Below are positions 1 to 54,561 of a DNA stretch of 54,561 nucleotides, one piece after another. Position 1 is the first letter of the stretch. Each line of letters starts with the position of its first letter. The DNA is from Natronospirales bacterium (lineage in GTDB: Bacteria; Pseudomonadota; Gammaproteobacteria; Natronospirales; REEB76). The stretch covers positions 1-54,561 of the forward strand of contig JAJYUH010000004.1 of NCBI GenBank assembly GCA_021792635.1, read 5' to 3'. A model generated the notes under the pieces. The model worked only from the letters and a program-made list of their open reading frames with translations. It did not search any database and was not told where the DNA came from. Both the position numbers and the translations under genes were made by a program.

Positions 1-126
1 GAGGCGTGAGGCGTGAGGCGTGAGGCGTGAGGCGTGAGGCGTGAGGCGTGAGGCGTGAGGCGTGAGGCGTGAGGCGTGAGGCGTGAGGCGTGAGGCGTGA
101 GGCGTGAGGCGTGAGGCGTGAGGCGT
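1..126. repeat. Tandem heptamer array (GAGGCGT)18
   Basis: Eighteen uninterrupted, perfect copies of the 7-bp unit GAGGCGT run from the first base of the window. The array probably continues beyond the edge, which may be why the assembly stops here. Shorter heptamer-like runs of the same flavour occur between other genes (about 881-898 and 49244-49263). The unit length is not a multiple of three, and no gene crosses the array. Confidence 0.97.
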
Positions 127-214
127 GCAAAAGTATGACAGCGCTTTATTCCGCGTCAAGGTACTTTGATATTCTTTTCTTAATTCCCCACTCCTAATCC
201 CTCGCACCTCACTT

Positions 215-859
215 CTAACCGGCGTCCGCCTGCTTCTCCGGCGTCGCATCGGTGAACGCTTTCAGCGTCAGACAGTGATCGTGGATGCGCCTGATAGCCG
301 GAAACGGGGCAAGATCAATCTCAAAACGCCTGGCATTGAACACCTGCGGCACCAGACAGATATCGGCGAGTGTCGGCTGCTCGCCGTGGCAGAACTTGCC
401 GGTAGCCGGATTGCCGCTCAGCAGTTTCTCCAGCGCGTTGAAGCCCTCGATGATCCAATGGCGATACCACCTGTTGCGGGCGGCTTCGTCGGCACCGAAT
501 TCCTTCTCCAGATATTTCAGAATCCGCTGGTTGTTGACCGGATGAATGTCGCAGGCGATGAGTTGGGCGAGCGCCCGCACCCGCGCGCGGCCGGAAGCAT
601 CCTTCGGCAGCAGTGGCGGCTGCGGATGGGTTTCCTCCAGGTATTCAATGATGGCGAGGGATTGCGTCAGTACATGCCCCTGATCCACAAGCGCCGGCAC
701 CAAGCCTTGCGGATTAATTGCCTTGTATTCCAGCGTGTGCTGCTGGCCGCCGTCCTTCACCAGATGCACGTAGCGGTAATCCGCCCTCAAACCTTTCAGA
801 TTGAGCGCAATGCGCACCCGGTAAGCGGCTGATGATCGAAAGTAAGTATAAAGTTCCAT
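215..859 (-). CDS. maiA: Maleylacetoacetate isomerase (GST zeta class)
   Basis: Isomerises 4-maleylacetoacetate to 4-fumarylacetoacetate with glutathione as cofactor, the step after HmgA in homogentisate breakdown. The product is 214 residues, normal for the family. It opens with MELYTYFRSSAAYRVRIAL; the SSxxxxRVRIAL segment is the zeta-class glutathione-binding signature. A thioredoxin-like N-terminal half with the SLAIIEYLEE motif (glutathione gamma-glutamyl contact) is followed by an all-helical C-terminal half. I start at the ATG at 857-859, because the ten residues available upstream are not family-like. It is the last gene of the minus-strand operon, 33 bp after fahA. The spacer holds GTGA-rich heptamer-like repeats. 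Confidence 0.93.
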   Translation of the reverse strand: MELYTYFRSSAAYRVRIALNLKGLRADYRYVHLVKDGGQQHTLEYKAINPQGLVPALVDQGHVLTQSLAIIEYLEETHPQPPLLPKDASGRARVRALAQLIACDIHPVNNQRILKYLEKEFGADEAARNRWYRHWIIEGFNALEKLLSGNPATGKFCHGEQPTLADICLVPQVFNARRFEIDLAPFPAIRRIHDHCLTLKAFTDATPEKQADAG

Positions 860-892
860 TGCCTTGTTCTGCGGTTCCATACCCCTCACCCT

Positions 893-1996
893 TCACCCCT
901 TGTATTTCTCCACCGTCTGCTCAATGGCGCCGAAGATTGAAGCGCCGGCTTTATCCAGCATCTCGATGCGCACTTGGTCGCCGAATTTCATGAAAGGCGT
1001 GCTGGGTTTACCGGTCTTGATGATTTCCAGCACGCGCTTCTCCGCCAGACAGGACGAGCCCTTGGACTCGTCCTGGTTGGCAACCGTCCCGGAGCCGACG
1101 ATGGAGCCAGCCGCCAACGGCCGGGTTTTGGCGGTATGGGCAATCAACTGCGGGAAATTGAACTGCATGTCCACCCCTGCGTTGGGCTCGCCGAACAGTT
1201 TGCCATTGAGGTGCGTGACCAGCGGCAAATGTACTTTGCCGTCTTTCCAGGCATCACCCAGTTCGTCCGGCGTCACGGCGACAGGTGCAAGGGTTGAACG
1301 AGGTTTACCTTGCAGGAAGCCGAAACCCTTGGCCAGCTCCTCGGGAATCAGGTTGCGCAGCGACACATCGTTGATAAGCAGCACCAGTTTTATGTGCTTG
1401 GCGGCCTCCGTAGGCGTCACGCCCATGGGCACATCGTCCGTCACCACGCCCACCTCGGATTCGAAGTCTATGCCCCAGGCTTCATCCGCCATGCGGATGG
1501 GCTCCGTGGGCGCGAGAAAACTGTCGCTCACCGCCTGGTACATGAGCGGGTCATGCAGGAAGCTCGGCGGCATTTCCGCGCCGCGCGCCCTCCGCACCCG
1601 CTCCACATGAGCAAGGTAGGCGCTGCCGTCCACGAACTGTGGCGCGCGCGGCAGCGCGGCAGCCAGGTCGCTCACATTCAACTCAAAGGTGTTGGTAACC
1701 CTGCCATTTTCCAGTGTTTCAGATAATTCCTTCATGGCTTGCTGGTATGCGGGCACATCAACCTCCCGGTGCCGTACTTTCATGTCCGCCGTCATTGTCT
1801 CGGTGTACTCAGCGATCTTGTCCTTGAAGTTGATCGAACCATAGACAAGTTCCAGCTTGCGCTCGACTTCCGTCCAGTTTTCCAGGGCCTGCAGCAGGGT
1901 CGCAGCAATGCCCGGTACTTCGACCGCATGCTGCAGCTTTTTGTCCACCACGATCAGGGCGCCATCGCGGCCGTTCTTTAAACTGGCAAACTTCAT
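893..1996 (-). CDS. fahA: Fumarylacetoacetate hydrolase family protein
   Basis: Probable fumarylacetoacetase, cleaving fumarylacetoacetate to fumarate and acetoacetate, the last step of tyrosine degradation. It is 367 residues, starting MKFASLKNGRDG. An N-terminal FAH-type region precedes the catalytic FAH domain, where GIDFESEVGVV carries the acidic metal-binding residues and the GSGTVAN segment follows. It is shorter than eukaryotic FAH (about 420), as is usual in bacteria. Co-directional with hmgA and maiA, so the catabolic role is supported by context; the family also includes other 2-oxo hydrolases, so exact substrate is inferred. A dispersed hairpin-type repeat sits between its start and the hmgA stop. 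Confidence 0.88.
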   Translation of the reverse strand: MKFASLKNGRDGALIVVDKKLQHAVEVPGIAATLLQALENWTEVERKLELVYGSINFKDKIAEYTETMTADMKVRHREVDVPAYQQAMKELSETLENGRVTNTFELNVSDLAAALPRAPQFVDGSAYLAHVERVRRARGAEMPPSFLHDPLMYQAVSDSFLAPTEPIRMADEAWGIDFESEVGVVTDDVPMGVTPTEAAKHIKLVLLINDVSLRNLIPEELAKGFGFLQGKPRSTLAPVAVTPDELGDAWKDGKVHLPLVTHLNGKLFGEPNAGVDMQFNFPQLIAHTAKTRPLAAGSIVGSGTVANQDESKGSSCLAEKRVLEIIKTGKPSTPFMKFGDQVRIEMLDKAGASIFGAIEQTVEKYKG

Positions 1997-2043
1997 TCTG
2001 ATTTGCTCCAAATATAATGACGACCGATGCACATTTAATTCAG

Positions 2044-2123
2044 GTGCTGCGTACTGGGTACTGCGTGCTGCGCGAAAGAATCCTCACTTCTGTTACGCAG
2101 CACTTAGCACGCAGAACGCAGCA
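2044..2123. repeat. Dispersed hairpin-forming repeat, copy A
   Basis: The spacer between hmgA and fahA is almost filled by an imperfect inverted repeat. The left arm contains GGTACTGCGTGCTG (2057-2070) and the right arm CGCAGCACTTAGCACGCAG (2096-2114). The same arm sequences recur in copy B (36868-36954), in the same orientation relative to transcription and again touching the stop codon of the upstream gene. It could fold in the mRNA. Confidence 0.8.
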
Positions 2124-3449
2124 CTACTTCTTGTATGGGTCGAAATGCTTCCTGATTCCCTGCCAGCACTGCCAGTAATCAGATTGCAACTCTTGCGCTT
2201 CTATGGCCTGTTGCGTCGGATGAATGACGTGGCGGGTCTCGAACATGAAGGCCATGGTGTCGGTGACGTGCTGTGGTTTGGTGGTGTCCGCCGCCACGGC
2301 CTTTTCGTAGCTGGCGGCGTCCGGTCCGTGGCCGCTCATGCAGTTGTGCAGCGAGGCGCCGCCCGGCACGAAGCCGCCGCTCTTGCCGCCTTCCTTGGCG
2401 TCGTACACGCCGGCGATGAGCCCCATGAATTCCGATGCCACATTGCGGTGGAACCAGGGCGGTCGGAAGCTGTGTTCCGCCACCAGCCAGCGCGGCGGGA
2501 AGATCACGAAATCCATGTTGGCGGTGCCGGGCGTGTCGCTCTGGGAGGTCAGCACCGTGAAGATGGAAGGATCGGGATGGTCGTAGCTGATGGAGCCGAT
2601 GGCGTTGAAGCGCGTGAGGTCATACTTGTAGGGCGCGTGGTTGCCGTGCCAGGCCACCACGTCCAGGGGCGAATGACCGATTTCCGCCGACCACAGGCGG
2701 CCTTGGAATTTGGCCAGCAATCCGAATTTGCCCTCCACATCCTCATAATCTGCAATGGGGTACAAAAAATCCCGCGCATTGGCCAGCGAGTTGGAACCGA
2801 TGGGCCCGAGTTCCGGCAGGCGCAGCGGCGCGCCGAAATTCTCCCCCAGGTAGCCCCGCGCATGGCCGTCGGGCAACTCCACGCGGAAGCGGATACCGCG
2901 CGGGATTACGGCGATCTCCAGCGGCGCCACTTCCAGCACACCCAGCTCCGTGGCCAGGCGCAGCCGGCCCTGCTGCGGGACGATCAGCAGTTCGCCGTCG
3001 GCGTCGTAGAAGAATCGGCCCTGCATAGAGTGGTTGGCGACATACACATAAACGCCGATGCCGCTCTGGGTCGCCGCACTGCCGTTGCCCGCGATCGTGA
3101 ACAGGCCGTCCACAAAATCGGTGGGTTTGACGGGCAGCGGAAACGGATTCCAGCGCAACGGGCTGGGCGTGGCCGGCTGTTCGTCAAAGCGGTTGTGGAA
3201 GGCACCGTCCTTGAGCAAGGCAAACGGTTTGTGCACCGCCGCCGGCCGAATGCGGTACAGCCAACTGCGGCGGTTGGCGTGGCGCGGCGCGGTAAATGCC
3301 GTGCCCGAGAGCTGCTCGGCATACAAGCCGTAGGGCGCTTTCTGCGGCGAGTTCTGGCCCGCCGGCAGCGCCCCCGGCAATGCCTCGCTGGCATGTTCGT
3401 TGCCGAAACCGGACTGATAATCCGGCGCCGGCGCCGCCACCTGTGTCAT
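2124..3449 (-). CDS. hmgA: Homogentisate 1,2-dioxygenase
   Basis: Opens the aromatic ring of homogentisate to maleylacetoacetate using Fe(II) and O2. The product is 441 residues, normal for the family, from the ATG at 3447-3449 ([20 protein letters not shown]). [19 protein letters not shown] is a hallmark N-terminus. The C-terminal cupin holds [15 protein letters not shown], which supplies the His and Glu iron ligands, and [12 protein letters not shown], which carries the further His. It follows the small membrane protein gene in the operon (87-bp gap) and precedes fahA and maiA, so pathway order matches gene order. Twenty-three codons are available upstream but are not family-like. Confidence 0.97.
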
Positions 3450-3536
3450 GTGGGGTTCAAGCGTGTTCCGCTCCCGGTTCATTCCCCGCTCCTGCCATTG
3501 CGGTCGCGTGTGCTGCACCGCCTCTGCATTTTCCGC

Positions 3537-4067
3537 TCACGCATGCGGTTCAAGCGCCTGCCGTGCGGCCCGCCGACCCGAAAATTTTGCGGACACATAG
3601 GCGCACAGCCACGGCGCGAACGGGAAAACCACGAACGACTCGAAGTCTCCCACCGGGCTGTGCAGATCGCGCCGCATCATGGCGTCCCAGGCGGTCGCCG
3701 CCCGCCCGCCGGTCAGAGAGAGATACAGGTCGGAACGCTGCAGAATGGCGAAGACCAGCAATACGGCGGCCATGAACAGCGCGCACCAGAGCATCCGCGG
3801 GCGGCACAGCCGCACCAGCACGACGGCGGCCAATGCCCCCGAGACCAGCAGCAGCAACAGCCATCCGCCGAAATCCCACAGCGCGTGCGTCATTTGCGGA
3901 TGGTCCGGCCACACGATACCGATGGCGATGCCGAACCGGGTGATTTCCGGCGCCACGTTGTTGAGCAGCGCCACCGCCACGCCATAGGCCACGAGCGCCA
4001 GCAGCGTGCCGCCGGTGACTCTGGCTGCCGCGTACAAGGTACTCTGCATGCTGGGGGCCTCGGGCAT
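3537..4067 (-). CDS. Hypothetical multi-pass membrane protein in the homogentisate operon
   Basis: I do not recognise this 176-residue protein. Hydrophobic stretches near residues 17-38, 66-87, 91-110 and perhaps 144-160 predict three or four membrane helices, with a basic C-terminal tail (KFSGRRAARQ). No catalytic or transporter motif is visible. It starts only 6 bp after the hppD stop, so it is very likely co-transcribed and possibly translationally coupled. Position between hppD and hmgA suggests a role in uptake, efflux or membrane handling of an aromatic intermediate, but this is context only. Met7 (ATG ending at 4049) is an alternative start. Confidence 0.75.
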   Translation of the reverse strand: MPEAPSMQSTLYAAARVTGGTLLALVAYGVAVALLNNVAPEITRFGIAIGIVWPDHPQMTHALWDFGGWLLLLLVSGALAAVVLVRLCRPRMLWCALFMAAVLLVFAILQRSDLYLSLTGGRAATAWDAMMRRDLHSPVGDFESFVVFPFAPWLCAYVSAKFSGRRAARQALEPHA

Positions 4068-4073
4068 GGGGTA

Positions 4074-5129
4074 TTACAATACACCGCGCTTCATCTGGTC
4101 CCGTTCGATGGCCAGAAACAGTGCACGGAAATTGCCTTCGCCGAAACCCTCGTTACCCTTACGCTGGATGACCTCGAAGAAGATGGGACCGATGCAGTTC
4201 TGCGTGAAGATTTGCAGCAACTGCTTGCTGGGATTCTCCCGGTCGGCGTCAATCAGTACCCTGTCCCTGCGCATGCGCGCCAGATCTTCGCCGTGGTTGG
4301 GTACACGCTCATCTACCATCTCGTAATAGGCGTCCGGTGTATCCAGGAATTCCACCCTGTTGCGCTGCATGGCTTCCACCGTTTCGTACACGTTGTCCGT
4401 GAACAGCGCGACGTGCTGGATGCCCTCGCCCCGGTACTGGCGCAGGTATTCGGCGATCTGGGACTTGTCATCGGCGGATTCATTCAGCGGAATGCGCACC
4501 TTGCCGTCAGGACTGGCCATGGCGCGGGAAAACAACCCGGTCTTCATGCCCTTGATGTCGAAGTAGCGGATTTCGTGGAAGTTGAACAGGCGCTCATAGT
4601 AACCCGCCCAGGTGTTCATCTCGCCCTGGTGCACGTTGTGGGTGAGATGGTCTATGTAAGTGAGCCCGACCCCCCTGGGATGCGGGTCCACATCCGGCAG
4701 ATACCCGTATTCCTTCGCATACACGTCGCCCTGTTCATATCCATCCGCCATGTAGAGGATACTGCCGCCGATGCCTTCGATCATGGGGATATCGAGCGCC
4801 GCAGTCTCCGGCTTATGGGTAATCTTCTTTGCGCCCTTGTCCAGCGCCCTGGCCAAGGCCAGCCTGGCATCCTTGACGCGGACCGCGAAGCCCACGGCGC
4901 AGGGACCGTGTTTCCGGGTGAAATCGGCGGCAAAACCGCCGGGTTCCTCGTTTACCAGGAAATTGATGCCGTTCTGACGGTACAGGGTGATGTTTTTCCT
5001 GCGATGCCTGGCGACCGCGGTAAAACCCATGTTCCTGAACAGGGTGTGCAGGAGCTTCGGATCCGGAGCGGCGTACTCCACAAATTCGAAGCCGTCGGTT
5101 CCCATGGGGTTGTCATAGACTTGGGTCAT
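4074..5129 (-). CDS. hppD: 4-hydroxyphenylpyruvate dioxygenase
   Basis: Converts 4-hydroxyphenylpyruvate to homogentisate with Fe(II) and O2. It is 351 residues with two vicinal-oxygen-chelate domains. The iron facial triad is visible: His in IDHLTHNVHQG, His in GIQHVALFTDN and Glu in FFEVIQRKGNEGFGEGNF near the C-terminus. The start MTQVYDNPMGTDGFEFVEYA is standard and is preceded by an AGAGGTG ribosome binding site. It lies downstream of kynA (87-bp gap) and 6 bp upstream of the membrane protein gene. The aminotransferase that would supply its substrate is not in the window. Confidence 0.97.
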   Translation of the reverse strand: MTQVYDNPMGTDGFEFVEYAAPDPKLLHTLFRNMGFTAVARHRRKNITLYRQNGINFLVNEEPGGFAADFTRKHGPCAVGFAVRVKDARLALARALDKGAKKITHKPETAALDIPMIEGIGGSILYMADGYEQGDVYAKEYGYLPDVDPHPRGVGLTYIDHLTHNVHQGEMNTWAGYYERLFNFHEIRYFDIKGMKTGLFSRAMASPDGKVRIPLNESADDKSQIAEYLRQYRGEGIQHVALFTDNVYETVEAMQRNRVEFLDTPDAYYEMVDERVPNHGEDLARMRRDRVLIDADRENPSKQLLQIFTQNCIGPIFFEVIQRKGNEGFGEGNFRALFLAIERDQMKRGVL

Positions 5130-5216
5130 CGCTGCACCTCTGCAAACCTTAATCCGCGGCCCGGTCCAACGGCCTGAATATCCGGTAATTCATTATACCG
5201 CCCGGCCGCACGCAGC

Positions 5217-6089
5217 CTAAAGCGGGTCAAGCCCCTGCCTGGAGATGCCGATCTCCGTACGCACATCAATCAGTTCCGGGAAAAAGGTGAGATTCAGGGC
5301 CTGCTTGAGGAAGTTTACGCCGGAAGAGCCGCCGGTGCCTTGCTTGTAGCCGATGATGCGTTCCACGGTCTTCATGTGGCGGAAGCGCCAGAGCTGGAAG
5401 TATTCCTCCACGTCCACCAGCTTCTCGCACATCTCGTAGGCATCCCACCACTTGCGGGTGTCCTCGTAGATGGTCTTGAACACGGCGGTGACTCCGGCAT
5501 GGCGCTCATAGGGCTGGGACCAGTCCCGCTCCAGGCGTTCCTTCGGAACCGGCAGGCCGCGGCGGGCGAGGTAACGCAGAAATTCGTCATAAAGACTCGG
5601 CCGGTTCAGCAGCCCGCTCAGTTCCTGATGGACAGCCGTATCGTGGCGGAACACCTCCACCAGCTCCGCCGCCTTGTTGCCCAGCATGAACTCCATGGCC
5701 CGGTACTGGGGTGACTGGAAGCCGGACGCGGTGCCGAGCACCTCCCGGAACTCGGCGTACTCGGTGGGTGTCAGGGTCTCCAGCACCGCCCACTGGTTGA
5801 ACAACTGCATCTGGATCTGCTTGATGCGCGAGAGAATCTTGAAGCAGGGCTCCAACTGGTCCTGTTGCACGTGGCGGATGGCGGCGGCGAGTTCATGCAG
5901 CACCAGCTTGATCCACAATTCCGAAGTCTGGTGCTGGATGATGAACAGCATCTCGTCGTGGTGCGGCGGAGCACTCAGGGGCTTTTGGGCGGACAACAGC
6001 CGGTCGAGGCACAGATAGCCCGCATAGGTCAGCCGGCCCTTGAGGTCCGTGTGGATGCCCTGCTCCAGCTCGCGTTTGTTGGCGGTCAT
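5217..6089 (-). CDS. kynA: Tryptophan 2,3-dioxygenase
   Basis: Haem enzyme that oxidises L-tryptophan to N-formylkynurenine, the first step of the kynurenine route. It is 290 residues from the ATG at 6087-6089. [14 protein letters not shown] is the conserved N-terminal helix lining the active site. [12 protein letters not shown] holds the proximal haem histidine, and [12 protein letters not shown] is the conserved substrate-carboxylate loop. No kynurenine formamidase or kynureninase gene is nearby, so the later steps must be elsewhere. It is the first gene of the leftward operon and diverges from the E1alpha gene across about 218 bp. Confidence 0.96.
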
Positions 6090-6188
6090 GGGGCTGCCCT
6101 TTGCATGAGGGATGTGCGGCCATTCTAGCCGAGAAGACACTCGCGGCCGGGCGGACACCTCAAGACGGAAGTCCCCGGAGGGGTCATG

Positions 6189-6194
6189 TATAAT
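6189..6194 (+). promoter_or_regulatory. Possible -10 box and GC-rich leader hairpin for the E1alpha-E1beta-E2 operon
   Basis: A perfect TATAAT lies at 6189-6194 in the region divergent from kynA. No good -35 hexamer stands at 17 bp. Immediately downstream a GC-rich inverted repeat (about 6198-6212, GGGCCCCGC against GCGGGGGTCC) would form a stem in the leader. The coding start is TTG at 6308, with GAGGAGG about 8 bp upstream. Confidence 0.45.
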
Positions 6195-6307
6195 TGCGGG
6201 CCCCGCCGCAAGCGGGGGTCCAGAACGGCCACATTCCGACTGAATCAGCCTGACCTTACGCCGCCCGGAACCAGGCTTCCGGGGCGCGAACGCGAGGAGG
6301 ATGCAAT

Positions 6308-7387
6308 TTGAAGACCGTCGCCAGTTTCAAGATCCAGTACAGCCAGTACCTGGATGCCGAAGGCAAGCTCACCCAAAATAAACTCCCCCGGTTCGCCGAG
6401 AACCGCGACGAGCTCCTCAAGATGTACCGCATGATGTCGTTCGTGCGGGTGTTCGACACCAAGGCCGTCGCCCTGCAGCGCACCGGCCAACTGGGCACCT
6501 ACGCTTCCTGCCTCGGTCATGAAGCCACCCATGTCGGCATCGGTGCCGCCATGCAGCCCGAGGATGCTTTTTTCCCCATGTACCGCGAGTACGGCGCGCA
6601 ATTCTGGCGCGGCGTGAAACCCCACGAGGTGCTGCTGTTCTGGGGCGGCGACGAGCGTGGCAGCAACTTCTCCGGCCCCCAACATGATTTTGCCTGGGCG
6701 GTACCCATCGCCACCCAATGTCATCACGCCGCCGGCGCGGCCATGGCTTTCAAACTGCGCAAGGAAAAACGCGCCGCCGTGAGCGTGATCGGCGACGGCG
6801 GCACTTCGCAAGGTGATTTCTACGAATCCCTGAATGCCGCCGGCGCATGGCGGCTGCCGGCGGTGTTCGTGGTCTCCAACAACATGTGGGCCATCTCCGT
6901 GCCGCTCTCCGCCCAGACCGCCTGCGAGACGCTGGCGCAGAAGGCTATCGCCGCCGGTATCGAGGGCGTGCAGGTGGATGGCAACGACATCATCGCCGTG
7001 CGCGATATCATGGAATACAGCCTCGACAAAGCGCGTTCCGGCAAAGGGCCGACGCTGGTGGAGGCCCTCACCTACCGCATCAGCGATCACACCACCGCCG
7101 ACGACGCCAGCCGCTACCGCAACAAGGAAGAAGTGGAAGAGGCGAAGAGGAGGGAACCGCTGATCCGCATCCGCAAGTACCTCACAGACATCGGCGCCTG
7201 GGATCAGAAGAAGGAAGACAAACTGCTGGCGGAATGCGCCGAGCAGGTGGATACCGAGGTAAAGCTGTACAAAGATGCCGGCAAGCCACCGCTGGAATCC
7301 ATGTTCGACCACATGTTCGCCAATCTGCCGGAGGGCCTGATCGCACAGCGCGAGGCCGCCGCCGAGGAGGGCCGTCAACATGGCTAA
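6308..7387 (+). CDS. 2-oxo acid (pyruvate or branched-chain) dehydrogenase E1 alpha subunit
   Basis: Thiamine-diphosphate-dependent decarboxylase subunit of a 2-oxo acid dehydrogenase complex, 359 residues. The ThDP/Mg signature runs from [15 protein letters not shown] to VVSNN (about residues 160-193). The family phosphorylation-loop region [13 protein letters not shown] follows. The start is TTG at 6308, preceded by a strong GAGGAGG; an ATG at 6301 is out of frame. The stop overlaps the E1beta start by 8 bp. The heterodimeric E1 architecture is used by both PdhA-type and BkdA-type complexes, so the substrate cannot be fixed from sequence. Placement beside amino acid catabolism keeps the branched-chain option open. 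Confidence 0.9.
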
Positions 7388-8357
7388 GGTGACGATGGTG
7401 GAAGCCATCACCCTGGCGATGGCCTACGAACTGGAACACGATCCCGCCGTGGTGGTGCTGGGCGAGGATGTGGGCGTGAACGGCGGGGTGTTCCGGGCCA
7501 CCGCCGGCCTGCAACAGCGCTTCGGCAAGGAGCGCGTCATGGATACGCCGCTGGCGGAGGCGCTCATCGCCGGCATGTCCATCGGCATGGCGGCCCAGGG
7601 CATGAAACCGGTGGCGGAAATCCAGTTCTCCGGCTTCATCTACCCCACTGTGGACCAGATGATCAACCACGCGGGACGGCTGCGCACCCGCACCCGCGGC
7701 CGCTTGCACGTACCCATGGTATTGCGCGCGCCTTCCGGCGGCGGCATCCATGCACCGGAGCATCATTCCGAAAGCAACGAGGCGCTGTTCGCGCACATGC
7801 CCGGCATCCGCACGCTGATGCCCTCCTCGCCGGCGCGTGCCTACGGCCTCTTGCTCGCCGCCATCCGCGATCCGGACCCGGTGGTGTTCCTGGAGCCCAC
7901 GCGCCTGTACCGCCTCAACAAGCAGGAGGTGGAGGACAACGGTGAGGCGCTGCCGCTGGATACCTGCTTCGTGCTGCGCGAGGGTGAGGATGTGACGTTG
8001 GTATCCTGGGGTGCCATGCTTCACGAGACCCTGCAGGTCGCGGCAAAGCTCGCCGAAGAAGGCGTGGGCTGCGAAGTGATTGATCTCGCCAGCGTGAGTC
8101 CCATTGATTTCGAGACCATCCTCGAATCAGTGAAAAAGACCGGGCGGCTGGCCATCATCCATGAAGCGCCGAAAAACTGCGGCGTGGGTGCGGAAATCGC
8201 CGCCACGGTTGCCGAGAAAGCCCTCTATTCGTTGAAAGCGCCCATCGAGCGCGTCACCGGTTATGACATCCCCATGCCGCTGTTCAAGCTGGAACACGAC
8301 TACATGCCCAGCGTGGAGCGCGTCATCCAGGGCATCCGCAAGGTGTTGGAGGCTTAA
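7380..8357 (+). CDS. 2-oxo acid dehydrogenase E1 beta subunit
   Basis: Partner of the E1alpha subunit; together they decarboxylate the 2-oxo acid and pass the acyl group to lipoyl-E2. It is 325 residues, starting [14 protein letters not shown]. The transketolase-like pyrimidine-binding domain (about residues 1-175) contains LGEDVGVNGGVF, then DTPLAEALIAG and the potassium-site region. The C-terminal transketolase domain contains VTLVSWGAM and the conserved LAIIHEAPKNCGVGAEIAA segment. It overlaps the E1alpha stop by 8 bp and is 3 bp from E2, so the three are translated as one unit. Confidence 0.93.
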   Translation: MAKVTMVEAITLAMAYELEHDPAVVVLGEDVGVNGGVFRATAGLQQRFGKERVMDTPLAEALIAGMSIGMAAQGMKPVAEIQFSGFIYPTVDQMINHAGRLRTRTRGRLHVPMVLRAPSGGGIHAPEHHSESNEALFAHMPGIRTLMPSSPARAYGLLLAAIRDPDPVVFLEPTRLYRLNKQEVEDNGEALPLDTCFVLREGEDVTLVSWGAMLHETLQVAAKLAEEGVGCEVIDLASVSPIDFETILESVKKTGRLAIIHEAPKNCGVGAEIAATVAEKALYSLKAPIERVTGYDIPMPLFKLEHDYMPSVERVIQGIRKVLEA

Positions 8358-8360
8358 GCC

Positions 8361-9593
8361 ATGAAGACATTCAACCTCCCGGATCTGGGCGAAGGCCTGC
8401 AGGAAGCCGAGATCGTCAATTGGCATGTGAAGGAAGGCGACATCGTGAAGCTGGACCAGCCCATCGTGTCGGTGGAGACCGCCAAGGCGGTGGTGGACGT
8501 GCCCTCGCCGTGGGCCGGGAAAATTCTCAAGTTGCACGGCCAGGCCGGCGACATCATTCCCACCCACGCACCACTGGTGGAATTTGATCTTGATGGCGCA
8601 GCACCGGCCAAACCGGTTGCAACCCGGCCCGCCGAGGCCAAACGCGAAGTGGTGGCCGAGGACAGCGGCACGGTGGTGGGCAGCATGCCCACCGGCGATG
8701 ATGTGGTGGCGGAAACCGCCATTATCCGCAAGAAACAAAACCAGGGTCCGGTGCACGTAAAGGCCCTGCCCTCGGTGCGCATTTTGGCGAAGCAGCTCAG
8801 CGTGGATCTCACGAACTGCGAGGCCAGCGGCAAAAACGGCACCGTCACCGCCGATGACGTGCGTCGTCTTGCCGGCGTCGGAGGTACAACCGCAGCCCAT
8901 GCACCAGCACCGGCCGCGCATTGGGACGCACCGCCGCCGCGTGCCGACATCAACTACGGCGTGGCGGAGCCGCTGCGCGGGCCGCGCCGCGCCATGCACG
9001 CCAGCATGACGCGCGCACGCAATGAAGTCATGGAGTGCACGCTGTTCGACGATGCCGACATCCACAACTGGCTGCCGGGCCAGGACGTCAGCGTGCGCAT
9101 TATCCGCGCCATCGTCACCGGCTGCCGCGCCGAACCGGAACTCAACGCCTGGTATGACGGCGAGAAACTGCTGCGCACCCTCCACGAGCGCGTGGATCTG
9201 GCCATGGCGGTGGATACTCCGGACGGACTCATCGTGCCGGTGCTGCGCGACGTGGGCCGCAAAAACGCCCAGCAGTTACGCACCGATCTCAACCGCATCA
9301 AGGAAGCCACCCGCAATCGCAGTGTGGCACCGGCAGACATGCAAGACGCGACCATCACGCTCTCCAACTTCGGCATGATGGCGGGCCGCTATGCCACCCC
9401 GGTGGTGGTACCTCCACAGGTGGCCATCCTCGGCACCGGCGGCCTGCGTCACGACGTGGTACCCGTCATGGGCGGCATTGAGGTGCACAAGCGCATCCCC
9501 CTGTCCATCACCTTCGACCATCGCTGCATCACCGGCGGCACCGCCTGCCGCTGGCTGGCGGCGGTTATCGCCGACCTGCAGAAAGCCCAATAG
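8361..9593 (+). CDS. 2-oxo acid dehydrogenase E2 (dihydrolipoamide acyltransferase)
   Basis: Lipoate-bearing core acyltransferase of the complex, 410 residues. One N-terminal lipoyl domain carries the lipoyl lysine in ETAKAVVDVP (Lys42). A peripheral subunit-binding domain (about 132-170, VRILAKQLSVDL to TADDVRRLAG) follows an Ala/Pro linker, and then the trimer-forming catalytic domain. The C-terminal motif reads DHRCITGG (386-393). The His is present, but the Asp usual in the HxxxDG motif is Thr391. The protein ends 17 residues after the motif, at a normal distance. No E3 (lipoamide dehydrogenase) follows. Confidence 0.93.
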   Translation: MKTFNLPDLGEGLQEAEIVNWHVKEGDIVKLDQPIVSVETAKAVVDVPSPWAGKILKLHGQAGDIIPTHAPLVEFDLDGAAPAKPVATRPAEAKREVVAEDSGTVVGSMPTGDDVVAETAIIRKKQNQGPVHVKALPSVRILAKQLSVDLTNCEASGKNGTVTADDVRRLAGVGGTTAAHAPAPAAHWDAPPPRADINYGVAEPLRGPRRAMHASMTRARNEVMECTLFDDADIHNWLPGQDVSVRIIRAIVTGCRAEPELNAWYDGEKLLRTLHERVDLAMAVDTPDGLIVPVLRDVGRKNAQQLRTDLNRIKEATRNRSVAPADMQDATITLSNFGMMAGRYATPVVVPPQVAILGTGGLRHDVVPVMGGIEVHKRIPLSITFDHRCITGGTACRWLAAVIADLQKAQ

Positions 9594-9728
9594 CCCGTTT
9601 CGGCACGATCTGCTCCATGAAACGGCAACTCAGGCTGTCGTTTCGTTTGCGGCGCCTGTTCCGGTGAAGCAGGCGCAGGTGAAAAAGCGTTAAAATACGC
9701 GCAATCAACTTACACCTTCCGCAGGGCC

Positions 9729-12700
9729 ATGGCCGCCATGCCGCAACACAAATCCAACCCCAAAAACAGGCATCTCGACAAAGTTATCACGCTCGCCAAG
9801 AAACAAGACACTTCTCCCATCTTTGAAAAGTTCATCCGGCAGTACTACGACGACATCGCCGAGGAAGACCTGCTGGAACATACGCCACAGAACCTTTACG
9901 GCGCCGCGCGCAGCCACTGGAAATTCGGTCTGGAACGACCCGCCGGTGAGATCAAGGTGCGCGTATTCAACCCCGATGCCAGGAAGGATGGCTGGAAGAG
10001 CCCGCATACCATCATCGAGATGGTGAACGGCGACATGCCGTTCCTGGTAGATTCCACCATCATGACGCTGACCCGCAACGGTATCGGCGTGCATCTTACC
10101 GTACACCCTATCCTGTACCTTGCACGCGATCAGCAGGGTGTCATCACACGCCTGGATGCAGCGGATGAACAGCATCAAACCGGCTTGGTGGAATCCTGGA
10201 TGCATATCGAAGTGGACCATCAGAGCGATGCCGGATTACTGGAGAAACTGGCAGGTGAGCTGCAGTCTGCCATGCGCGATGTACGCGCCACGGTGAATGA
10301 CTGGCACACGATGCGCGACAAGGTGGGCGACGTCTGCACGGCCGTGGACAGGTATCGCGCCTTTCTCGGTGAAGCGGTAGTAAATGAGGGGCAGCGTTTC
10401 CTCGAGTGGCTGGCCAACAACCATTTTGCTTTCCTGGGTTTCCGCGAATACGACCTGGTGGAAGAAAAAGGCGAGGATGTACTCAAAATCGTGGCCGATT
10501 CCGGTCTCGGTATCCTGCGTGACACGCACGCGAAAGTCTCTTCCAGTTTCCTGGTGCTGCCTCGGGATGTGCGCAAGCGCGCTCATACCCGGGAATTCAT
10601 GATCATCACCAAGGCCAATTCCGTCGCCACTGTGCATCGCCCGGGCTATCTCGACTATGTGGGCGTAAAACGCTACAACCAGGAGGGCAATGTCAACGGC
10701 GAATGGCGTTTCCTCGGCCTGTTCACCTCCACCGCCTACAGCCGCAGCCCGCGCGAGATTCCGGTACTGCGGGAGAAAGTGGCGGAAGTCATGCGCCGCT
10801 CGGAACTGCCCTCCAACAGCCACGACCTCAAAGCGTTGCTGCACATCCTGGAAACCTTCCCGCGCGACGAGCTGTTTCAGAGCACCACCGATGAGTTGTT
10901 TGAAGCCGCCATAGGCGTGGTACAACTGCAGGAACGCCAGCGTGTCAAGCTCTTCGTGCGACGCGACAGCTTCGGCCGCTTCTTCTCCTGCCTGGTGTAC
11001 CTGCCGCGGGATCGCTACAACAGCCAGGTACGCGCCAAAACCCAGAAGATTCTGTTCGATGCGCTCAATGGAATAAGCGCGGAACACGATGTACATCTGT
11101 CCGAATCGGCGCTGGCGCGCATCCACATCATTGTACGTACCACACCCTGGAAGCTGCCCAGGTACGACCATGCCGCCCTGGAACAGGAGATCACCCGGGC
11201 AGTGCGTTCCTGGCAGGATGACCTCCGCGAGGCGCTGATTGAGAAATTCGGCGAGGAGCGCGGTCTCAAGCTGTTCGACCGTTATGGCAACCAGTTCCCG
11301 GCCGCCTATCAGGATGAAATCAAGGCCAAAGCGGCGGTCTTCGATATCGAGCAGATTGATGCGCTCAACGGCGACGAAAGTCTGCGCATCACGCTGTACA
11401 AACCCAAAAGCGCGCCCAGCGGATACCTGCGCTTCAAAACCTTTCACCGCGAGCAACCCATACCCATTTCCGACGCGCTGCCGATGTTGGAAAACATGGG
11501 GGTACGGGTCATCAGCGAACGCCCTTACGAACTGGCTCTGCCGGACGAAAGCATCATCTGGGTGCAGGATTTTGAGCTGATTCACTCGGGTGAACTGGGC
11601 GTGGACGATGTCAAGGAAAACTTTCAGGAACAGTTCGCACGCGTGTGGCGCGGCGAGGCTGAGAATGACGGCTTCAATCGCCTGGTGCTTTCCGCCGGCC
11701 TCAACTGGCGGCAGGCCATGTTGTTACGCGCCTACTGCAAGTACCTGCTGCAGACCAGCCTGTCCTTCAGTCCGGCCTACATGGAACGCAGCCTCACCGG
11801 CAATCCGCAGATCGCAACGCTGCTGGTGAAATACTTCGAGGCGCGTCATGACCCGAAAGGTTCCAAGGAGCGCGATGCACTGACCGCGCGTTACACGGCG
11901 GAGATGGACAAGGCCCTGGAATCAGTCTCCAGCCTCGATGAGGATCGCATTCTCAGGAGCTTCCTGAATGCGGTGCGCGCCACGCTGCGCACGAATTATT
12001 TCCAGACGATCGGACGGGGGGAACACAAAGCCTACCTGTCGTTCAAATTCGACCCGTCCCAATTGCCGGAACTGCCATTGCCGCGTCCCATGTATGAAAT
12101 CTGGGTGTACTCGCCGCGCGTCGAGGCGGTACATTTGCGCGGCGGCAAGGTGGCACGCGGCGGCATACGCTGGTCTGACCGGCGCGAGGATTTCCGCACC
12201 GAGGTGCTGGGTCTGATGAAGGCGCAGCAGGTGAAGAATACGGTGATCGTGCCGGTGGGTTCCAAGGGTGGCTTTTATGTGAAACAGCCGCCGCGCAGCG
12301 AGAACCGCGAGGAGCTCATGCAGGAAGTGGTGGATTGCTACCAGACCTTCATGCGCGGATTGCTGGATCTCACCGATAATATCCGTGACGGTAAGATCGT
12401 CCCGCCTGCGCAGGTGGTACGCCACGATGATGATGATCCGTATCTGGTAGTGGCCGCGGACAAGGGTACGGCCACGTTCTCCGACATCGCCAACGGCATT
12501 TCCCGGGAATACAGTTTCTGGCTGGGTGATGCCTTCGCCTCCGGCGGCTCCGCCGGCTACGATCACAAGAAGATGGGCATCACCGCCAAGGGTGCGTGGG
12601 AATCCGTCAAACGCCATTTCCGCGAGATGGGCATCGATACCCAGACCACGGATTTCACCGTGGCGGGTATTGGTGACCTGTCCGGTGACGTGTTCGGTAA

Positions 12701-14561
12701 CGGCATGCTGTTGTCGCGTCATATCCGGCTGATCGCCGCCTTTGACCATCGGCACATCTTTCTGGATCCGAATCCCGATGTGGAAACAAGTTTCAAGGAG
12801 CGTGAGCGGTTGTTCGCCCTGCCGCGTTCCAGTTGGGCGGATTACAACACGACGCTGATTTCACCGGGTGGCGGGGTGTTCCCGCGCTCCGCCAAACTCA
12901 TCAAAATCAGCGCTGAGGTTCGTCAGGCACTCGCCATTGATGCCCATCAACTCGCACCCCAGGAACTGATGCGCGCCATACTCAAGGCGCCGGTGGACCT
13001 GTTCTGGAACGGCGGCATCGGCACCTACGTAAAATCCAGTCGTGAAAGCAACAACGAGGTGGGCGACCGCAGCAATGACGCGCTACGCGTCAATGGCCGC
13101 GACCTGCGTTGCAAGGTGGTGGGTGAAGGCGGCAACCTGGGTTTCACCCAACTGGGCCGCGTGGAGTACGCGCTCAATGGCGGCCGGCTCAACACCGATT
13201 TCATTGATAACTCCGCGGGCGTGGACACTTCCGACCATGAGGTCAACATCAAGATTCTTCTCAACATGGCCGTCAGCGAAGAGCGCCTCACGGAAGCGCG
13301 GCGCAATGTACAGTTGGCGGAGATGACCGATGAGGTAGGTACGCTGGTGCTGCGCGACAATTACATGCAGGCCCAGGCCCTGTCCATCGCCGAATCCCAG
13401 GCACGGGCACGCATCAATGAGCATGCCTACATGATGCGCACGCTGGAACGCAGCGGCCTGCTCAATCGCGCCATCGAGTTCCTGCCATCCGATGACGAAC
13501 TCAAGGAGCGTCGCACCGCCAACCGTGGCCTGACGCGGCCCGAACTGTCCGTGCTGCTGGCCTACAGCAAGATCGCCATCTACAACGCGCTGCTGGCTTC
13601 AGACGTGGCCGAAGATCCTTATCTGGCCAACGAGCTGGAAAATTACTTCCCCACCCCGCTGCGCAAGAAGTACCACGAGTTCATGCCCGGGCACCGGTTG
13701 CGCCGCGAAATCATTGCCACGGCCATCACCAACAGCATGGTGAACCGCATGGGCCCCACATTTGCACACCGTACACAGGAAGAAAGCGGCGCGGATGCCT
13801 CGGCAGTGGCGCGTGCTTACACCATCGCCCGCGAGAGTTTCGACATGGTGAGCACCTGGTCGGCGATTGAGGCTCTGGATAACAAGGTTCCAGCCAGCGT
13901 GCAGCTATCCATGGCGGTACAGGCGTCGCGTTTGCTGAGGCACGCTACCCGCTGGCTGCTGGACCATCTGCCCGGCCGGCTCGACATCGCCGCCACGGTA
14001 CCAGCGTATCGCCCGGGGATCGAAACCCTCATCACGCACATGACCGCGGTGCTGAGCGAAAGCCAGCTGCAAACCTACCACGGCATGATGCAGCAATATA
14101 GCGATGTGGGTGTACCGGAAACGCTCACCCGGCGCATCGCCGCACTGTCGCCTCTGTATGCCGCTCTGGATATGGTGGACGTGGCCCAAGAGACCAAACT
14201 CCCGGTGGACGTGGTGGCGCGCATTTACTTCCACATCGGCAGGGAACTGGATATAGACTGGCTGCGCGGCCAGATCGAAACGCTCGCCGTCGAAGGTCAT
14301 TGGCAGGCGGTGGCGCGCGCCACGCTGCGTGAGGACCTTTATACCCAGCAACGCCGGCTCACGGCCCAGGCGCTTGCCAAAAGCGACGATGCGCATGCCG
14401 CCATGCCGCACCTGAATGCCTGGCTCTCCGAACACGCCTCGCGCATCCAGCATGTGCAGCGGTTACTGGGTGAAATGAAAACTGCGAACATTGCCGATTT
14501 CCCCAGCCTGTCGGTCGCCATGCAGGAAGTCCGCAAACTTGCGCGTATCGGCGCTGGCTGA
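9729..14561 (+). CDS. gdhB: NAD-specific glutamate dehydrogenase, giant (GDH-180) type
   Basis: Oxidatively deaminates glutamate to 2-oxoglutarate and ammonium with NAD+, mainly in the catabolic direction. It is 1610 residues, the usual size of the bacterial large GDH class. A long N-terminal regulatory region with ACT-like segments precedes the catalytic core around residues 780-1200. There, ARGGIRWSDRREDFRTEVLG and VPVGSKGGFYVK are the conserved glutamate/nucleotide-site motifs, and GIGDLSGDVFGNGML belongs to the dinucleotide fold. A helical C-terminal domain follows. It starts 135 bp after E2; a TAAAAT at 9691-9696 could be a -10. A second ATG at 9738 is possible. It fits a cell living on amino acids. 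Confidence 0.95.
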   Translation: MAAMPQHKSNPKNRHLDKVITLAKKQDTSPIFEKFIRQYYDDIAEEDLLEHTPQNLYGAARSHWKFGLERPAGEIKVRVFNPDARKDGWKSPHTIIEMVNGDMPFLVDSTIMTLTRNGIGVHLTVHPILYLARDQQGVITRLDAADEQHQTGLVESWMHIEVDHQSDAGLLEKLAGELQSAMRDVRATVNDWHTMRDKVGDVCTAVDRYRAFLGEAVVNEGQRFLEWLANNHFAFLGFREYDLVEEKGEDVLKIVADSGLGILRDTHAKVSSSFLVLPRDVRKRAHTREFMIITKANSVATVHRPGYLDYVGVKRYNQEGNVNGEWRFLGLFTSTAYSRSPREIPVLREKVAEVMRRSELPSNSHDLKALLHILETFPRDELFQSTTDELFEAAIGVVQLQERQRVKLFVRRDSFGRFFSCLVYLPRDRYNSQVRAKTQKILFDALNGISAEHDVHLSESALARIHIIVRTTPWKLPRYDHAALEQEITRAVRSWQDDLREALIEKFGEERGLKLFDRYGNQFPAAYQDEIKAKAAVFDIEQIDALNGDESLRITLYKPKSAPSGYLRFKTFHREQPIPISDALPMLENMGVRVISERPYELALPDESIIWVQDFELIHSGELGVDDVKENFQEQFARVWRGEAENDGFNRLVLSAGLNWRQAMLLRAYCKYLLQTSLSFSPAYMERSLTGNPQIATLLVKYFEARHDPKGSKERDALTARYTAEMDKALESVSSLDEDRILRSFLNAVRATLRTNYFQTIGRGEHKAYLSFKFDPSQLPELPLPRPMYEIWVYSPRVEAVHLRGGKVARGGIRWSDRREDFRTEVLGLMKAQQVKNTVIVPVGSKGGFYVKQPPRSENREELMQEVVDCYQTFMRGLLDLTDNIRDGKIVPPAQVVRHDDDDPYLVVAADKGTATFSDIANGISREYSFWLGDAFASGGSAGYDHKKMGITAKGAWESVKRHFREMGIDTQTTDFTVAGIGDLSGDVFGNGMLLSRHIRLIAAFDHRHIFLDPNPDVETSFKERERLFALPRSSWADYNTTLISPGGGVFPRSAKLIKISAEVRQALAIDAHQLAPQELMRAILKAPVDLFWNGGIGTYVKSSRESNNEVGDRSNDALRVNGRDLRCKVVGEGGNLGFTQLGRVEYALNGGRLNTDFIDNSAGVDTSDHEVNIKILLNMAVSEERLTEARRNVQLAEMTDEVGTLVLRDNYMQAQALSIAESQARARINEHAYMMRTLERSGLLNRAIEFLPSDDELKERRTANRGLTRPELSVLLAYSKIAIYNALLASDVAEDPYLANELENYFPTPLRKKYHEFMPGHRLRREIIATAITNSMVNRMGPTFAHRTQEESGADASAVARAYTIARESFDMVSTWSAIEALDNKVPASVQLSMAVQASRLLRHATRWLLDHLPGRLDIAATVPAYRPGIETLITHMTAVLSESQLQTYHGMMQQYSDVGVPETLTRRIAALSPLYAALDMVDVAQETKLPVDVVARIYFHIGRELDIDWLRGQIETLAVEGHWQAVARATLREDLYTQQRRLTAQALAKSDDAHAAMPHLNAWLSEHASRIQHVQRLLGEMKTANIADFPSLSVAMQEVRKLARIGAG

Positions 14562-14581
14562 CGCGCAAGCCAAACGTCGCA

Positions 14582-15895
14582 TTGTCCGGCCCAGACGCAA
14601 TGGAAGCTCCCGCAAATACCGCCGCCTACAAGCAGATGCTGCATGCGCTCTCGGACCGCATCGTCGTGGCGCAGAAACCCATTCGCATCCTCGATCACAT
14701 CAAATGGGATAACGGTATCCAGGAAGAGTTCTTCAGGAACGGCGCCCGAGAATTGCCGGGAATTGACCGTACCTATTATGCGAGCCGCCCGCTGGGTTTT
14801 GACGCCGCCGGCAAATGCCGGGAGTTCCAGACGATCGAGCGCGATATCGCCCGCGAGCTCGGCCAGTACAACCCGCTGGGCACCATCATGCGGCGCATGT
14901 GCCGGGAATATATCCAGGTAGTGCGTATGCTGGAAGCCCGCGGTACGCCGGGCTTCGCCGCCATCTCCCGGGAACTCTATGGTTCCGCCGGCGATGCCTT
15001 CCACGAAGGCGGCCCCACGCTGGCCGATCTGGGCAAGTTGCTGGATGACGCCATTGCCAATATCGCCCAAAGCGACCTGTTGAAGCCCGCGGAAAAAACC
15101 ATCTCCGGCGAAGATGCGGTCAAAATACTGCGGGAACGCATCAATCTGGCCTTCAGGGAATCTGAAGGCACCATACGCGTGATCCTCTCGGACGGCATCC
15201 TGGCGGATGCGGCCGCCGGTGCCGACTACATCAAGATCCGCAAGGACGCGAAATTCAACGACCGCGACCTGCGCGTACTGGAGGTGCATGAGGGCTGGGT
15301 GCATCTCGGTACCACCTTCAATGGCAGTACCCAACCCGTATGCACATTCCTGAGCAAAGGTCCGCCTTCCTCCACCATCACCCAGGAGGGACTGGCGATC
15401 CTCATGGAGATCATCACCTTTACGTCCTATCCGAGCCGCCTCAAACGGCTTGCAAACCGCATCCGTGCGGTGCATATCGCCGAACAGGGCGGGAATTTTC
15501 TCGAGGTGTACCGCTTCTTTCTGGAACAGAACCTCGGCGAGGAGGAAAGTTTCGCCAATGCTTCACGCATTTTCCGCGGCAGCACGCCCACCGGCCAGCC
15601 CTTCACCAAGGATCTGTCCTACAACAAGGGTTTTATCATGATCTACAACTATATCCGCCTGGCGGTGCGCAAAGGCATGCTGAATCGCATCCCGCTCCTG
15701 TTCTGCGGCAAGACCACTCTGGAAGATGTACGCACGCTGGCGCAGTTTGTGGACGAGGGCATCATTGTGCCGCCACGCTTCCTGCCGCCGCAGCTCGCGG
15801 ACCTGAACGGTATCGCCGCGTGGATGTGCTATTCCAATTTCCTCAACAAACTCGATCTGGCGCAGATTCAGGATGACTACGCCGCCATCCTGTAA
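14582..15895 (+). CDS. QEGLA-motif (DUF1704/MATCAP-like) putative zinc metallopeptidase
   Basis: This belongs to the family once named for its QEGLA motif (flavohemoglobin expression-modulating QEGLA protein, DUF1704). HEGWVH at residues 236-241 is an HExxxH zinc motif, and QEGLA at 268-272 supplies a candidate third acidic ligand about 28 residues later. The same pair is the catalytic signature of the eukaryotic tubulin tyrosine carboxypeptidases of the MATCAP group. I infer a soluble zinc carboxypeptidase-like enzyme; the bacterial substrate is unknown to me. It lies 20 bp after gdhB and is probably co-transcribed. The TTG at 14582 and the ATG at 14600 are both possible starts, with no clear ribosome binding site. 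No signal peptide. Confidence 0.85.
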   Translation: MSGPDAMEAPANTAAYKQMLHALSDRIVVAQKPIRILDHIKWDNGIQEEFFRNGARELPGIDRTYYASRPLGFDAAGKCREFQTIERDIARELGQYNPLGTIMRRMCREYIQVVRMLEARGTPGFAAISRELYGSAGDAFHEGGPTLADLGKLLDDAIANIAQSDLLKPAEKTISGEDAVKILRERINLAFRESEGTIRVILSDGILADAAAGADYIKIRKDAKFNDRDLRVLEVHEGWVHLGTTFNGSTQPVCTFLSKGPPSSTITQEGLAILMEIITFTSYPSRLKRLANRIRAVHIAEQGGNFLEVYRFFLEQNLGEEESFANASRIFRGSTPTGQPFTKDLSYNKGFIMIYNYIRLAVRKGMLNRIPLLFCGKTTLEDVRTLAQFVDEGIIVPPRFLPPQLADLNGIAAWMCYSNFLNKLDLAQIQDDYAAIL

Positions 15896-16143
15896 TCCCG
15901 CCATCCCCACGCTGGGACGGCATTGCTGCGAGTTCACCAATCAGGGGGCCGCGGGACCAGCATGGCATGACGCGGAAGGCGGCACGGGAAGCCCATCTGC
16001 GGTAAAGGCCGGCGACCTCGGGGCGCGGGGGGATCCGCCATCCCCCAATCATGGCGGGTGTCCGGAAACCGCCCCTGCAGCGGATCCAGCCGGCCCGCGG
16101 CCGCCCAGCTCCGGGAAAACAAGGCGGCCCCGTTGCCCGCCAT
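15896..16143. other. Intergenic stretch without recognisable gene
   Basis: About 250 bp of GC-rich sequence between the QEGLA gene and the promoter of the exported coiled-coil gene. Short open frames exist on both strands, but none has a start site, length or composition that I can support. I see no clear terminator for the gdhB unit. Confidence 0.5.
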
Positions 16144-16172
16144 TTGGCGATAGTGGAATATGCCCCTACAAT
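16144..16172 (+). promoter_or_regulatory. Sigma70-type promoter for the exported coiled-coil protein
   Basis: TTGGCG (16144-16149), a 17-bp spacer and TACAAT (16167-16172). This matches 4/6 and 5/6 of the sigma70 hexamers at the ideal spacing. The predicted start is near 16179, giving a leader of about 25 nt with AGAGG before the ATG at 16204. Confidence 0.7.
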
Positions 16173-16203
16173 TAGCCGCTCGACTTAATCCAAAGAGGTT
16201 CTC

Positions 16204-16890
16204 ATGAAGACTACATTGCGTTTCATCTCGATTTCTCTCGTACTCGGCCTGGCCGGCGCGCTCACCGCTGCCTGGGGCGCCGAGTCGGTCATCCATCTCA
16301 TCAGCCAGGGTGAGAGCATCCAGAACAAGGTGAGGTCCACCAAGGCCGCACTGGATGCCGCCACCCAATATAACAATTCACTGGCGACGCAGGGTAAAAA
16401 GATAACCGTGCAACAACAACAACTGCAGAGCGCCATTGCCGCCTACAAACAGCAGGTGGCGGATGTGAAAACGGAAACCGCCAAATACAAATCAACTTGC
16501 GAAGGCAAGCAGCTCAACCAGGAGCAATACAAATCCTGCAAGGCAATGAATGCGAAGATCAACACGGACATTGCCGCGGTGAACACGACATTACCGAAGC
16601 TGAACAAGCAGCAGGATGATCTCAATGCACGGGCTGTCAAATACAACCATGACATCCAGGCTGCGCCCGGGCAGGTACGTACTGCGGATGCCAATTATCG
16701 CAATGCCTTTTCCCTGCAGGAGAGCTGGCTGGATCAGGCGCGCAACTTGGTGGCCTCACCGGCATTCCAGCCCTACGCCAAAAAGGCCGGTTGCCCGAAC
16801 GTCATGCAACCACCCACAACCATGGTTGCATTACTCAAGATGAGCGATGAAATCCTGGTGTGTCTCAAGAAGGTGGTGGGCACAAATTGA
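16204..16890 (+). CDS. Exported coiled-coil protein of unknown function
   Basis: I do not recognise this 228-residue protein. Residues 1-25 form a clear signal peptide with likely cleavage after AAWG. The mature part is Gln/Lys/Ala-rich and predicted helical, with heptad-like patterns at about 40-95 and 105-150, suggesting a periplasmic coiled coil. Four cysteines remain after cleavage (99, 112, 197, 220), an even number that could form two disulfides. It is monocistronic: it has a good sigma70 promoter, a short leader with AGAGG, and a strong intrinsic terminator 28 bp after the stop. Such insulation suggests substantial, independent expression. Confidence 0.85.
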   Translation: MKTTLRFISISLVLGLAGALTAAWGAESVIHLISQGESIQNKVRSTKAALDAATQYNNSLATQGKKITVQQQQLQSAIAAYKQQVADVKTETAKYKSTCEGKQLNQEQYKSCKAMNAKINTDIAAVNTTLPKLNKQQDDLNARAVKYNHDIQAAPGQVRTADANYRNAFSLQESWLDQARNLVASPAFQPYAKKAGCPNVMQPPTTMVALLKMSDEILVCLKKVVGTN

Positions 16891-16918
16891 AATTCCCGGG
16901 TTTCGTTCCTGCCCCATG

Positions 16919-16951
16919 CAAACGCCCGGTTCTCACCGGGCGTTTGCTTTT
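16919..16951 (+). terminator. Intrinsic terminator after the coiled-coil gene
   Basis: A near-perfect stem CAAACGCCCGG / CCGGGCGTTTG (16919-16929 with 16936-16946) closes a short loop and is followed by CTTTTG. It lies between two convergent genes. Only the plus-strand reading has a T-rich tail. Confidence 0.85.
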
Positions 16952-16973
16952 GTGCCGTCACTGCCGGGGCCGG

Positions 16974-19900
16974 CTATAACTTGAGTGGCGTCAAACGCTG
17001 CCGCATGAGCTGCCCGTTCAGCGCGGGAATCTCCTTGGCTTGAAGCCGTTGCCATGCGGCCAGCGCCACCCCGGCGTAACCGGCGTACAACCTGAATGCC
17101 TCCACATACTGGGCAGGCGGCGCGCGATCGCCATCGTTCACTTCCGTGGCGAGGGAAGTCAGCGCACGGTTGATGGCGGCAAGGTTCCTCTGCCGCTTGG
17201 CCTTGCTCCGCAAATCTTCCACACGCTCATCCAACTCATTGACCGCGACCAGCAGCGCCCGCCGGGCCGTGCTGGCCGCCAGTTGCCGCTTGAGCAGCAT
17301 CAGTTGTGAATCCAACTGACCCAGGCTCGCATACGCTCCGGCAGTCGCTTCCATTTCCCGGTCAAGCTGCCTGGCAAGTTTCAGCTGCTTCCCGAGGGCG
17401 ACCGCAGATACGTGTACCCGGGGATCAAGTGTCACCGTGAGCGGCCGGCTGTAGCTCCGGCCGTTTGCCGTCAGCCGGACCGTATATCGGCCCGGCAGTA
17501 TCAGCGGCCCCTGCGGCACGATGGGTGTGCCCACACCGTACACGGCGGCGATGGAGTAGCCGTAGCGGATCGTGCGGGGACGCGCGTAACGCAAGTTCCA
17601 TACGAAGCGGTGCATACCCGGTGCCGCGGAAAGCGTCTGCCGCGGCGACAGCCAGCCGCTCGCAAAATACCGCTGTGTATGGAGTTTCGCGGGCGCGGCA
17701 TTGCTTGCATATGCGCGCACCAGCAAGCCCTTGTCGTCATAGATGGCCAGGGTTACGGGACCATGAACATCTTTGCCGAGCCAGTAATCAATAATTGCAC
17801 CGGCCGGCGGGTTCCGGCCGGCGGGAATTTCCGGAGGCAGGGGCGTGTCCTTGTTGTTGTTGTTGCGCACACGGAGGGCGTTTTCCGGCTGGAACAGGTA
17901 CGCCGTCTTCTCCAGAACCGAGGCATCGGCCTGACGCAGTGGGGTCACGTCATCCAGTACCCACAGGGCGCGTCCCTGGGTGGCAATCACCAGATCATTG
18001 CCGTGCACGGTCATGTCGCGTACCCGTACTGACGGCAGATTCAACTGCAGCGGCTGCCACATGGTTCCGTCGTTGAAGGATACGTACACGCCTGTATCGG
18101 TACCGGCGTACAGCAGCCGCGGATCCATGGGGTCCTGGCGCACCACATAGACGTACTGGTCCGCGGGGATGCCGTTGCCGATTTTCTTCCAGGTGCGTCC
18201 GTAATCATGCGTGCGATAGATATAGACGCCGCGATCACCCTTGCGGTGCGTATCCACCGCCGCGTAGGCGGTGGCGGGATTCTCCGCTGATGCATCCACG
18301 CTGTTGACGCGGCCCCACAGCGGCAGGCCTGCCGGCGTCACGTTGCGCCAGTGCTTGCCGCCGTCGCGGGTCAATTGAATCAGACCGTCATCGGTGCCGA
18401 CCCAGATTTCACCCTTGTTGACGGGTGATGGCGCGATGCTGAAGATCACGCCGTAACCGCAAGCCTTGGCCTCCTCGAGGCTGATATCATCACCATCGCA
18501 ATTTTCGGCCTGCTTTGGGTCTGTGCCGCTCAAATCCGGACTGATAACCTGCCAGTGCATGCCTGCATCGCTGGTCTTGAACAGCACCTGGGAACCGAGA
18601 TACAGCGTGTGCGCCGTGCGCGGCTCTGCCACCAGCGGATAGAACCAGGTGTAGCGATACTTCACCGCGGTGGGCCGCTGGGCATAGCTGGAAATGGGCC
18701 AGGCGGAGATGTTCTGCACCAGGCCGGTGCGGGAATCGAAGCGCGACACGTGGCCACCCAGTCCGCCCACGTAAACAATGCGGGGATCTCCCGGATCGGG
18801 GATTACGTAACTGCGCTCATCCCCGCCCACCGGATGCCAGTCGCGGGTGGTAATCTCGCCGAAATCGCTGCGGCTCTTGATTTCAACCGTACCGCTGTCC
18901 TGCTGACCGCTGTAGATACGGTACGGAAAGCGGTTGTCTGTCGCCACATGGTAGAACTGGCCGGTGGGCTGGTTGTACCAACTGGACCAGGTCCGGCCGC
19001 CGTTCACACTGACGGTGGTGCCCTGATCGCTGGCAAGAATCATGTACCGGCTGTTGTCGGGGTTAATCCACATGAAATGATAATCATCGCCGCCCGGTGC
19101 GCCCTTGAACCAGGCGAAGGTCCTGCCGCCATCGGTACTGCGTGCCACCGAGCGGTTCATCACGTACACGACGTCGGGGTTCCTGGGATCGACGGTAACG
19201 CGGCCGAAATATGAGTTACCCAGACCTTTGCCGCCGACCCGTTTCCAGTCGGCACCGCCGTCGTCGGAACGGTAAAGCCCGTTGGCGGCCGGTTCACGTG
19301 AATCAATAATGGCGTAAACGCGCCGGTCATCGGTACCGGGTGCCACTGCCACACCGATACGCCCCAGCGGCCCCGCCGGCAATCCATGGCCGGCCAACCT
19401 CACCCAGGTTTTGCCTTCATCCGTGGATTTCCAGATGCCGCTGCCCGGTCCCGCCTGGGGCTTGTAATAGGACAGCCAGGGATACATGCGTGCCTGCCAG
19501 GTGGCTGCGAAGATTACGTCGGGATGGGCATCATCGGCGCTGATATCCACTGCACCGGTACGACTGTTCACGAATAACACCCGCTGCCAGTGCCGGCCTC
19601 CATCCGTCGAGCGGAATACACCGCGCTGAGGATTGGGGCTGAAATAACTGCCGAGCGCGGCAACCAGTACCGTGTCGGGGTTTCGGGGATCAACCCAAAT
19701 GCGGCCGATGCGATGCGTGTTTTCAAGACCCACATGGGTCCAGGTCTTGCCGCCGTCGTCCGAACGGTAAACGCCATCGCCGGCCACCACGTCATAGCGC
19801 GCCGCCACCTGGCCCGTACCCACATAGAGCATCTCCGGATTGGACGGCGCTATGGCCAGCGCGCCCACGGCAATGGAAGCCTGGTGCTGGAACAGCGGCT

Positions 19901-20156
19901 GCCAAGTCAGGCCGGCATCAGTGGTTTTCCACACCCCGCCATCGGCACCGCCGAAATAAAATACGTTGGGCTCGGTGGGTATGCCCGCCGCCATGGTGGA
20001 CCAGCCGCCGCGGAACGGCCCTACCTGCCGCCAGTGAAGCTGGGAGTAGAGGGGGGCAAGCGAGGTGGCCCCGAAAGCCGGTACACCCGCCAATATCGCT
20101 ATCAGCATCCCTGCCGTAAGCAAGCGTGAAACAGCGGAAAATGGGATACGCAGCAT
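16974..20156 (-). CDS. Secreted Asp-box (BNR/VPS10-like beta-propeller) protein
   Basis: An exported protein of 1060 residues with a signal peptide over about 1-29 (cleavage near VPAFGA). At least ten Asp-box motifs of the SxDxGxxW type punctuate residues 70-700, for example TTDAGLTW, SDDGGKTW, STDGGRHW, STDEGKTW, SDDGGADW, TSDAGMHW and HDYGRTW. This predicts one or two multi-bladed propellers, as in sialidase-like and sortilin/VPS10 proteins. The last 300 residues form a beta-rich segment followed by a helical, charged C-terminal part. Annotation pipelines often call such proteins glycosyl hydrolases, but I see no catalytic triad and would not claim enzymatic activity. Transcribed alone, convergent with the coiled-coil gene. 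Confidence 0.85.
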   Translation of the reverse strand: MLRIPFSAVSRLLTAGMLIAILAGVPAFGATSLAPLYSQLHWRQVGPFRGGWSTMAAGIPTEPNVFYFGGADGGVWKTTDAGLTWQPLFQHQASIAVGALAIAPSNPEMLYVGTGQVAARYDVVAGDGVYRSDDGGKTWTHVGLENTHRIGRIWVDPRNPDTVLVAALGSYFSPNPQRGVFRSTDGGRHWQRVLFVNSRTGAVDISADDAHPDVIFAATWQARMYPWLSYYKPQAGPGSGIWKSTDEGKTWVRLAGHGLPAGPLGRIGVAVAPGTDDRRVYAIIDSREPAANGLYRSDDGGADWKRVGGKGLGNSYFGRVTVDPRNPDVVYVMNRSVARSTDGGRTFAWFKGAPGGDDYHFMWINPDNSRYMILASDQGTTVSVNGGRTWSSWYNQPTGQFYHVATDNRFPYRIYSGQQDSGTVEIKSRSDFGEITTRDWHPVGGDERSYVIPDPGDPRIVYVGGLGGHVSRFDSRTGLVQNISAWPISSYAQRPTAVKYRYTWFYPLVAEPRTAHTLYLGSQVLFKTSDAGMHWQVISPDLSGTDPKQAENCDGDDISLEEAKACGYGVIFSIAPSPVNKGEIWVGTDDGLIQLTRDGGKHWRNVTPAGLPLWGRVNSVDASAENPATAYAAVDTHRKGDRGVYIYRTHDYGRTWKKIGNGIPADQYVYVVRQDPMDPRLLYAGTDTGVYVSFNDGTMWQPLQLNLPSVRVRDMTVHGNDLVIATQGRALWVLDDVTPLRQADASVLEKTAYLFQPENALRVRNNNNKDTPLPPEIPAGRNPPAGAIIDYWLGKDVHGPVTLAIYDDKGLLVRAYASNAAPAKLHTQRYFASGWLSPRQTLSAAPGMHRFVWNLRYARPRTIRYGYSIAAVYGVGTPIVPQGPLILPGRYTVRLTANGRSYSRPLTVTLDPRVHVSAVALGKQLKLARQLDREMEATAGAYASLGQLDSQLMLLKRQLAASTARRALLVAVNELDERVEDLRSKAKRQRNLAAINRALTSLATEVNDGDRAPPAQYVEAFRLYAGYAGVALAAWQRLQAKEIPALNGQLMRQRLTPLKL

Positions 20157-20505
20157 GCAGCTCTCCTCTTTGGAAAACGATTACCCGCCTTTGAAGTAGC
20201 ACCCGCAGCGGCTCAAGTTTTGACCTTGCCCGCTCCTTTGACAAGGGCGGCGTGGCGGGGTTGCAGCTATTTCAGGATTTTGGCTGCCAAACGTGCCCCA
20301 GACACTGTCTCCCCGGAGCTTGTTGCCAGGCACATGCCGGGGGCGCATTTGCACTCCGGCGATTACCGGCCGGCCTGCGTCGCCCTCCAAGGCCGGCGAC
20401 CAAACACCGCGCATAACCATTCCGCCAACGTACCCGGGGCCGGCCTTTCCGGCGCACTGACCGCTGCCTTGCCACTGTATCTCCTTGCGGAACTGCGGAC
20501 TGTAC
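20157..20505. other. Divergent intergenic region between the Asp-box and decarboxylase genes
   Basis: About 350 bp with no supportable gene. It should contain the leftward promoter of the Asp-box protein, but I see no convincing hexamer pair. GC-rich stretches dominate. The rightward regulatory site is listed separately. Confidence 0.5.
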
Positions 20506-20519
20506 TTGATCTACGTCAT
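20506..20519 (+). promoter_or_regulatory. FNR/ANR-type site upstream of the decarboxylase
   Basis: TTGAT-CTAC-GTCAT, with a perfect left half-site and a GTCA-type right half-site (8/10 to TTGATNNNNATCAA). Its centre is about 70 bp upstream of the GTG start. With class II spacing (-41.5) transcription would start near 20554; the matching -10 (CATAGC, 20545-20550) is weak. Confidence 0.55.
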
Positions 20520-20581
20520 AGCGGGCGGCGCTTCACCCCGGCACCATAGCAGTCCATTCATGCCCAACGGGAAAGACCGGC

Positions 20582-22630
20582 GTGCCCCACAAAAGCATTC
20601 ATGCCGACACAGCGCAGGACGGTGACGCTACGCCGGAATTCCTGAATCCCTGCTTCCTCGGCTCCGGCGGTGAAAACAGCGAGGTGTTTGAGCGGGTATT
20701 GCTTGAACTGCTGCGCGACCATGTGTACTGGCGGCGCAACTTCCATCCCGAGGATCCGCCTCCGATACCGATGCTGGCCATGCACGAGCCAGGTTACGTG
20801 GATTTTGTGGACCGCATGCGCACGGAACTCAATACGCTCACTGCGGCACTCAAGCGTTCGGTGCCATTCTTCAATCCTCGCTATCTGGGCCATATGGTAT
20901 CGGACACGCTGCTGCCGGGACTGCTGGCACAGCTCATCACCACGCTCTATAACCCCAACAACGTCTCCCCGGAAGCCGCACCCGTCACCCTCGATCTCGA
21001 GTTGCAGGTGGCTGCACAACTGGCCCGCATGCTCGGCTTTGATACCGATCCCGAACGTATTCCCTGTGCCTGGGGGCATCTCACCTCCGGTGGCACGCTG
21101 GCCAACTACGAGAGCCTGGTCAACCTGCGCACGCTGCGCTGCTATCCGCTGGCGCTCAAGGACGCGTTGCTCGCCACCCGCCAGCCGCTGCAGCTTGACA
21201 TGCCCGGCGGGCAACGGTTGCAGGAACTGGACGACTGGGCCCTGCTCAATCTCCCGCTGGCTGAAATCCTGGCGCTGCCAAAGCGTCTCGCGACCGCGCT
21301 GCGGGTACAGGCCAGCTCTGCCGAAGCGCATATTTTCCGGCTGGCACTGCAGGAAGCACGCGTCGAGACCACCGGTCTCGTGGCCTTTGCGGAGTGTCAT
21401 CCGGCGTGCGCCGAGATGGTGGTGCTCGCGCCGGTGACAGCCCATTATTCCTGGCACAAGGCTGCCCGGGTACTGGGCCTGGGTACCGGACAGTTGCTGC
21501 CGATACCGGTGGACAGTCACATGCGGCTGTCAGTGACGGCGCTGGCGCAGCGTCTTGAAGAGTGTCTCCGCAAAAAGATCCCCGTGCTCGCGGTCATCGC
21601 CGTGCTTGGCACCACCGAATTCGGCACCATTGATCCCCTGCATGACATCGTGGCGCTGCGCGAGCGTTTCCGGGCGTGTGGACTGGAGTTTGCGTTGCAC
21701 GTGGATGCCGCCTGGGGCGGTTATCTTGCCAGCATCTTCCGTGAAGCTGACGGCAGTTTGGCATCCCACGAAACAGTGCATGCCGGCTTCAGCTATTTCC
21801 CCTCCGCTCCCGTGTACGCAAGTTTCGCCGCCCTGAAACAGGCTGATTCTGTCACCGTGGATCCGCACAAGCTCGGTTACCTGCCTTATGGCATCGGCGG
21901 CATCGTGTGGCGGGACAGCCGCATCACGGATTTTCTCGGCGAGAAGGCGCCGTATGTATTCAATCAGGCCGACGAGACTTCACCGGCCAACCAACACACG
22001 CAGCTCGGCCAGTTCATTCTGGAGGGTTCAAAGCCGGGCGCCGCCGCGGCAGCGGCCTGGGTCACCCACAGGGTATTGCCCCTGGACCGCGCGCATCTCG
22101 GCCGGCTGCAATGCCACACCATCCGTGCCAGCGAGTATTTCCATGACCGCCTGCCGCAACTGGCACAACGTCTTGCGGACCGCGCCCGGCTCATAGTGCC
22201 GTTCGAGCCGGATACCAACCTGCTATGCCTCGCGATCAATCCGCAGGGTAATCGTTCACTGGCTGCGCTGAATCGCTTCGGGCAGCGGCTCTATGCCCAT
22301 CTCGGCATTGACCGCACGCAGCCGGTGCAATTGCGGGAATTTTTCAGCTCGCGCACCAGCGTGGGCCGTGACATGCTCGATGCGGAGGATCTCTCGCGGG
22401 TGCTTGCCGCCATCGGCATTGATCCGGGCACGTTCGTTACATTGGTTGAAGATCAGGAGATACAGGCGGACAGCCTGTTTCTGCTGCGCCATACCTTGAT
22501 GAATCCCTGGCTGCTCAAGGAGGTGGCGGGCAGAAACTATCTGGACCGGTATTGTGATTATCTGGAGAAACTGATCTTGGCGGAACTGGATTCTGGATCC
22601 TGGCTTGCGCCGGGCAGTGGCAAGCCCTGA
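20582..22630 (+). CDS. PLP-dependent group II decarboxylase, tyrosine-decarboxylase-like
   Basis: PLP enzyme of 682 residues, probably an aromatic L-amino acid (tyrosine) decarboxylase. The N-terminal half contains YLGHMVSDTLLPG and the WGHLTSGGTLANYESL phosphate-loop region (164-180). HYSWHKAARVLGLG (288-301), HVDAAWGGY (373-381, cofactor-ring Asp375) and VDPHKLGYLPYG with the PLP Schiff-base Lys430 complete the active site. The spacing and the DPHKxGYxPY motif resemble bacterial TyrDC rather than glutamate decarboxylase. A GTG start follows a GGGAAAG-like site. An FNR-type box lies upstream. Its 3' end overlaps the convergent hemerythrin gene by 73 bp. No amino acid antiporter gene is adjacent, unlike typical tyramine operons. 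Confidence 0.85.
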   Translation: MPHKSIHADTAQDGDATPEFLNPCFLGSGGENSEVFERVLLELLRDHVYWRRNFHPEDPPPIPMLAMHEPGYVDFVDRMRTELNTLTAALKRSVPFFNPRYLGHMVSDTLLPGLLAQLITTLYNPNNVSPEAAPVTLDLELQVAAQLARMLGFDTDPERIPCAWGHLTSGGTLANYESLVNLRTLRCYPLALKDALLATRQPLQLDMPGGQRLQELDDWALLNLPLAEILALPKRLATALRVQASSAEAHIFRLALQEARVETTGLVAFAECHPACAEMVVLAPVTAHYSWHKAARVLGLGTGQLLPIPVDSHMRLSVTALAQRLEECLRKKIPVLAVIAVLGTTEFGTIDPLHDIVALRERFRACGLEFALHVDAAWGGYLASIFREADGSLASHETVHAGFSYFPSAPVYASFAALKQADSVTVDPHKLGYLPYGIGGIVWRDSRITDFLGEKAPYVFNQADETSPANQHTQLGQFILEGSKPGAAAAAAWVTHRVLPLDRAHLGRLQCHTIRASEYFHDRLPQLAQRLADRARLIVPFEPDTNLLCLAINPQGNRSLAALNRFGQRLYAHLGIDRTQPVQLREFFSSRTSVGRDMLDAEDLSRVLAAIGIDPGTFVTLVEDQEIQADSLFLLRHTLMNPWLLKEVAGRNYLDRYCDYLEKLILAELDSGSWLAPGSGKP

Positions 22631-23181
22631 TCTGCCGCCTCATGCAGCAGGTAATCGTAAAGATAGCGGTAGCGTTCAGTCACTTTGTTGCCGAACAAGG
22701 GATCTTCAATACCTGCCGACTTGTCACGGACTTCCTTCCAGTCCTTCTGTCTAAGGACTCTCTGCGCCCTCGGAAACAGCACTCTCTCCTCGGCTTCCAC
22801 ATGCTCAGCCTGGGTTTTCAGATACAGCTTGCCCAACTCCAGCAGTTTTGAGCACAGCTCCAGCTTGCCGGCCTGTATTTCAAGCACGAGATTGATGAGC
22901 CGGTCTTCAAGCGCATAAATCTCCTCATGTTGCCGGCGCAGCCGATCCACTTCCTGCTTGACTGACGAGTCGGCAGCAAGCAGTTTCCCGAAAATGAGGT
23001 CTTCCTTGGGGTGGTGCACCATACTGGGAAACTTGCGCATATAGTAAAGGGAATTGGCCAGCAGCACGAAGTCCGGCATCCCCTGCCGTTCCAGCAGATC
23101 AAGCTGCAGGCGCACCAGGATCAGTATGCGCCGCATGTTGGCGTGTTCCCGATACAACTTATCTATGATATTGACAGGCAT
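22558..23181 (-). CDS. Hemerythrin-domain protein
   Basis: A 207-residue helical protein with the His/carboxylate pattern of a non-haem di-iron hemerythrin bundle: REHANM near residue 13, HHPKED near 56, RRQHEE near 84 and QAEHVEAEE near 125. Such cytoplasmic proteins bind O2 or NO or take part in iron-sulfur repair; which applies here cannot be told from sequence. The last 40 residues are disordered and Ser-rich. It is convergent with the decarboxylase gene and overlaps its 3' end by 73 bp, so the two transcripts could form an antisense pair. I found no convincing FNR box in front of it. Confidence 0.87.
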   Translation of the reverse strand: MPVNIIDKLYREHANMRRILILVRLQLDLLERQGMPDFVLLANSLYYMRKFPSMVHHPKEDLIFGKLLAADSSVKQEVDRLRRQHEEIYALEDRLINLVLEIQAGKLELCSKLLELGKLYLKTQAEHVEAEERVLFPRAQRVLRQKDWKEVRDKSAGIEDPLFGNKVTERYRYLYDYLLHEAADQGLPLPGASQDPESSSAKISFSR

Positions 23182-23356
23182 ACTTTGTTCCCGGGCAGTA
23201 GTCGCACCGCCGGACTCAGGCAGTGCGATGCGATACTCTCGTCAATCCTTGCGCGCCTGGCATGACGAAAGCTACCATCCACCGGCACCTGCTGTGTCCC
23301 ATGGCCAGCCTCCGGAACCGCGCAGTCTCCCGGCTACGGAACCCCGTGTTGGGCAC

Positions 23357-24706
23357 TCACCACAGCAGCCACAATGCCAGGTACAGGGTATCGTTATCGG
23401 AGGCGCTGCGTCCCGCGCCGTCGTAGTTGCTGCTGGCACCGTTGAATTTATTGTAGAGCACATACTGGGCGGACAGCTGCACATTCAGGGCCGGCACCCA
23501 GGTCCATTGCATGATCCAGCCGTCGCTGTTGGGGGAACCGGTAGCACTGCCGGTGACCGCGGCGGGCGCGTACAGCAACGGGTCGGTGCTCCCGCTGATA
23601 TGGAAATAGGCCAGCGTGGGACCATAGCTGTTGTTCCAGTAATAGCTGGCATCTGCCTTCCAGTAGTTCAGGTGATCCGTCGGGTTCGACGCCGTGCCGA
23701 GTACCGTGCCGGCATGCCAGTTCTGGTTTTCGTGTATATATATGCCATGCAGGGTCAAGGAATCACTGCCCATAATGCGCTGGTACTGGGTGTCCATCCC
23801 CACATCGGTAAAATCATTGGTGGGGCCACTCAGCGGGGTGCCGGTGCCGGGGAATATGTGTGCCGACATGCCGATGGCGCCGATCTCCCAGTCGTTCTGA
23901 CTGCTTCCGCCGCCTTCCCAGGCATGTTCGTAAGCCAGGCGCCAGTAGGGAGCCAGGCCCGAGATGATATTGGAAGAGGCGCTGGTGTAAGGCTGGGCGA
24001 CCCCCAACTGACTGGAACGGTACAGACTGATCTCGCCGTACAGCGAATTGTTCATCCACACGTAGGCGCCCAGTCCCGCCACCTGCTGGTTGAAGGATGA
24101 CACCATCACCGGGACAGCAGTGGGGGTCGTTGCGGCCGCGGAACTCAGGAACGGAAAACCCCAGTCCGGGGTGCTGTTCCAGACATCCTGTACGCTGGGG
24201 TCGTTGTTGGCGGTCAGCCCCCAAACGATGCTGTTGCCGCCCCAGTTGGCATCGCGGGCATAGCGGATATCGGTATTATCCATGCTGAAGTGGTCCGAAT
24301 CCGAGGTGTAGGTGATCTGCGCAAAGGCGCCCATATGCTCGGCGATGGCGCCCGCATAAAAAAAGCTCAATTGCTGCGGGAAGGCCGCACTGCTGTTCTG
24401 TGCGCCCGGCTGGGTTGTGCGGGTGACCGTGTCCGAGAGCAGCATCATGGCCGACAACGGCGGGAACTTGTCTATGTTGAGTTTGGCGCTGCCGCCATGC
24501 AGCTTGTTCGGCCCGAGCACGTAACCGTGCAGCTTGAAGTACCGGCCGAAGGCGGTGAGCTGCGGCGGCACCGTATGGCAGGCGGCGCAGGACATGCCCG
24601 TCTGCCTGGCAAAGCTCGGCACCGCCTGCGCCGGCGAGGACCAAAGGGGCACGGTCGCAATGGCAACGGGAACGATGATCAGTCGGACAAGACGCTTGCA
24701 GTACAT
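23357..24706 (-). CDS. Exported monohaem cytochrome c fused to a barrel-like domain (Cyc2-like)
   Basis: The protein is 449 residues from the ATG at 24704-24706, which has GGGAGGGT just upstream. A signal peptide (about 1-28, SSPAQA) is followed at once by a short cytochrome domain: FARQTGMSCAACHTVPPQL with one CxxCH haem site, then AFGRYFKLHGY. The remaining ~380 residues are rich in Tyr/Trp/Asn/Gly/Ser with alternating polar and aromatic stretches, and end in LYLALWLLW, an aromatic C-terminus as in outer-membrane porins. Small N-terminal cytochrome plus barrel is the architecture of the Cyc2 porin-cytochromes. Electron exchange across the outer membrane is therefore a candidate role, not a demonstrated one. 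A strong FNR-type box lies upstream. Confidence 0.7.
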   Translation of the reverse strand: MYCKRLVRLIIVPVAIATVPLWSSPAQAVPSFARQTGMSCAACHTVPPQLTAFGRYFKLHGYVLGPNKLHGGSAKLNIDKFPPLSAMMLLSDTVTRTTQPGAQNSSAAFPQQLSFFYAGAIAEHMGAFAQITYTSDSDHFSMDNTDIRYARDANWGGNSIVWGLTANNDPSVQDVWNSTPDWGFPFLSSAAATTPTAVPVMVSSFNQQVAGLGAYVWMNNSLYGEISLYRSSQLGVAQPYTSASSNIISGLAPYWRLAYEHAWEGGGSSQNDWEIGAIGMSAHIFPGTGTPLSGPTNDFTDVGMDTQYQRIMGSDSLTLHGIYIHENQNWHAGTVLGTASNPTDHLNYWKADASYYWNNSYGPTLAYFHISGSTDPLLYAPAAVTGSATGSPNSDGWIMQWTWVPALNVQLSAQYVLYNKFNGASSNYDGAGRSASDNDTLYLALWLLW

Positions 24707-24772
24707 ATCCACCCTCCCAATACAGCCGGATGTCAAACCCAGGCGCGGTCCGCCCACGATTTACCCACACCA

Positions 24773-24778
24773 GCATAA
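24773..24778 (-). promoter_or_regulatory. -10 box for the cytochrome-barrel gene
   Basis: On the minus strand TATGCT (24778 to 24773) gives a predicted transcription start near 24766. This places the FNR-type site centred at 24805.5 about 40 bp upstream, the geometry of a class II FNR-activated promoter. Confidence 0.55.
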
Positions 24779-24798
24779 ACTACCCCGGTGGGGACACC

Positions 24799-24812
24799 AT
24801 GATATAGATCAA
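24799..24812 (-). promoter_or_regulatory. FNR/ANR-type site for the cytochrome-barrel gene
   Basis: ATGAT-ATAG-ATCAA matches 9 of 10 consensus positions of TTGATNNNNATCAA. It lies between the divergent cytochrome-barrel gene and hemN, centred at 24805.5, about 40 bp before the predicted leftward start site. An FNR-family gene that could bind it is encoded 1.6 kb away. Confidence 0.72.
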
Positions 24813-24878
24813 CTTTCCGGCCCGGATCTCCTCGCAGGCAAGGCTGGCGGCGGGCCCGGTGCCGCCCGAGCCCAATCC

Positions 24879-24892
24879 TTGACCTGGATCAG
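24879..24892 (+). promoter_or_regulatory. FNR/ANR-type site for hemN
   Basis: TTGAC-CTGG-ATCAG matches 8 of 10 positions and is itself nearly palindromic. Its centre at 24885.5 is about 62 bp before the hemN GTG. Class II spacing predicts a start near 24927, with TAGCGT (24915-24920) as a weak -10. Confidence 0.6.
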
Positions 24893-24947
24893 TTCCCGCC
24901 GCAGCGTTCCGGTGTAGCGTGCCGAAAGACAATCCTGAGCAACCTCC

Positions 24948-26342
24948 GTGGATACATCCGTTCATTTCAATGCCGAGCTGCTTCGCCGCTACGACCTGCG
25001 TGGGCCGCGCTATACCTCTTACCCGACGGCGGCGCAATTTCTTGATGGCTTCGATCCCATGGAATATGCGGAGGCGGCACGCAGCAGCAATGATGACCCC
25101 ATCCCCGCCCCGCTGTCTCTGTACGTGCATATCCCTTTCTGCCGGAGTCCCTGTTATTACTGCGCCTGCACCCGCGTCATCACCCGCGATCACGCCAAGG
25201 CGCAAGCCTATCTGTCGCGCCTGTACCGCGAGATCGAACTGCAGGCGGCATTGTTCGATCGCGACCGCACCGTACGGCAACTGCACTTGGGGGGGGGTAC
25301 ACCGACCTTCCTGACGCTCGCGGAACTGCAGGAACTGATGGACGTACTGGACCGGTTTTTCACGTTGTCACGCAACCCGCGGCGGGAATTCGGCGTCGAG
25401 GTGGATCCGCGCACGGTGACCCCGGAAACCGTACAGGGACTCGCGGAACTCGGTTTTAACCGCATCAGCCTGGGTGTCCAGGATTTCAACCCGCGGGTGC
25501 AGCAGGCCGTCAATCGCATCCAGCCACAGGAACATACGCTGAATCTCATCGGTGCGGCGCGCCGCGCCGGCTTCACATCCGTCAACGTGGATCTCATCTA
25601 TGGGCTGCCCGACCAGACGCTGGAAACCTTCAGTGAGACCCTGGACACGGTTATTGCGGTCCGGCCCGATCGCCTTGCCATTTACAACTATGCACACATG
25701 CCGCGGTTGTTCAAGACGCAGCGGCTGATTGCCGAAAGCACCTTACCCGACGCTGATACCAAGCTGCGCCTGCTCGGCCTCACGATCGAAAAACTGACGG
25801 CTGCGGGCTATGAATATATCGGCATGGATCACTTCGCCCTGCCCTCCGACCCGCTGGTGGATGCCCTGCACCGAGGTACGTTGCAGCGTAATTTCCAGGG
25901 TTACTCCACCGGCGCGGAATGCGACACAGTGGGCTTGGGCATGAGCGCCATCGGTTTTATTCGCGATACCTACAGTCAGAACGCCAAAAACCTGCAGGAA
26001 TATTCCGATGCCCTGGATAGCGGACAGTTGGCGATTCGCCGTGGCCTGGTCATGAATGAAGATGATCGTCTGCGACGTGCCTTGTTGCAGCAGCTTACCT
26101 GCCAAGGGCGGGTGTCGTTTCCGTTATATGAAAAGCATTTCAGCATCAATTTCCGGGAATGCTTCGCCGCTGAACTGCGGGCACTGGAACCCCTCACTGC
26201 CGATGGTCTGGTGAAGATGGGATATGACGGCTTCGAGCTGACGCCCGCGGGCCGTCTGCTGATGCGCGCCGTAGCCATGGTGTTTGATGCCTACTTGCGG
26301 CAACCGCAGGCCCAGCCGGCGCGGTTTTCAAAGGTCATATAG
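24948..26342 (+). CDS. hemN: Oxygen-independent coproporphyrinogen III oxidase
   Basis: Radical SAM enzyme that decarboxylates coproporphyrinogen III to protoporphyrinogen IX without O2, giving haem under anoxia. It is 464 residues. Near residue 60, PFCRSPCYYCAC carries the CxxxCxxC cluster motif plus the extra HemN cysteine. HLGGGTPTFL is the SAM-binding GGGTP motif; its codons create a run of nine or more Gs at about 25289-25297. YTSYPTAAQF near the N-terminus and the C-terminal HemN domain are standard. The start is GTG. It is followed 94 bp later by fnr in the same direction, as in the pseudomonad hemN-anr pair. Confidence 0.95.
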   Translation: MDTSVHFNAELLRRYDLRGPRYTSYPTAAQFLDGFDPMEYAEAARSSNDDPIPAPLSLYVHIPFCRSPCYYCACTRVITRDHAKAQAYLSRLYREIELQAALFDRDRTVRQLHLGGGTPTFLTLAELQELMDVLDRFFTLSRNPRREFGVEVDPRTVTPETVQGLAELGFNRISLGVQDFNPRVQQAVNRIQPQEHTLNLIGAARRAGFTSVNVDLIYGLPDQTLETFSETLDTVIAVRPDRLAIYNYAHMPRLFKTQRLIAESTLPDADTKLRLLGLTIEKLTAAGYEYIGMDHFALPSDPLVDALHRGTLQRNFQGYSTGAECDTVGLGMSAIGFIRDTYSQNAKNLQEYSDALDSGQLAIRRGLVMNEDDRLRRALLQQLTCQGRVSFPLYEKHFSINFRECFAAELRALEPLTADGLVKMGYDGFELTPAGRLLMRAVAMVFDAYLRQPQAQPARFSKVI

Positions 26343-26436
26343 CCAAGGCCGGCAAAACACGCATCACACCTGCTGCCAGCGGCCGGTATTGTCAGCGGTG
26401 GTCAATTGTCATCGCATCGCAGCGTAGGGTAGTGTA

Positions 26437-27201
26437 GTGTCCGACGCCCCAGGAAACGCCGTCATGGCCCAGCCGGCAGCCGAAGCCCGCCTTGATTTAC
26501 AGCGCCTGCGCAAGGTCTGCAGCAGTTGTTCTCTTGCGGAATTATGCCTGCCCATGGGCCTGAACCGCCAGGATCTGCAGCGCCTCGACTCCATCGTCCA
26601 GCCCACCGGCCCCCTGCATGCGGGTGCACACCTGTACCGGGTGGATACACCGTTTCATGCGCTCTACGCGGTCCGCTCGGGCTGTCTCAAGACCTACATC
26701 GTGGATGACACCGGCCGTGAGCAGGTGCTCGGCTTCCACCTGCCGGGGGAACTGGTGGGCCTCGACGCCATCTACCCGGACCGCCACCAGTGTAACGCGA
26801 TGGCCCTGGATACGGTGACGGTGTGCGCGTTGCAATATACGGATATTGCCGCACTCACCCTGCAGGTGCCGAGCCTGCAGAAACAGATGTTTCGGCTGAT
26901 GAGCAAGGATATCGCCAGCTCCCATGCCCTGGCCGGTGACTTCACCGCCGAGGAACGCCTGGCCGCCTTCCTCATGAGCCTGTCCCGCCGCCTGCAGCTA
27001 CGCGGCTATTCCGCCGCGGAGTTCATCCTCGCCATGACGCGCCGCGACATCGCCAATTACCTGCGGCTCGCCACCGAGACCGTGAGCCGCGTATTCGCAA
27101 AATTTCAGGAGGATGGCCTCATTGAAGTCGAGCGCCGCGATGTGCACATCCTCGACCTGGAACGATTGGGCGCGCTGTGCCGCAGCGTGCCAAAAATCTA
27201 G
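26437..27201 (+). CDS. fnr: FNR/ANR-family oxygen-sensing transcription regulator
   Basis: Crp/Fnr-family activator that assembles an oxygen-labile [4Fe-4S] cluster and then dimerises on TTGATNNNNATCAA sites. It is 254 residues. All four cluster cysteines are present: Cys28, Cys31 and Cys37 in CSSCSLAELC and Cys130 in TVTVCAL. This makes it FNR/ANR rather than the cysteine-poor DNR type. The effector domain is followed by a dimer helix and an HTH with recognition helix ETVSRVF (214-220), whose Glu, Ser and Arg contact the FNR half-site. The start is GTG at 26437, with ATG 26464 as alternative. Three matching boxes lie 1.5-6 kb upstream. Confidence 0.93.
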   Translation: MSDAPGNAVMAQPAAEARLDLQRLRKVCSSCSLAELCLPMGLNRQDLQRLDSIVQPTGPLHAGAHLYRVDTPFHALYAVRSGCLKTYIVDDTGREQVLGFHLPGELVGLDAIYPDRHQCNAMALDTVTVCALQYTDIAALTLQVPSLQKQMFRLMSKDIASSHALAGDFTAEERLAAFLMSLSRRLQLRGYSAAEFILAMTRRDIANYLRLATETVSRVFAKFQEDGLIEVERRDVHILDLERLGALCRSVPKI

Positions 27202-27291
27202 CGGGCTGCTGAAAACCAATCCGCCAGGTTGCCGGCCAAATCCAATTTCCGCGTCCGCCGTCCCTATCCTGTCCGGCTGCGGGTGCAAGTT

Positions 27292-28125
27292 TCAGCCGGA
27301 AGCCTTGCTCAATCTGGTGTTGCCCTTGAGATAATGCGCCAGAAAAGCGTGCAGTTGCCGCCAGGCGTCCTGTGCGTCATGCACATCGTAGGCGGTAGAG
27401 TCGGGATCATCAAACGCCGCTTTTGCATGAGGATAAATATGGATCGTCACGCGTGCGCTGGCGAGCCCCGCCGCCCACTGAAATTTATCCACCACTGCCA
27501 GGGGTACAAACGGATCACGTCCGCCAAAAAATGCCAGTATGGGCATACGCAGCGGCGCGAGTTGCGAGGGCTCCGTATAGGGTGCCGCATAAAACACAGC
27601 CAAGGCATCAAAAGCCTGCGGCAAGTCGCTGGCGATTTTGAATGCCCACTGGCCACCGATCGACCAGCCGATTACGCCGAGACGATTGACGTTTTGTGTC
27701 ACATTCATGTAGGCCACCGCCTGTTCCAGATTGGACAGCAGGGCACCGGGATTCTGGTTGGCGATATCCATGAGGCGTGCGGCGACCTGCGGATCCCGGG
27801 TGGTACGGCCATTGTAGAGATCCACTGCCAGCACCACATAACCCCGGCGCGACAACTGCACGGCCAGGTCGCGCATGTGCTGGTTCAGCCCCCACCACAT
27901 GTGAATCAGAATGACGCCTGGCTGCACTCCCCGGGCATCGGCGGGTTGGCTGAGATACCCATACACGGGCCGCCCCCTGAGCATGGCGTACTGCACTTGT
28001 CCGCTCTTGATGACCGAAAGCGGCAGCAGCCCCGTCGGCGAATCCGCACGGGCAGCGGGTAAAAACGTCATTCCCAACATTACGCACAACAGCAAAGCCC
28101 GGATAATCCTGCATCTGCGTTGCAT
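27292..28125 (-). CDS. Exported dienelactone hydrolase-family protein
   Basis: An alpha/beta hydrolase of the dienelactone hydrolase family, 277 residues, with an N-terminal signal peptide (MQRRCRIIRALLL to PAARA). The nucleophile elbow reads GWSIGG with Ser where classical dienelactone hydrolases have Cys. FGGRDPFVP supplies the acid and YPHAKAAF the His, and the early HMWWGLNQH segment resembles the oxyanion region. The ATG at 28123-28125 is chosen because it begins the signal peptide and has AGGAT upstream. A role in cell-envelope or xenobiotic ester hydrolysis is possible, but the substrate is unknown. It is convergent with fnr. Confidence 0.85.
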   Translation of the reverse strand: MQRRCRIIRALLLCVMLGMTFLPAARADSPTGLLPLSVIKSGQVQYAMLRGRPVYGYLSQPADARGVQPGVILIHMWWGLNQHMRDLAVQLSRRGYVVLAVDLYNGRTTRDPQVAARLMDIANQNPGALLSNLEQAVAYMNVTQNVNRLGVIGWSIGGQWAFKIASDLPQAFDALAVFYAAPYTEPSQLAPLRMPILAFFGGRDPFVPLAVVDKFQWAAGLASARVTIHIYPHAKAAFDDPDSTAYDVHDAQDAWRQLHAFLAHYLKGNTRLSKASG

Positions 28126-28473
28126 AAAATATATCCTGCTGAGGCAGCCAGTGGAATCTGCGAGTCGTGTCATAAGGTGTCTTGATTCTAGCAGGTTGTT
28201 CAATAAAACAGCGGGATTCTGGCGGTACCCGGCCATAGCGGGCACGGGCTCCGTCCACCTGCTGCCCGATACGGGAGTACACCCTTCCAAAATCGTGATG
28301 TACAGGGCGGTTTTCAATCTGACGAAAGCGGCGAAGTTACCAGGCTGACGTCAGCGACGGTCCGGTTCAGGTGGTGCGTGTCATGAACGTATTCGCCTCG
28401 GCGGGGATGCCGCCGGGCCACCTCATTTTCACGGTAATCATACATGGCTCAGCCACACCCATCGTGCTCCATA

Positions 28474-28692
28474 ATGCGAATCACAAGCACGCATGCGGCC
28501 CGGATAATCCCGAGAGCAAATCGGCTCGGCGGTCTTGCGTTGATCGTGGCCGGTTCAGTGATGCCGGTGGCAGCTCTCCCGCTGCGGTGGCTGCTGCCAC
28601 CCGATCTGGACATTTTAGCAGCCGCTTTCGTGCCTTGCATCGCCATCTGCGCAGCCATGATATGGCTCCTCTACCGCATCCGGCGCCTATGA
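28474..28692 (+). CDS. Possible small two-helix membrane protein
   Basis: An open frame of 72 residues in the 690-bp gap between the dienelactone hydrolase and PilZ genes. After a basic N-terminus it has two hydrophobic stretches (about 22-40 and 44-63) and ends YRIRRL, a plausible hairpin with cytoplasmic basic ends. There is no recognisable domain and no good ribosome binding site. A longer overlapping frame (28371-28724) looks less protein-like. It may be real, but the evidence is hydrophobicity alone. Confidence 0.3.
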   Translation: MRITSTHAARIIPRANRLGGLALIVAGSVMPVAALPLRWLLPPDLDILAAAFVPCIAICAAMIWLLYRIRRL

Positions 28693-28812
28693 ATTGTGCG
28701 ACACTGGTTGTACAACCAATCTGATTCCGCTACTTTAGTGACCGGGGCGCATACCGGTGTCACTGCCCGGCAGATCAAATAATAGGAACCATCCGGTACG
28801 GGAAGGAATCAC

Positions 28813-29154
28813 ATGGTCAAGTTACAAGAACGCCGGAAATATGCGCGTTTGCGCCGGGAGGAACGCGTTATCCTCCGCAAGTTGAACGACGACGACCCGC
28901 CTGATGCCGAACTTTACTGCTCAACCGTTGATATTTCACCGAGCGGCCTGCAGGTGCGCCTCAGAAAAGCATTGCTGCCGGGTGAGCCGGTAGATGTGGT
29001 TTTGCAGATAGAAGGGTATGTTAATCCCTTTCATTTGACCGGTGAAACCAAGTGGTGTGTGCCCCTGCGCGGTGAAAACACCTACCTGGCAGGTGTCGAG
29101 ATCAGGGCTACGCAAAACCGGGACTTCACCTTTTGGCGGCGTGTATTCAATTGA
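28813..29154 (+). CDS. PilZ-domain (putative cyclic-di-GMP-binding) protein
   Basis: A single-domain PilZ protein of 113 residues. RRKYAR (RxxxR, residues 8-12) and DISPSG (40-45) are the two cyclic-di-GMP contact motifs, followed by the beta-barrel ending FWRRVFN. Single-domain PilZ proteins act as adaptors, altering motility, polysaccharide or surface behaviour in response to cyclic-di-GMP. A GGAAGGA site precedes the ATG. Its neighbour across 332 bp, convergent with it, is a cyclic-di-GMP phosphodiesterase-type protein, so the pair may form a local signalling module. Confidence 0.88.
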   Translation: MVKLQERRKYARLRREERVILRKLNDDDPPDAELYCSTVDISPSGLQVRLRKALLPGEPVDVVLQIEGYVNPFHLTGETKWCVPLRGENTYLAGVEIRATQNRDFTFWRRVFN

Positions 29155-29486
29155 ATGTGCACCTGTATGCGTTTGCGATTGCCTGGCGTGTGCTCAAGCC
29201 CGGCAATACCCGGGGTTGGAGGTGTTGGGGGTTAACCACATAAAAGTGGTGCCCCCGTGCCCGCAAGCATGGATTGTATATGTCTGCTTGCAGCCTGAGC
29301 CGGTTGATCGGCGCCATGAGCCTGCCACAGGCGGGTGTCGGCCCGCAGGTCGGTGGACATATACGCAGGCGATTTTCCTCCGTGAGCAGGATGCCCTTAT
29401 GGATTTCAAGACCGGGCAATTTGCCTTTTGAGACGGGATTTCCCGTGGCGGACCGCCCCATGCGGCACCGGGCTGCGCACGGTTTG
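29155..29486. other. Intergenic stretch with an imperfect hairpin
   Basis: A 332-bp gap between convergent genes. The inverted repeat GGGGG(TTA)ACCAC / GTGGT(G)CCCCC at 29227-29256 could fold into a stem with an internal loop, but no T-run follows on either strand. I see no gene here. Confidence 0.4.
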
Positions 29487-31064
29487 CTAGACGATCCCCT
29501 GCTTGAGCGGATCCTGTCCGCTGCTTGACAGCCGTTTCGGCGTCCTCTCCCACCGTTGTGCCAGCTCCGCATATTCCATGGGCCTGCCCAACAGAAAACC
29601 CTGGATGCGGTCGCATTCGAGTTCGGTCAACTGTCGCAGTTGGGATTCCGTTTCCACGCCTTCCGCGACCACTTCCATCCCGAGGCTGTGCCCAAGTGCA
29701 ACGATGGCTTTGACGATAGCGGAACTTTCCCCGCCCTTATCCAGATCCGATATGAAGGAACGGTCTATCTTGAGCTCGTTGATGGGAAGCCTGCGAAGAT
29801 AGGCCAGCGAGGAATAGCCGGTGCCAAAATCGTCAATCGCGATGCGGATACCCACCTCGCGCAGCGCCGTGAGGGTGCGAATAATCTGTTCCGGCTCCCG
29901 CATGGCCGCGGATTCCGTGATTTCAAGGGTGAGTAGCTGTGGCGGGCATCCGGTTTCAATAAGGATGTCATTGACGTTTTTAAACAGCAGCGGCTTATCG
30001 AGTTGAATTGCGGAGAGATTCACGGCAAAAGTGATATCCCGCCCGGCCGTCTTTGCAAACAGCAGGGCGGAACGGCACGCACCGCGGAGCACGATATTCC
30101 CGATCTGGTCAATCAGGTCCGCACGCTCCGCGGCGGCGATGAATTGACCGGGGGGAATCAGGCCATATTTGGGATGCTGCCAGCGCACCAATGCCTCGGC
30201 AGCGGCCATCTCGAGATCCGGCAACGCGAAAATTGGCTGATAATGCAAAACAAATTGCTTCTCATCTATGGCGTCATGCAGTTGCGATTCGAGCCGGAAG
30301 GCCATCACCTGACCGGCGGTGAGCTCACCCTTGTAGAGGAAATATTGCCGGCCGCCGCGTTTCTTGGCTTCTCTGAGCGCCATGGTGGCAGCGACCAGGA
30401 GCATGTCGGGCTCCGCACCGTCATCCGGGTACGTGGAGATGCCAATACTCAAGGCGATACGAAAGGAATCGTGTCCAACATGGAGGGGCGGGCGGAACTC
30501 CGCCAGGATTTTTTCGGCCAGCGCCAGAATATTTTCCTGACCGGGTTCGTCCGGCAGAAAAACCGCAAACTCACTGTGCCCGGAACGACACAGGATATCC
30601 CCGCTGCCCAGGCAACGCTCCAGGGTGTTCGCGACCCGGCGCAGCACGAAATCCCCTACCCGGTTGCCCATGCCGCTGTTGACATCGCGGAGATGGTCAA
30701 TATCCACCAGCACCACAGTCCCCCGATTGGGCACCTGCTTGAAACTGCTGATTCTCTCCTGTACATGGTCTTTCCAGCTCGCCCGGTTCTGCAGACGGGT
30801 CAGCGGATCATGGGTAGCGAGGTATTCGCCGGTTCTCGCACGTGCAGTCGTGTTTTGCAGGTAGCGGAGCAGCAGGTAGATACCAAAGCCGGACACCAGC
30901 ACAAAGACAATGCCCTTGATATCCTCCACCACACTCCTGTCCCCGGTTGGAAGATGGAGCGCCCGCAGTATTTCATTGGTGAGCAGAATCCAGGCGATGG
31001 AGACCAGCACGTACGCCCAAGCAAGCCGTGCAGGCCGGCTGAATGGAAAGTTAAATCGCACCAC
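29487..31064 (-). CDS. Membrane GGDEF-EAL protein, probable cyclic-di-GMP phosphodiesterase
   Basis: The protein is 525 residues. Two membrane helices (about 13-36 and 50-69) enclose only a short periplasmic loop, so there is no large sensor domain. The GGDEF domain (about 82-245) is degenerate: GHSEF replaces GGDEF at 162-166, making cyclase activity unlikely. The EAL domain (about 255-505) looks intact: EALVRW at 290, NLSAIQ, LEITESA, IDDFGTGYSS, LKIDRSF and VAEGVET are all present. I infer cyclic-di-GMP hydrolysis, perhaps with the GGDEF part as a GTP-sensing module. It lies beside a PilZ gene. Upstream is a short AT-rich promoter region and then decayed mobile DNA. Confidence 0.9.
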   Translation of the reverse strand: MVRFNFPFSRPARLAWAYVLVSIAWILLTNEILRALHLPTGDRSVVEDIKGIVFVLVSGFGIYLLLRYLQNTTARARTGEYLATHDPLTRLQNRASWKDHVQERISSFKQVPNRGTVVLVDIDHLRDVNSGMGNRVGDFVLRRVANTLERCLGSGDILCRSGHSEFAVFLPDEPGQENILALAEKILAEFRPPLHVGHDSFRIALSIGISTYPDDGAEPDMLLVAATMALREAKKRGGRQYFLYKGELTAGQVMAFRLESQLHDAIDEKQFVLHYQPIFALPDLEMAAAEALVRWQHPKYGLIPPGQFIAAAERADLIDQIGNIVLRGACRSALLFAKTAGRDITFAVNLSAIQLDKPLLFKNVNDILIETGCPPQLLTLEITESAAMREPEQIIRTLTALREVGIRIAIDDFGTGYSSLAYLRRLPINELKIDRSFISDLDKGGESSAIVKAIVALGHSLGMEVVAEGVETESQLRQLTELECDRIQGFLLGRPMEYAELAQRWERTPKRLSSSGQDPLKQGIV

Positions 31065-31326
31065 CGTGAACCTCGATTCGTCGGGTTGCTTAGTATCCTT
31101 AGAGACAATAAACTACTTGCAAGCACAATATATTATTTTTGTGCGAAATATTCCATATGACGCTCCAGCGCTCGGCAATCCGGTCGGATGCATTCACACC
31201 GGCTCCTCGTGAGTAGAGTAGAGATATGGCGCGGTGGCGGTAGGTGCGTCGCAACCGTTTCCGCTCCTTTCGTCTGGCGGTGTCGCAATTGACAAACCGT
31301 GGCTCCGTTTCCACATCCCGCTCGTC

Positions 31327-31359
31327 GAACGGGACGGGCCGATTTCCGGCATCCCGCTC
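31327..31359 (-). ncRNA. Group II intron domain V remnant
   Basis: A 33-nt minus-strand segment begins GAGCGGGA, ends TCCCGTTC and carries a GAAA-type loop. The outer stem pairs over 8 positions with one G-U, and an AGC triad is present at positions 2-4. The inner stem GCCG/CGGC is shorter than usual, suggesting decay. Its position just after the maturase stop supports the call. Confidence 0.65.
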
Positions 31360-31371
31360 TTGGACAAGACA

Positions 31372-31734
31372 TCATGCCTTCGCCCACGGAAGCCTCTGCG
31401 TGAGCATCGGCAGACGAACGAGCCCCCGTTCTTGATACAGGTGCGCGTCCGAGTACCGGGAGATACCTGCGTTGCCGACCTTGTGCTTCTTGCAGAGCCA
31501 CCGACGCAGCCGATGGGTAGCATGGGCGTCGAGAGCCCGATACGCCTTGCTGACCTGACCCAAACAAAAGTAATTGGCCCGGCCCAGCAGCATTCGGTTC
31601 AACTGCCGCACTATCGAGTCGGTATGGTGCCACGTTGTACGACGGGCTGTGCATTCGCTGCTCCGTGCGACCATACGACGCACACTCTTCCTCGACGGTC
31701 CGGAGCCCAAGTAGGCTCTGTCTGTTGATTTCCA
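31372..31734 (-). pseudogene. Group II intron reverse transcriptase/maturase, C-terminal fragment
   Basis: The open segment reads AYLGSGPSRKSVRRM, then LNRMLLGRANYFCLGQVSKA, RRWLCKKHKV and the terminal LPWAKA. These are the ordered landmarks of the maturase X domain and C-terminal end in bacterial group II intron proteins. A TGA closes the frame at 31735-31737 on the upstream side, and no reverse transcriptase core with YADD is found further upstream. It is therefore a truncated, non-functional piece of about 120 codons. Confidence 0.85.
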
Positions 31735-31861
31735 TCACAATGTGACCCTGGATTTTCAAATTTGCTGACCCACCTGACTCCCTGCAAAGATGAATGCGAT
31801 CAACGTTCAAGCTCAGGCGCGGCGGGTCAGCGCAAAATGAAAAGATGGGTCAAATGGGGGT

Positions 31862-32137
31862 GGCAATCAACACTGGAAACAGGCCTTGACGCGGGCCGGC
31901 ATCGAGCACTTCCGCTGGCATGATCTGCGTCACACGTGGGCCTCGTAGCACGTGCAAGGAGGCACACTGTTACAGGTGCAGAAACTCGACGGCTGGAGCA
32001 GCTACGAGGTGGTGTTGCGGTACGCCCATCTCTCGGCGCTGCCTCTCGCCGATTATGCCGAGACGTTGTGCCGGCCGGAAGCACGGAACCATATATTTCC
32101 CGGCACAGTCGGGACGGAGGCAATCAGGGAAACGTGA
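31862..32137 (+). pseudogene. Tyrosine recombinase (phage/island integrase), C-terminal remnant
   Basis: The translation HWKQALTRAGIEHFRWHDLRHTWAS, stop, then HVQGGTLLQVQKLDGWSS and VVLRYAHLS matches the catalytic C-terminus of phage integrases. The HDLRHTWAS box supplies His-x-x-Arg, and the RYAHLS region corresponds to the segment around the catalytic Tyr. The frame is interrupted by TAG at 31946-31948, where this family usually has Trp. The N-terminal two thirds are missing. Its stop lies 15 bp from the 3' end of tRNA-Arg, a classic attachment-site position, so it marks a former integration event. Confidence 0.85.
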
Positions 32138-32152
32138 TAAATTGTTGAAAAC

Positions 32153-32229
32153 TGGCGCGCCCGGAGAGATTCGAACTCCCGACCCCCTGGTTCGTAGCCA
32201 GGTACTCTATCCAACTGAGCTACGGGCGC
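32153..32229 (-). tRNA. tRNA-Arg (anticodon ACG)
   Basis: A complete 77-nt cloverleaf with encoded CCA. The acceptor is GCGCCCG/CGGGCGC, the anticodon loop CTACGAA with ACG reads CGU/CGC/CGA (after A34 to inosine), and the T-loop is TTCGAAT. It follows tRNA-Ser 177 bp downstream on the same strand. Its 3' end abuts an integrase remnant, so it is a likely old integration target. Confidence 0.97.
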
Positions 32230-32406
32230 TTATTAGACTTAGACGTGGATGACAGTAATCGTCTTTCCGGACCGCCAGCCGACCATCCTGGCGGTTTACC
32301 CCCAACCGGATCGGTGTTTGGTTAACTGCGTAACGCGCGACTGCATTCCCAGGCACGAATTTGGGGCGCAGATTATCCGGCAGTACCGAAATCGGGTCAA
32401 GGAAAA

Positions 32407-32500
32407 TGGCGGAGAGAGTGGGATTCGAACCCACGATACGCGTTTTGCGCGTATACGCCCTTAGCAGGGGCGCGCCTTCGACCAGCTCGGCCATCTCTCC
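32407..32500 (-). tRNA. tRNA-Ser (anticodon GCT)
   Basis: A 94-nt class II tRNA with encoded CCA. The acceptor GGAGAGA/TCTCTCC is complete, the anticodon loop CTGCTAA has GCT, and a long variable arm (GTATACGCG / CGCGTAT type) identifies serine. It lies 78 bp after csrA, the standard gammaproteobacterial arrangement. Confidence 0.97.
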
Positions 32501-32578
32501 GGGAAAAACCAACCACTATGGCGGGGCATGATACTGGCCCCCGCCGGACGGGTCAAAAATCCGTGCTTTCGCGGGACT

Positions 32579-32776
32579 TTAGGCTTCCGCTGCCGGGGGT
32601 TGCCCGCCTTCCTGCTCGCGCTTGATGCGCTCGTAGATTTCCTCGCGGTGGACGGCAATATCCTTGGGGGCGTTGACACCGACGCGGACCTGGTTGCCCT
32701 TGACGCCCAGTACCGTGACGGTGACGCTGTCACCGATCATTATCGTCTCCCCTACCCGTCTGGTCAGAATCAGCAT
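32579..32776 (-). CDS. csrA: Carbon storage regulator CsrA/RsmA
   Basis: A post-transcriptional regulator that binds GGA motifs in mRNA leaders and controls carbon flux, motility and biofilm. It is 65 residues. [16 protein letters not shown] (including Arg6 and Arg7 at positions used for RNA contact) and [17 protein letters not shown] (including the second RNA-contact Arg) are essentially invariant. I start at the ATG ending at 32776, because seven more upstream codons are outside the family. It is part of the alaS-lysC-csrA series and is followed by tRNA-Ser. Confidence 0.97.
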
Positions 32777-32903
32777 GTGGTTTACTCCTGGTTGCACTCA
32801 ATCACTCTGTTATGAAAATTCCGTTTTTAGTCTTGTTTTTCCGGTAAAAGCCAACCCGGCAGGCGGGCAGGATGGCGTATTCTGAAGGTTTTCGACCACG
32901 CAC

Positions 32904-34178
32904 TCAACCCGTCGCGCCGCCCTTGCGCATAGCCGCCGGCTGGGGAAGATAGTCCTGCTGTGGCGGTTCATGCAGATGAAACGCCTCGTGTAAGGTCCGC
33001 ACACCCGCTTCCAGATGCCGCTCGTCCACCACCACGGAGATCTTGATCTCCGAGGTGGCCACCAGACGGATACTGATACCTGCCTGCGAAAGCGCCTGGA
33101 ACATGCTGGTGGCCACGCCCGAATGGGAACGCATACCCACTCCCACCAGGGAAATCTTCACCACCCGATCGTTGCCTATTACCCGTTTGGCGCCCATGTG
33201 CTTGAGGTTGGCTTCCAGGATATCCAGAGCCTGGGTATAGTCGTTGCGATGCAGGGTGAAGGTGAAATCCAGCCGGCCTTCACGGGCCACGTTCTGCACG
33301 ATCATGTCCACAACGATGTGGGCATCGGAGATGGGTCCGAGTATGCGATAAGCCGCACCGGGCGCATCCGGCACGCCGATGAGCGTGATTTCGGCTTCAT
33401 CGCGGTTGAAGGCGATACCCGAGACGACGGCGGCTTCCATGGTGACATCCTCATAAGTGATGAGCGTGCCCTCGCCTTCTTTGAAGGTGGACAGTACCCG
33501 CAGGGGAACATTGTATTTGCCGGCGAACTCCACGGCGCGGATCTGCAGCACCTTGGAACCCAGACTCGCCAGCTCCAGCATCTCCTCGAAGGTGATGCGC
33601 TCCAATCGGCGCGCCTCCGGCACCATACGCGGGTCGGTGGTATAGACGCCCTCCACATCGGTGTAGATCTGGCATTCGTCAGCCTTGAGCGTCGCGGCCA
33701 ACGCCACCGCGGTGGTATCAGAACCGCCGCGGCCGAGCGTGGTGATGTCGCCCGCCTCGTCCACACCCTGAAAGCCCGCCACCACGGGTATGCTGCCGTG
33801 CGCGAGCGTATCCCGCAACTTGTCTTCGTCTATGGCAAGGATGCGCGCTTTGGTATGGGCGTTGTCGGTGCGGATGCGCACCTGGGCACCGGTGAAAGAG
33901 CATGCGGCTATACCGCGCTTCTCCAGCGCGATTGCCAGCAGCGCGATGGTTACCTGCTCGCCGGCGGAAAGCAGCACGTCCATCTCGCGAGCACTGGGCC
34001 GCAGGGAAATACCTTTGCCGAGACCCAACAGCCGGTCCGTCTCCCCCGCCATGGCGGAAACCACGACCACGAGATCATGGCCGGCACGGCGCGCAGCCGC
34101 CACCTTGTCAGCCACGTGCTCGATGCGACCCACATCAGCCACCGAGGTACCGCCGTACTTCTGCACGATCAGCGTCAC
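32904..34178 (-). CDS. lysC: Aspartate kinase
   Basis: Phosphorylates aspartate, the first step to lysine, threonine and methionine. It is 424 residues. VQKYGGTSV is the N-terminal kinase signature, followed by FTGAQ, the GFQGVD loop and GRGGSDTTAVALAA. The C-terminal third holds two ACT regulatory domains (about 265-405, with the VGVGMRSHSGVA segment), so feedback inhibition by lysine and/or threonine is expected. It is 46 bp from alaS and 127 bp upstream of csrA. A few extra residues at the C-terminus are Pro/Gly-rich. Confidence 0.96.
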   Translation of the reverse strand: MTLIVQKYGGTSVADVGRIEHVADKVAAARRAGHDLVVVVSAMAGETDRLLGLGKGISLRPSAREMDVLLSAGEQVTIALLAIALEKRGIAACSFTGAQVRIRTDNAHTKARILAIDEDKLRDTLAHGSIPVVAGFQGVDEAGDITTLGRGGSDTTAVALAATLKADECQIYTDVEGVYTTDPRMVPEARRLERITFEEMLELASLGSKVLQIRAVEFAGKYNVPLRVLSTFKEGEGTLITYEDVTMEAAVVSGIAFNRDEAEITLIGVPDAPGAAYRILGPISDAHIVVDMIVQNVAREGRLDFTFTLHRNDYTQALDILEANLKHMGAKRVIGNDRVVKISLVGVGMRSHSGVATSMFQALSQAGISIRLVATSEIKISVVVDERHLEAGVRTLHEAFHLHEPPQQDYLPQPAAMRKGGATG

Positions 34179-34224
34179 AGCCGGCTCTCGTTATTGCTCA
34201 CGGGGGATGCGGACAAGTGTTCAC

Positions 34225-36861
34225 TCAGCCGAGATGGGTCCGCACCCACTCCGGCACGGACTCAAGCGCGGCGTCGAGTTTCGAGGGGTCGGTGCCGCCC
34301 GCCTGGGCCATGTCCGCCCGGCCACCGCCCTTGCCGCCTACTTGTTCGGCCACTGCATTCACCAGGTCTCCTGCCTTGATCTTCGCGGTACGGTCCGCGG
34401 TCACGCCAGCCACCAGGCGCACCTTGCCGTCCTCGACAGCCGCCAAAATTACTGCTGCGGAACCGAGTTTGTTCTTCAATTGATCTACCGTGTCGCGCAA
34501 GGTTTTTGCATCGGCGCCGTCGAGACGCGAGGCGAGTACCTTGATGCCGTGCACGTCCACTGCCTGGGAGGCCAAATCGCCGCCCTGGCGGCTGGCCATC
34601 CGGCCTTTCAACTGTTCCAGTTCCTTCTCCAGCTTGCGGTTACGCTCCACCAGCTGGCTCACTTTCTCCTCGACGTTGTCAAAGCTGGCTTTAGTGATTT
34701 CGGCCACGCCGCGCAACTTTTGTTCCGCCTGATGCAGCCATTGCAAAGCGCCGTCCCCGGTAACCGCTTCGATGCGGCGCACGCCGGCGGCGACGCCACC
34801 CTCGCTCACGATCTTGAACAGGCCGATGTCGCCGGTGCGATGCACGTGCGTGCCGCCGCACAGCTCGGTGGAAAAATCGCCGAACTTCATCACCCGTACG
34901 GTATCCCCATATTTCTCGCCGAACAGCGCCATGGCGCCTGATTTGATGGCATCGTCGTAAGCCATCTGGCGCACGTCGGCTTCGGAATTCTTGCGAATTT
35001 CCGCGTTCACCAAATCCTCGATACGCTGCAATTCCTCCGGTGTCACCGGCTGAGTGTGGGAGAAATCGAAGCGCAGCCGGTCCGGCGCCACCAGCGAGCC
35101 CTTCTGGGTCACGTGCATGCCCAGCACCTTGCGCAGCGCCGCGTGCAGCAGATGCGTAGCGGAGTGGTTGAGCACCGTGGTCGTACGCAGTTTCTCGTCC
35201 ACCTGCGCGTTTACGCTCTCGCCGATTTTGAATTCGCCTTTCAGGACGGTACCGAGATGTGCATGCGCACCGCCGCCGCGTTTCCGGGTGTCGTCCACCC
35301 TGAACTCAGCACCGGCCGCGCGTAGCACGCCCTTGTCGCCCACCTGGCCGCCGGATTCGGCATAGAACGGCGTCCGATCCAGCACCACCATGCCCTGCTC
35401 GCCCATCTTGAGCGATTGCACCGCGTCTTTGTCGCGGAACAGCGCCACGATTTTGCCTTTGTCCTTGAGCGTCTCGTAGCCGGTGAACTGTGTTTCGCCT
35501 TCAATCTCCACTTCCTGTCCGTACTCGGCGCCGAACTGGCTTGCCGCCCGGCTGCGCTCACGCTGCGCCTCCATCTCCTTCTCGAAGCCGGCCATGTCGA
35601 GGCTCAAGCCCCGCTCGCGGGCGATGTCGTTGGTCATATCTACCGGAAAACCAAATGTGTCATAGAGCTTGAAAACCAGATCTCCGGTCAAAATTCCACT
35701 CCGAGCATTTCCTATCGCATCTTCAAGCAGATGCAATCCTTTGGTCAGCGTTTCTGCAAACCCCTCCTCCTCTCTAAGAATGATGCTCTGTATATATTCA
35801 CGCTTTTGATTCAAGCCTGGATAGGCCTCTCCCATCTGTGTAGCAAGAGGTCCAACAAGCCTATAAAAAAATGGTTCCTTGAATCCGACTCTATGCCCAT
35901 GCCGTACCGCACGGCGCATAATGCGGCGCAGTACGTAGCCACGGCCTTCATTGGAAGGCAACACGCCATCCAAAATTAAAAAGGATGTTGCGCGAATGTG
36001 ATCAGCGATCACATTGAGCGAAGCGCGAGGCGCAAGATTGTGCATTGTCTCTGACAAACCCATGCTGTCCTTAAGCACGGAAATCAGGTACTTAAAGACA
36101 TCTGTGTCATAGTTGTCATGCACGCCTTGCATGACCGCGGCGATACGCTCCAGGCCCATGCCGGTGTCCACACAGGGTTTGGGCAGGGGCGTGAGTTTAC
36201 CGTCCGCATCGCGGTCGAACTGCATGAACACCAGGTTCCAGATCTCCACGTAACGGTCGCCTTCCTCATGGCTGCCGGGCGGACCGTCGGGCATGCCGGG
36301 GCCGTGGTCCCAGAAAATTTCGGTGCACGGGCCACAGGGGCCGGTATCCGCCATTTGCCAGAAGTTGTCGCTGGCGTAAGGCGCGCCCTTGTTATCGCCG
36401 ATGCGCACCACGCGTCCCCGCGGAATGCCTATTTCTTTCGTCCAGATGTCGTAGGCTTCATCGTCGCTCTGGTACACCGTGACCCAGAGCCGGTCCGCTG
36501 GGAGTTCCCAGACCCGGGTCAGCAGCTCCCAGGCCCAGACAATGGCGTCGCGCTTGGAATAGTCGCCGAAGGACCAGTTGCCCAGCATCTCGAAGAAAGT
36601 GTGGTGGCGGGCGGTGTAGCCCACGTTCTCCAGGTCGTTGTGCTTGCCGCCGGCCCGCAGGCAGGGCTGCACGTCAGCCACGCGCAGCTGCGCGGGCTTT
36701 TCGCGCCCCAGGAAAATATCCTTGAACTGCACCATGCCGGCGTTGGTGAACAGCAGCGTTGGATCATTCGCGGGCACCAGCGGACTTGCGGGGACGATGG
36801 CATGACGCTTGGAGCGGAAGAACTCCAGAAAGGATTCGCGGATTTGGTTGCTGGTCATCAT
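34225..36861 (-). CDS. alaS: Alanyl-tRNA synthetase
   Basis: Charges tRNA-Ala and edits mischarged Ser or Gly. The product is 878 residues from the first of two adjacent ATGs (36859-36861; the next gives [14 protein letters not shown]). It has the class II catalytic core, the tRNA-recognition helices, the editing domain with [13 protein letters not shown] metal ligands, a coiled coil and the C-Ala domain. The frame is intact. A segment at about 35637-36120 (residues ~248-408) is much lower in GC: sampled 60-bp lines are 42-47%, against 65-67% in lines on both sides, with different codon choices. This suggests a recombined patch. The spacer to recX is a dispersed hairpin repeat. Confidence 0.96.
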
Positions 36862-36867
36862 GAATAA

Positions 36868-36954
36868 GGTACTGCGTGCTGTGTTCTGAGTGCTGAGTAA
36901 AAAAACCGGCGGCGTGGCTTTGTCGCAGCACGCAGCACTTGGCACGCAGCACTA
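36868..36954. repeat. Dispersed hairpin-forming repeat, copy B
   Basis: It lies between recX and alaS and resembles copy A (2044-2123). GGTACTGCGTGCTG (36868-36881) and CGCAGCACTT (36931-36940), followed by GGCACGCAGCACTA, are shared. The interior differs. The right arm overlaps the recX stop codon. Confidence 0.8.
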
Positions 36955-37420
36955 ATCTTCAAATTCGATATCGCCTTTCAACACCTGCCGGATCTGCTCG
37001 GCGGTAAATCCGCGCTGCTGCAAAAAACGCGCCTGCCGGGCGCGTTCCTCAAAATCCCCCGGCAGCGGCGCACCGAAGCGTTTGCGACGCGCCGCCTCGG
37101 CATTGGTGAGCCACTCGCTGCGGCGCTCGCTGAGGGCATTATCCACCAGGGACTCCGCTACCCCGCGGCCGCGCAGTTCCTCGCGGATTTTCACCGGCCC
37201 GCTGCCACGGCGCAGGCGGCTGGCCACGAATTCATCCACGAAGCGCCCGTCGGACAGCAGGTTCCTATCCGCCAGCGCCTCGATCACCGCCGTGACCGCG
37301 GCGGGCTCATAACCGCGTGCTGCGAGCTTGCCACGCAATTCCCCGGTGGAATGCTCACGCCGGGTCAGCAGCCGCAGCGCCGCCGCGCGTATATGCGCCG
37401 GATCACGCGCATCCCCGCTT

Positions 37421-37449
<29 letters not shown>
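36952..37449 (-). CDS. recX: Regulatory protein RecX
   Basis: Modulator that caps or inhibits RecA filaments. It is 165 residues and all-helical, with the three tandem helix repeats of the family: [20 protein letters not shown], then [19 protein letters not shown] and [15 protein letters not shown]. Its start lies inside the recA 3' end (29-bp overlap), so translation is coupled and RecX would be made at a fixed fraction of RecA. The stop codon is contained in a dispersed repeat. Confidence 0.93.
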
Positions 37450-38458
<1,009 letters not shown>

Positions 38459-38514
38459 GGTGCACCCGTATTTGATTGAAAAATCATTGATGGAAAACGC
38501 AGGGTCCGATTATT

Positions 38515-39066
38515 TCATAGTTCACGCTGCCCCGCAGCCAGCGGCCACGAGGCCAACACCCGGTATTCGCTGCCCGACGGACGCGTGATGGAGCGCGCCA
38601 GCACGAATTCCTCCAGCGGCCACGGGACCATGGGTGCACATCCGAACACGCCGGGCTTGCTGACCTTGCGGGCGAGAGTCACATGCGGAAAAAAGGACTG
38701 CGCATCCGGCGTAAGGCCGCGGACCCGCAGTGCAGTCATAAGCATCGCCGCCAGCATCCTGCCGGCCTCCGGCACCTCGCTGGGGCCGAACCACGCCAGC
38801 CGGGACCCTGGCCAGAATCCGAACCGGTCCAGGGCAAGGCTGAAGACTTTGCCCCGCACGTCGGCAGCCGCCTCCCGCGCCGCCGCAGCCGCCGCGGCAT
38901 CCAGGTTGCCCAGAAAGACCAGGGTGATATGGAAATTCTCCGGCGGCACCGATTTGCCGCCACTCGCCCGCACTGCCTGGCGGGTGCCTTCATATATAGC
39001 TTGGCGGACAACTGCGTCCGGCCAGAGGGTAAAAAACAACCGTTCGGTTTCAGGCACCCACGCCAT
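38515..39066 (-). CDS. thpR: RNA 2',3'-cyclic phosphodiesterase
   Basis: A 2H phosphoesterase that hydrolyses 2',3'-cyclic phosphates in RNA. It is 183 residues. Two HxTx motifs are visible, FHITLVFLG (His46) and FFPHVTLAR, in the expected two halves. Its start overlaps the pncC 3' end by 17 bp and recA follows after 56 bp, so pncC-thpR-recA-recX probably share transcripts. Confidence 0.92.
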   Translation of the reverse strand: MAWVPETERLFFTLWPDAVVRQAIYEGTRQAVRASGGKSVPPENFHITLVFLGNLDAAAAAAAREAAADVRGKVFSLALDRFGFWPGSRLAWFGPSEVPEAGRMLAAMLMTALRVRGLTPDAQSFFPHVTLARKVSKPGVFGCAPMVPWPLEEFVLARSITRPSGSEYRVLASWPLAAGQREL

Positions 39067-39568
39067 CCAGAAGCCCTTGCAGCGCCGCCTCCACCGCCGC
39101 CCGGCGCACCGCTTCCCGTCCGCCGCTGAACCTGAAGTGCGTCGCGGTTACTTCCCCGTCCGGCCACGCCCAGGCGATCCAGACCGTGCCCACGGGCTTG
39201 GCCGCCGATCCGCCGTCCGGCCCCGCAATGCCGCTCACTGCCACCGCCACTGTGGCGGTGCTGTGAGTCAACACCCCCGCAGCCATTTCCCGCACGACAG
39301 CTTCGGATACCGCACCCTGCTCAGTCAGGGTTTTTTCCTGTACCCGCAGCATGGCCGATTTGGCGGCATTGCTGTAGGTGATGAAGCCACGGTCAAACCA
39401 GCCGGAGCTGCCGGCGATGTCCGTGACGCACTTGGCAATCCAGCCGCCAGTGCAGGATTCCGCGGTGGCGAGCTTGAGATTTTTCGTCATCAGCCGCCGC
39501 CCGAGCTCCGCGGCCAACAGTGTGAGAGCTGGATCGTCGGTCTTGTTCACAGCGTTTTCCCCCGGCAT
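39050..39568 (-). CDS. pncC: Nicotinamide-nucleotide amidohydrolase (CinA C-terminal domain)
   Basis: Deamidates nicotinamide mononucleotide to nicotinate mononucleotide for NAD salvage. It is 172 residues, a stand-alone CinA C-terminal domain. The catalytic serine sits in TAESCTGGWIA, ITYSNAAKSAML supplies the Tyr/Lys residues and VSGIAGPDGGSAAKPVGTVW is the conserved loop. It lies upstream of thpR and recA and is divergent from mutS across 70 bp. Confidence 0.94.
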   Translation of the reverse strand: MPGENAVNKTDDPALTLLAAELGRRLMTKNLKLATAESCTGGWIAKCVTDIAGSSGWFDRGFITYSNAAKSAMLRVQEKTLTEQGAVSEAVVREMAAGVLTHSTATVAVAVSGIAGPDGGSAAKPVGTVWIAWAWPDGEVTATHFRFSGGREAVRRAAVEAALQGLLDGVGA

Positions 39569-39638
39569 CCCATGGACTCAAGGGTAACACCGGTCTCTTG
39601 CCATCGCTGGTCGCGGTCACTAGCATCGCCCACTCACC

Positions 39639-42227
39639 ATGGAAGCGACCGATCCCATGAACGACGCCAGCGACGACGCATTCACCGACCACACGCCGGT
39701 CATGCGCCAGTATCTGCGGGTCAAGGCGGAGCACCCGGATATCCTGGTGTTCTACCGCATGGGTGACTTTTACGAACTTTTCTACGACGATGCCCGCAAG
39801 GCGGCGCGCCTCCTGGACATCACGCTGACCCAGCGGGGCCAGTCCGCCGGCAGCCCCATCCCCATGGCGGGGGTGCCCTACCACGCGGCGGAAAGTTATC
39901 TCGCCAAGCTGGTGAGGCTCGGCGAGTCCGTGGCTATCTGCGAGCAGATGGGCGATGCGGCGGCGGCCAAAGGCCCGGTGGAGCGCAAGGTGGTGCGCAT
40001 CCTCACGCCGGGCACGCTGACCGACGAGGCGCTGCTGGAAGAACATCGCGATAATTTACTGGCCGCGGTGCACGGTAGCGGCACACTCTACGGCATCGCC
40101 GCACTGGATCTCGGCAGCGGCCGCTTCACGCTGCTGGAAGCAGACGGCGATGAGGGCCTTTATGCGGAACTGGAGCGCCTCAAGCCGGCAGAACTGCTGT
40201 TCGGTGAGGACACGATGTTGCCGCGCGCCTTCACGGAACGCGCGGGCGGGCGCGCCCGTCCGCCCTGGCATTTCGATGCGGCCACCGCCACGCGACTGCT
40301 GACTGCGCAATTCAAAACCCATGATCTCGCCGGCTTCGGCTGCGAAGGCATGCCGGTGGCCATCGCCGCGGCCGGTGCGCTGTTGCAATATGTGCAGGAA
40401 ACCCAGCGCACCGCCCTGCCGCACATCACCGGCCTCTCCGTCGAACGCCGCGATGAGGCGCTGGTTCTGGACGCCGCCACGCGTCGCAATCTGGAAATCG
40501 AAGCGAGCCTCGCCGGCCGGCCGGAACACACGCTTGCCGGCGTCATGGACCGCACCGTCACCGCCATGGGTGCGCGGCTGCTGCGCCGCTGGCTTAACCG
40601 GCCATTGCGCGATCACGCGTTGCTCCGGCTGCGCTATCACGCCATTGCCGCCTTGCGAGAGGACCAGCGTTATGAACCGCTGCGTGAAACCCTGAGCGGC
40701 ATCGGCGATCTGGAGCGCATCCTGGCGCGCGTGGCGCTCAAGTCGGCGCGTCCACGCGATCTCGCGCAGTTGCGCTACGCCCTCGGCGAGCTGCCGGCGT
40801 TGCAAACTCAACTCAAGCCGTTGGATTCGCCGCTGATTGTCACGCTTGCAAGCGATATCGGCGAGCATCCTGGAATCCACGTGCTGCTGACCAAGGCCAT
40901 CGTAGAAAATCCGCCGGCACTGGCCCACGACGGCGGCGTGATCACCGAAGGCTACGATGCGGAATTGGACGAGCTACGCAAGCTCAGCGAGCACGCCGAT
41001 CAGTATCTTACCGATCTCGAAACCCATGAGCGCCGGCGCACCGGTATCCCTGCGCTGCGCGTCAACTACAACCGCGTGCACGGCTACTACATTGAAGTCA
41101 CCCGCGCCCAGGCAGAAAAAGTGCCGGCCGATTATCTGCGTCGTCAGACGCTCAAAGGCGTGGAGCGTTACATCACGCCGGAGCTGAAAAGTTTCGAGGA
41201 CAAGGTACTGTCAGCGCGCGAGCGGGCACTTGCGCGCGAGAAAACCCTGTACGACGAATTGCTGGACAGGCTGATTACCGAGCTGCCCGGCTTGCAGAAA
41301 ACCGCGGGGGCTGTGGCGGAACTGGATGTGCTTGCCAACCTGGCAGAACGCGCCGACGTGCTGAAATTCACGACACCGGAACTGACGGATGCCCCCTGTC
41401 TGCACATCGAGGCCGGCCGGCATCCGGTGGTGGAACAGGTGATTGACGTGCCCTTTGTGCCCAACGATCTGGAACTCAACGATGCGCGCCGCATTCTCAT
41501 CATCACCGGCCCCAACATGGGCGGCAAATCCACCTACATGCGCCAGGCGGCACTGATCGTGATCCTGGCCCATATCGGCAGCTGTGTGCCGGCGCAGAAA
41601 GCCGTCCTTGGACCACTGGACCGCATCTTCACGCGCATCGGCGCATCGGACGATCTGGCCGGCGGGCGCTCCACCTTCATGGTGGAAATGGTGGAAACCG
41701 CCAACATCCTCAATAACGCCACCGACAAAAGCCTGGTGCTCATGGACGAAATCGGCCGTGGCACCTCCACCTATGACGGCATATCGCTCGCCTCGGCGGC
41801 AGCCAGTTACATCGCGCGCGAACTCCGCGCCTTTACCCTGTTCGCCACCCATTATTTCGAGCTCACCGCCCTGCCTGAACTGGTGGAAGGCTGCGCCAAC
41901 GTACACCTGGACGCTACCGAGCACGAACACACGCTGGTGTTCCTGCATGCGGTCAAGGAAGGCCCGGCGGACCGCAGCTACGGCCTGCAAGTCGCGGCAC
42001 TCGCGGGCATCCCCAAGGCAGTCATCACCGAAGCCCGCGGCCGGCTGGCAGCCATGGAAGCTGAATCTCGCCAGCGGGAAAACAGGGAGTCCAAAGCCGC
42101 ACCGCCACAATTCGGCTTATTTGCGCCGGAGAATCCGGTGCTGGCGGAACTTCACAACCTGGACGCTGAAAACCTCACGCCCAAACAGGCACTCGATTTG
42201 CTCTACAAACTGAAAATGAAATTATGA
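39639..42227 (+). CDS. mutS: DNA mismatch repair protein MutS
   Basis: Mismatch-recognition ATPase. It is 862 residues. [11 protein letters not shown] near residue 40 holds the mismatch-contacting Phe-x-Glu, GPNMGGKST (about 625) is Walker A and [14 protein letters not shown] is Walker B with the signature loop. The C-terminal helix-turn-helix region and tail ([13 protein letters not shown]) are complete. The start could be the ATG at 39639 or the one at 39657; neither has a strong ribosome binding site. It is divergent from pncC. Confidence 0.97.
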
Positions 42228-42244
42228 ACCTCTGCTTTTGCCGG

Positions 42245-43006
42245 TCAGAATCTCGACCGCGCTCCGTTAATTTCCATTGCCGGATAATTCAGCTTTCCAT
42301 TTGTTGCTGATCCGCTCCGCGTACTTATGGAAATAATAGCGTAGCCCAACTTGGCCGTGTTGCGCCCGTTAGTTCGAGGAATTGTGCGGGATGGCAAGCC
42401 TGTCACTTTGGATATATCAGCGTTGACGGTGATCCAATTGACGCGAAGATCTTTGTGTTTTCTGAAATATGCCAATAACTGATCGCGTTCGACAAAACAG
42501 TACTCACACCATGGTGCCCAGTATTCAAGCAGAGTAAATCTGCCAGCCGCGCTGGGCCCGATGGTAGGGGATTTACCATCAGGAGCCAAAACACCAAGTC
42601 GAGCGCTCAGCGATTTGCTATTTCGGAACGGAACAGGAAATGAAAATGCGTGATCCAGGAGGCTACCGAGGTTATTGGATGCGGCCGTACGTGCGAATAT
42701 TTCTTGGCCATTTTTATCAAACAGATAAAGTTGCGGTAAAACGAAAACGCTGACGGTCGCGCTGGCCGTGCCATGCGCAGCCTGTTCCCTGGCCTTTGCC
42801 TCTCGGGCCTTTCCCTCTTGCATGGCTTTTTTCATCGCCGCCACGACCTGTGCCAGGAGAATTCTATCTGGCACCTTGTAGTGATACACACTGACTGACG
42901 TCGGCAAATTATGGAAACCTGCATAGAAATCGGGTGTTGCGGCTGAGGCTCCACTAAGCAAGAATCCCGCCAATACAATCAATGCCATCAGAAGATGAAA
43001 TTTCAT
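42245..43006 (-). CDS. Periplasmic thioredoxin-like protein of low GC
   Basis: A 253-residue exported protein. The signal peptide (1-22) runs MKFHLLMALIVLAGFLLSG to SA, after a very strong GGAGGGG ribosome binding site. The C-terminal half is thioredoxin-like, with LEYWAPWCEYC carrying a CxxC pair (Cys167, Cys170), then FVERDQLLAYF. The middle part has no recognised domain but a charged helix (55-78) and a predicted strand region. Its GC is visibly below its neighbours (40% and 50% in two sampled 60-bp lines). It resembles the TraF/conjugation-type or TlpA-type thioredoxin group only loosely. A horizontally acquired disulfide or redox protein is my best guess. Confidence 0.7.
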   Translation of the reverse strand: MKFHLLMALIVLAGFLLSGASAATPDFYAGFHNLPTSVSVYHYKVPDRILLAQVVAAMKKAMQEGKAREAKAREQAAHGTASATVSVFVLPQLYLFDKNGQEIFARTAASNNLGSLLDHAFSFPVPFRNSKSLSARLGVLAPDGKSPTIGPSAAGRFTLLEYWAPWCEYCFVERDQLLAYFRKHKDLRVNWITVNADISKVTGLPSRTIPRTNGRNTAKLGYAIISISTRSGSATNGKLNYPAMEINGARSRF

Positions 43007-43199
43007 AGTGCACCCCTCCATAGGAATGCGGTTTGAACCACGACAGCAGGGCAAGTACTGACCACACACACCGCATGATACCGCGGGTGGCTAGAGGTAA
43101 GTGGGCAGCACCGTTTCGCTCAGATAACCAAGCACGCTGGCTCTGGACAGACGAATTGCGCTGGACATGCAATTTACCGATACACCACCGACCTCGGCG

Positions 43200-43835
43200 T
43201 TATGCGCTCTGAAACCGCCCATTTTGAAGAAATGCAATTACCTGCTCCGCAGCTTCTGGGTTAAACAGGAGGCCGGTATGAGTGGTTTTGACTTCGGCGT
43301 AATCCGTAGCGCCGGCCAGATGGGTTTCCTCTACCGACACCAGGCCGTCATGCGGTTCAGGCAGATCGGGACGCAGCGGATTCAGGCTGAAGCCTGCCGT
43401 GCCTGCAATCACACCGAGTTCGCGCTGCCCGTGCCATTGGGGATGGTATTCCTCGGCAAGGCCATCGGGACCACTTTGGCCGAGAATCCAGCCAAGATTT
43501 TTAGCGACCAGATTTCGTGCGGCCTGGCTGCCATGCACCGGCGAGCCCATGAGCACCACACGACCAGGTGGAATTTTCACACCCATTTCGAACATGCGCA
43601 GAATTACAAGACCGCCGAGACTGTGGCCGACCAGGTGCAGCTTTTTCGCCTTAAGACCAGCGATGTAATCCGCCAGCCGTTGGGCGTTGGCACGCACCGG
43701 CTCCAGCACAGTATGGTAGTGAAACTGATGAGTGTCGAAACCTGCCTGGCTCACGCGCAAACGCAGCAATGACAGTTCCAGGCCGGTCATGTAAAGGCCA
43801 TGGACGAAGATAACGGTTTCTTTGGTTTCAGCCAC
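43200..43835 (-). CDS. Alpha/beta hydrolase (lipase-like)
   Basis: An alpha/beta-fold hydrolase of about 211 residues if it begins at the GTG at 43833-43835 (VAETKETVIFVHGLYM). The oxyanion HG motif FVHGLYMTG is followed by GHSLGGLV with the nucleophile Ser, PHDGLVS with the acid and KTTHTGLLF with the His, in the correct order for a lipase-like triad. An in-frame extension up to 44030 exists, but it does not look like a signal or a domain, so I prefer the shorter form. Substrate unknown. It is divergent from the broken ispG gene. Confidence 0.75.
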   Translation of the reverse strand: MAETKETVIFVHGLYMTGLELSLLRLRVSQAGFDTHQFHYHTVLEPVRANAQRLADYIAGLKAKKLHLVGHSLGGLVILRMFEMGVKIPPGRVVLMGSPVHGSQAARNLVAKNLGWILGQSGPDGLAEEYHPQWHGQRELGVIAGTAGFSLNPLRPDLPEPHDGLVSVEETHLAGATDYAEVKTTHTGLLFNPEAAEQVIAFLQNGRFQSA

Positions 43836-44035
43836 GTGGTGTTCCAAATGTAGCGGCTGTATAGCCGCAACTGAAAAGGCGCTCCAAACTAACTTTACCC
43901 CAGCGGCCAAGCCCGGTGATACGGGTTCTGAAAACCGCGGCCAGATGGCCATCGCCACTCGGCTTCCGCCTGGGCAGAGGGAATCCACTATCATTAAAGG
44001 CCCTTGGATTCCGGCTTTGCCGTTATTCAAACTCT

Positions 44036-45294
44036 ATGAACGACGCAACCTTACCCGGGCAGCGGCGCCGCAGTGTGGCGGTCATGGTCGGCCCCGTACA
44101 GGTGGGCGGCGGTGCGCTCATCGTGGTGCAGTCCATGACCAACACCGACACGGCGGATGTGGATGCCACTGTGCGTCAGGTGGCGGAACTCGCCCGTACC
44201 GGCTCCGAGTTGGTGCGCATCACCGTCAACACCGGCGCCGCGGCGGCGGCGGTGCCTCACATTCGCGAGCGGCTGGATGCGCAGGGCATTCAGCTGCCGC
44301 TCATCGGCGACTTCCATTAACAACGGCCACAAACTGCTGAGCGCTTATCCTGCCTGCGCCGAGGCATTGGCCAAATACCGCAGCAATCCGGGCAACGTGG
44401 GTCACAGCAGCAAACGCGATTCGCAATTTGCCACCATGATCGAGGTGGTGCTCAAATACCGACGGCCGGTGCGTATCGGCGTGAACTGAGGCAGCCTGGA
44501 CCAGGACCTGCTGACGCGCATGATGGACGAGAATGCGGCGGCCGCAGCCCCAAGGACGCCAGGGTAGTGATGCAGGAAGTCATGGTTGCCTCGGCAGTGC
44601 TGTGTGCGCAGCGTGCCAAAGAGCTGGGACTTGGCCGCGACTGGATCATCCTGTCCTGCAAAACGAGTGGCGTACAGGATCTGATCGGTGTTTACACCCG
44701 CCTCGCCGCACGCTGCGATTACCCACTGCACCTAGGGCTCACGGAAGCCGGAATGGGCAGCAAGGGCATTGTGGCGTCCACTGCCGCCCTGGCGGTGCTC
44801 TTGCAGCAGGGTATCGGCGACACCATCCGCATCTCCCTCACCCCGGAGCCGGGCGGCGACCGTACCCACAAAGTGATCGTGGCCCAAGAGATCCTGCAAA
44901 CCATGGGCTTCCGGGCCTTCATGCCGCTGGTGGCCGCCTGTCCAGGCTGCGGGCGTACCACCGCACCGTATTCCAGCAGCTCGCCCAGGACATCCAGGCT
45001 TACATCCGCGTGCGCATGCCGGAGTGGAAAAAGGCCTATGCGGGGGTGGAGAGTATGCAGGTGGCGGTCATGGGTTGCGTGGTGAACGGCCCGGGTGAGA
45101 GCAAGCACGCCAACATCGGCATCAGCCTGCCAGGCACCGGGGAGAACCCCGTAGCACCAGTGTTTGTGGATGGAAAGAAGACAATCACGCTCAAAGGCAA
45201 CAAGATTGCAACAGAATTCCAGCGTATCGCAGAAGAGTATGTGAGAAGTCATTATGCATCCTGGGTCTGCATTCCCTTTCAAGTTTCTTACTGA
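44036..45294 (+). pseudogene. ispG: 4-hydroxy-3-methylbut-2-enyl diphosphate synthase (IspG/GcpE), disrupted
   Basis: IspG makes HMBPP in the MEP isoprenoid pathway. All blocks are recognisable in order: [78 protein letters not shown] and [18 protein letters not shown], with the cluster cysteines. The frame is broken four times. There is an extra A at 44319-44320 giving TAA; TGA at 44487-44489 where Trp is expected (VNWGSLDQ); a missing base near 44547-44551; and a missing base near 44963-44964. The changes do not restore one frame. Either the gene is dead and another copy or pathway serves, or the local sequence contains errors. Upstream of phhA, same strand. Confidence 0.9.
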
Positions 45295-45401
45295 CCTCAG
45301 GTCATCACTTCTCAACCCCGCGGCTGAAGAAAGAACTATATAAGGTGGAAAACCGGCCTGCGAATTCTAGCTGGTAGAATTACGGGCAAGGCAGGGAATT
45401 C

Positions 45402-46208
45402 ATGGGCAAAAGCAGCAAATACGTCGCCAAGGTCCCGGACAAGAACGGTTTCATCCCCTACACCGGGGAAGAGCACGCTGTCTGGCACGACCTCATTACC
45501 CGCCAACGCCCCAGCGTCGAAAAGTACGCCTGCGATGACTACTTGCAGGCCCTGGAACGGATGCACTTCCCCACGGACCGCATCCCCCAGTGCCAGGAAG
45601 TGTCTGCCGTGCTGCGCCGGCACACCGGCTGGGAAGTGGCGCCAGTGCCGGCGCTGATCCCCTTCGACCGCTTTTTCCAGTTGCTGGCGGACAAGAAATT
45701 CCCCGCCGCCTCCTTCATCCGCAGCCGTGAGGAAATGGATTACTTGCAGGAGCCGGATATCTTTCACGAGATATACGGCCACACGCCGCTGTTGACCGAC
45801 CCGCGCTTTGCCGAGTTCACCCATGCTTACGGGAAGACGGGGGCGCGCGCCGACAAGAAAGACCATGTGTGGCTCGCGCGGCTCTACTGGTTCACAGTGG
45901 AATTCGGATTAATAAACACGCGCAAAGGATTGAAAACCTACGGCGCCGGCATCGTTTCGTCCTTCGGAGAAACCCCCTATTCCATTGACAGCGATAAACC
46001 GGTGCGCAAGCCTTTCAAGCCGGTGGATGCGCTGCGCACCCCCTACCGCATCGACATCTTCCAGACCACGTACTTCATCATCAACAGCCTGGAAGACATG
46101 TTCAATCTGGCTCACATGGACCTGATCGGCCTCATCAACGAGGCACGGCGGCTGGGCATGCATGAGCCTAATTTTCCGCCGGCTGAAAAGAAAGTTTCCT
46201 GGGCCTGA
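45402..46208 (+). CDS. phhA: Phenylalanine 4-monooxygenase
   Basis: Hydroxylates phenylalanine to tyrosine using Fe(II), O2 and tetrahydropterin. It is 268 residues, the bacterial single-domain size. EPDIFHEIYGHTPLL carries the two His iron ligands (HExxxH-like spacing) and WFTVEFGLI supplies the Glu. The start MGKSSKYVAKV has GCAGGG upstream. The cofactor-recycling dehydratase phhB follows after 54 bp. Together they feed tyrosine to the degradation operon at the other end of the window. Confidence 0.97.
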   Translation: MGKSSKYVAKVPDKNGFIPYTGEEHAVWHDLITRQRPSVEKYACDDYLQALERMHFPTDRIPQCQEVSAVLRRHTGWEVAPVPALIPFDRFFQLLADKKFPAASFIRSREEMDYLQEPDIFHEIYGHTPLLTDPRFAEFTHAYGKTGARADKKDHVWLARLYWFTVEFGLINTRKGLKTYGAGIVSSFGETPYSIDSDKPVRKPFKPVDALRTPYRIDIFQTTYFIINSLEDMFNLAHMDLIGLINEARRLGMHEPNFPPAEKKVSWA

Positions 46209-46262
46209 ACCTGCGACCGCCACCCAAATCCACTCTGGATGAACCCACCACGAGGTCTTCTC

Positions 46263-46601
46263 ATGACGGAACTGGCCGAAAAACACTGCGTACCCTGCGA
46301 GGGCGGCGTCAAACCCCTGACCCGCGAAGAAGCCGGGCGCTATCTCAAGAAGCTTGCGCCGGAATGGCAATTGTCCGCGGACGTCCGGCAGATCCAGCAG
46401 GATTTCAAATTCAAGGGCTTCAATGGCACCATGGGCTTCGTGAATGCCGTTGCCTGGATCGCCAACCAAGAGGGCCATCATCCGGACCTGGAAGTGGGTT
46501 ACAACCACTGCCTGGTGCGTTATACCACCCACGCCATCGGCGGCCTGTCGGAGAACGATTTCATCTGTGCTGCCAAGGTGGACAAGCTACTGGCAAAATA
46601 G
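46263..46601 (+). CDS. phhB: Pterin-4a-carbinolamine dehydratase
   Basis: Dehydrates the 4a-hydroxy-tetrahydropterin released by PhhA so the cofactor can be recycled. It is 112 residues. The motif EGHHPDLEVGYNHCLVRYTTH contains the catalytic histidines, and the Met start follows an ACGAGGT site. An N-terminal HCVPCEGG with two cysteines is seen in many bacterial members. It is immediately downstream of phhA, as in pseudomonads. Confidence 0.95.
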   Translation: MTELAEKHCVPCEGGVKPLTREEAGRYLKKLAPEWQLSADVRQIQQDFKFKGFNGTMGFVNAVAWIANQEGHHPDLEVGYNHCLVRYTTHAIGGLSENDFICAAKVDKLLAK

Positions 46602-46738
46602 GGACGGTCTGGCACGGCGTCATGAATTTGGGCTGATGCCCGCAACGTGAAAGCGGATTCCGGAATTGGCGCCCGATGCATCACTGTAACCGGACACCTC
46701 GTGCATGGATTCTCTTGTGAGGCATTAAAGAGGCGGTT

Positions 46739-47944
46739 TCAACGCGCCAAGTCGGGTAAATCCCCCTGCAGACCCATGGCACGCCTCACAAATGCGTTCT
46801 TAAGCGGCGTAAAACGGTCTACAGCGCTCAATCCTGCATTGCGCAGCAGACACAGTGGTGCAATATCATTGCTGAAAAGCCGTTTAAAGCCGTCCAGCGC
46901 GGTAATCATCGCAAGGTTACCGCCCTTGCGCGCGCGTTCGTAACGGCGCAACACGCCCACATCACCGATGTCACGCTGACGGGCGTGTGCATCCAGAATC
47001 ACTTCCGCGAGTGCGGCGGCATCCAGCAAGCCCAGATTTACCCCCTGTCCCGCCAACGGATGTACCACATGAGCGGCATCACCAATGAGCGCAAACCCCT
47101 GGCGTACGTATGCGCGCGCGTGCAACAGTTGCAGGGGAAAGCTGGCGCGCAGCGTGGTGGCGGTTGCTTTTCCGAGGATGGCCCCGCTCTCCTCGGTGAC
47201 GGCGGCGCAGAAACCGGTGTCGTCCAGTGCGCGTATCTCGCCCGCGCGCCCTTCATCCAGCGACCAGACCACCGAGGAACGGCCGTCCTGGAGCGGCAAC
47301 AGTGCGAGGGGGCCGCTGGGCAGGAAACGCTGCCAGGCGGTGCAACGATGGGGCTTTTCCGTCGCCACATGCGCCACGATGGCCTGCTGCCCATAGGAGC
47401 AGCCGCGGGTTCCGATGCCCGCCAGCTTGCGCGTCACTGACTCGGCACCGTCCGCCGCCACCAGCAGGTGCGTGCGTAATTGCCGCCCGCTGCGCAGCAC
47501 CAGCGTCACACCCTGCGCATCGAATTCCACCGCGGCGGGTGTGACCGGATGGATAGGTGTGATGTGCGCGCCATTTCCGATCTGTTCCCACAGGGCGTGC
47601 TGAATCAGCCGGTTCTCGACGATATGCCCCAGCAGCGGTTCGCCCACGTCGGCACAATCAAAATGGATGCTGCCGCCGCCGGTGGCATCCCAAACGTGCA
47701 TTTCGCGATACGGCGAGACACGTGCCATGCGGATGGCTTCCCAGGCACCCAAAGCGTCCAGGATGCGCTGTGAAGCGCGGGAGATGGCGAACACCCGCAT
47801 ATCCACCTCCGCCTCGGACGAGAACCGCGGTGGCTCACGCGCATCCAGAATGGCGATGCTCAGGCCGCTGTTCCGCAGTGCGGCAGCCAAGGCACCGCCG
47901 ACGGCGCCGGCCCCCACGATGATGAGATCGAAATCGCGTTTCAT
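46739..47944 (-). CDS. UbiH/COQ6-family FAD monooxygenase (VisC/UbiI-like)
   Basis: A ring hydroxylase of ubiquinone synthesis, 401 residues. The N-terminal GxGxxG (IIVGAGAVGGALAAAL) binds FAD. MRVFAISRASQRIL, the GADGAESVTR-type segment and GDAAHVVHPLAGQGVNLGLLD are the family's FAD/NAD-region motifs. It is the second of two tandem homologues; the first (UbiH) overlaps its start by 4 bp (ATGA). The UbiI/VisC position corresponds to C5 hydroxylation, but family members swap position specificity, so I leave the symbol blank. Confidence 0.88.
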   Translation of the reverse strand: MKRDFDLIIVGAGAVGGALAAALRNSGLSIAILDAREPPRFSSEAEVDMRVFAISRASQRILDALGAWEAIRMARVSPYREMHVWDATGGGSIHFDCADVGEPLLGHIVENRLIQHALWEQIGNGAHITPIHPVTPAAVEFDAQGVTLVLRSGRQLRTHLLVAADGAESVTRKLAGIGTRGCSYGQQAIVAHVATEKPHRCTAWQRFLPSGPLALLPLQDGRSSVVWSLDEGRAGEIRALDDTGFCAAVTEESGAILGKATATTLRASFPLQLLHARAYVRQGFALIGDAAHVVHPLAGQGVNLGLLDAAALAEVILDAHARQRDIGDVGVLRRYERARKGGNLAMITALDGFKRLFSNDIAPLCLLRNAGLSAVDRFTPLKNAFVRRAMGLQGDLPDLAR

Positions 47945-49263
47945 ATGCGCGTGGGGCTGACACCGCGGGCAAGACGCGGCAGGCGGCCGGCGAGACCCAT
48001 GTTGCGACGCGTGAGCAAGTGGCGGGCCGGCGGCAGCAGCTCCAGCGCCAGCAATCCGGCGTTACGCGCCCAGGCCACTGGCGGCAACGGATTGATGAAC
48101 ACGCGCGCAAGGAAGTCTGTGAACAGGGAGGTGCCAAGCTGATCGCACCGGCGTGCCCGTATATAGGCGGCGAGTCGCTGCTCCTCACCCACATCACCGC
48201 CGCTGGCGGCGATATCCCCCAACGTGTCGGCCAGGACCGCCACGTCACGCAGCGACAGATTGAACCCCTGGCCGGCGATGGGATGCAGGCTGTGGGCGGC
48301 ATTGCCTACCACAATCGCCCGGCGGTGCAGCTGCGCCCCGGCGCGCACCAAGCTGAGGGGATACGCCTGGCGTCTGCCGGCTTTCAGGAACCTGCCGCAG
48401 CGCCCGTTGAAACGATCGGCCGCGGTCTCCAGGAACTCCGTGTCCGTCATGGCGAGCATCGCCGGTGCACACCGGCTCGCTACGGTCCAGATGAGCGCAT
48501 AACGATCCTCGCCCATGGGCAGGAGCGCCAGCGGGCCGCTGTCGGTGAAGCGCTCGAAGGCTATGCCCGGCTGCGGCCGTTGCACGCTCACGTTGCAGAT
48601 GATGGCACTCTGGCCGTAGTCCCAGGTGCGCGTGGCGATGCCAAGCTGCTCGCGGATTGTTGAGCTGGCACCGTCCGCCGCCACCAGCAGGCGTGCGCTC
48701 AGGAGCCGCGCATCCGCTCCCTCTACCTTTGCGGTAACCGCATCGCACTGCACATTCACTGCGCCGAGTTTCGCCGGCGCCAGCAGGGTGACGCGCGGCT
48801 GGCGCAACAGAAATTCACCCAGGGCCCGGCCGATAATCCGATTGGGCACCACGTAACCCAGCGCAGGCACACGCATCTCCTGCGCATGCAGCCGCGTCAT
48901 GCCGAAATGGCCGCGGTCGGATACATGAATGTGATGGATGGCGGTGGCTTCCGGCGCCATATGTTCCCACAGGCCGATGCTTTCAAAGATGCGGCGACTG
49001 CCCCAGGACACTGCCGTGATGCGCTCATCATAGCTCGGCTGGCCGTGACTGCCGAAGGGTACCGCTTCCACTACCGCAATTTTCAGCGGCAGCGGCAGCG
49101 ATACCAATGCCGCCGCGAGACTCGCACCCACCATGCCGCCGCCGGCGATCAGGACATCGTAATCGCCGGCGGGCGGATGGTTATCCCCCTCGCCCTGCCC
49201 GCTCCTTCCCGGGGAAAGGCGGGGTTTGATTACGGTGGTGCGTCTCACTTCCTCACTCCTCAC
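47941..49263 (-). CDS. ubiH: 2-octaprenyl-6-methoxyphenol hydroxylase (UbiH)
   Basis: FAD-dependent hydroxylase of ubiquinone synthesis, 440 residues as opened. YDVLIAGGGMVGASLAAAL is the FAD-binding site, SYDERITAVSWGSRRIFESIGLW is characteristic of UbiH, and GNAAHSLHPIAGQGFNLSLRD is the second FAD motif. The N-terminal ~33 residues before the FAD site are unlike the family. They begin at a GTG inside GTGAGGAGTGAGG heptamer-like repeats, so the true start may be further in. It lies 18 bp after pepP and overlaps the next hydroxylase by 4 bp. Confidence 0.9.
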   Translation of the reverse strand: MRSEEVRRTTVIKPRLSPGRSGQGEGDNHPPAGDYDVLIAGGGMVGASLAAALVSLPLPLKIAVVEAVPFGSHGQPSYDERITAVSWGSRRIFESIGLWEHMAPEATAIHHIHVSDRGHFGMTRLHAQEMRVPALGYVVPNRIIGRALGEFLLRQPRVTLLAPAKLGAVNVQCDAVTAKVEGADARLLSARLLVAADGASSTIREQLGIATRTWDYGQSAIICNVSVQRPQPGIAFERFTDSGPLALLPMGEDRYALIWTVASRCAPAMLAMTDTEFLETAADRFNGRCGRFLKAGRRQAYPLSLVRAGAQLHRRAIVVGNAAHSLHPIAGQGFNLSLRDVAVLADTLGDIAASGGDVGEEQRLAAYIRARRCDQLGTSLFTDFLARVFINPLPPVAWARNAGLLALELLPPARHLLTRRNMGLAGRLPRLARGVSPTRI

Positions 49264-49281
49264 TACCCGTCCGGAGCCATA

Positions 49282-50595
49282 TCACACCGACCTGCGTTGC
49301 ATGAACGCTTCAATCTCATGCGGCTGCTTGATGAGTGCGCCGCTGAGGACTTCCGCCTCACCCCGCGTCACCAGCACGTCGTCCTCGATGCGCACGCCGA
49401 TGTTCCACCAGCGCTTGTGTACGCCCCTGGTGCCGGCAGCAATGTAGATGCCCGGCTCCACCGTGAGCACCATGCCGGGTTCCAGTTCACGCCATTCGTC
49501 GCCTACCTTGTAGTCACCCACGTCGTGCACGTCGAGACCCAACCAGTGCCCCGTACGATGCATGTAGATGGCCTTGTAAGCTTCATCCTTGATGAGCTTG
49601 GATGGCGTACCCTTGAGCAGACCGAGTTTCACCAGGCCGGTGGTGAGCACCTTCACCGCTTCCTCATGGGGCGCGTTCCAGTGATTGCCGGCGCGTACTT
49701 TGGCGATGGCGGCGAGTTGCGCCTTGAGTACCAATTCATAGATCGCACACTGCTCCGGCGTGTAACGTCCGTTCACCGGGAAAGTGCGCGTGATGTCGGA
49801 AGCATAGCAATCGTATTCGCAGGCGGCATCAATTAACACCAGATCGCCGTCCTGGAGCGGGCTGTTGTTTTCCACGTAGTGCAGAATGCAGCCATTCCCG
49901 CCGCCGCCTACGATGGGATTGTAGGCGGTGGTGCCGCCATGACGGCGGAATTCATGCAGCAGTTCTGCTTCCAGCTCGCCCTCATTCATGCCGGGGCGGC
50001 AGGTGCGCATGGCACGCTCATGGGCCTTGACCGAAACCGACACCGCGTGCCGCATGACGGCGAGTTCCTGCCTGCTCTTGTAGAGTCGCATGTCGTGCAG
50101 AAAATGATCCAGAGACACAAATTCCTGCGGCGACTGGATACCGGTCTTGGCCTGGGCGCGCAGGCCGTTCACCCAACCGATGATGCGTTGATCGAATTCC
50201 GCATGATTGCCCATGGTATAAAACACCCGTTCACAGCGTTCCATGAGGCCCGGCAGAATGTCGCCGATATCGCTGATGGGGAAAGCATCATCGGCGCCAT
50301 ACGCGCGGCAGGCGCCCTCCGGACCCGCACGCCGGCCGTTCCAGGTCTCCATGAGCGGGTCGCGCTCACGGCAGAACAGGATGTATTCCGCCTGTTTGCG
50401 CCCCGGCACCAGTACCGCCACCGCGTCCGCTTCGGGGAAACCGGTGAGATAGTGGAAATCGCTGTCCTGACGGAAGGGATACTGGGTATCACGGTTGCGA
50501 ATCTTCTCGTGCGCCGCAGGCACGATGGCGATGGTGTCGTGTCCCATCATGCGCATGAGTTCGCGACGGCGTCTGGAAAATTCTGCTGGCTGCAT
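49282..50595 (-). CDS. pepP: Xaa-Pro aminopeptidase
   Basis: Dinuclear metallopeptidase that removes N-terminal residues ahead of proline. It is 437 residues. The pita-bread fold's metal ligands are all visible: Asp in LIDAACEYDCY, Asp in DITRTF, His in HRTGHWLGLDVHDVG, Glu in TVEPGIYI and Glu in IEDDVLVT. The N-terminal creatinase-like domain (YPFRQDSDFHYLTG) is standard. It follows ygfB with a 25-bp gap and precedes ubiH, the E. coli gene order. Confidence 0.96.
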   Translation of the reverse strand: MQPAEFSRRRRELMRMMGHDTIAIVPAAHEKIRNRDTQYPFRQDSDFHYLTGFPEADAVAVLVPGRKQAEYILFCRERDPLMETWNGRRAGPEGACRAYGADDAFPISDIGDILPGLMERCERVFYTMGNHAEFDQRIIGWVNGLRAQAKTGIQSPQEFVSLDHFLHDMRLYKSRQELAVMRHAVSVSVKAHERAMRTCRPGMNEGELEAELLHEFRRHGGTTAYNPIVGGGGNGCILHYVENNSPLQDGDLVLIDAACEYDCYASDITRTFPVNGRYTPEQCAIYELVLKAQLAAIAKVRAGNHWNAPHEEAVKVLTTGLVKLGLLKGTPSKLIKDEAYKAIYMHRTGHWLGLDVHDVGDYKVGDEWRELEPGMVLTVEPGIYIAAGTRGVHKRWWNIGVRIEDDVLVTRGEAEVLSGALIKQPHEIEAFMQRRSV

Positions 50596-50620
50596 CTCGA
50601 TTCCGGGTTTTCAGGGGGGG

Positions 50621-51181
50621 TTAATGTAAGCCGGGAGCGGCCCGGTGCGCACCGGGCTGCGGTGGATTGAGTTCTTCGAACAGGAGCTGCACACCCACGC
50701 GCACATATTCCACGATTTCGGTATAGGCGTTCTCGTCCTGTTCGTCGCTGTCCTGCGCCTCAATACCGGCGCGGGCGATCTCGGTCATGTCGCGCAATAT
50801 CTCACCGGCATCGCCCGCAAGGTTTTCCAGCACGCCGGGCGTGCACCCCAGGCTAAGGCCATACAGAAATCCCCGGCACCACTCACCCAGGGCCGTTGCC
50901 CGTTGCGGCAGGGAGGTGTCATCCGCCGGCAAAAGGGGGTAAAAGCCCATGTCGGGCGCGCGCAGTAACCCACGCGCCTCCTCACTGAGGCCCAATAACA
51001 GCTCCCGGCATTCCGCCGCCGGCGCATCGCCTGCGACGCTTGCATCCAAGACGTTTTCAAGCCAGCCATTGCCGGCAGCGCATACGATCCCGCATACGGT
51101 GCCGTGACATTCCGCCGCATCAGCGTCCGTGCCGGCGCGCCTGAGTGCATCCTGCAGCAGATTGAAATTGGCGGGTGACAA
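50621..51181 (-). CDS. ygfB: UPF0149 (YgfB) family protein
   Basis: A helical protein of 186 residues with the conserved AECHGTVCGI near the N-terminus and WCRGFLYGLSLG near the middle, then a Gly/Asp-rich and acidic C-terminal region. The family's role is poorly defined; a regulatory function at the start of this operon in some gammaproteobacteria has been proposed. It is the first gene of the leftward ygfB-pepP-ubiH-visC operon, divergent from the zapB-like gene. Confidence 0.9.
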   Translation of the reverse strand: MSPANFNLLQDALRRAGTDADAAECHGTVCGIVCAAGNGWLENVLDASVAGDAPAAECRELLLGLSEEARGLLRAPDMGFYPLLPADDTSLPQRATALGEWCRGFLYGLSLGCTPGVLENLAGDAGEILRDMTEIARAGIEAQDSDEQDENAYTEIVEYVRVGVQLLFEELNPPQPGAHRAAPGLH

Positions 51182-51285
51182 CGCGGCTCCGACGCAGACG
51201 GGAGGGCACTATGCTAGCACCGCCCGCCCCGTACATGAACTTGACCGCGTTGACCGCTTCACGGGTGCCGCTCTATAGTGTTTGC

Positions 51286-51519
51286 ATGAGCGGCGATAAA
51301 ATACGCGAACTGCTGGAACAGGAACTCAAGCGGCTGGAAGTCCGCGTGGAAGAACTGGTTGCGGCCTGCGGCAAACTGCGCGGGGATAATCAGTCCCTGC
51401 GGGAACGGCTGGAAAGCCTCAGCTCGGAGCGTGCCGGCCTGCTGGCCAAGAACGAGCAGGTGCGCGGGCGGGTGGAGGCCATGATTATCCGTCTCAAGGC
51501 CCTGGAGGAAAGCACATGA
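51286..51519 (+). CDS. ZapB-like coiled-coil protein (TIGR02449-type)
   Basis: A 77-residue protein that is almost entirely coiled coil: ELLEQELKRLEVRVEEL and further heptads to the C-terminus. Its stop overlaps the zapA start by 4 bp (ATGA), indicating coupled translation. Small coiled-coil genes beside zapA are recurrent in gammaproteobacteria and resemble ZapB. A Z-ring-associated role is likely but inferred from context. I start at ATG 51286; upstream extensions are not coiled coil. Confidence 0.85.
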   Translation: MSGDKIRELLEQELKRLEVRVEELVAACGKLRGDNQSLRERLESLSSERAGLLAKNEQVRGRVEAMIIRLKALEEST

Positions 51520-51827
51520 GCGAGGAACTTGCCCGCGTTACGGTGCGCATTCTCGACAAGGAATACCAGGTGGCCTGTCCGGACGACGAACGCGAGGCGT
51601 TGCTGGAGTCCGCCGGGCTCCTCAACCGCAAGATGCGAGAGATCCGCGAAAGCGGCAGGATAGTGGGCCTGGACCGCATCGCGGTGCTGGCCGCCCTCAA
51701 TCTTTCCCATGAGATTTTGCAGAACCAGCACTCGGCGAACGAGGCGGATCAGTCTCTGCTCGGCCGGCTGCGCATACTCAATGACCGGCTGACTCTGGCT
51801 GCCGCCAGCGGCGGTCCGGCACACTAA
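51516..51827 (+). CDS. zapA: Cell division protein ZapA
   Basis: FtsZ-associated protein that bundles protofilaments. It is 103 residues. The N-terminal globular part (VTVRILDKEYQVACPDDEREALLESAGLLNRKM) is the ZapA signature, followed by a dimerisation helix (LNLSHEIL). Immediately downstream is the 6S RNA gene and fau, the conserved zapA-ssrS-fau arrangement. Confidence 0.95.
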   Translation: MSEELARVTVRILDKEYQVACPDDEREALLESAGLLNRKMREIRESGRIVGLDRIAVLAALNLSHEILQNQHSANEADQSLLGRLRILNDRLTLAAASGGPAH

Positions 51828-51872
51828 CATCCGGACCCGCGCGACAAATGCGACCGGGTTTGTTTCAGGGTA

Positions 51873-52062
51873 TGGCGTCTCCTATGGTGTGCGATACGGG
51901 CTGGGTTACTCTTTGAGCCTAAATCAAAACCCCGGAGTTGGCCCGTTGACGTCGGTGTGCAGGTCCGCCATGCAGCGGAAAGCCTAAAGCATCACGGTCG
52001 GCTCCACCTGAACCTTTGGTTCAAGGGCGAAAGCCTGTAACGGCACTGATGGGAGACGCCTC
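51873..52062 (+). ncRNA. ssrS: 6S RNA
   Basis: Binds and inhibits sigma70 RNA polymerase by mimicking an open promoter. The sequence lies between zapA and fau, its conserved location. The closing stem pairs TGGCGTCTCC (51873-51882) with GGGAGACGCC (52051-52060). The 3' half contains the characteristic CACCTGAACCTTTGGTTCAAGGGC and AGCCTGTAACGGCA segments. Ends are approximate. Confidence 0.92.
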
Positions 52063-52077
52063 TTTGATCTGCTGCGC

Positions 52078-52683
52078 GTGACTACCCGTACCACCCTCCG
52101 CCAGAAAATACGCGCCCGCCGGCGTGTGCTGGATGGTGCGACGCGCCGACAAGCGGCGGAATCACTGCTGACCATCGTCACCGCCTTACCCTGCTACCGG
52201 TCGGCACAGCACGTGGCTGCGTATGTGGCCGTGGAAGGTGAACTGGATCCGGAGTTACTGCTGCGGCGCGCACACGCTGACGGCAAACATGTTTATCTTC
52301 CGCTGCTGCCCCGGGAACGCAATGCGACTCTCGGATTTCTCCCCTGGGAGCCCGGCCTGCGCATGCAGGCAAACCGGCTTGGCATTCCCGAACCATCCGC
52401 CTCCGGGCACACCGCGATCGCCCCCCGGCTGCTGGATCTGGTACTCACCCCGCTGGTGGCTTTCGACAACCGCGGGCGGCGACTGGGGATGGGGGGGGGG
52501 TATTACGACCGTACTTTCGCCTTCCTGAAGACGGGTATAACCAAGCCGCTGCTGCTGGGACTGGCCTACGAATTTCAGCGATTCGATCCGTTATACGGGG
52601 AATCCTGGGACGTGCCGCTGGCGGGAGTGGTGACGGAAAGCCACGTGTATTTTTTTGCGGAAAACCCACCAGCCGATCCATGA
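52078..52683 (+). CDS. fau: 5-formyltetrahydrofolate cyclo-ligase family protein
   Basis: ATP-dependent conversion of 5-formyl-THF to 5,10-methenyl-THF. It is 201 residues, with a GTG start at 52078 very close to the 6S RNA end. LRQKIRARRRVL begins the fold, and LGMGGGYYDRTFAFLK is the hallmark ATP/folate-binding motif. Its codons create a run of ten Gs at 52491-52500. The 3' end overlaps the EVE-domain gene by 4 bp. Co-transcription with 6S RNA is the usual pattern. Confidence 0.94.
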   Translation: MTTRTTLRQKIRARRRVLDGATRRQAAESLLTIVTALPCYRSAQHVAAYVAVEGELDPELLLRRAHADGKHVYLPLLPRERNATLGFLPWEPGLRMQANRLGIPEPSASGHTAIAPRLLDLVLTPLVAFDNRGRRLGMGGGYYDRTFAFLKTGITKPLLLGLAYEFQRFDPLYGESWDVPLAGVVTESHVYFFAENPPADP

Positions 52684-53147
52684 ACTACTGGCTGATGAAA
52701 TCCGAACCCGATGCCTTCAGCATCGAGGCGCTGGCCCGGATGCCACGCAAGACCGCTCATTGGGACGGGGTGCGCAATTTTCAGGTCCGCAACATGCTGC
52801 GGGACCAAATGCGCAAGGGTGACCTCGCCTTCTTCTACCACTCGAGTTGCGCCGTACCCGGCATCGTGGGCAGCATGAAAGTAAGCCGAGCGGGATACGC
52901 GGATTTCACGGCTTTTGTGCCGGAAAATCCTCATTTCGACCCGCGCAGCCGCCCGGAAAAACCTCTCTGGTACATGGTGGATGTAACCCTGGTAAGGCGC
53001 TTCCCGCGCCCGATCACACTCACCGAACTGCGTCGTCATGCGGTACTCAAGAACATGCTCATCCTGAGGCGCGGCAACCGTCTGTCCATCACGCCGGTCA
53101 CCGCGAAACAATGGCATTTCATCCTCAAACTGGCTGCTGACACCTGA
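52680..53147 (+). CDS. EVE-domain protein (thymocyte nuclear protein 1-like)
   Basis: A 155-residue EVE domain, a PUA-like fold that recognises modified bases. The pattern MNYWLMKSEPDAFSIEAL, then WDGVRNFQVRNMLR and GDLAFFYHSS is diagnostic. It is often found downstream of fau in gammaproteobacteria and overlaps it here by 4 bp (ATGA). Bacterial members may bind modified DNA or RNA; the ligand is unknown. Confidence 0.93.
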   Translation: MNYWLMKSEPDAFSIEALARMPRKTAHWDGVRNFQVRNMLRDQMRKGDLAFFYHSSCAVPGIVGSMKVSRAGYADFTAFVPENPHFDPRSRPEKPLWYMVDVTLVRRFPRPITLTELRRHAVLKNMLILRRGNRLSITPVTAKQWHFILKLAADT

Positions 53148-53289
53148 CGGAGATGCAAGCACGGCGAAAACCATCCGCAAAATGCCGTTGGTGGTCGCAC
53201 ATGGCACTCCAAGATGCCTGCAAACGGCAAAATTACGCTCTAAACCGGCAAAAAATCTTTGCAAAACTGGAAATTTGCCTTTTCTTGTA

Positions 53290-53295
53290 TATACT
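53290..53295 (+). promoter_or_regulatory. -10 box before the histone H1-like gene
   Basis: TATACT at 53290-53295 within an AT-rich stretch. The best -35 at 17-bp spacing (CTGGAA, 53267-53272) matches only three positions of TTGACA. A GGGAGGA ribosome binding site stands about 10 bp before the ATG at 53331. Confidence 0.45.
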
Positions 53296-53330
53296 CAAGT
53301 GCGTGTGATCTAACCGGGAGGATCTTTGAA

Positions 53331-53555
53331 ATGGCAAAGCGTAAAGCGAAGAAGACGAAAGTTGTGGCCAAGAAAAAGAAAAAGGCCGCTGTAAAGAAAG
53401 CCGCCCGTCGTGGCGGTCGTCGCAAGAAGGCCGGTGGCCGCAAGAAGAAAGCCGCACGCCGCAAGAAGAAAGGCGGCCGCAAGAAAAAAGCCGGTGGCCG
53501 CAAGAAGAAAGGCGGTCGTCGCCGTCGCAAGAAAGCCGCTGACGCGGCGATGTAA
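53331..53555 (+). CDS. Lysine/arginine-rich histone H1-like protein
   Basis: A 74-residue, extremely basic protein made almost only of Lys, Arg, Ala and Gly. It contains near-perfect repeats of GGRKKK and AARRKKK type and starts MAKRKAKKTKVVAKKKKKA. This composition matches bacterial H1-like, AlgP-type DNA-binding tails, which condense or bind DNA or RNA non-specifically. A GGGAGGA ribosome binding site and a strong terminator 19 bp after the stop frame a compact single gene, arguing that this is real and well expressed. It lies between the EVE-domain gene and rpiA. Confidence 0.85.
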   Translation: MAKRKAKKTKVVAKKKKKAAVKKAARRGGRRKKAGGRKKKAARRKKKGGRKKKAGGRKKKGGRRRRKKAADAAM

Positions 53556-53574
53556 AGCCGCAAGGCTTTGCTTA

Positions 53575-53605
53575 AATAGGCCCGCTTTGGCGGGCCTATT
53601 TTTTT
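53575..53605 (+). terminator. Intrinsic terminator after the histone H1-like gene
   Basis: AATAGGCCCGC / GCGGGCCTATT (53575-53585 with 53590-53600), loop TTTG, then five more Ts. A textbook rho-independent terminator. Confidence 0.93.
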
Positions 53606-53632
53606 CCGGTTGCCTGCGGGAGGTCAGTGTAT

Positions 53633-54292
53633 ATGGGTACGGAAGACAAAAAGCAGCGGGCGGCCCGTGAAGCCCTCAAATGGCTGGACGATGCCCGGCT
53701 CATCGGTGTCGGCACCGGCTCTACCGTAAATCATTTCATTGATGCCCTGAGAGACCTGCGGGGACGCCTGGATGGCGCGGTATCAAGCTCCGTGGCTTCC
53801 ACCCAGCGCCTCAAAGCGATGGGTATCCCGGTGCTGGATCTGAACGCCGCAGGAGCATTGCCGGTATACGTGGACGGCGCCGATGAAGCCAATTCCCGCC
53901 TGCAGCTGATCAAAGGTGGTGGCGGTGCGCTGACGCGGGAGAAGATCGTGGCGGCTGTCAGCAAGCGCTTCATCTGCATCGTGGATGACAGCAAGCTGGT
54001 GCGGGTACTCGGTGGCTTCCCGCTGCCGGTGGAGGTAATCCCCATGGCGCGCAGCCATGTGGCGCGGGAATTGGTAAAACTGGGCGGCCGGCCCGACTGG
54101 CGTCGGGATTTTATCACTGATAACGGCAACCATATCCTGGACGTGCACGGCCTCACGATACTCGACCCGCCGGCGCTGGAAACCGAAATCAACCAGATCA
54201 CTGGCGTGGTCAGCGTGGGAATTTTCGCCCGCCGCCCGGCGGATGTGCTGCTGGTGGGCGAGTCAACCGGGGTACGGACGATACGGGGTTGA
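53633..54292 (+). CDS. rpiA: Ribose-5-phosphate isomerase A
   Basis: Interconverts ribose 5-phosphate and ribulose 5-phosphate in the pentose phosphate pathway. It is 219 residues. [15 protein letters not shown] is the phosphate-binding loop, [26 protein letters not shown] carries the catalytic Asp/Lys/Glu residues and [12 protein letters not shown] is the C-terminal signature. I start at ATG 53633, because GGAGG sits 9 bp upstream; the in-frame GTG at 53627 is too close to it. Confidence 0.97.
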
Positions 54293-54313
54293 AGTGGGTC
54301 GGGACTGCGCCGG

Positions 54314-54342
54314 ATTTTGCTGGAACTTACGGGTAGCAAAAT
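54314..54342. repeat. Inverted repeat between rpiA and tRNA-Gln
   Basis: ATTTTGCT (54314-54321) and AGCAAAAT (54335-54342) form a perfect 8-bp inverted repeat between the convergent rpiA and tRNA genes. It could be a weak processing or termination element for either. The stem is AT-rich and no T-run follows. Confidence 0.5.
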
Positions 54343-54416
54343 TGGCTGGGGGACTAGGATTCGAACCTAGGTTGGCGGAGTCAGAGTCCGCAGTCCTACC
54401 GCTAGACGATCCCCCA
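54343..54416 (-). tRNA. tRNA-Gln (anticodon CTG)
   Basis: A complete 74-nt cloverleaf with encoded CCA and the Gln-type 5' end (UGGGGG paired to CCCCCA). The anticodon loop CTCTGAC has CTG, reading CAG. The T-loop is TTCGAAT. The first 22 nt of this gene and its 5' flank recur at 54504-54561. Confidence 0.95.
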
Positions 54417-54452
54417 AACAATCACCAAATTATCAGGGAACCGTCCCTGGTG
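54395..54452. repeat. 58-bp direct repeat, copy 1 (contains 5' end of tRNA-Gln)
   Basis: Identical over 58 bp to 54504-54561. It covers the first 22 nt of the tRNA-Gln gene (acceptor 5' strand and D-stem) plus its 5' flank, which includes a CAGGGA/TCCCTG hairpin at 54434-54449. Confidence 0.95.
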
Positions 54453-54503
54453 GGCTTGCCGGCCTCGACATCCTGTCTCGGCGCCCATCGCATTGCGATG
54501 GGC

Positions 54504-54561
54504 CCTACCGCTAGACGATCCCCCAAACAATCACCAAATTATCAGGGAACCGTCCCTGGTG
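54504..54561. repeat. 58-bp direct repeat, copy 2, at the window end
   Basis: The second copy stops at the last base of the window. It is preceded by the inverted repeat CCCATCGCA/TTGCGATGGG (54484-54502), not by the rest of a tRNA, so here the tRNA-Gln 5' fragment is truncated. The repeat at the boundary suggests an assembly break in a tRNA tandem or a duplicated segment. Confidence 0.9.

Follow-up and report, generated by a model that had tools for sequence, protein, structure and literature searches.

Conserved FNR-type sites before genes for a Cyc2-family cytochrome, HemN and a PLP-dependent decarboxylase suggest a low-oxygen unit

The window (the whole 54.6 kb stretch of DNA that was analysed) holds, between positions 20506 and 27201, a tyrosine-decarboxylase-like gene, a hemerythrin gene, a cytochrome-barrel gene, hemN and the gene of a four-cysteine FNR/ANR-type regulator, all of them where a first-pass annotation had placed them. 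Three FNR-type sites accompany these genes. Scored against the consensus TTGATNNNNATCAA over ten positions, the sites at 24799–24812 and 24879–24892 reproduce the places and values given in that annotation, and the site at 20506–20519, which it had left unscored, is present at 8/10. The start of the cytochrome gene was corrected to the ATG at 24706. The features are:

20506..20519, plus strand: FNR-type site of the decarboxylase promoter, TTGATCTACGTCAT, two mismatches (8/10)
20542..20547, plus strand: -10-like hexamer CACCAT of the decarboxylase promoter, at +23 from the site end, with a putative transcription start
20582..22630, plus strand: PLP-dependent decarboxylase, tyrosine-decarboxylase-like, 682 residues, GTG start (PF00282, 97 bits, cut-off 27)
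22558..23181, minus strand: hemerythrin-domain protein, 207 residues (PF01814, 42.2 bits, cut-off 25.3)
23357..24706, minus strand: cyc2-family gene, N-terminal monohaem cytochrome fused to a predicted 16-strand porin, 449 residues, ATG start
24772..24777, minus strand: -10 hexamer TATGCT of the cyc2 promoter, at +22 from the site end
24799..24812, minus strand: FNR-type site of cyc2, TTGATCTATATCAT on the minus strand, one mismatch (9/10)
24879..24892, plus strand: FNR-type site of hemN, TTGACCTGGATCAG, two mismatches (8/10)
24915..24920, plus strand: -10-like hexamer TAGCGT of hemN, at +23 from the site end
24948..26342, plus strand: hemN, oxygen-independent coproporphyrinogen III oxidase (TIGR00538, 571.6 bits, cut-off 325)
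26437..27201, plus strand: FNR/ANR-type regulator with C-x2-C-x5-C and a fourth cysteine (NF008365, 225.2 bits, cut-off 228)

The hemerythrin gene follows cyc2 on its strand, and its 3' end overlaps that of the decarboxylase gene by 73 nucleotides. Between cyc2 and the hemerythrin gene the minus strand has no listed terminator-like site, and the hemerythrin gene lacks an FNR-type site of its own, the best match between -160 and -35 having five mismatches.

The Cyc2 family consists of outer-membrane cytochromes, some of which draw electrons from dissolved iron, and counts among the leading candidates for a marker of microbial iron oxidation. Section 12 of PMC8406198 gives a length of at least 365 residues and a single CXXCH near the N-terminus as marks of the family; the product of 23357..24706 has 448 residues from codon 2 and one CAACH. 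The motifs AXPXFAR[Q/K][T/Y] before and PXL after the haem site are both present (AVPSFARQT-GMS-CAACH-TVP-PQL), the structural model places a 16-strand outer-membrane porin behind the cytochrome (pLDDT 84.8; porin folds), and hhalign matches the protein over 362 columns (99.5%, E 2e-23) to a Chlorobium Cyc2 profile, a 21-member set based on Chlorobium sp. N1 and including C. ferrooxidans. The N-terminus, judged by eye, is hydrophobic and ends in AQA before VPSF; no relative of solved structure was found by sequence up to E 1. The single CXXCH, the two flanking motifs, the modelled porin and the homology over 362 columns are the likeness to Cyc2 of Mariprofundus, Acidithiobacillus and Chlorobium. 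What had been annotated as a putative outer-membrane electron carrier is thus, by its motifs, modelled fold and profile match, a Cyc2-family protein. It differs from known Cyc2 systems in its setting, with cyc2 standing beside hemN and fnr under FNR-type sites.

Oxygen sensors of the FNR type have as their hallmark three N-terminal cysteines and a fourth, and the regulator at 26437–27201 has all four (VCSSCSLAELC and HQC). Its best solved-structure matches are FNR-type regulators. The score against NF008365 (Fnr subfamily) falls 3 bits short of the cut-off, so assignment to that family was rejected and the protein is termed FNR-type. The FNR/ANR regulon is marked by a regulator with four cysteines, by TTGAT-N4-ATCAA sites at class II spacing and by hemN as a target, and control of hemN by FNR/ANR is well known from Escherichia coli and Pseudomonas. 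The present locus resembles the regulons of these organisms in its regulator and sites, in a predicted class II spacing and in hemN as a predicted target, and differs from them in that Cyc2 and the tyrosine-decarboxylase-like enzyme are added as predicted direct targets.

The motif is common enough in this DNA that a single 8/10 site carries little weight, and judged only by their number the sites are weak. The window contains 27 sites with at most two mismatches, compared with 14.0 expected from shuffled sequence (none of 100 shuffles reached 27), and the genome contains 76 with at most one. Forty-eight of these 76 were viewed in context (50, perfect sites first and then in contig order, minus the window sites at 24799 and 12937): 33 are intragenic and 15 intergenic, eight of the latter within 150 bp of a start. 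Three of the eight precede nirK, a pseudoazurin gene and a qNor-type gene; the other five lie at a Rieske/radical-SAM pair, a ferredoxin/CRP-family pair, a CopD-like gene (below cut-off), a carB-type gene and a small frame. The first-pass annotation had proposed that equally high scores at many unrelated promoters would speak against it, and such scores (at most one mismatch) stand at promoters in only these 8 of 48 cases. The perfect site at 12937–12950 lies inside a long frame (9729–14561) and was set aside.

Comparison with relatives gives the three sites their weight. Within the genus, a site with at most two mismatches stands in 12 of 13 cyc2 promoters, the thirteenth (G002) having three mismatches, and in the promoters of all seven decarboxylase orthologues found; in all ten family genomes having hemN, such a site stands at hemN or at a hemerythrin gene leading hemN. 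The latter arrangement occurs in G008, G002 and G003, where the hemerythrin gene precedes hemN on the same strand. In total, 29 of 30 promoters of the family have the site, and identity among promoters is 0.83–0.85 in the site cores compared with 0.30–0.37 in the flanks. Loss of the sites in related genomes, the other outcome named beforehand as adverse to the island, is therefore not what is seen. The 13 cyc2 promoters exclude that of the sister genus (G001), which shows no convincing site, the first copy of G006, whose start is masked by N, and the partial locus L014. Start codons of several relatives were projected from alignments, making distances to starts good to about 30 bp, and for G010 the two-mismatch site aligned with the others was chosen over an overlapping one-mismatch site six bases upstream.

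At a class II FNR-dependent promoter the site is centred near -41.5 from the transcription start. The cyc2 hexamer TATGCT (24777–24772, minus strand) predicts a start near 24765, so the site centre (24805.5) would fall at about -41, in agreement with the distance of about 40 bp proposed at first pass. In 27 of the 30 family promoters a -10-like xAxxxT lies at +22 to +24 after the site, which fits an activator centred near -41.5; it does so at +23 in all seven decarboxylase promoters and at +22 to +24 in 10 of the 13 cyc2 promoters of the genus. When 11 promoters from outside the family are included, the count is 35 of 41, compared with a mean of 4.8 and a maximum of 15 in other three-offset windows. 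The six that lack the hexamer at these offsets are three third-copy cyc2 promoters of the genus and those of G306, G350 and G014. Not counted among the 11 are L222, L223 and two G382 sites, which are more distant from the relevant gene; at L222 and L223 the offsets +22 to +24 show no xAxxxT. The three promoters of the locus thus fit a predicted class II geometry with the centre near -41.5 and, since both site and spacing are conserved in relatives, the three sites are far beyond chance.

The association extends beyond the family. A site with at most one mismatch occurs in 8 of 27 other gammaproteobacterial cyc2 promoters, where about 0.3 would be expected, and is absent from the remaining 19; among 38 cyc2 promoters from other, mostly acidobacterial, records there is none. 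Sixty-one genomes outside the family matched, many over the haem end only, and loci were taken from 28, without second copies; 27 were scored, L190 having too little upstream sequence. The 38 derive from 46 loci, excluding L020–L023, L048, L050, L064 and L065 (the last non-gammaproteobacterial); one of the 38 is labelled Proteobacteria only and some share one genome. In the tree, which leaves out two of the 71 rows (no haem motif, too short), sites with at most one mismatch are spread over several branches of the Gammaproteobacteria, and the acidobacterial clade has none. When labels were shuffled between these rows and two-mismatch rows only, 132 of 500 shuffles were as low, so no number of site gains was derived from the tree. 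The genes cyc2, hemN and fnr and genes for haem or for the maturation of cytochrome c are repeatedly found linked, and cyc2 adjoins hemN-fnr in two arrangements. G165, of another family, has the order cyc2-cytc-hemN-fnr, divergent from ccm genes and with a perfect site, and G017, of another family of the order, has hemN-decarboxylase-fnr.

These comparisons suggest that the locus is probably an FNR-activated low-oxygen unit in which cyc2, hemN and the PLP decarboxylase gene are switched on together, so that the proposal of an oxygen-responsive island linked by FNR sites, in which tyrosine-type decarboxylation and an outer-membrane electron carrier are the uncommon members, is supported as a prediction, with conserved sites and few promoter matches elsewhere. 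The four-cysteine protein encoded at 26437–27201, rather than another CRP-family protein, would occupy the sites before the three genes and activate all three promoters as oxygen falls. Cyc2 would then draw on dissolved Fe(II), or on another donor outside the cell, and pass the electrons to periplasmic c-type cytochromes at oxygen levels low enough for Fe(II) to last, with haem supplied by HemN and the hemerythrin gene transcribed by read-through from cyc2. The electrons may end at oxygen or at the reductases for nitrite and NO, which are encoded by genes with similar sites, and the decarboxylase may remove CO2 from an aromatic amino acid, consuming protons.

The FNR control could be real and the Cyc2-like protein nonetheless no iron oxidase, serving instead another exchange of electrons with the outside (other donors or electron export) or redox sensing; this is rather unlikely but keeps an appreciable chance. 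The RuBisCO large chain was not found in the genome (94% complete), a difference from known Cyc2 iron oxidisers that counts against a classic Calvin-cycle iron autotroph as host; homologues are present in many acidobacterial records, and Keffer et al. (PMC8406198, section 13) caution that the function of distant Cyc2 homologues is uncertain. An iron-related role is favoured, on the other hand, by the sequence hallmarks of Cyc2 and by the paralogous third copy, which is followed by genes for monohaem and dihaem c-type cytochromes with ctaG upstream and so recalls the rus operons of order cyc2-cyc1-...-ctaG as given in PMC10654088. It differs from these in being embedded in ccm genes, with no cox or rusticyanin gene in the 20 kb viewed (L116).

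A second CRP-family regulator, encoded on contig C5, could be the main reader of the sites, in which case the island would answer to nitric oxide and not to oxygen. The C5 protein reaches no family cut-off and is probably DNR/NnrR-like. A perfect site lies beside its gene and another about 1 kb away, FNR and DNR share a site motif, and similar sites precede nirK, the pseudoazurin gene and the qNor-type gene. Orthologues of this regulator (67–100% identity), however, were found in only 5 of 12 genomes, and from one of these, G011 (97% complete), fnr, cyc2, hemN and the full-length decarboxylase are all missing. Conversely, G004, G007, G009 and G010 have the sites and fnr (in G007 a piece at a contig end) and no C5 orthologue was found in them, a soft absence because these genomes are 52–87% complete. 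In the genus, and likewise in two further families, the regulator gene linked to the island is fnr and not the C5 gene, and control by the C5 protein is judged unlikely. That only hemN, perhaps with fnr, is a true target, as in the known arrangement, and that cyc2 and the decarboxylase gene are bystanders is very improbable, since both have their own sites even where hemN is lacking in the stretch viewed (L012, L018, L068–L070). Chance matches near unrelated genes, which the commonness of sites in the window and the 33 intragenic sites might suggest, are hardly credible and are refuted, as far as sequence comparison goes, by the 29 of 30 promoters conserved amid diverged flanks, the fixed -10 spacing and the 8 of 27 promoters class-wide.

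The predicted activation of the island by the FNR-type protein admits a wider and more tentative reading, that Cyc2 may belong to the FNR regulon across several gammaproteobacterial families. One [4Fe-4S] sensor would then start outer-membrane iron oxidation as a low-oxygen programme, along with haem synthesis that needs no oxygen, maturation of cytochrome c, reduction of nitrite and NO and a decarboxylase that consumes acid, and production of Cyc2 would coincide exactly with places where Fe(II) outlasts oxygen. The rus operon of Acidithiobacillus has cyc2 as its first gene and is treated in PMC5506826 under RegB/RegA. The literature searched yielded no description of how cyc2 is switched on outside Acidithiobacillus, or of FNR-type wiring of cyc2, hemN and the decarboxylase gene. 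The conserved promoter forecasts that oxygen limitation, not iron alone, turns cyc2 on; such promoters could help in judging uncertain Cyc2 homologues in metagenomes, and they suggest that in uncultured bacteria iron oxidation is connected with the reduction of nitrite and NO.

The decarboxylase resembles tyrosine decarboxylase (TDC), the best solved-structure match being TDC of Lactobacillus brevis (5hsi), but assignment to TIGR03811 tyrosine decarboxylase was rejected (351 bits, cut-off 905). No adjoining transporter gene was seen and, judged by titles, no work on control of tyrosine decarboxylase by FNR was found. Homology to the L. brevis enzyme and the Enterococcus type represented by TIGR03811 extends over most of the length, with HYSW, DPHK and the Tyr398 position kept, whereas alanine occupies the Lys240 position.

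The source genome (2.71 Mb, 94% complete) carries the window within contig C13, and the island at 20506..27201 comprises five genes.

20582-22630, + strand, PLP decarboxylase
22558-23181, - strand, hemerythrin
23357-24706, - strand, exported cytochrome-barrel gene (cyc2)
24948-26342, + strand, hemN
26437-27201, + strand, FNR-type gene

The three FNR-type sites reported in the first-pass annotation were found where it had placed them, at 20506-20519 (decarboxylase), 24799-24812 (cyc2) and 24879-24892 (hemN), with 2, 1 and 2 mismatches, respectively, over the ten core positions of TTGAT-N4-ATCAA. The 3' ends of the decarboxylase and hemerythrin genes overlap by 73 nt (22558-22630), and such tail-to-tail overlaps recur in four relatives (G005, G010, G009 and G004).

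Single FNR-type sites in isolation are cheap. The window holds 27 with at most two mismatches (14.0 expected) and the genome 76 with at most one. Inspection of 48 of these 76 in context placed 33 within genes and 15 in intergenic regions, eight of the latter within 150 bp of a start. The genes behind these eight are nirK (TIGR02376, 333 bits against a cut-off of 296), pseudoazurin (113.7 against a cut-off of 109.85), a NorB-type NO reductase, a ferredoxin gene paired divergently with a CRP-family regulator, a Rieske/radical-SAM pair, a small frame, a carB-type gene and a CopD-like gene that scores below cut-off; the common theme among the clear genes is nitrite and NO reduction. The sole perfect TTGATNNNNATCAA of the window (12937-12950) falls within a long frame (9729-14561).

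The proposal that the sites tie these genes to one regulator is supported by their conservation in relatives. Cyc2 is present in 11 of the 12 family genomes, and the seven other genomes searched in the order gave no match. Its gene adjoins hemN-fnr in the divergent layout in G000 (this genome), G010 and G005, and lies in line downstream of fnr in G002, G003, G004, G008 and G009. A site with at most two mismatches, about 82-105 bp upstream of the partly projected starts, occurs in 12 of the 13 readable cyc2 promoters of the genus, two of which belong to paralogues that this genome carries on contig C28; the thirteenth (G002) has three mismatches, and no convincing site was found at the cyc2 promoter of the sister genus (G001). 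In the genus, a site also precedes each of the seven orthologues of the decarboxylase gene that were found. The hemN orthologues occur in ten of the 12 family genomes, and all ten hemN units carry a site, before hemN in seven and before hemerythrin in the three genomes where hemerythrin lies upstream of hemN on the same strand. Anchored on the sites, pairwise identity is 0.83-0.85 over the ten core positions versus 0.30-0.37 over the 60 bases on each side. The decarboxylase and cyc2 lie on different contigs in the six other genomes with the decarboxylase; in G005 this is probably a mere contig break, since hemerythrin and a Vps10-like gene flank the decarboxylase as in the window. A truncated hemerythrin match follows the second Cyc2 copy (L012, 1127-1390) and short pieces of both genes are left in G007 (L017), pointing to a cyc2-hemerythrin segment that may have been duplicated and is decaying.

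FNR in class II geometry contacts RNA polymerase from -41.5. Sites were chosen by motif and position, independently of the -10 region; at G010 the two-mismatch site in register with the others was preferred to an overlapping one-mismatch site 6 bases upstream. An xAxxxT hexamer starts 22-24 bases past the site in 27 of the 30 promoters of the family, which kinship makes non-independent, and in eight of 11 promoters from eleven genomes of other families. Three-offset windows elsewhere contain such a hexamer in a mean of 4.8 and a maximum of 15 promoters, compared with this total of 35 of 41. As judged from sequence, the spacing fits class II FNR promoters.

The FNR-type protein encoded at 26437-27201 has a C-x2-C-x5-C pattern and a fourth cysteine, scores 3 bits under the NCBI Fnr cut-off and has FNR-type regulators as its closest relatives of solved structure. 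A second CRP-family regulator, encoded on contig C5, is the rival candidate reader of the sites. Its orthologue is present in G011 (97% complete), in which no fnr, cyc2 or full-length decarboxylase was found and hemN is a 24-residue trace; it went undetected in four genomes of only 52-87% completeness (G004, G007, G009 and G010) that have both the sites and fnr, the latter in G007 only as a fragment where a contig stops. In G006, 8,001 bases upstream of cyc2 read N (L120) and would hide any hemN or fnr there. The C5 regulator gene and its divergent ferredoxin gene have a perfect FNR-type site in common (L136, 7165-8312), and another site lies at a CopD-like gene nearby.

The cyc2 product carries AVPSFARQT, CAACH and PQL motifs, of the type that Keffer et al. 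(PMC8406198) describe for Cyc2. Its family profile matches that of Chlorobium Cyc2 (99.5%, 362 columns), and an AlphaFold2 model (pLDDT 84.8, pTM 0.83) shows a small helical domain followed by 16 long strands, resembling the porins OmpF, OmpC, OprB and OprP. On C28, monohaem and dihaem c-type cytochrome genes come after the third cyc2 copy, and ctaG, ccmB and a gene for a ccmA-like ATPase come before it; the far side of copy 2 holds ccmF, ccmH and a ccmC-like gene. In G009 cydAB lies upstream of hemN-fnr-cyc2, and the same two families occupy that place in G004.

At low oxygen, FNR would retain its iron-sulphur cluster and could then activate cyc2, hemN and the decarboxylase; hemerythrin is perhaps co-read behind cyc2 and so activated with it, since no terminator-like site is listed between the two. 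Cyc2 would hand electrons taken from Fe(II), or from some other external donor, to cytochromes of the periplasm, from which they would reach oxygen or nitrite and NO; the genome encodes a second COX1-family protein besides NorB. RuBisCO was not found in the genome, so growth on Fe(II) would be mixotrophic and not based on the Calvin cycle, unless Cyc2 has another role. No description of FNR control of cyc2 was found in the literature searched (whole-word cyc2 with FNR), most subscription papers being outside its reach; in the passages searched of PMC5506826, FNR occurs once, in a reference only. Where cyc2 and FNR do occur together, the passages concern FNR and the E. coli ccm/nap operon, ferredoxin-NADP oxidoreductase or the title of a reference, and a further match is, by its title, a maize paper.

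A class-wide search matched Cyc2 in 63 of 369 genomes, many over the haem end only. Loci were obtained for 28 of the 61 matching genomes outside the family, and eight of the 27 gammaproteobacterial promoters scored have a site with at most one mismatch (three perfect), against about 0.3 expected by the same loci and by resampled promoters alike. Among 38 cyc2 promoters from records without the label Gammaproteobacteria, most of them acidobacterial, none reaches this threshold and eight have at most two mismatches (2.5 expected). No more than about 3 kb separates an FNR-family gene from Cyc2 in five of the 28 genomes (G165, G150, G262, G173 and G306), the first three with the cysteine pattern. 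In G165, from another family, a single strand holds cyc2, a cytochrome c gene, hemN and an fnr of the four-cysteine type. Divergent from this row runs a set of ccm genes (ccmA-like, ccmB, ccmC-like, ccmE and ccmF), and TTGATCTAGATCAA and TATCAT stand upstream of cyc2. In G329, a 1769-aa frame with 57 CXXCH motifs (L220, 8873-14182) lies close to a Cyc2 gene whose FNR-type site is perfect. Acidobacterial cyc2 genes have a GTGAT-N4-ATCAC palindrome at about -213 to -237 (L037, L045, L046, L047 and L061) or -110 (L052) from the projected Cyc2 start, as if controlled by another CRP-family regulator.

Outside the family, the decarboxylase has eight long homologues among the 369 genomes. In G017, from another family of the order, a hemN-decarboxylase-fnr row is headed by TTGACACAGGTCAA (two mismatches) with TAAGCT at +23. 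A one-mismatch site lies upstream in G030, a two-mismatch site near the uncertain start in G014, and two one-mismatch sites 200-270 bases upstream of the aligned part in G382; no close site was seen in G250, G346 or G050, and the G135 locus stops at a contig edge. Compared with L. brevis TDC (PMC4904194), the decarboxylase retains HYSW, the region of the PLP lysine and the Tyr398 position, whereas the Lys240 position is Ala. That it acts on an aromatic amino acid and serves to consume protons is a guess. In two other families, perfect FNR-type sites lie just upstream of genes of the peptidase U32 family in the neighbourhood of the decarboxylase (L258, 3045-3058; L259, 6660-6673).
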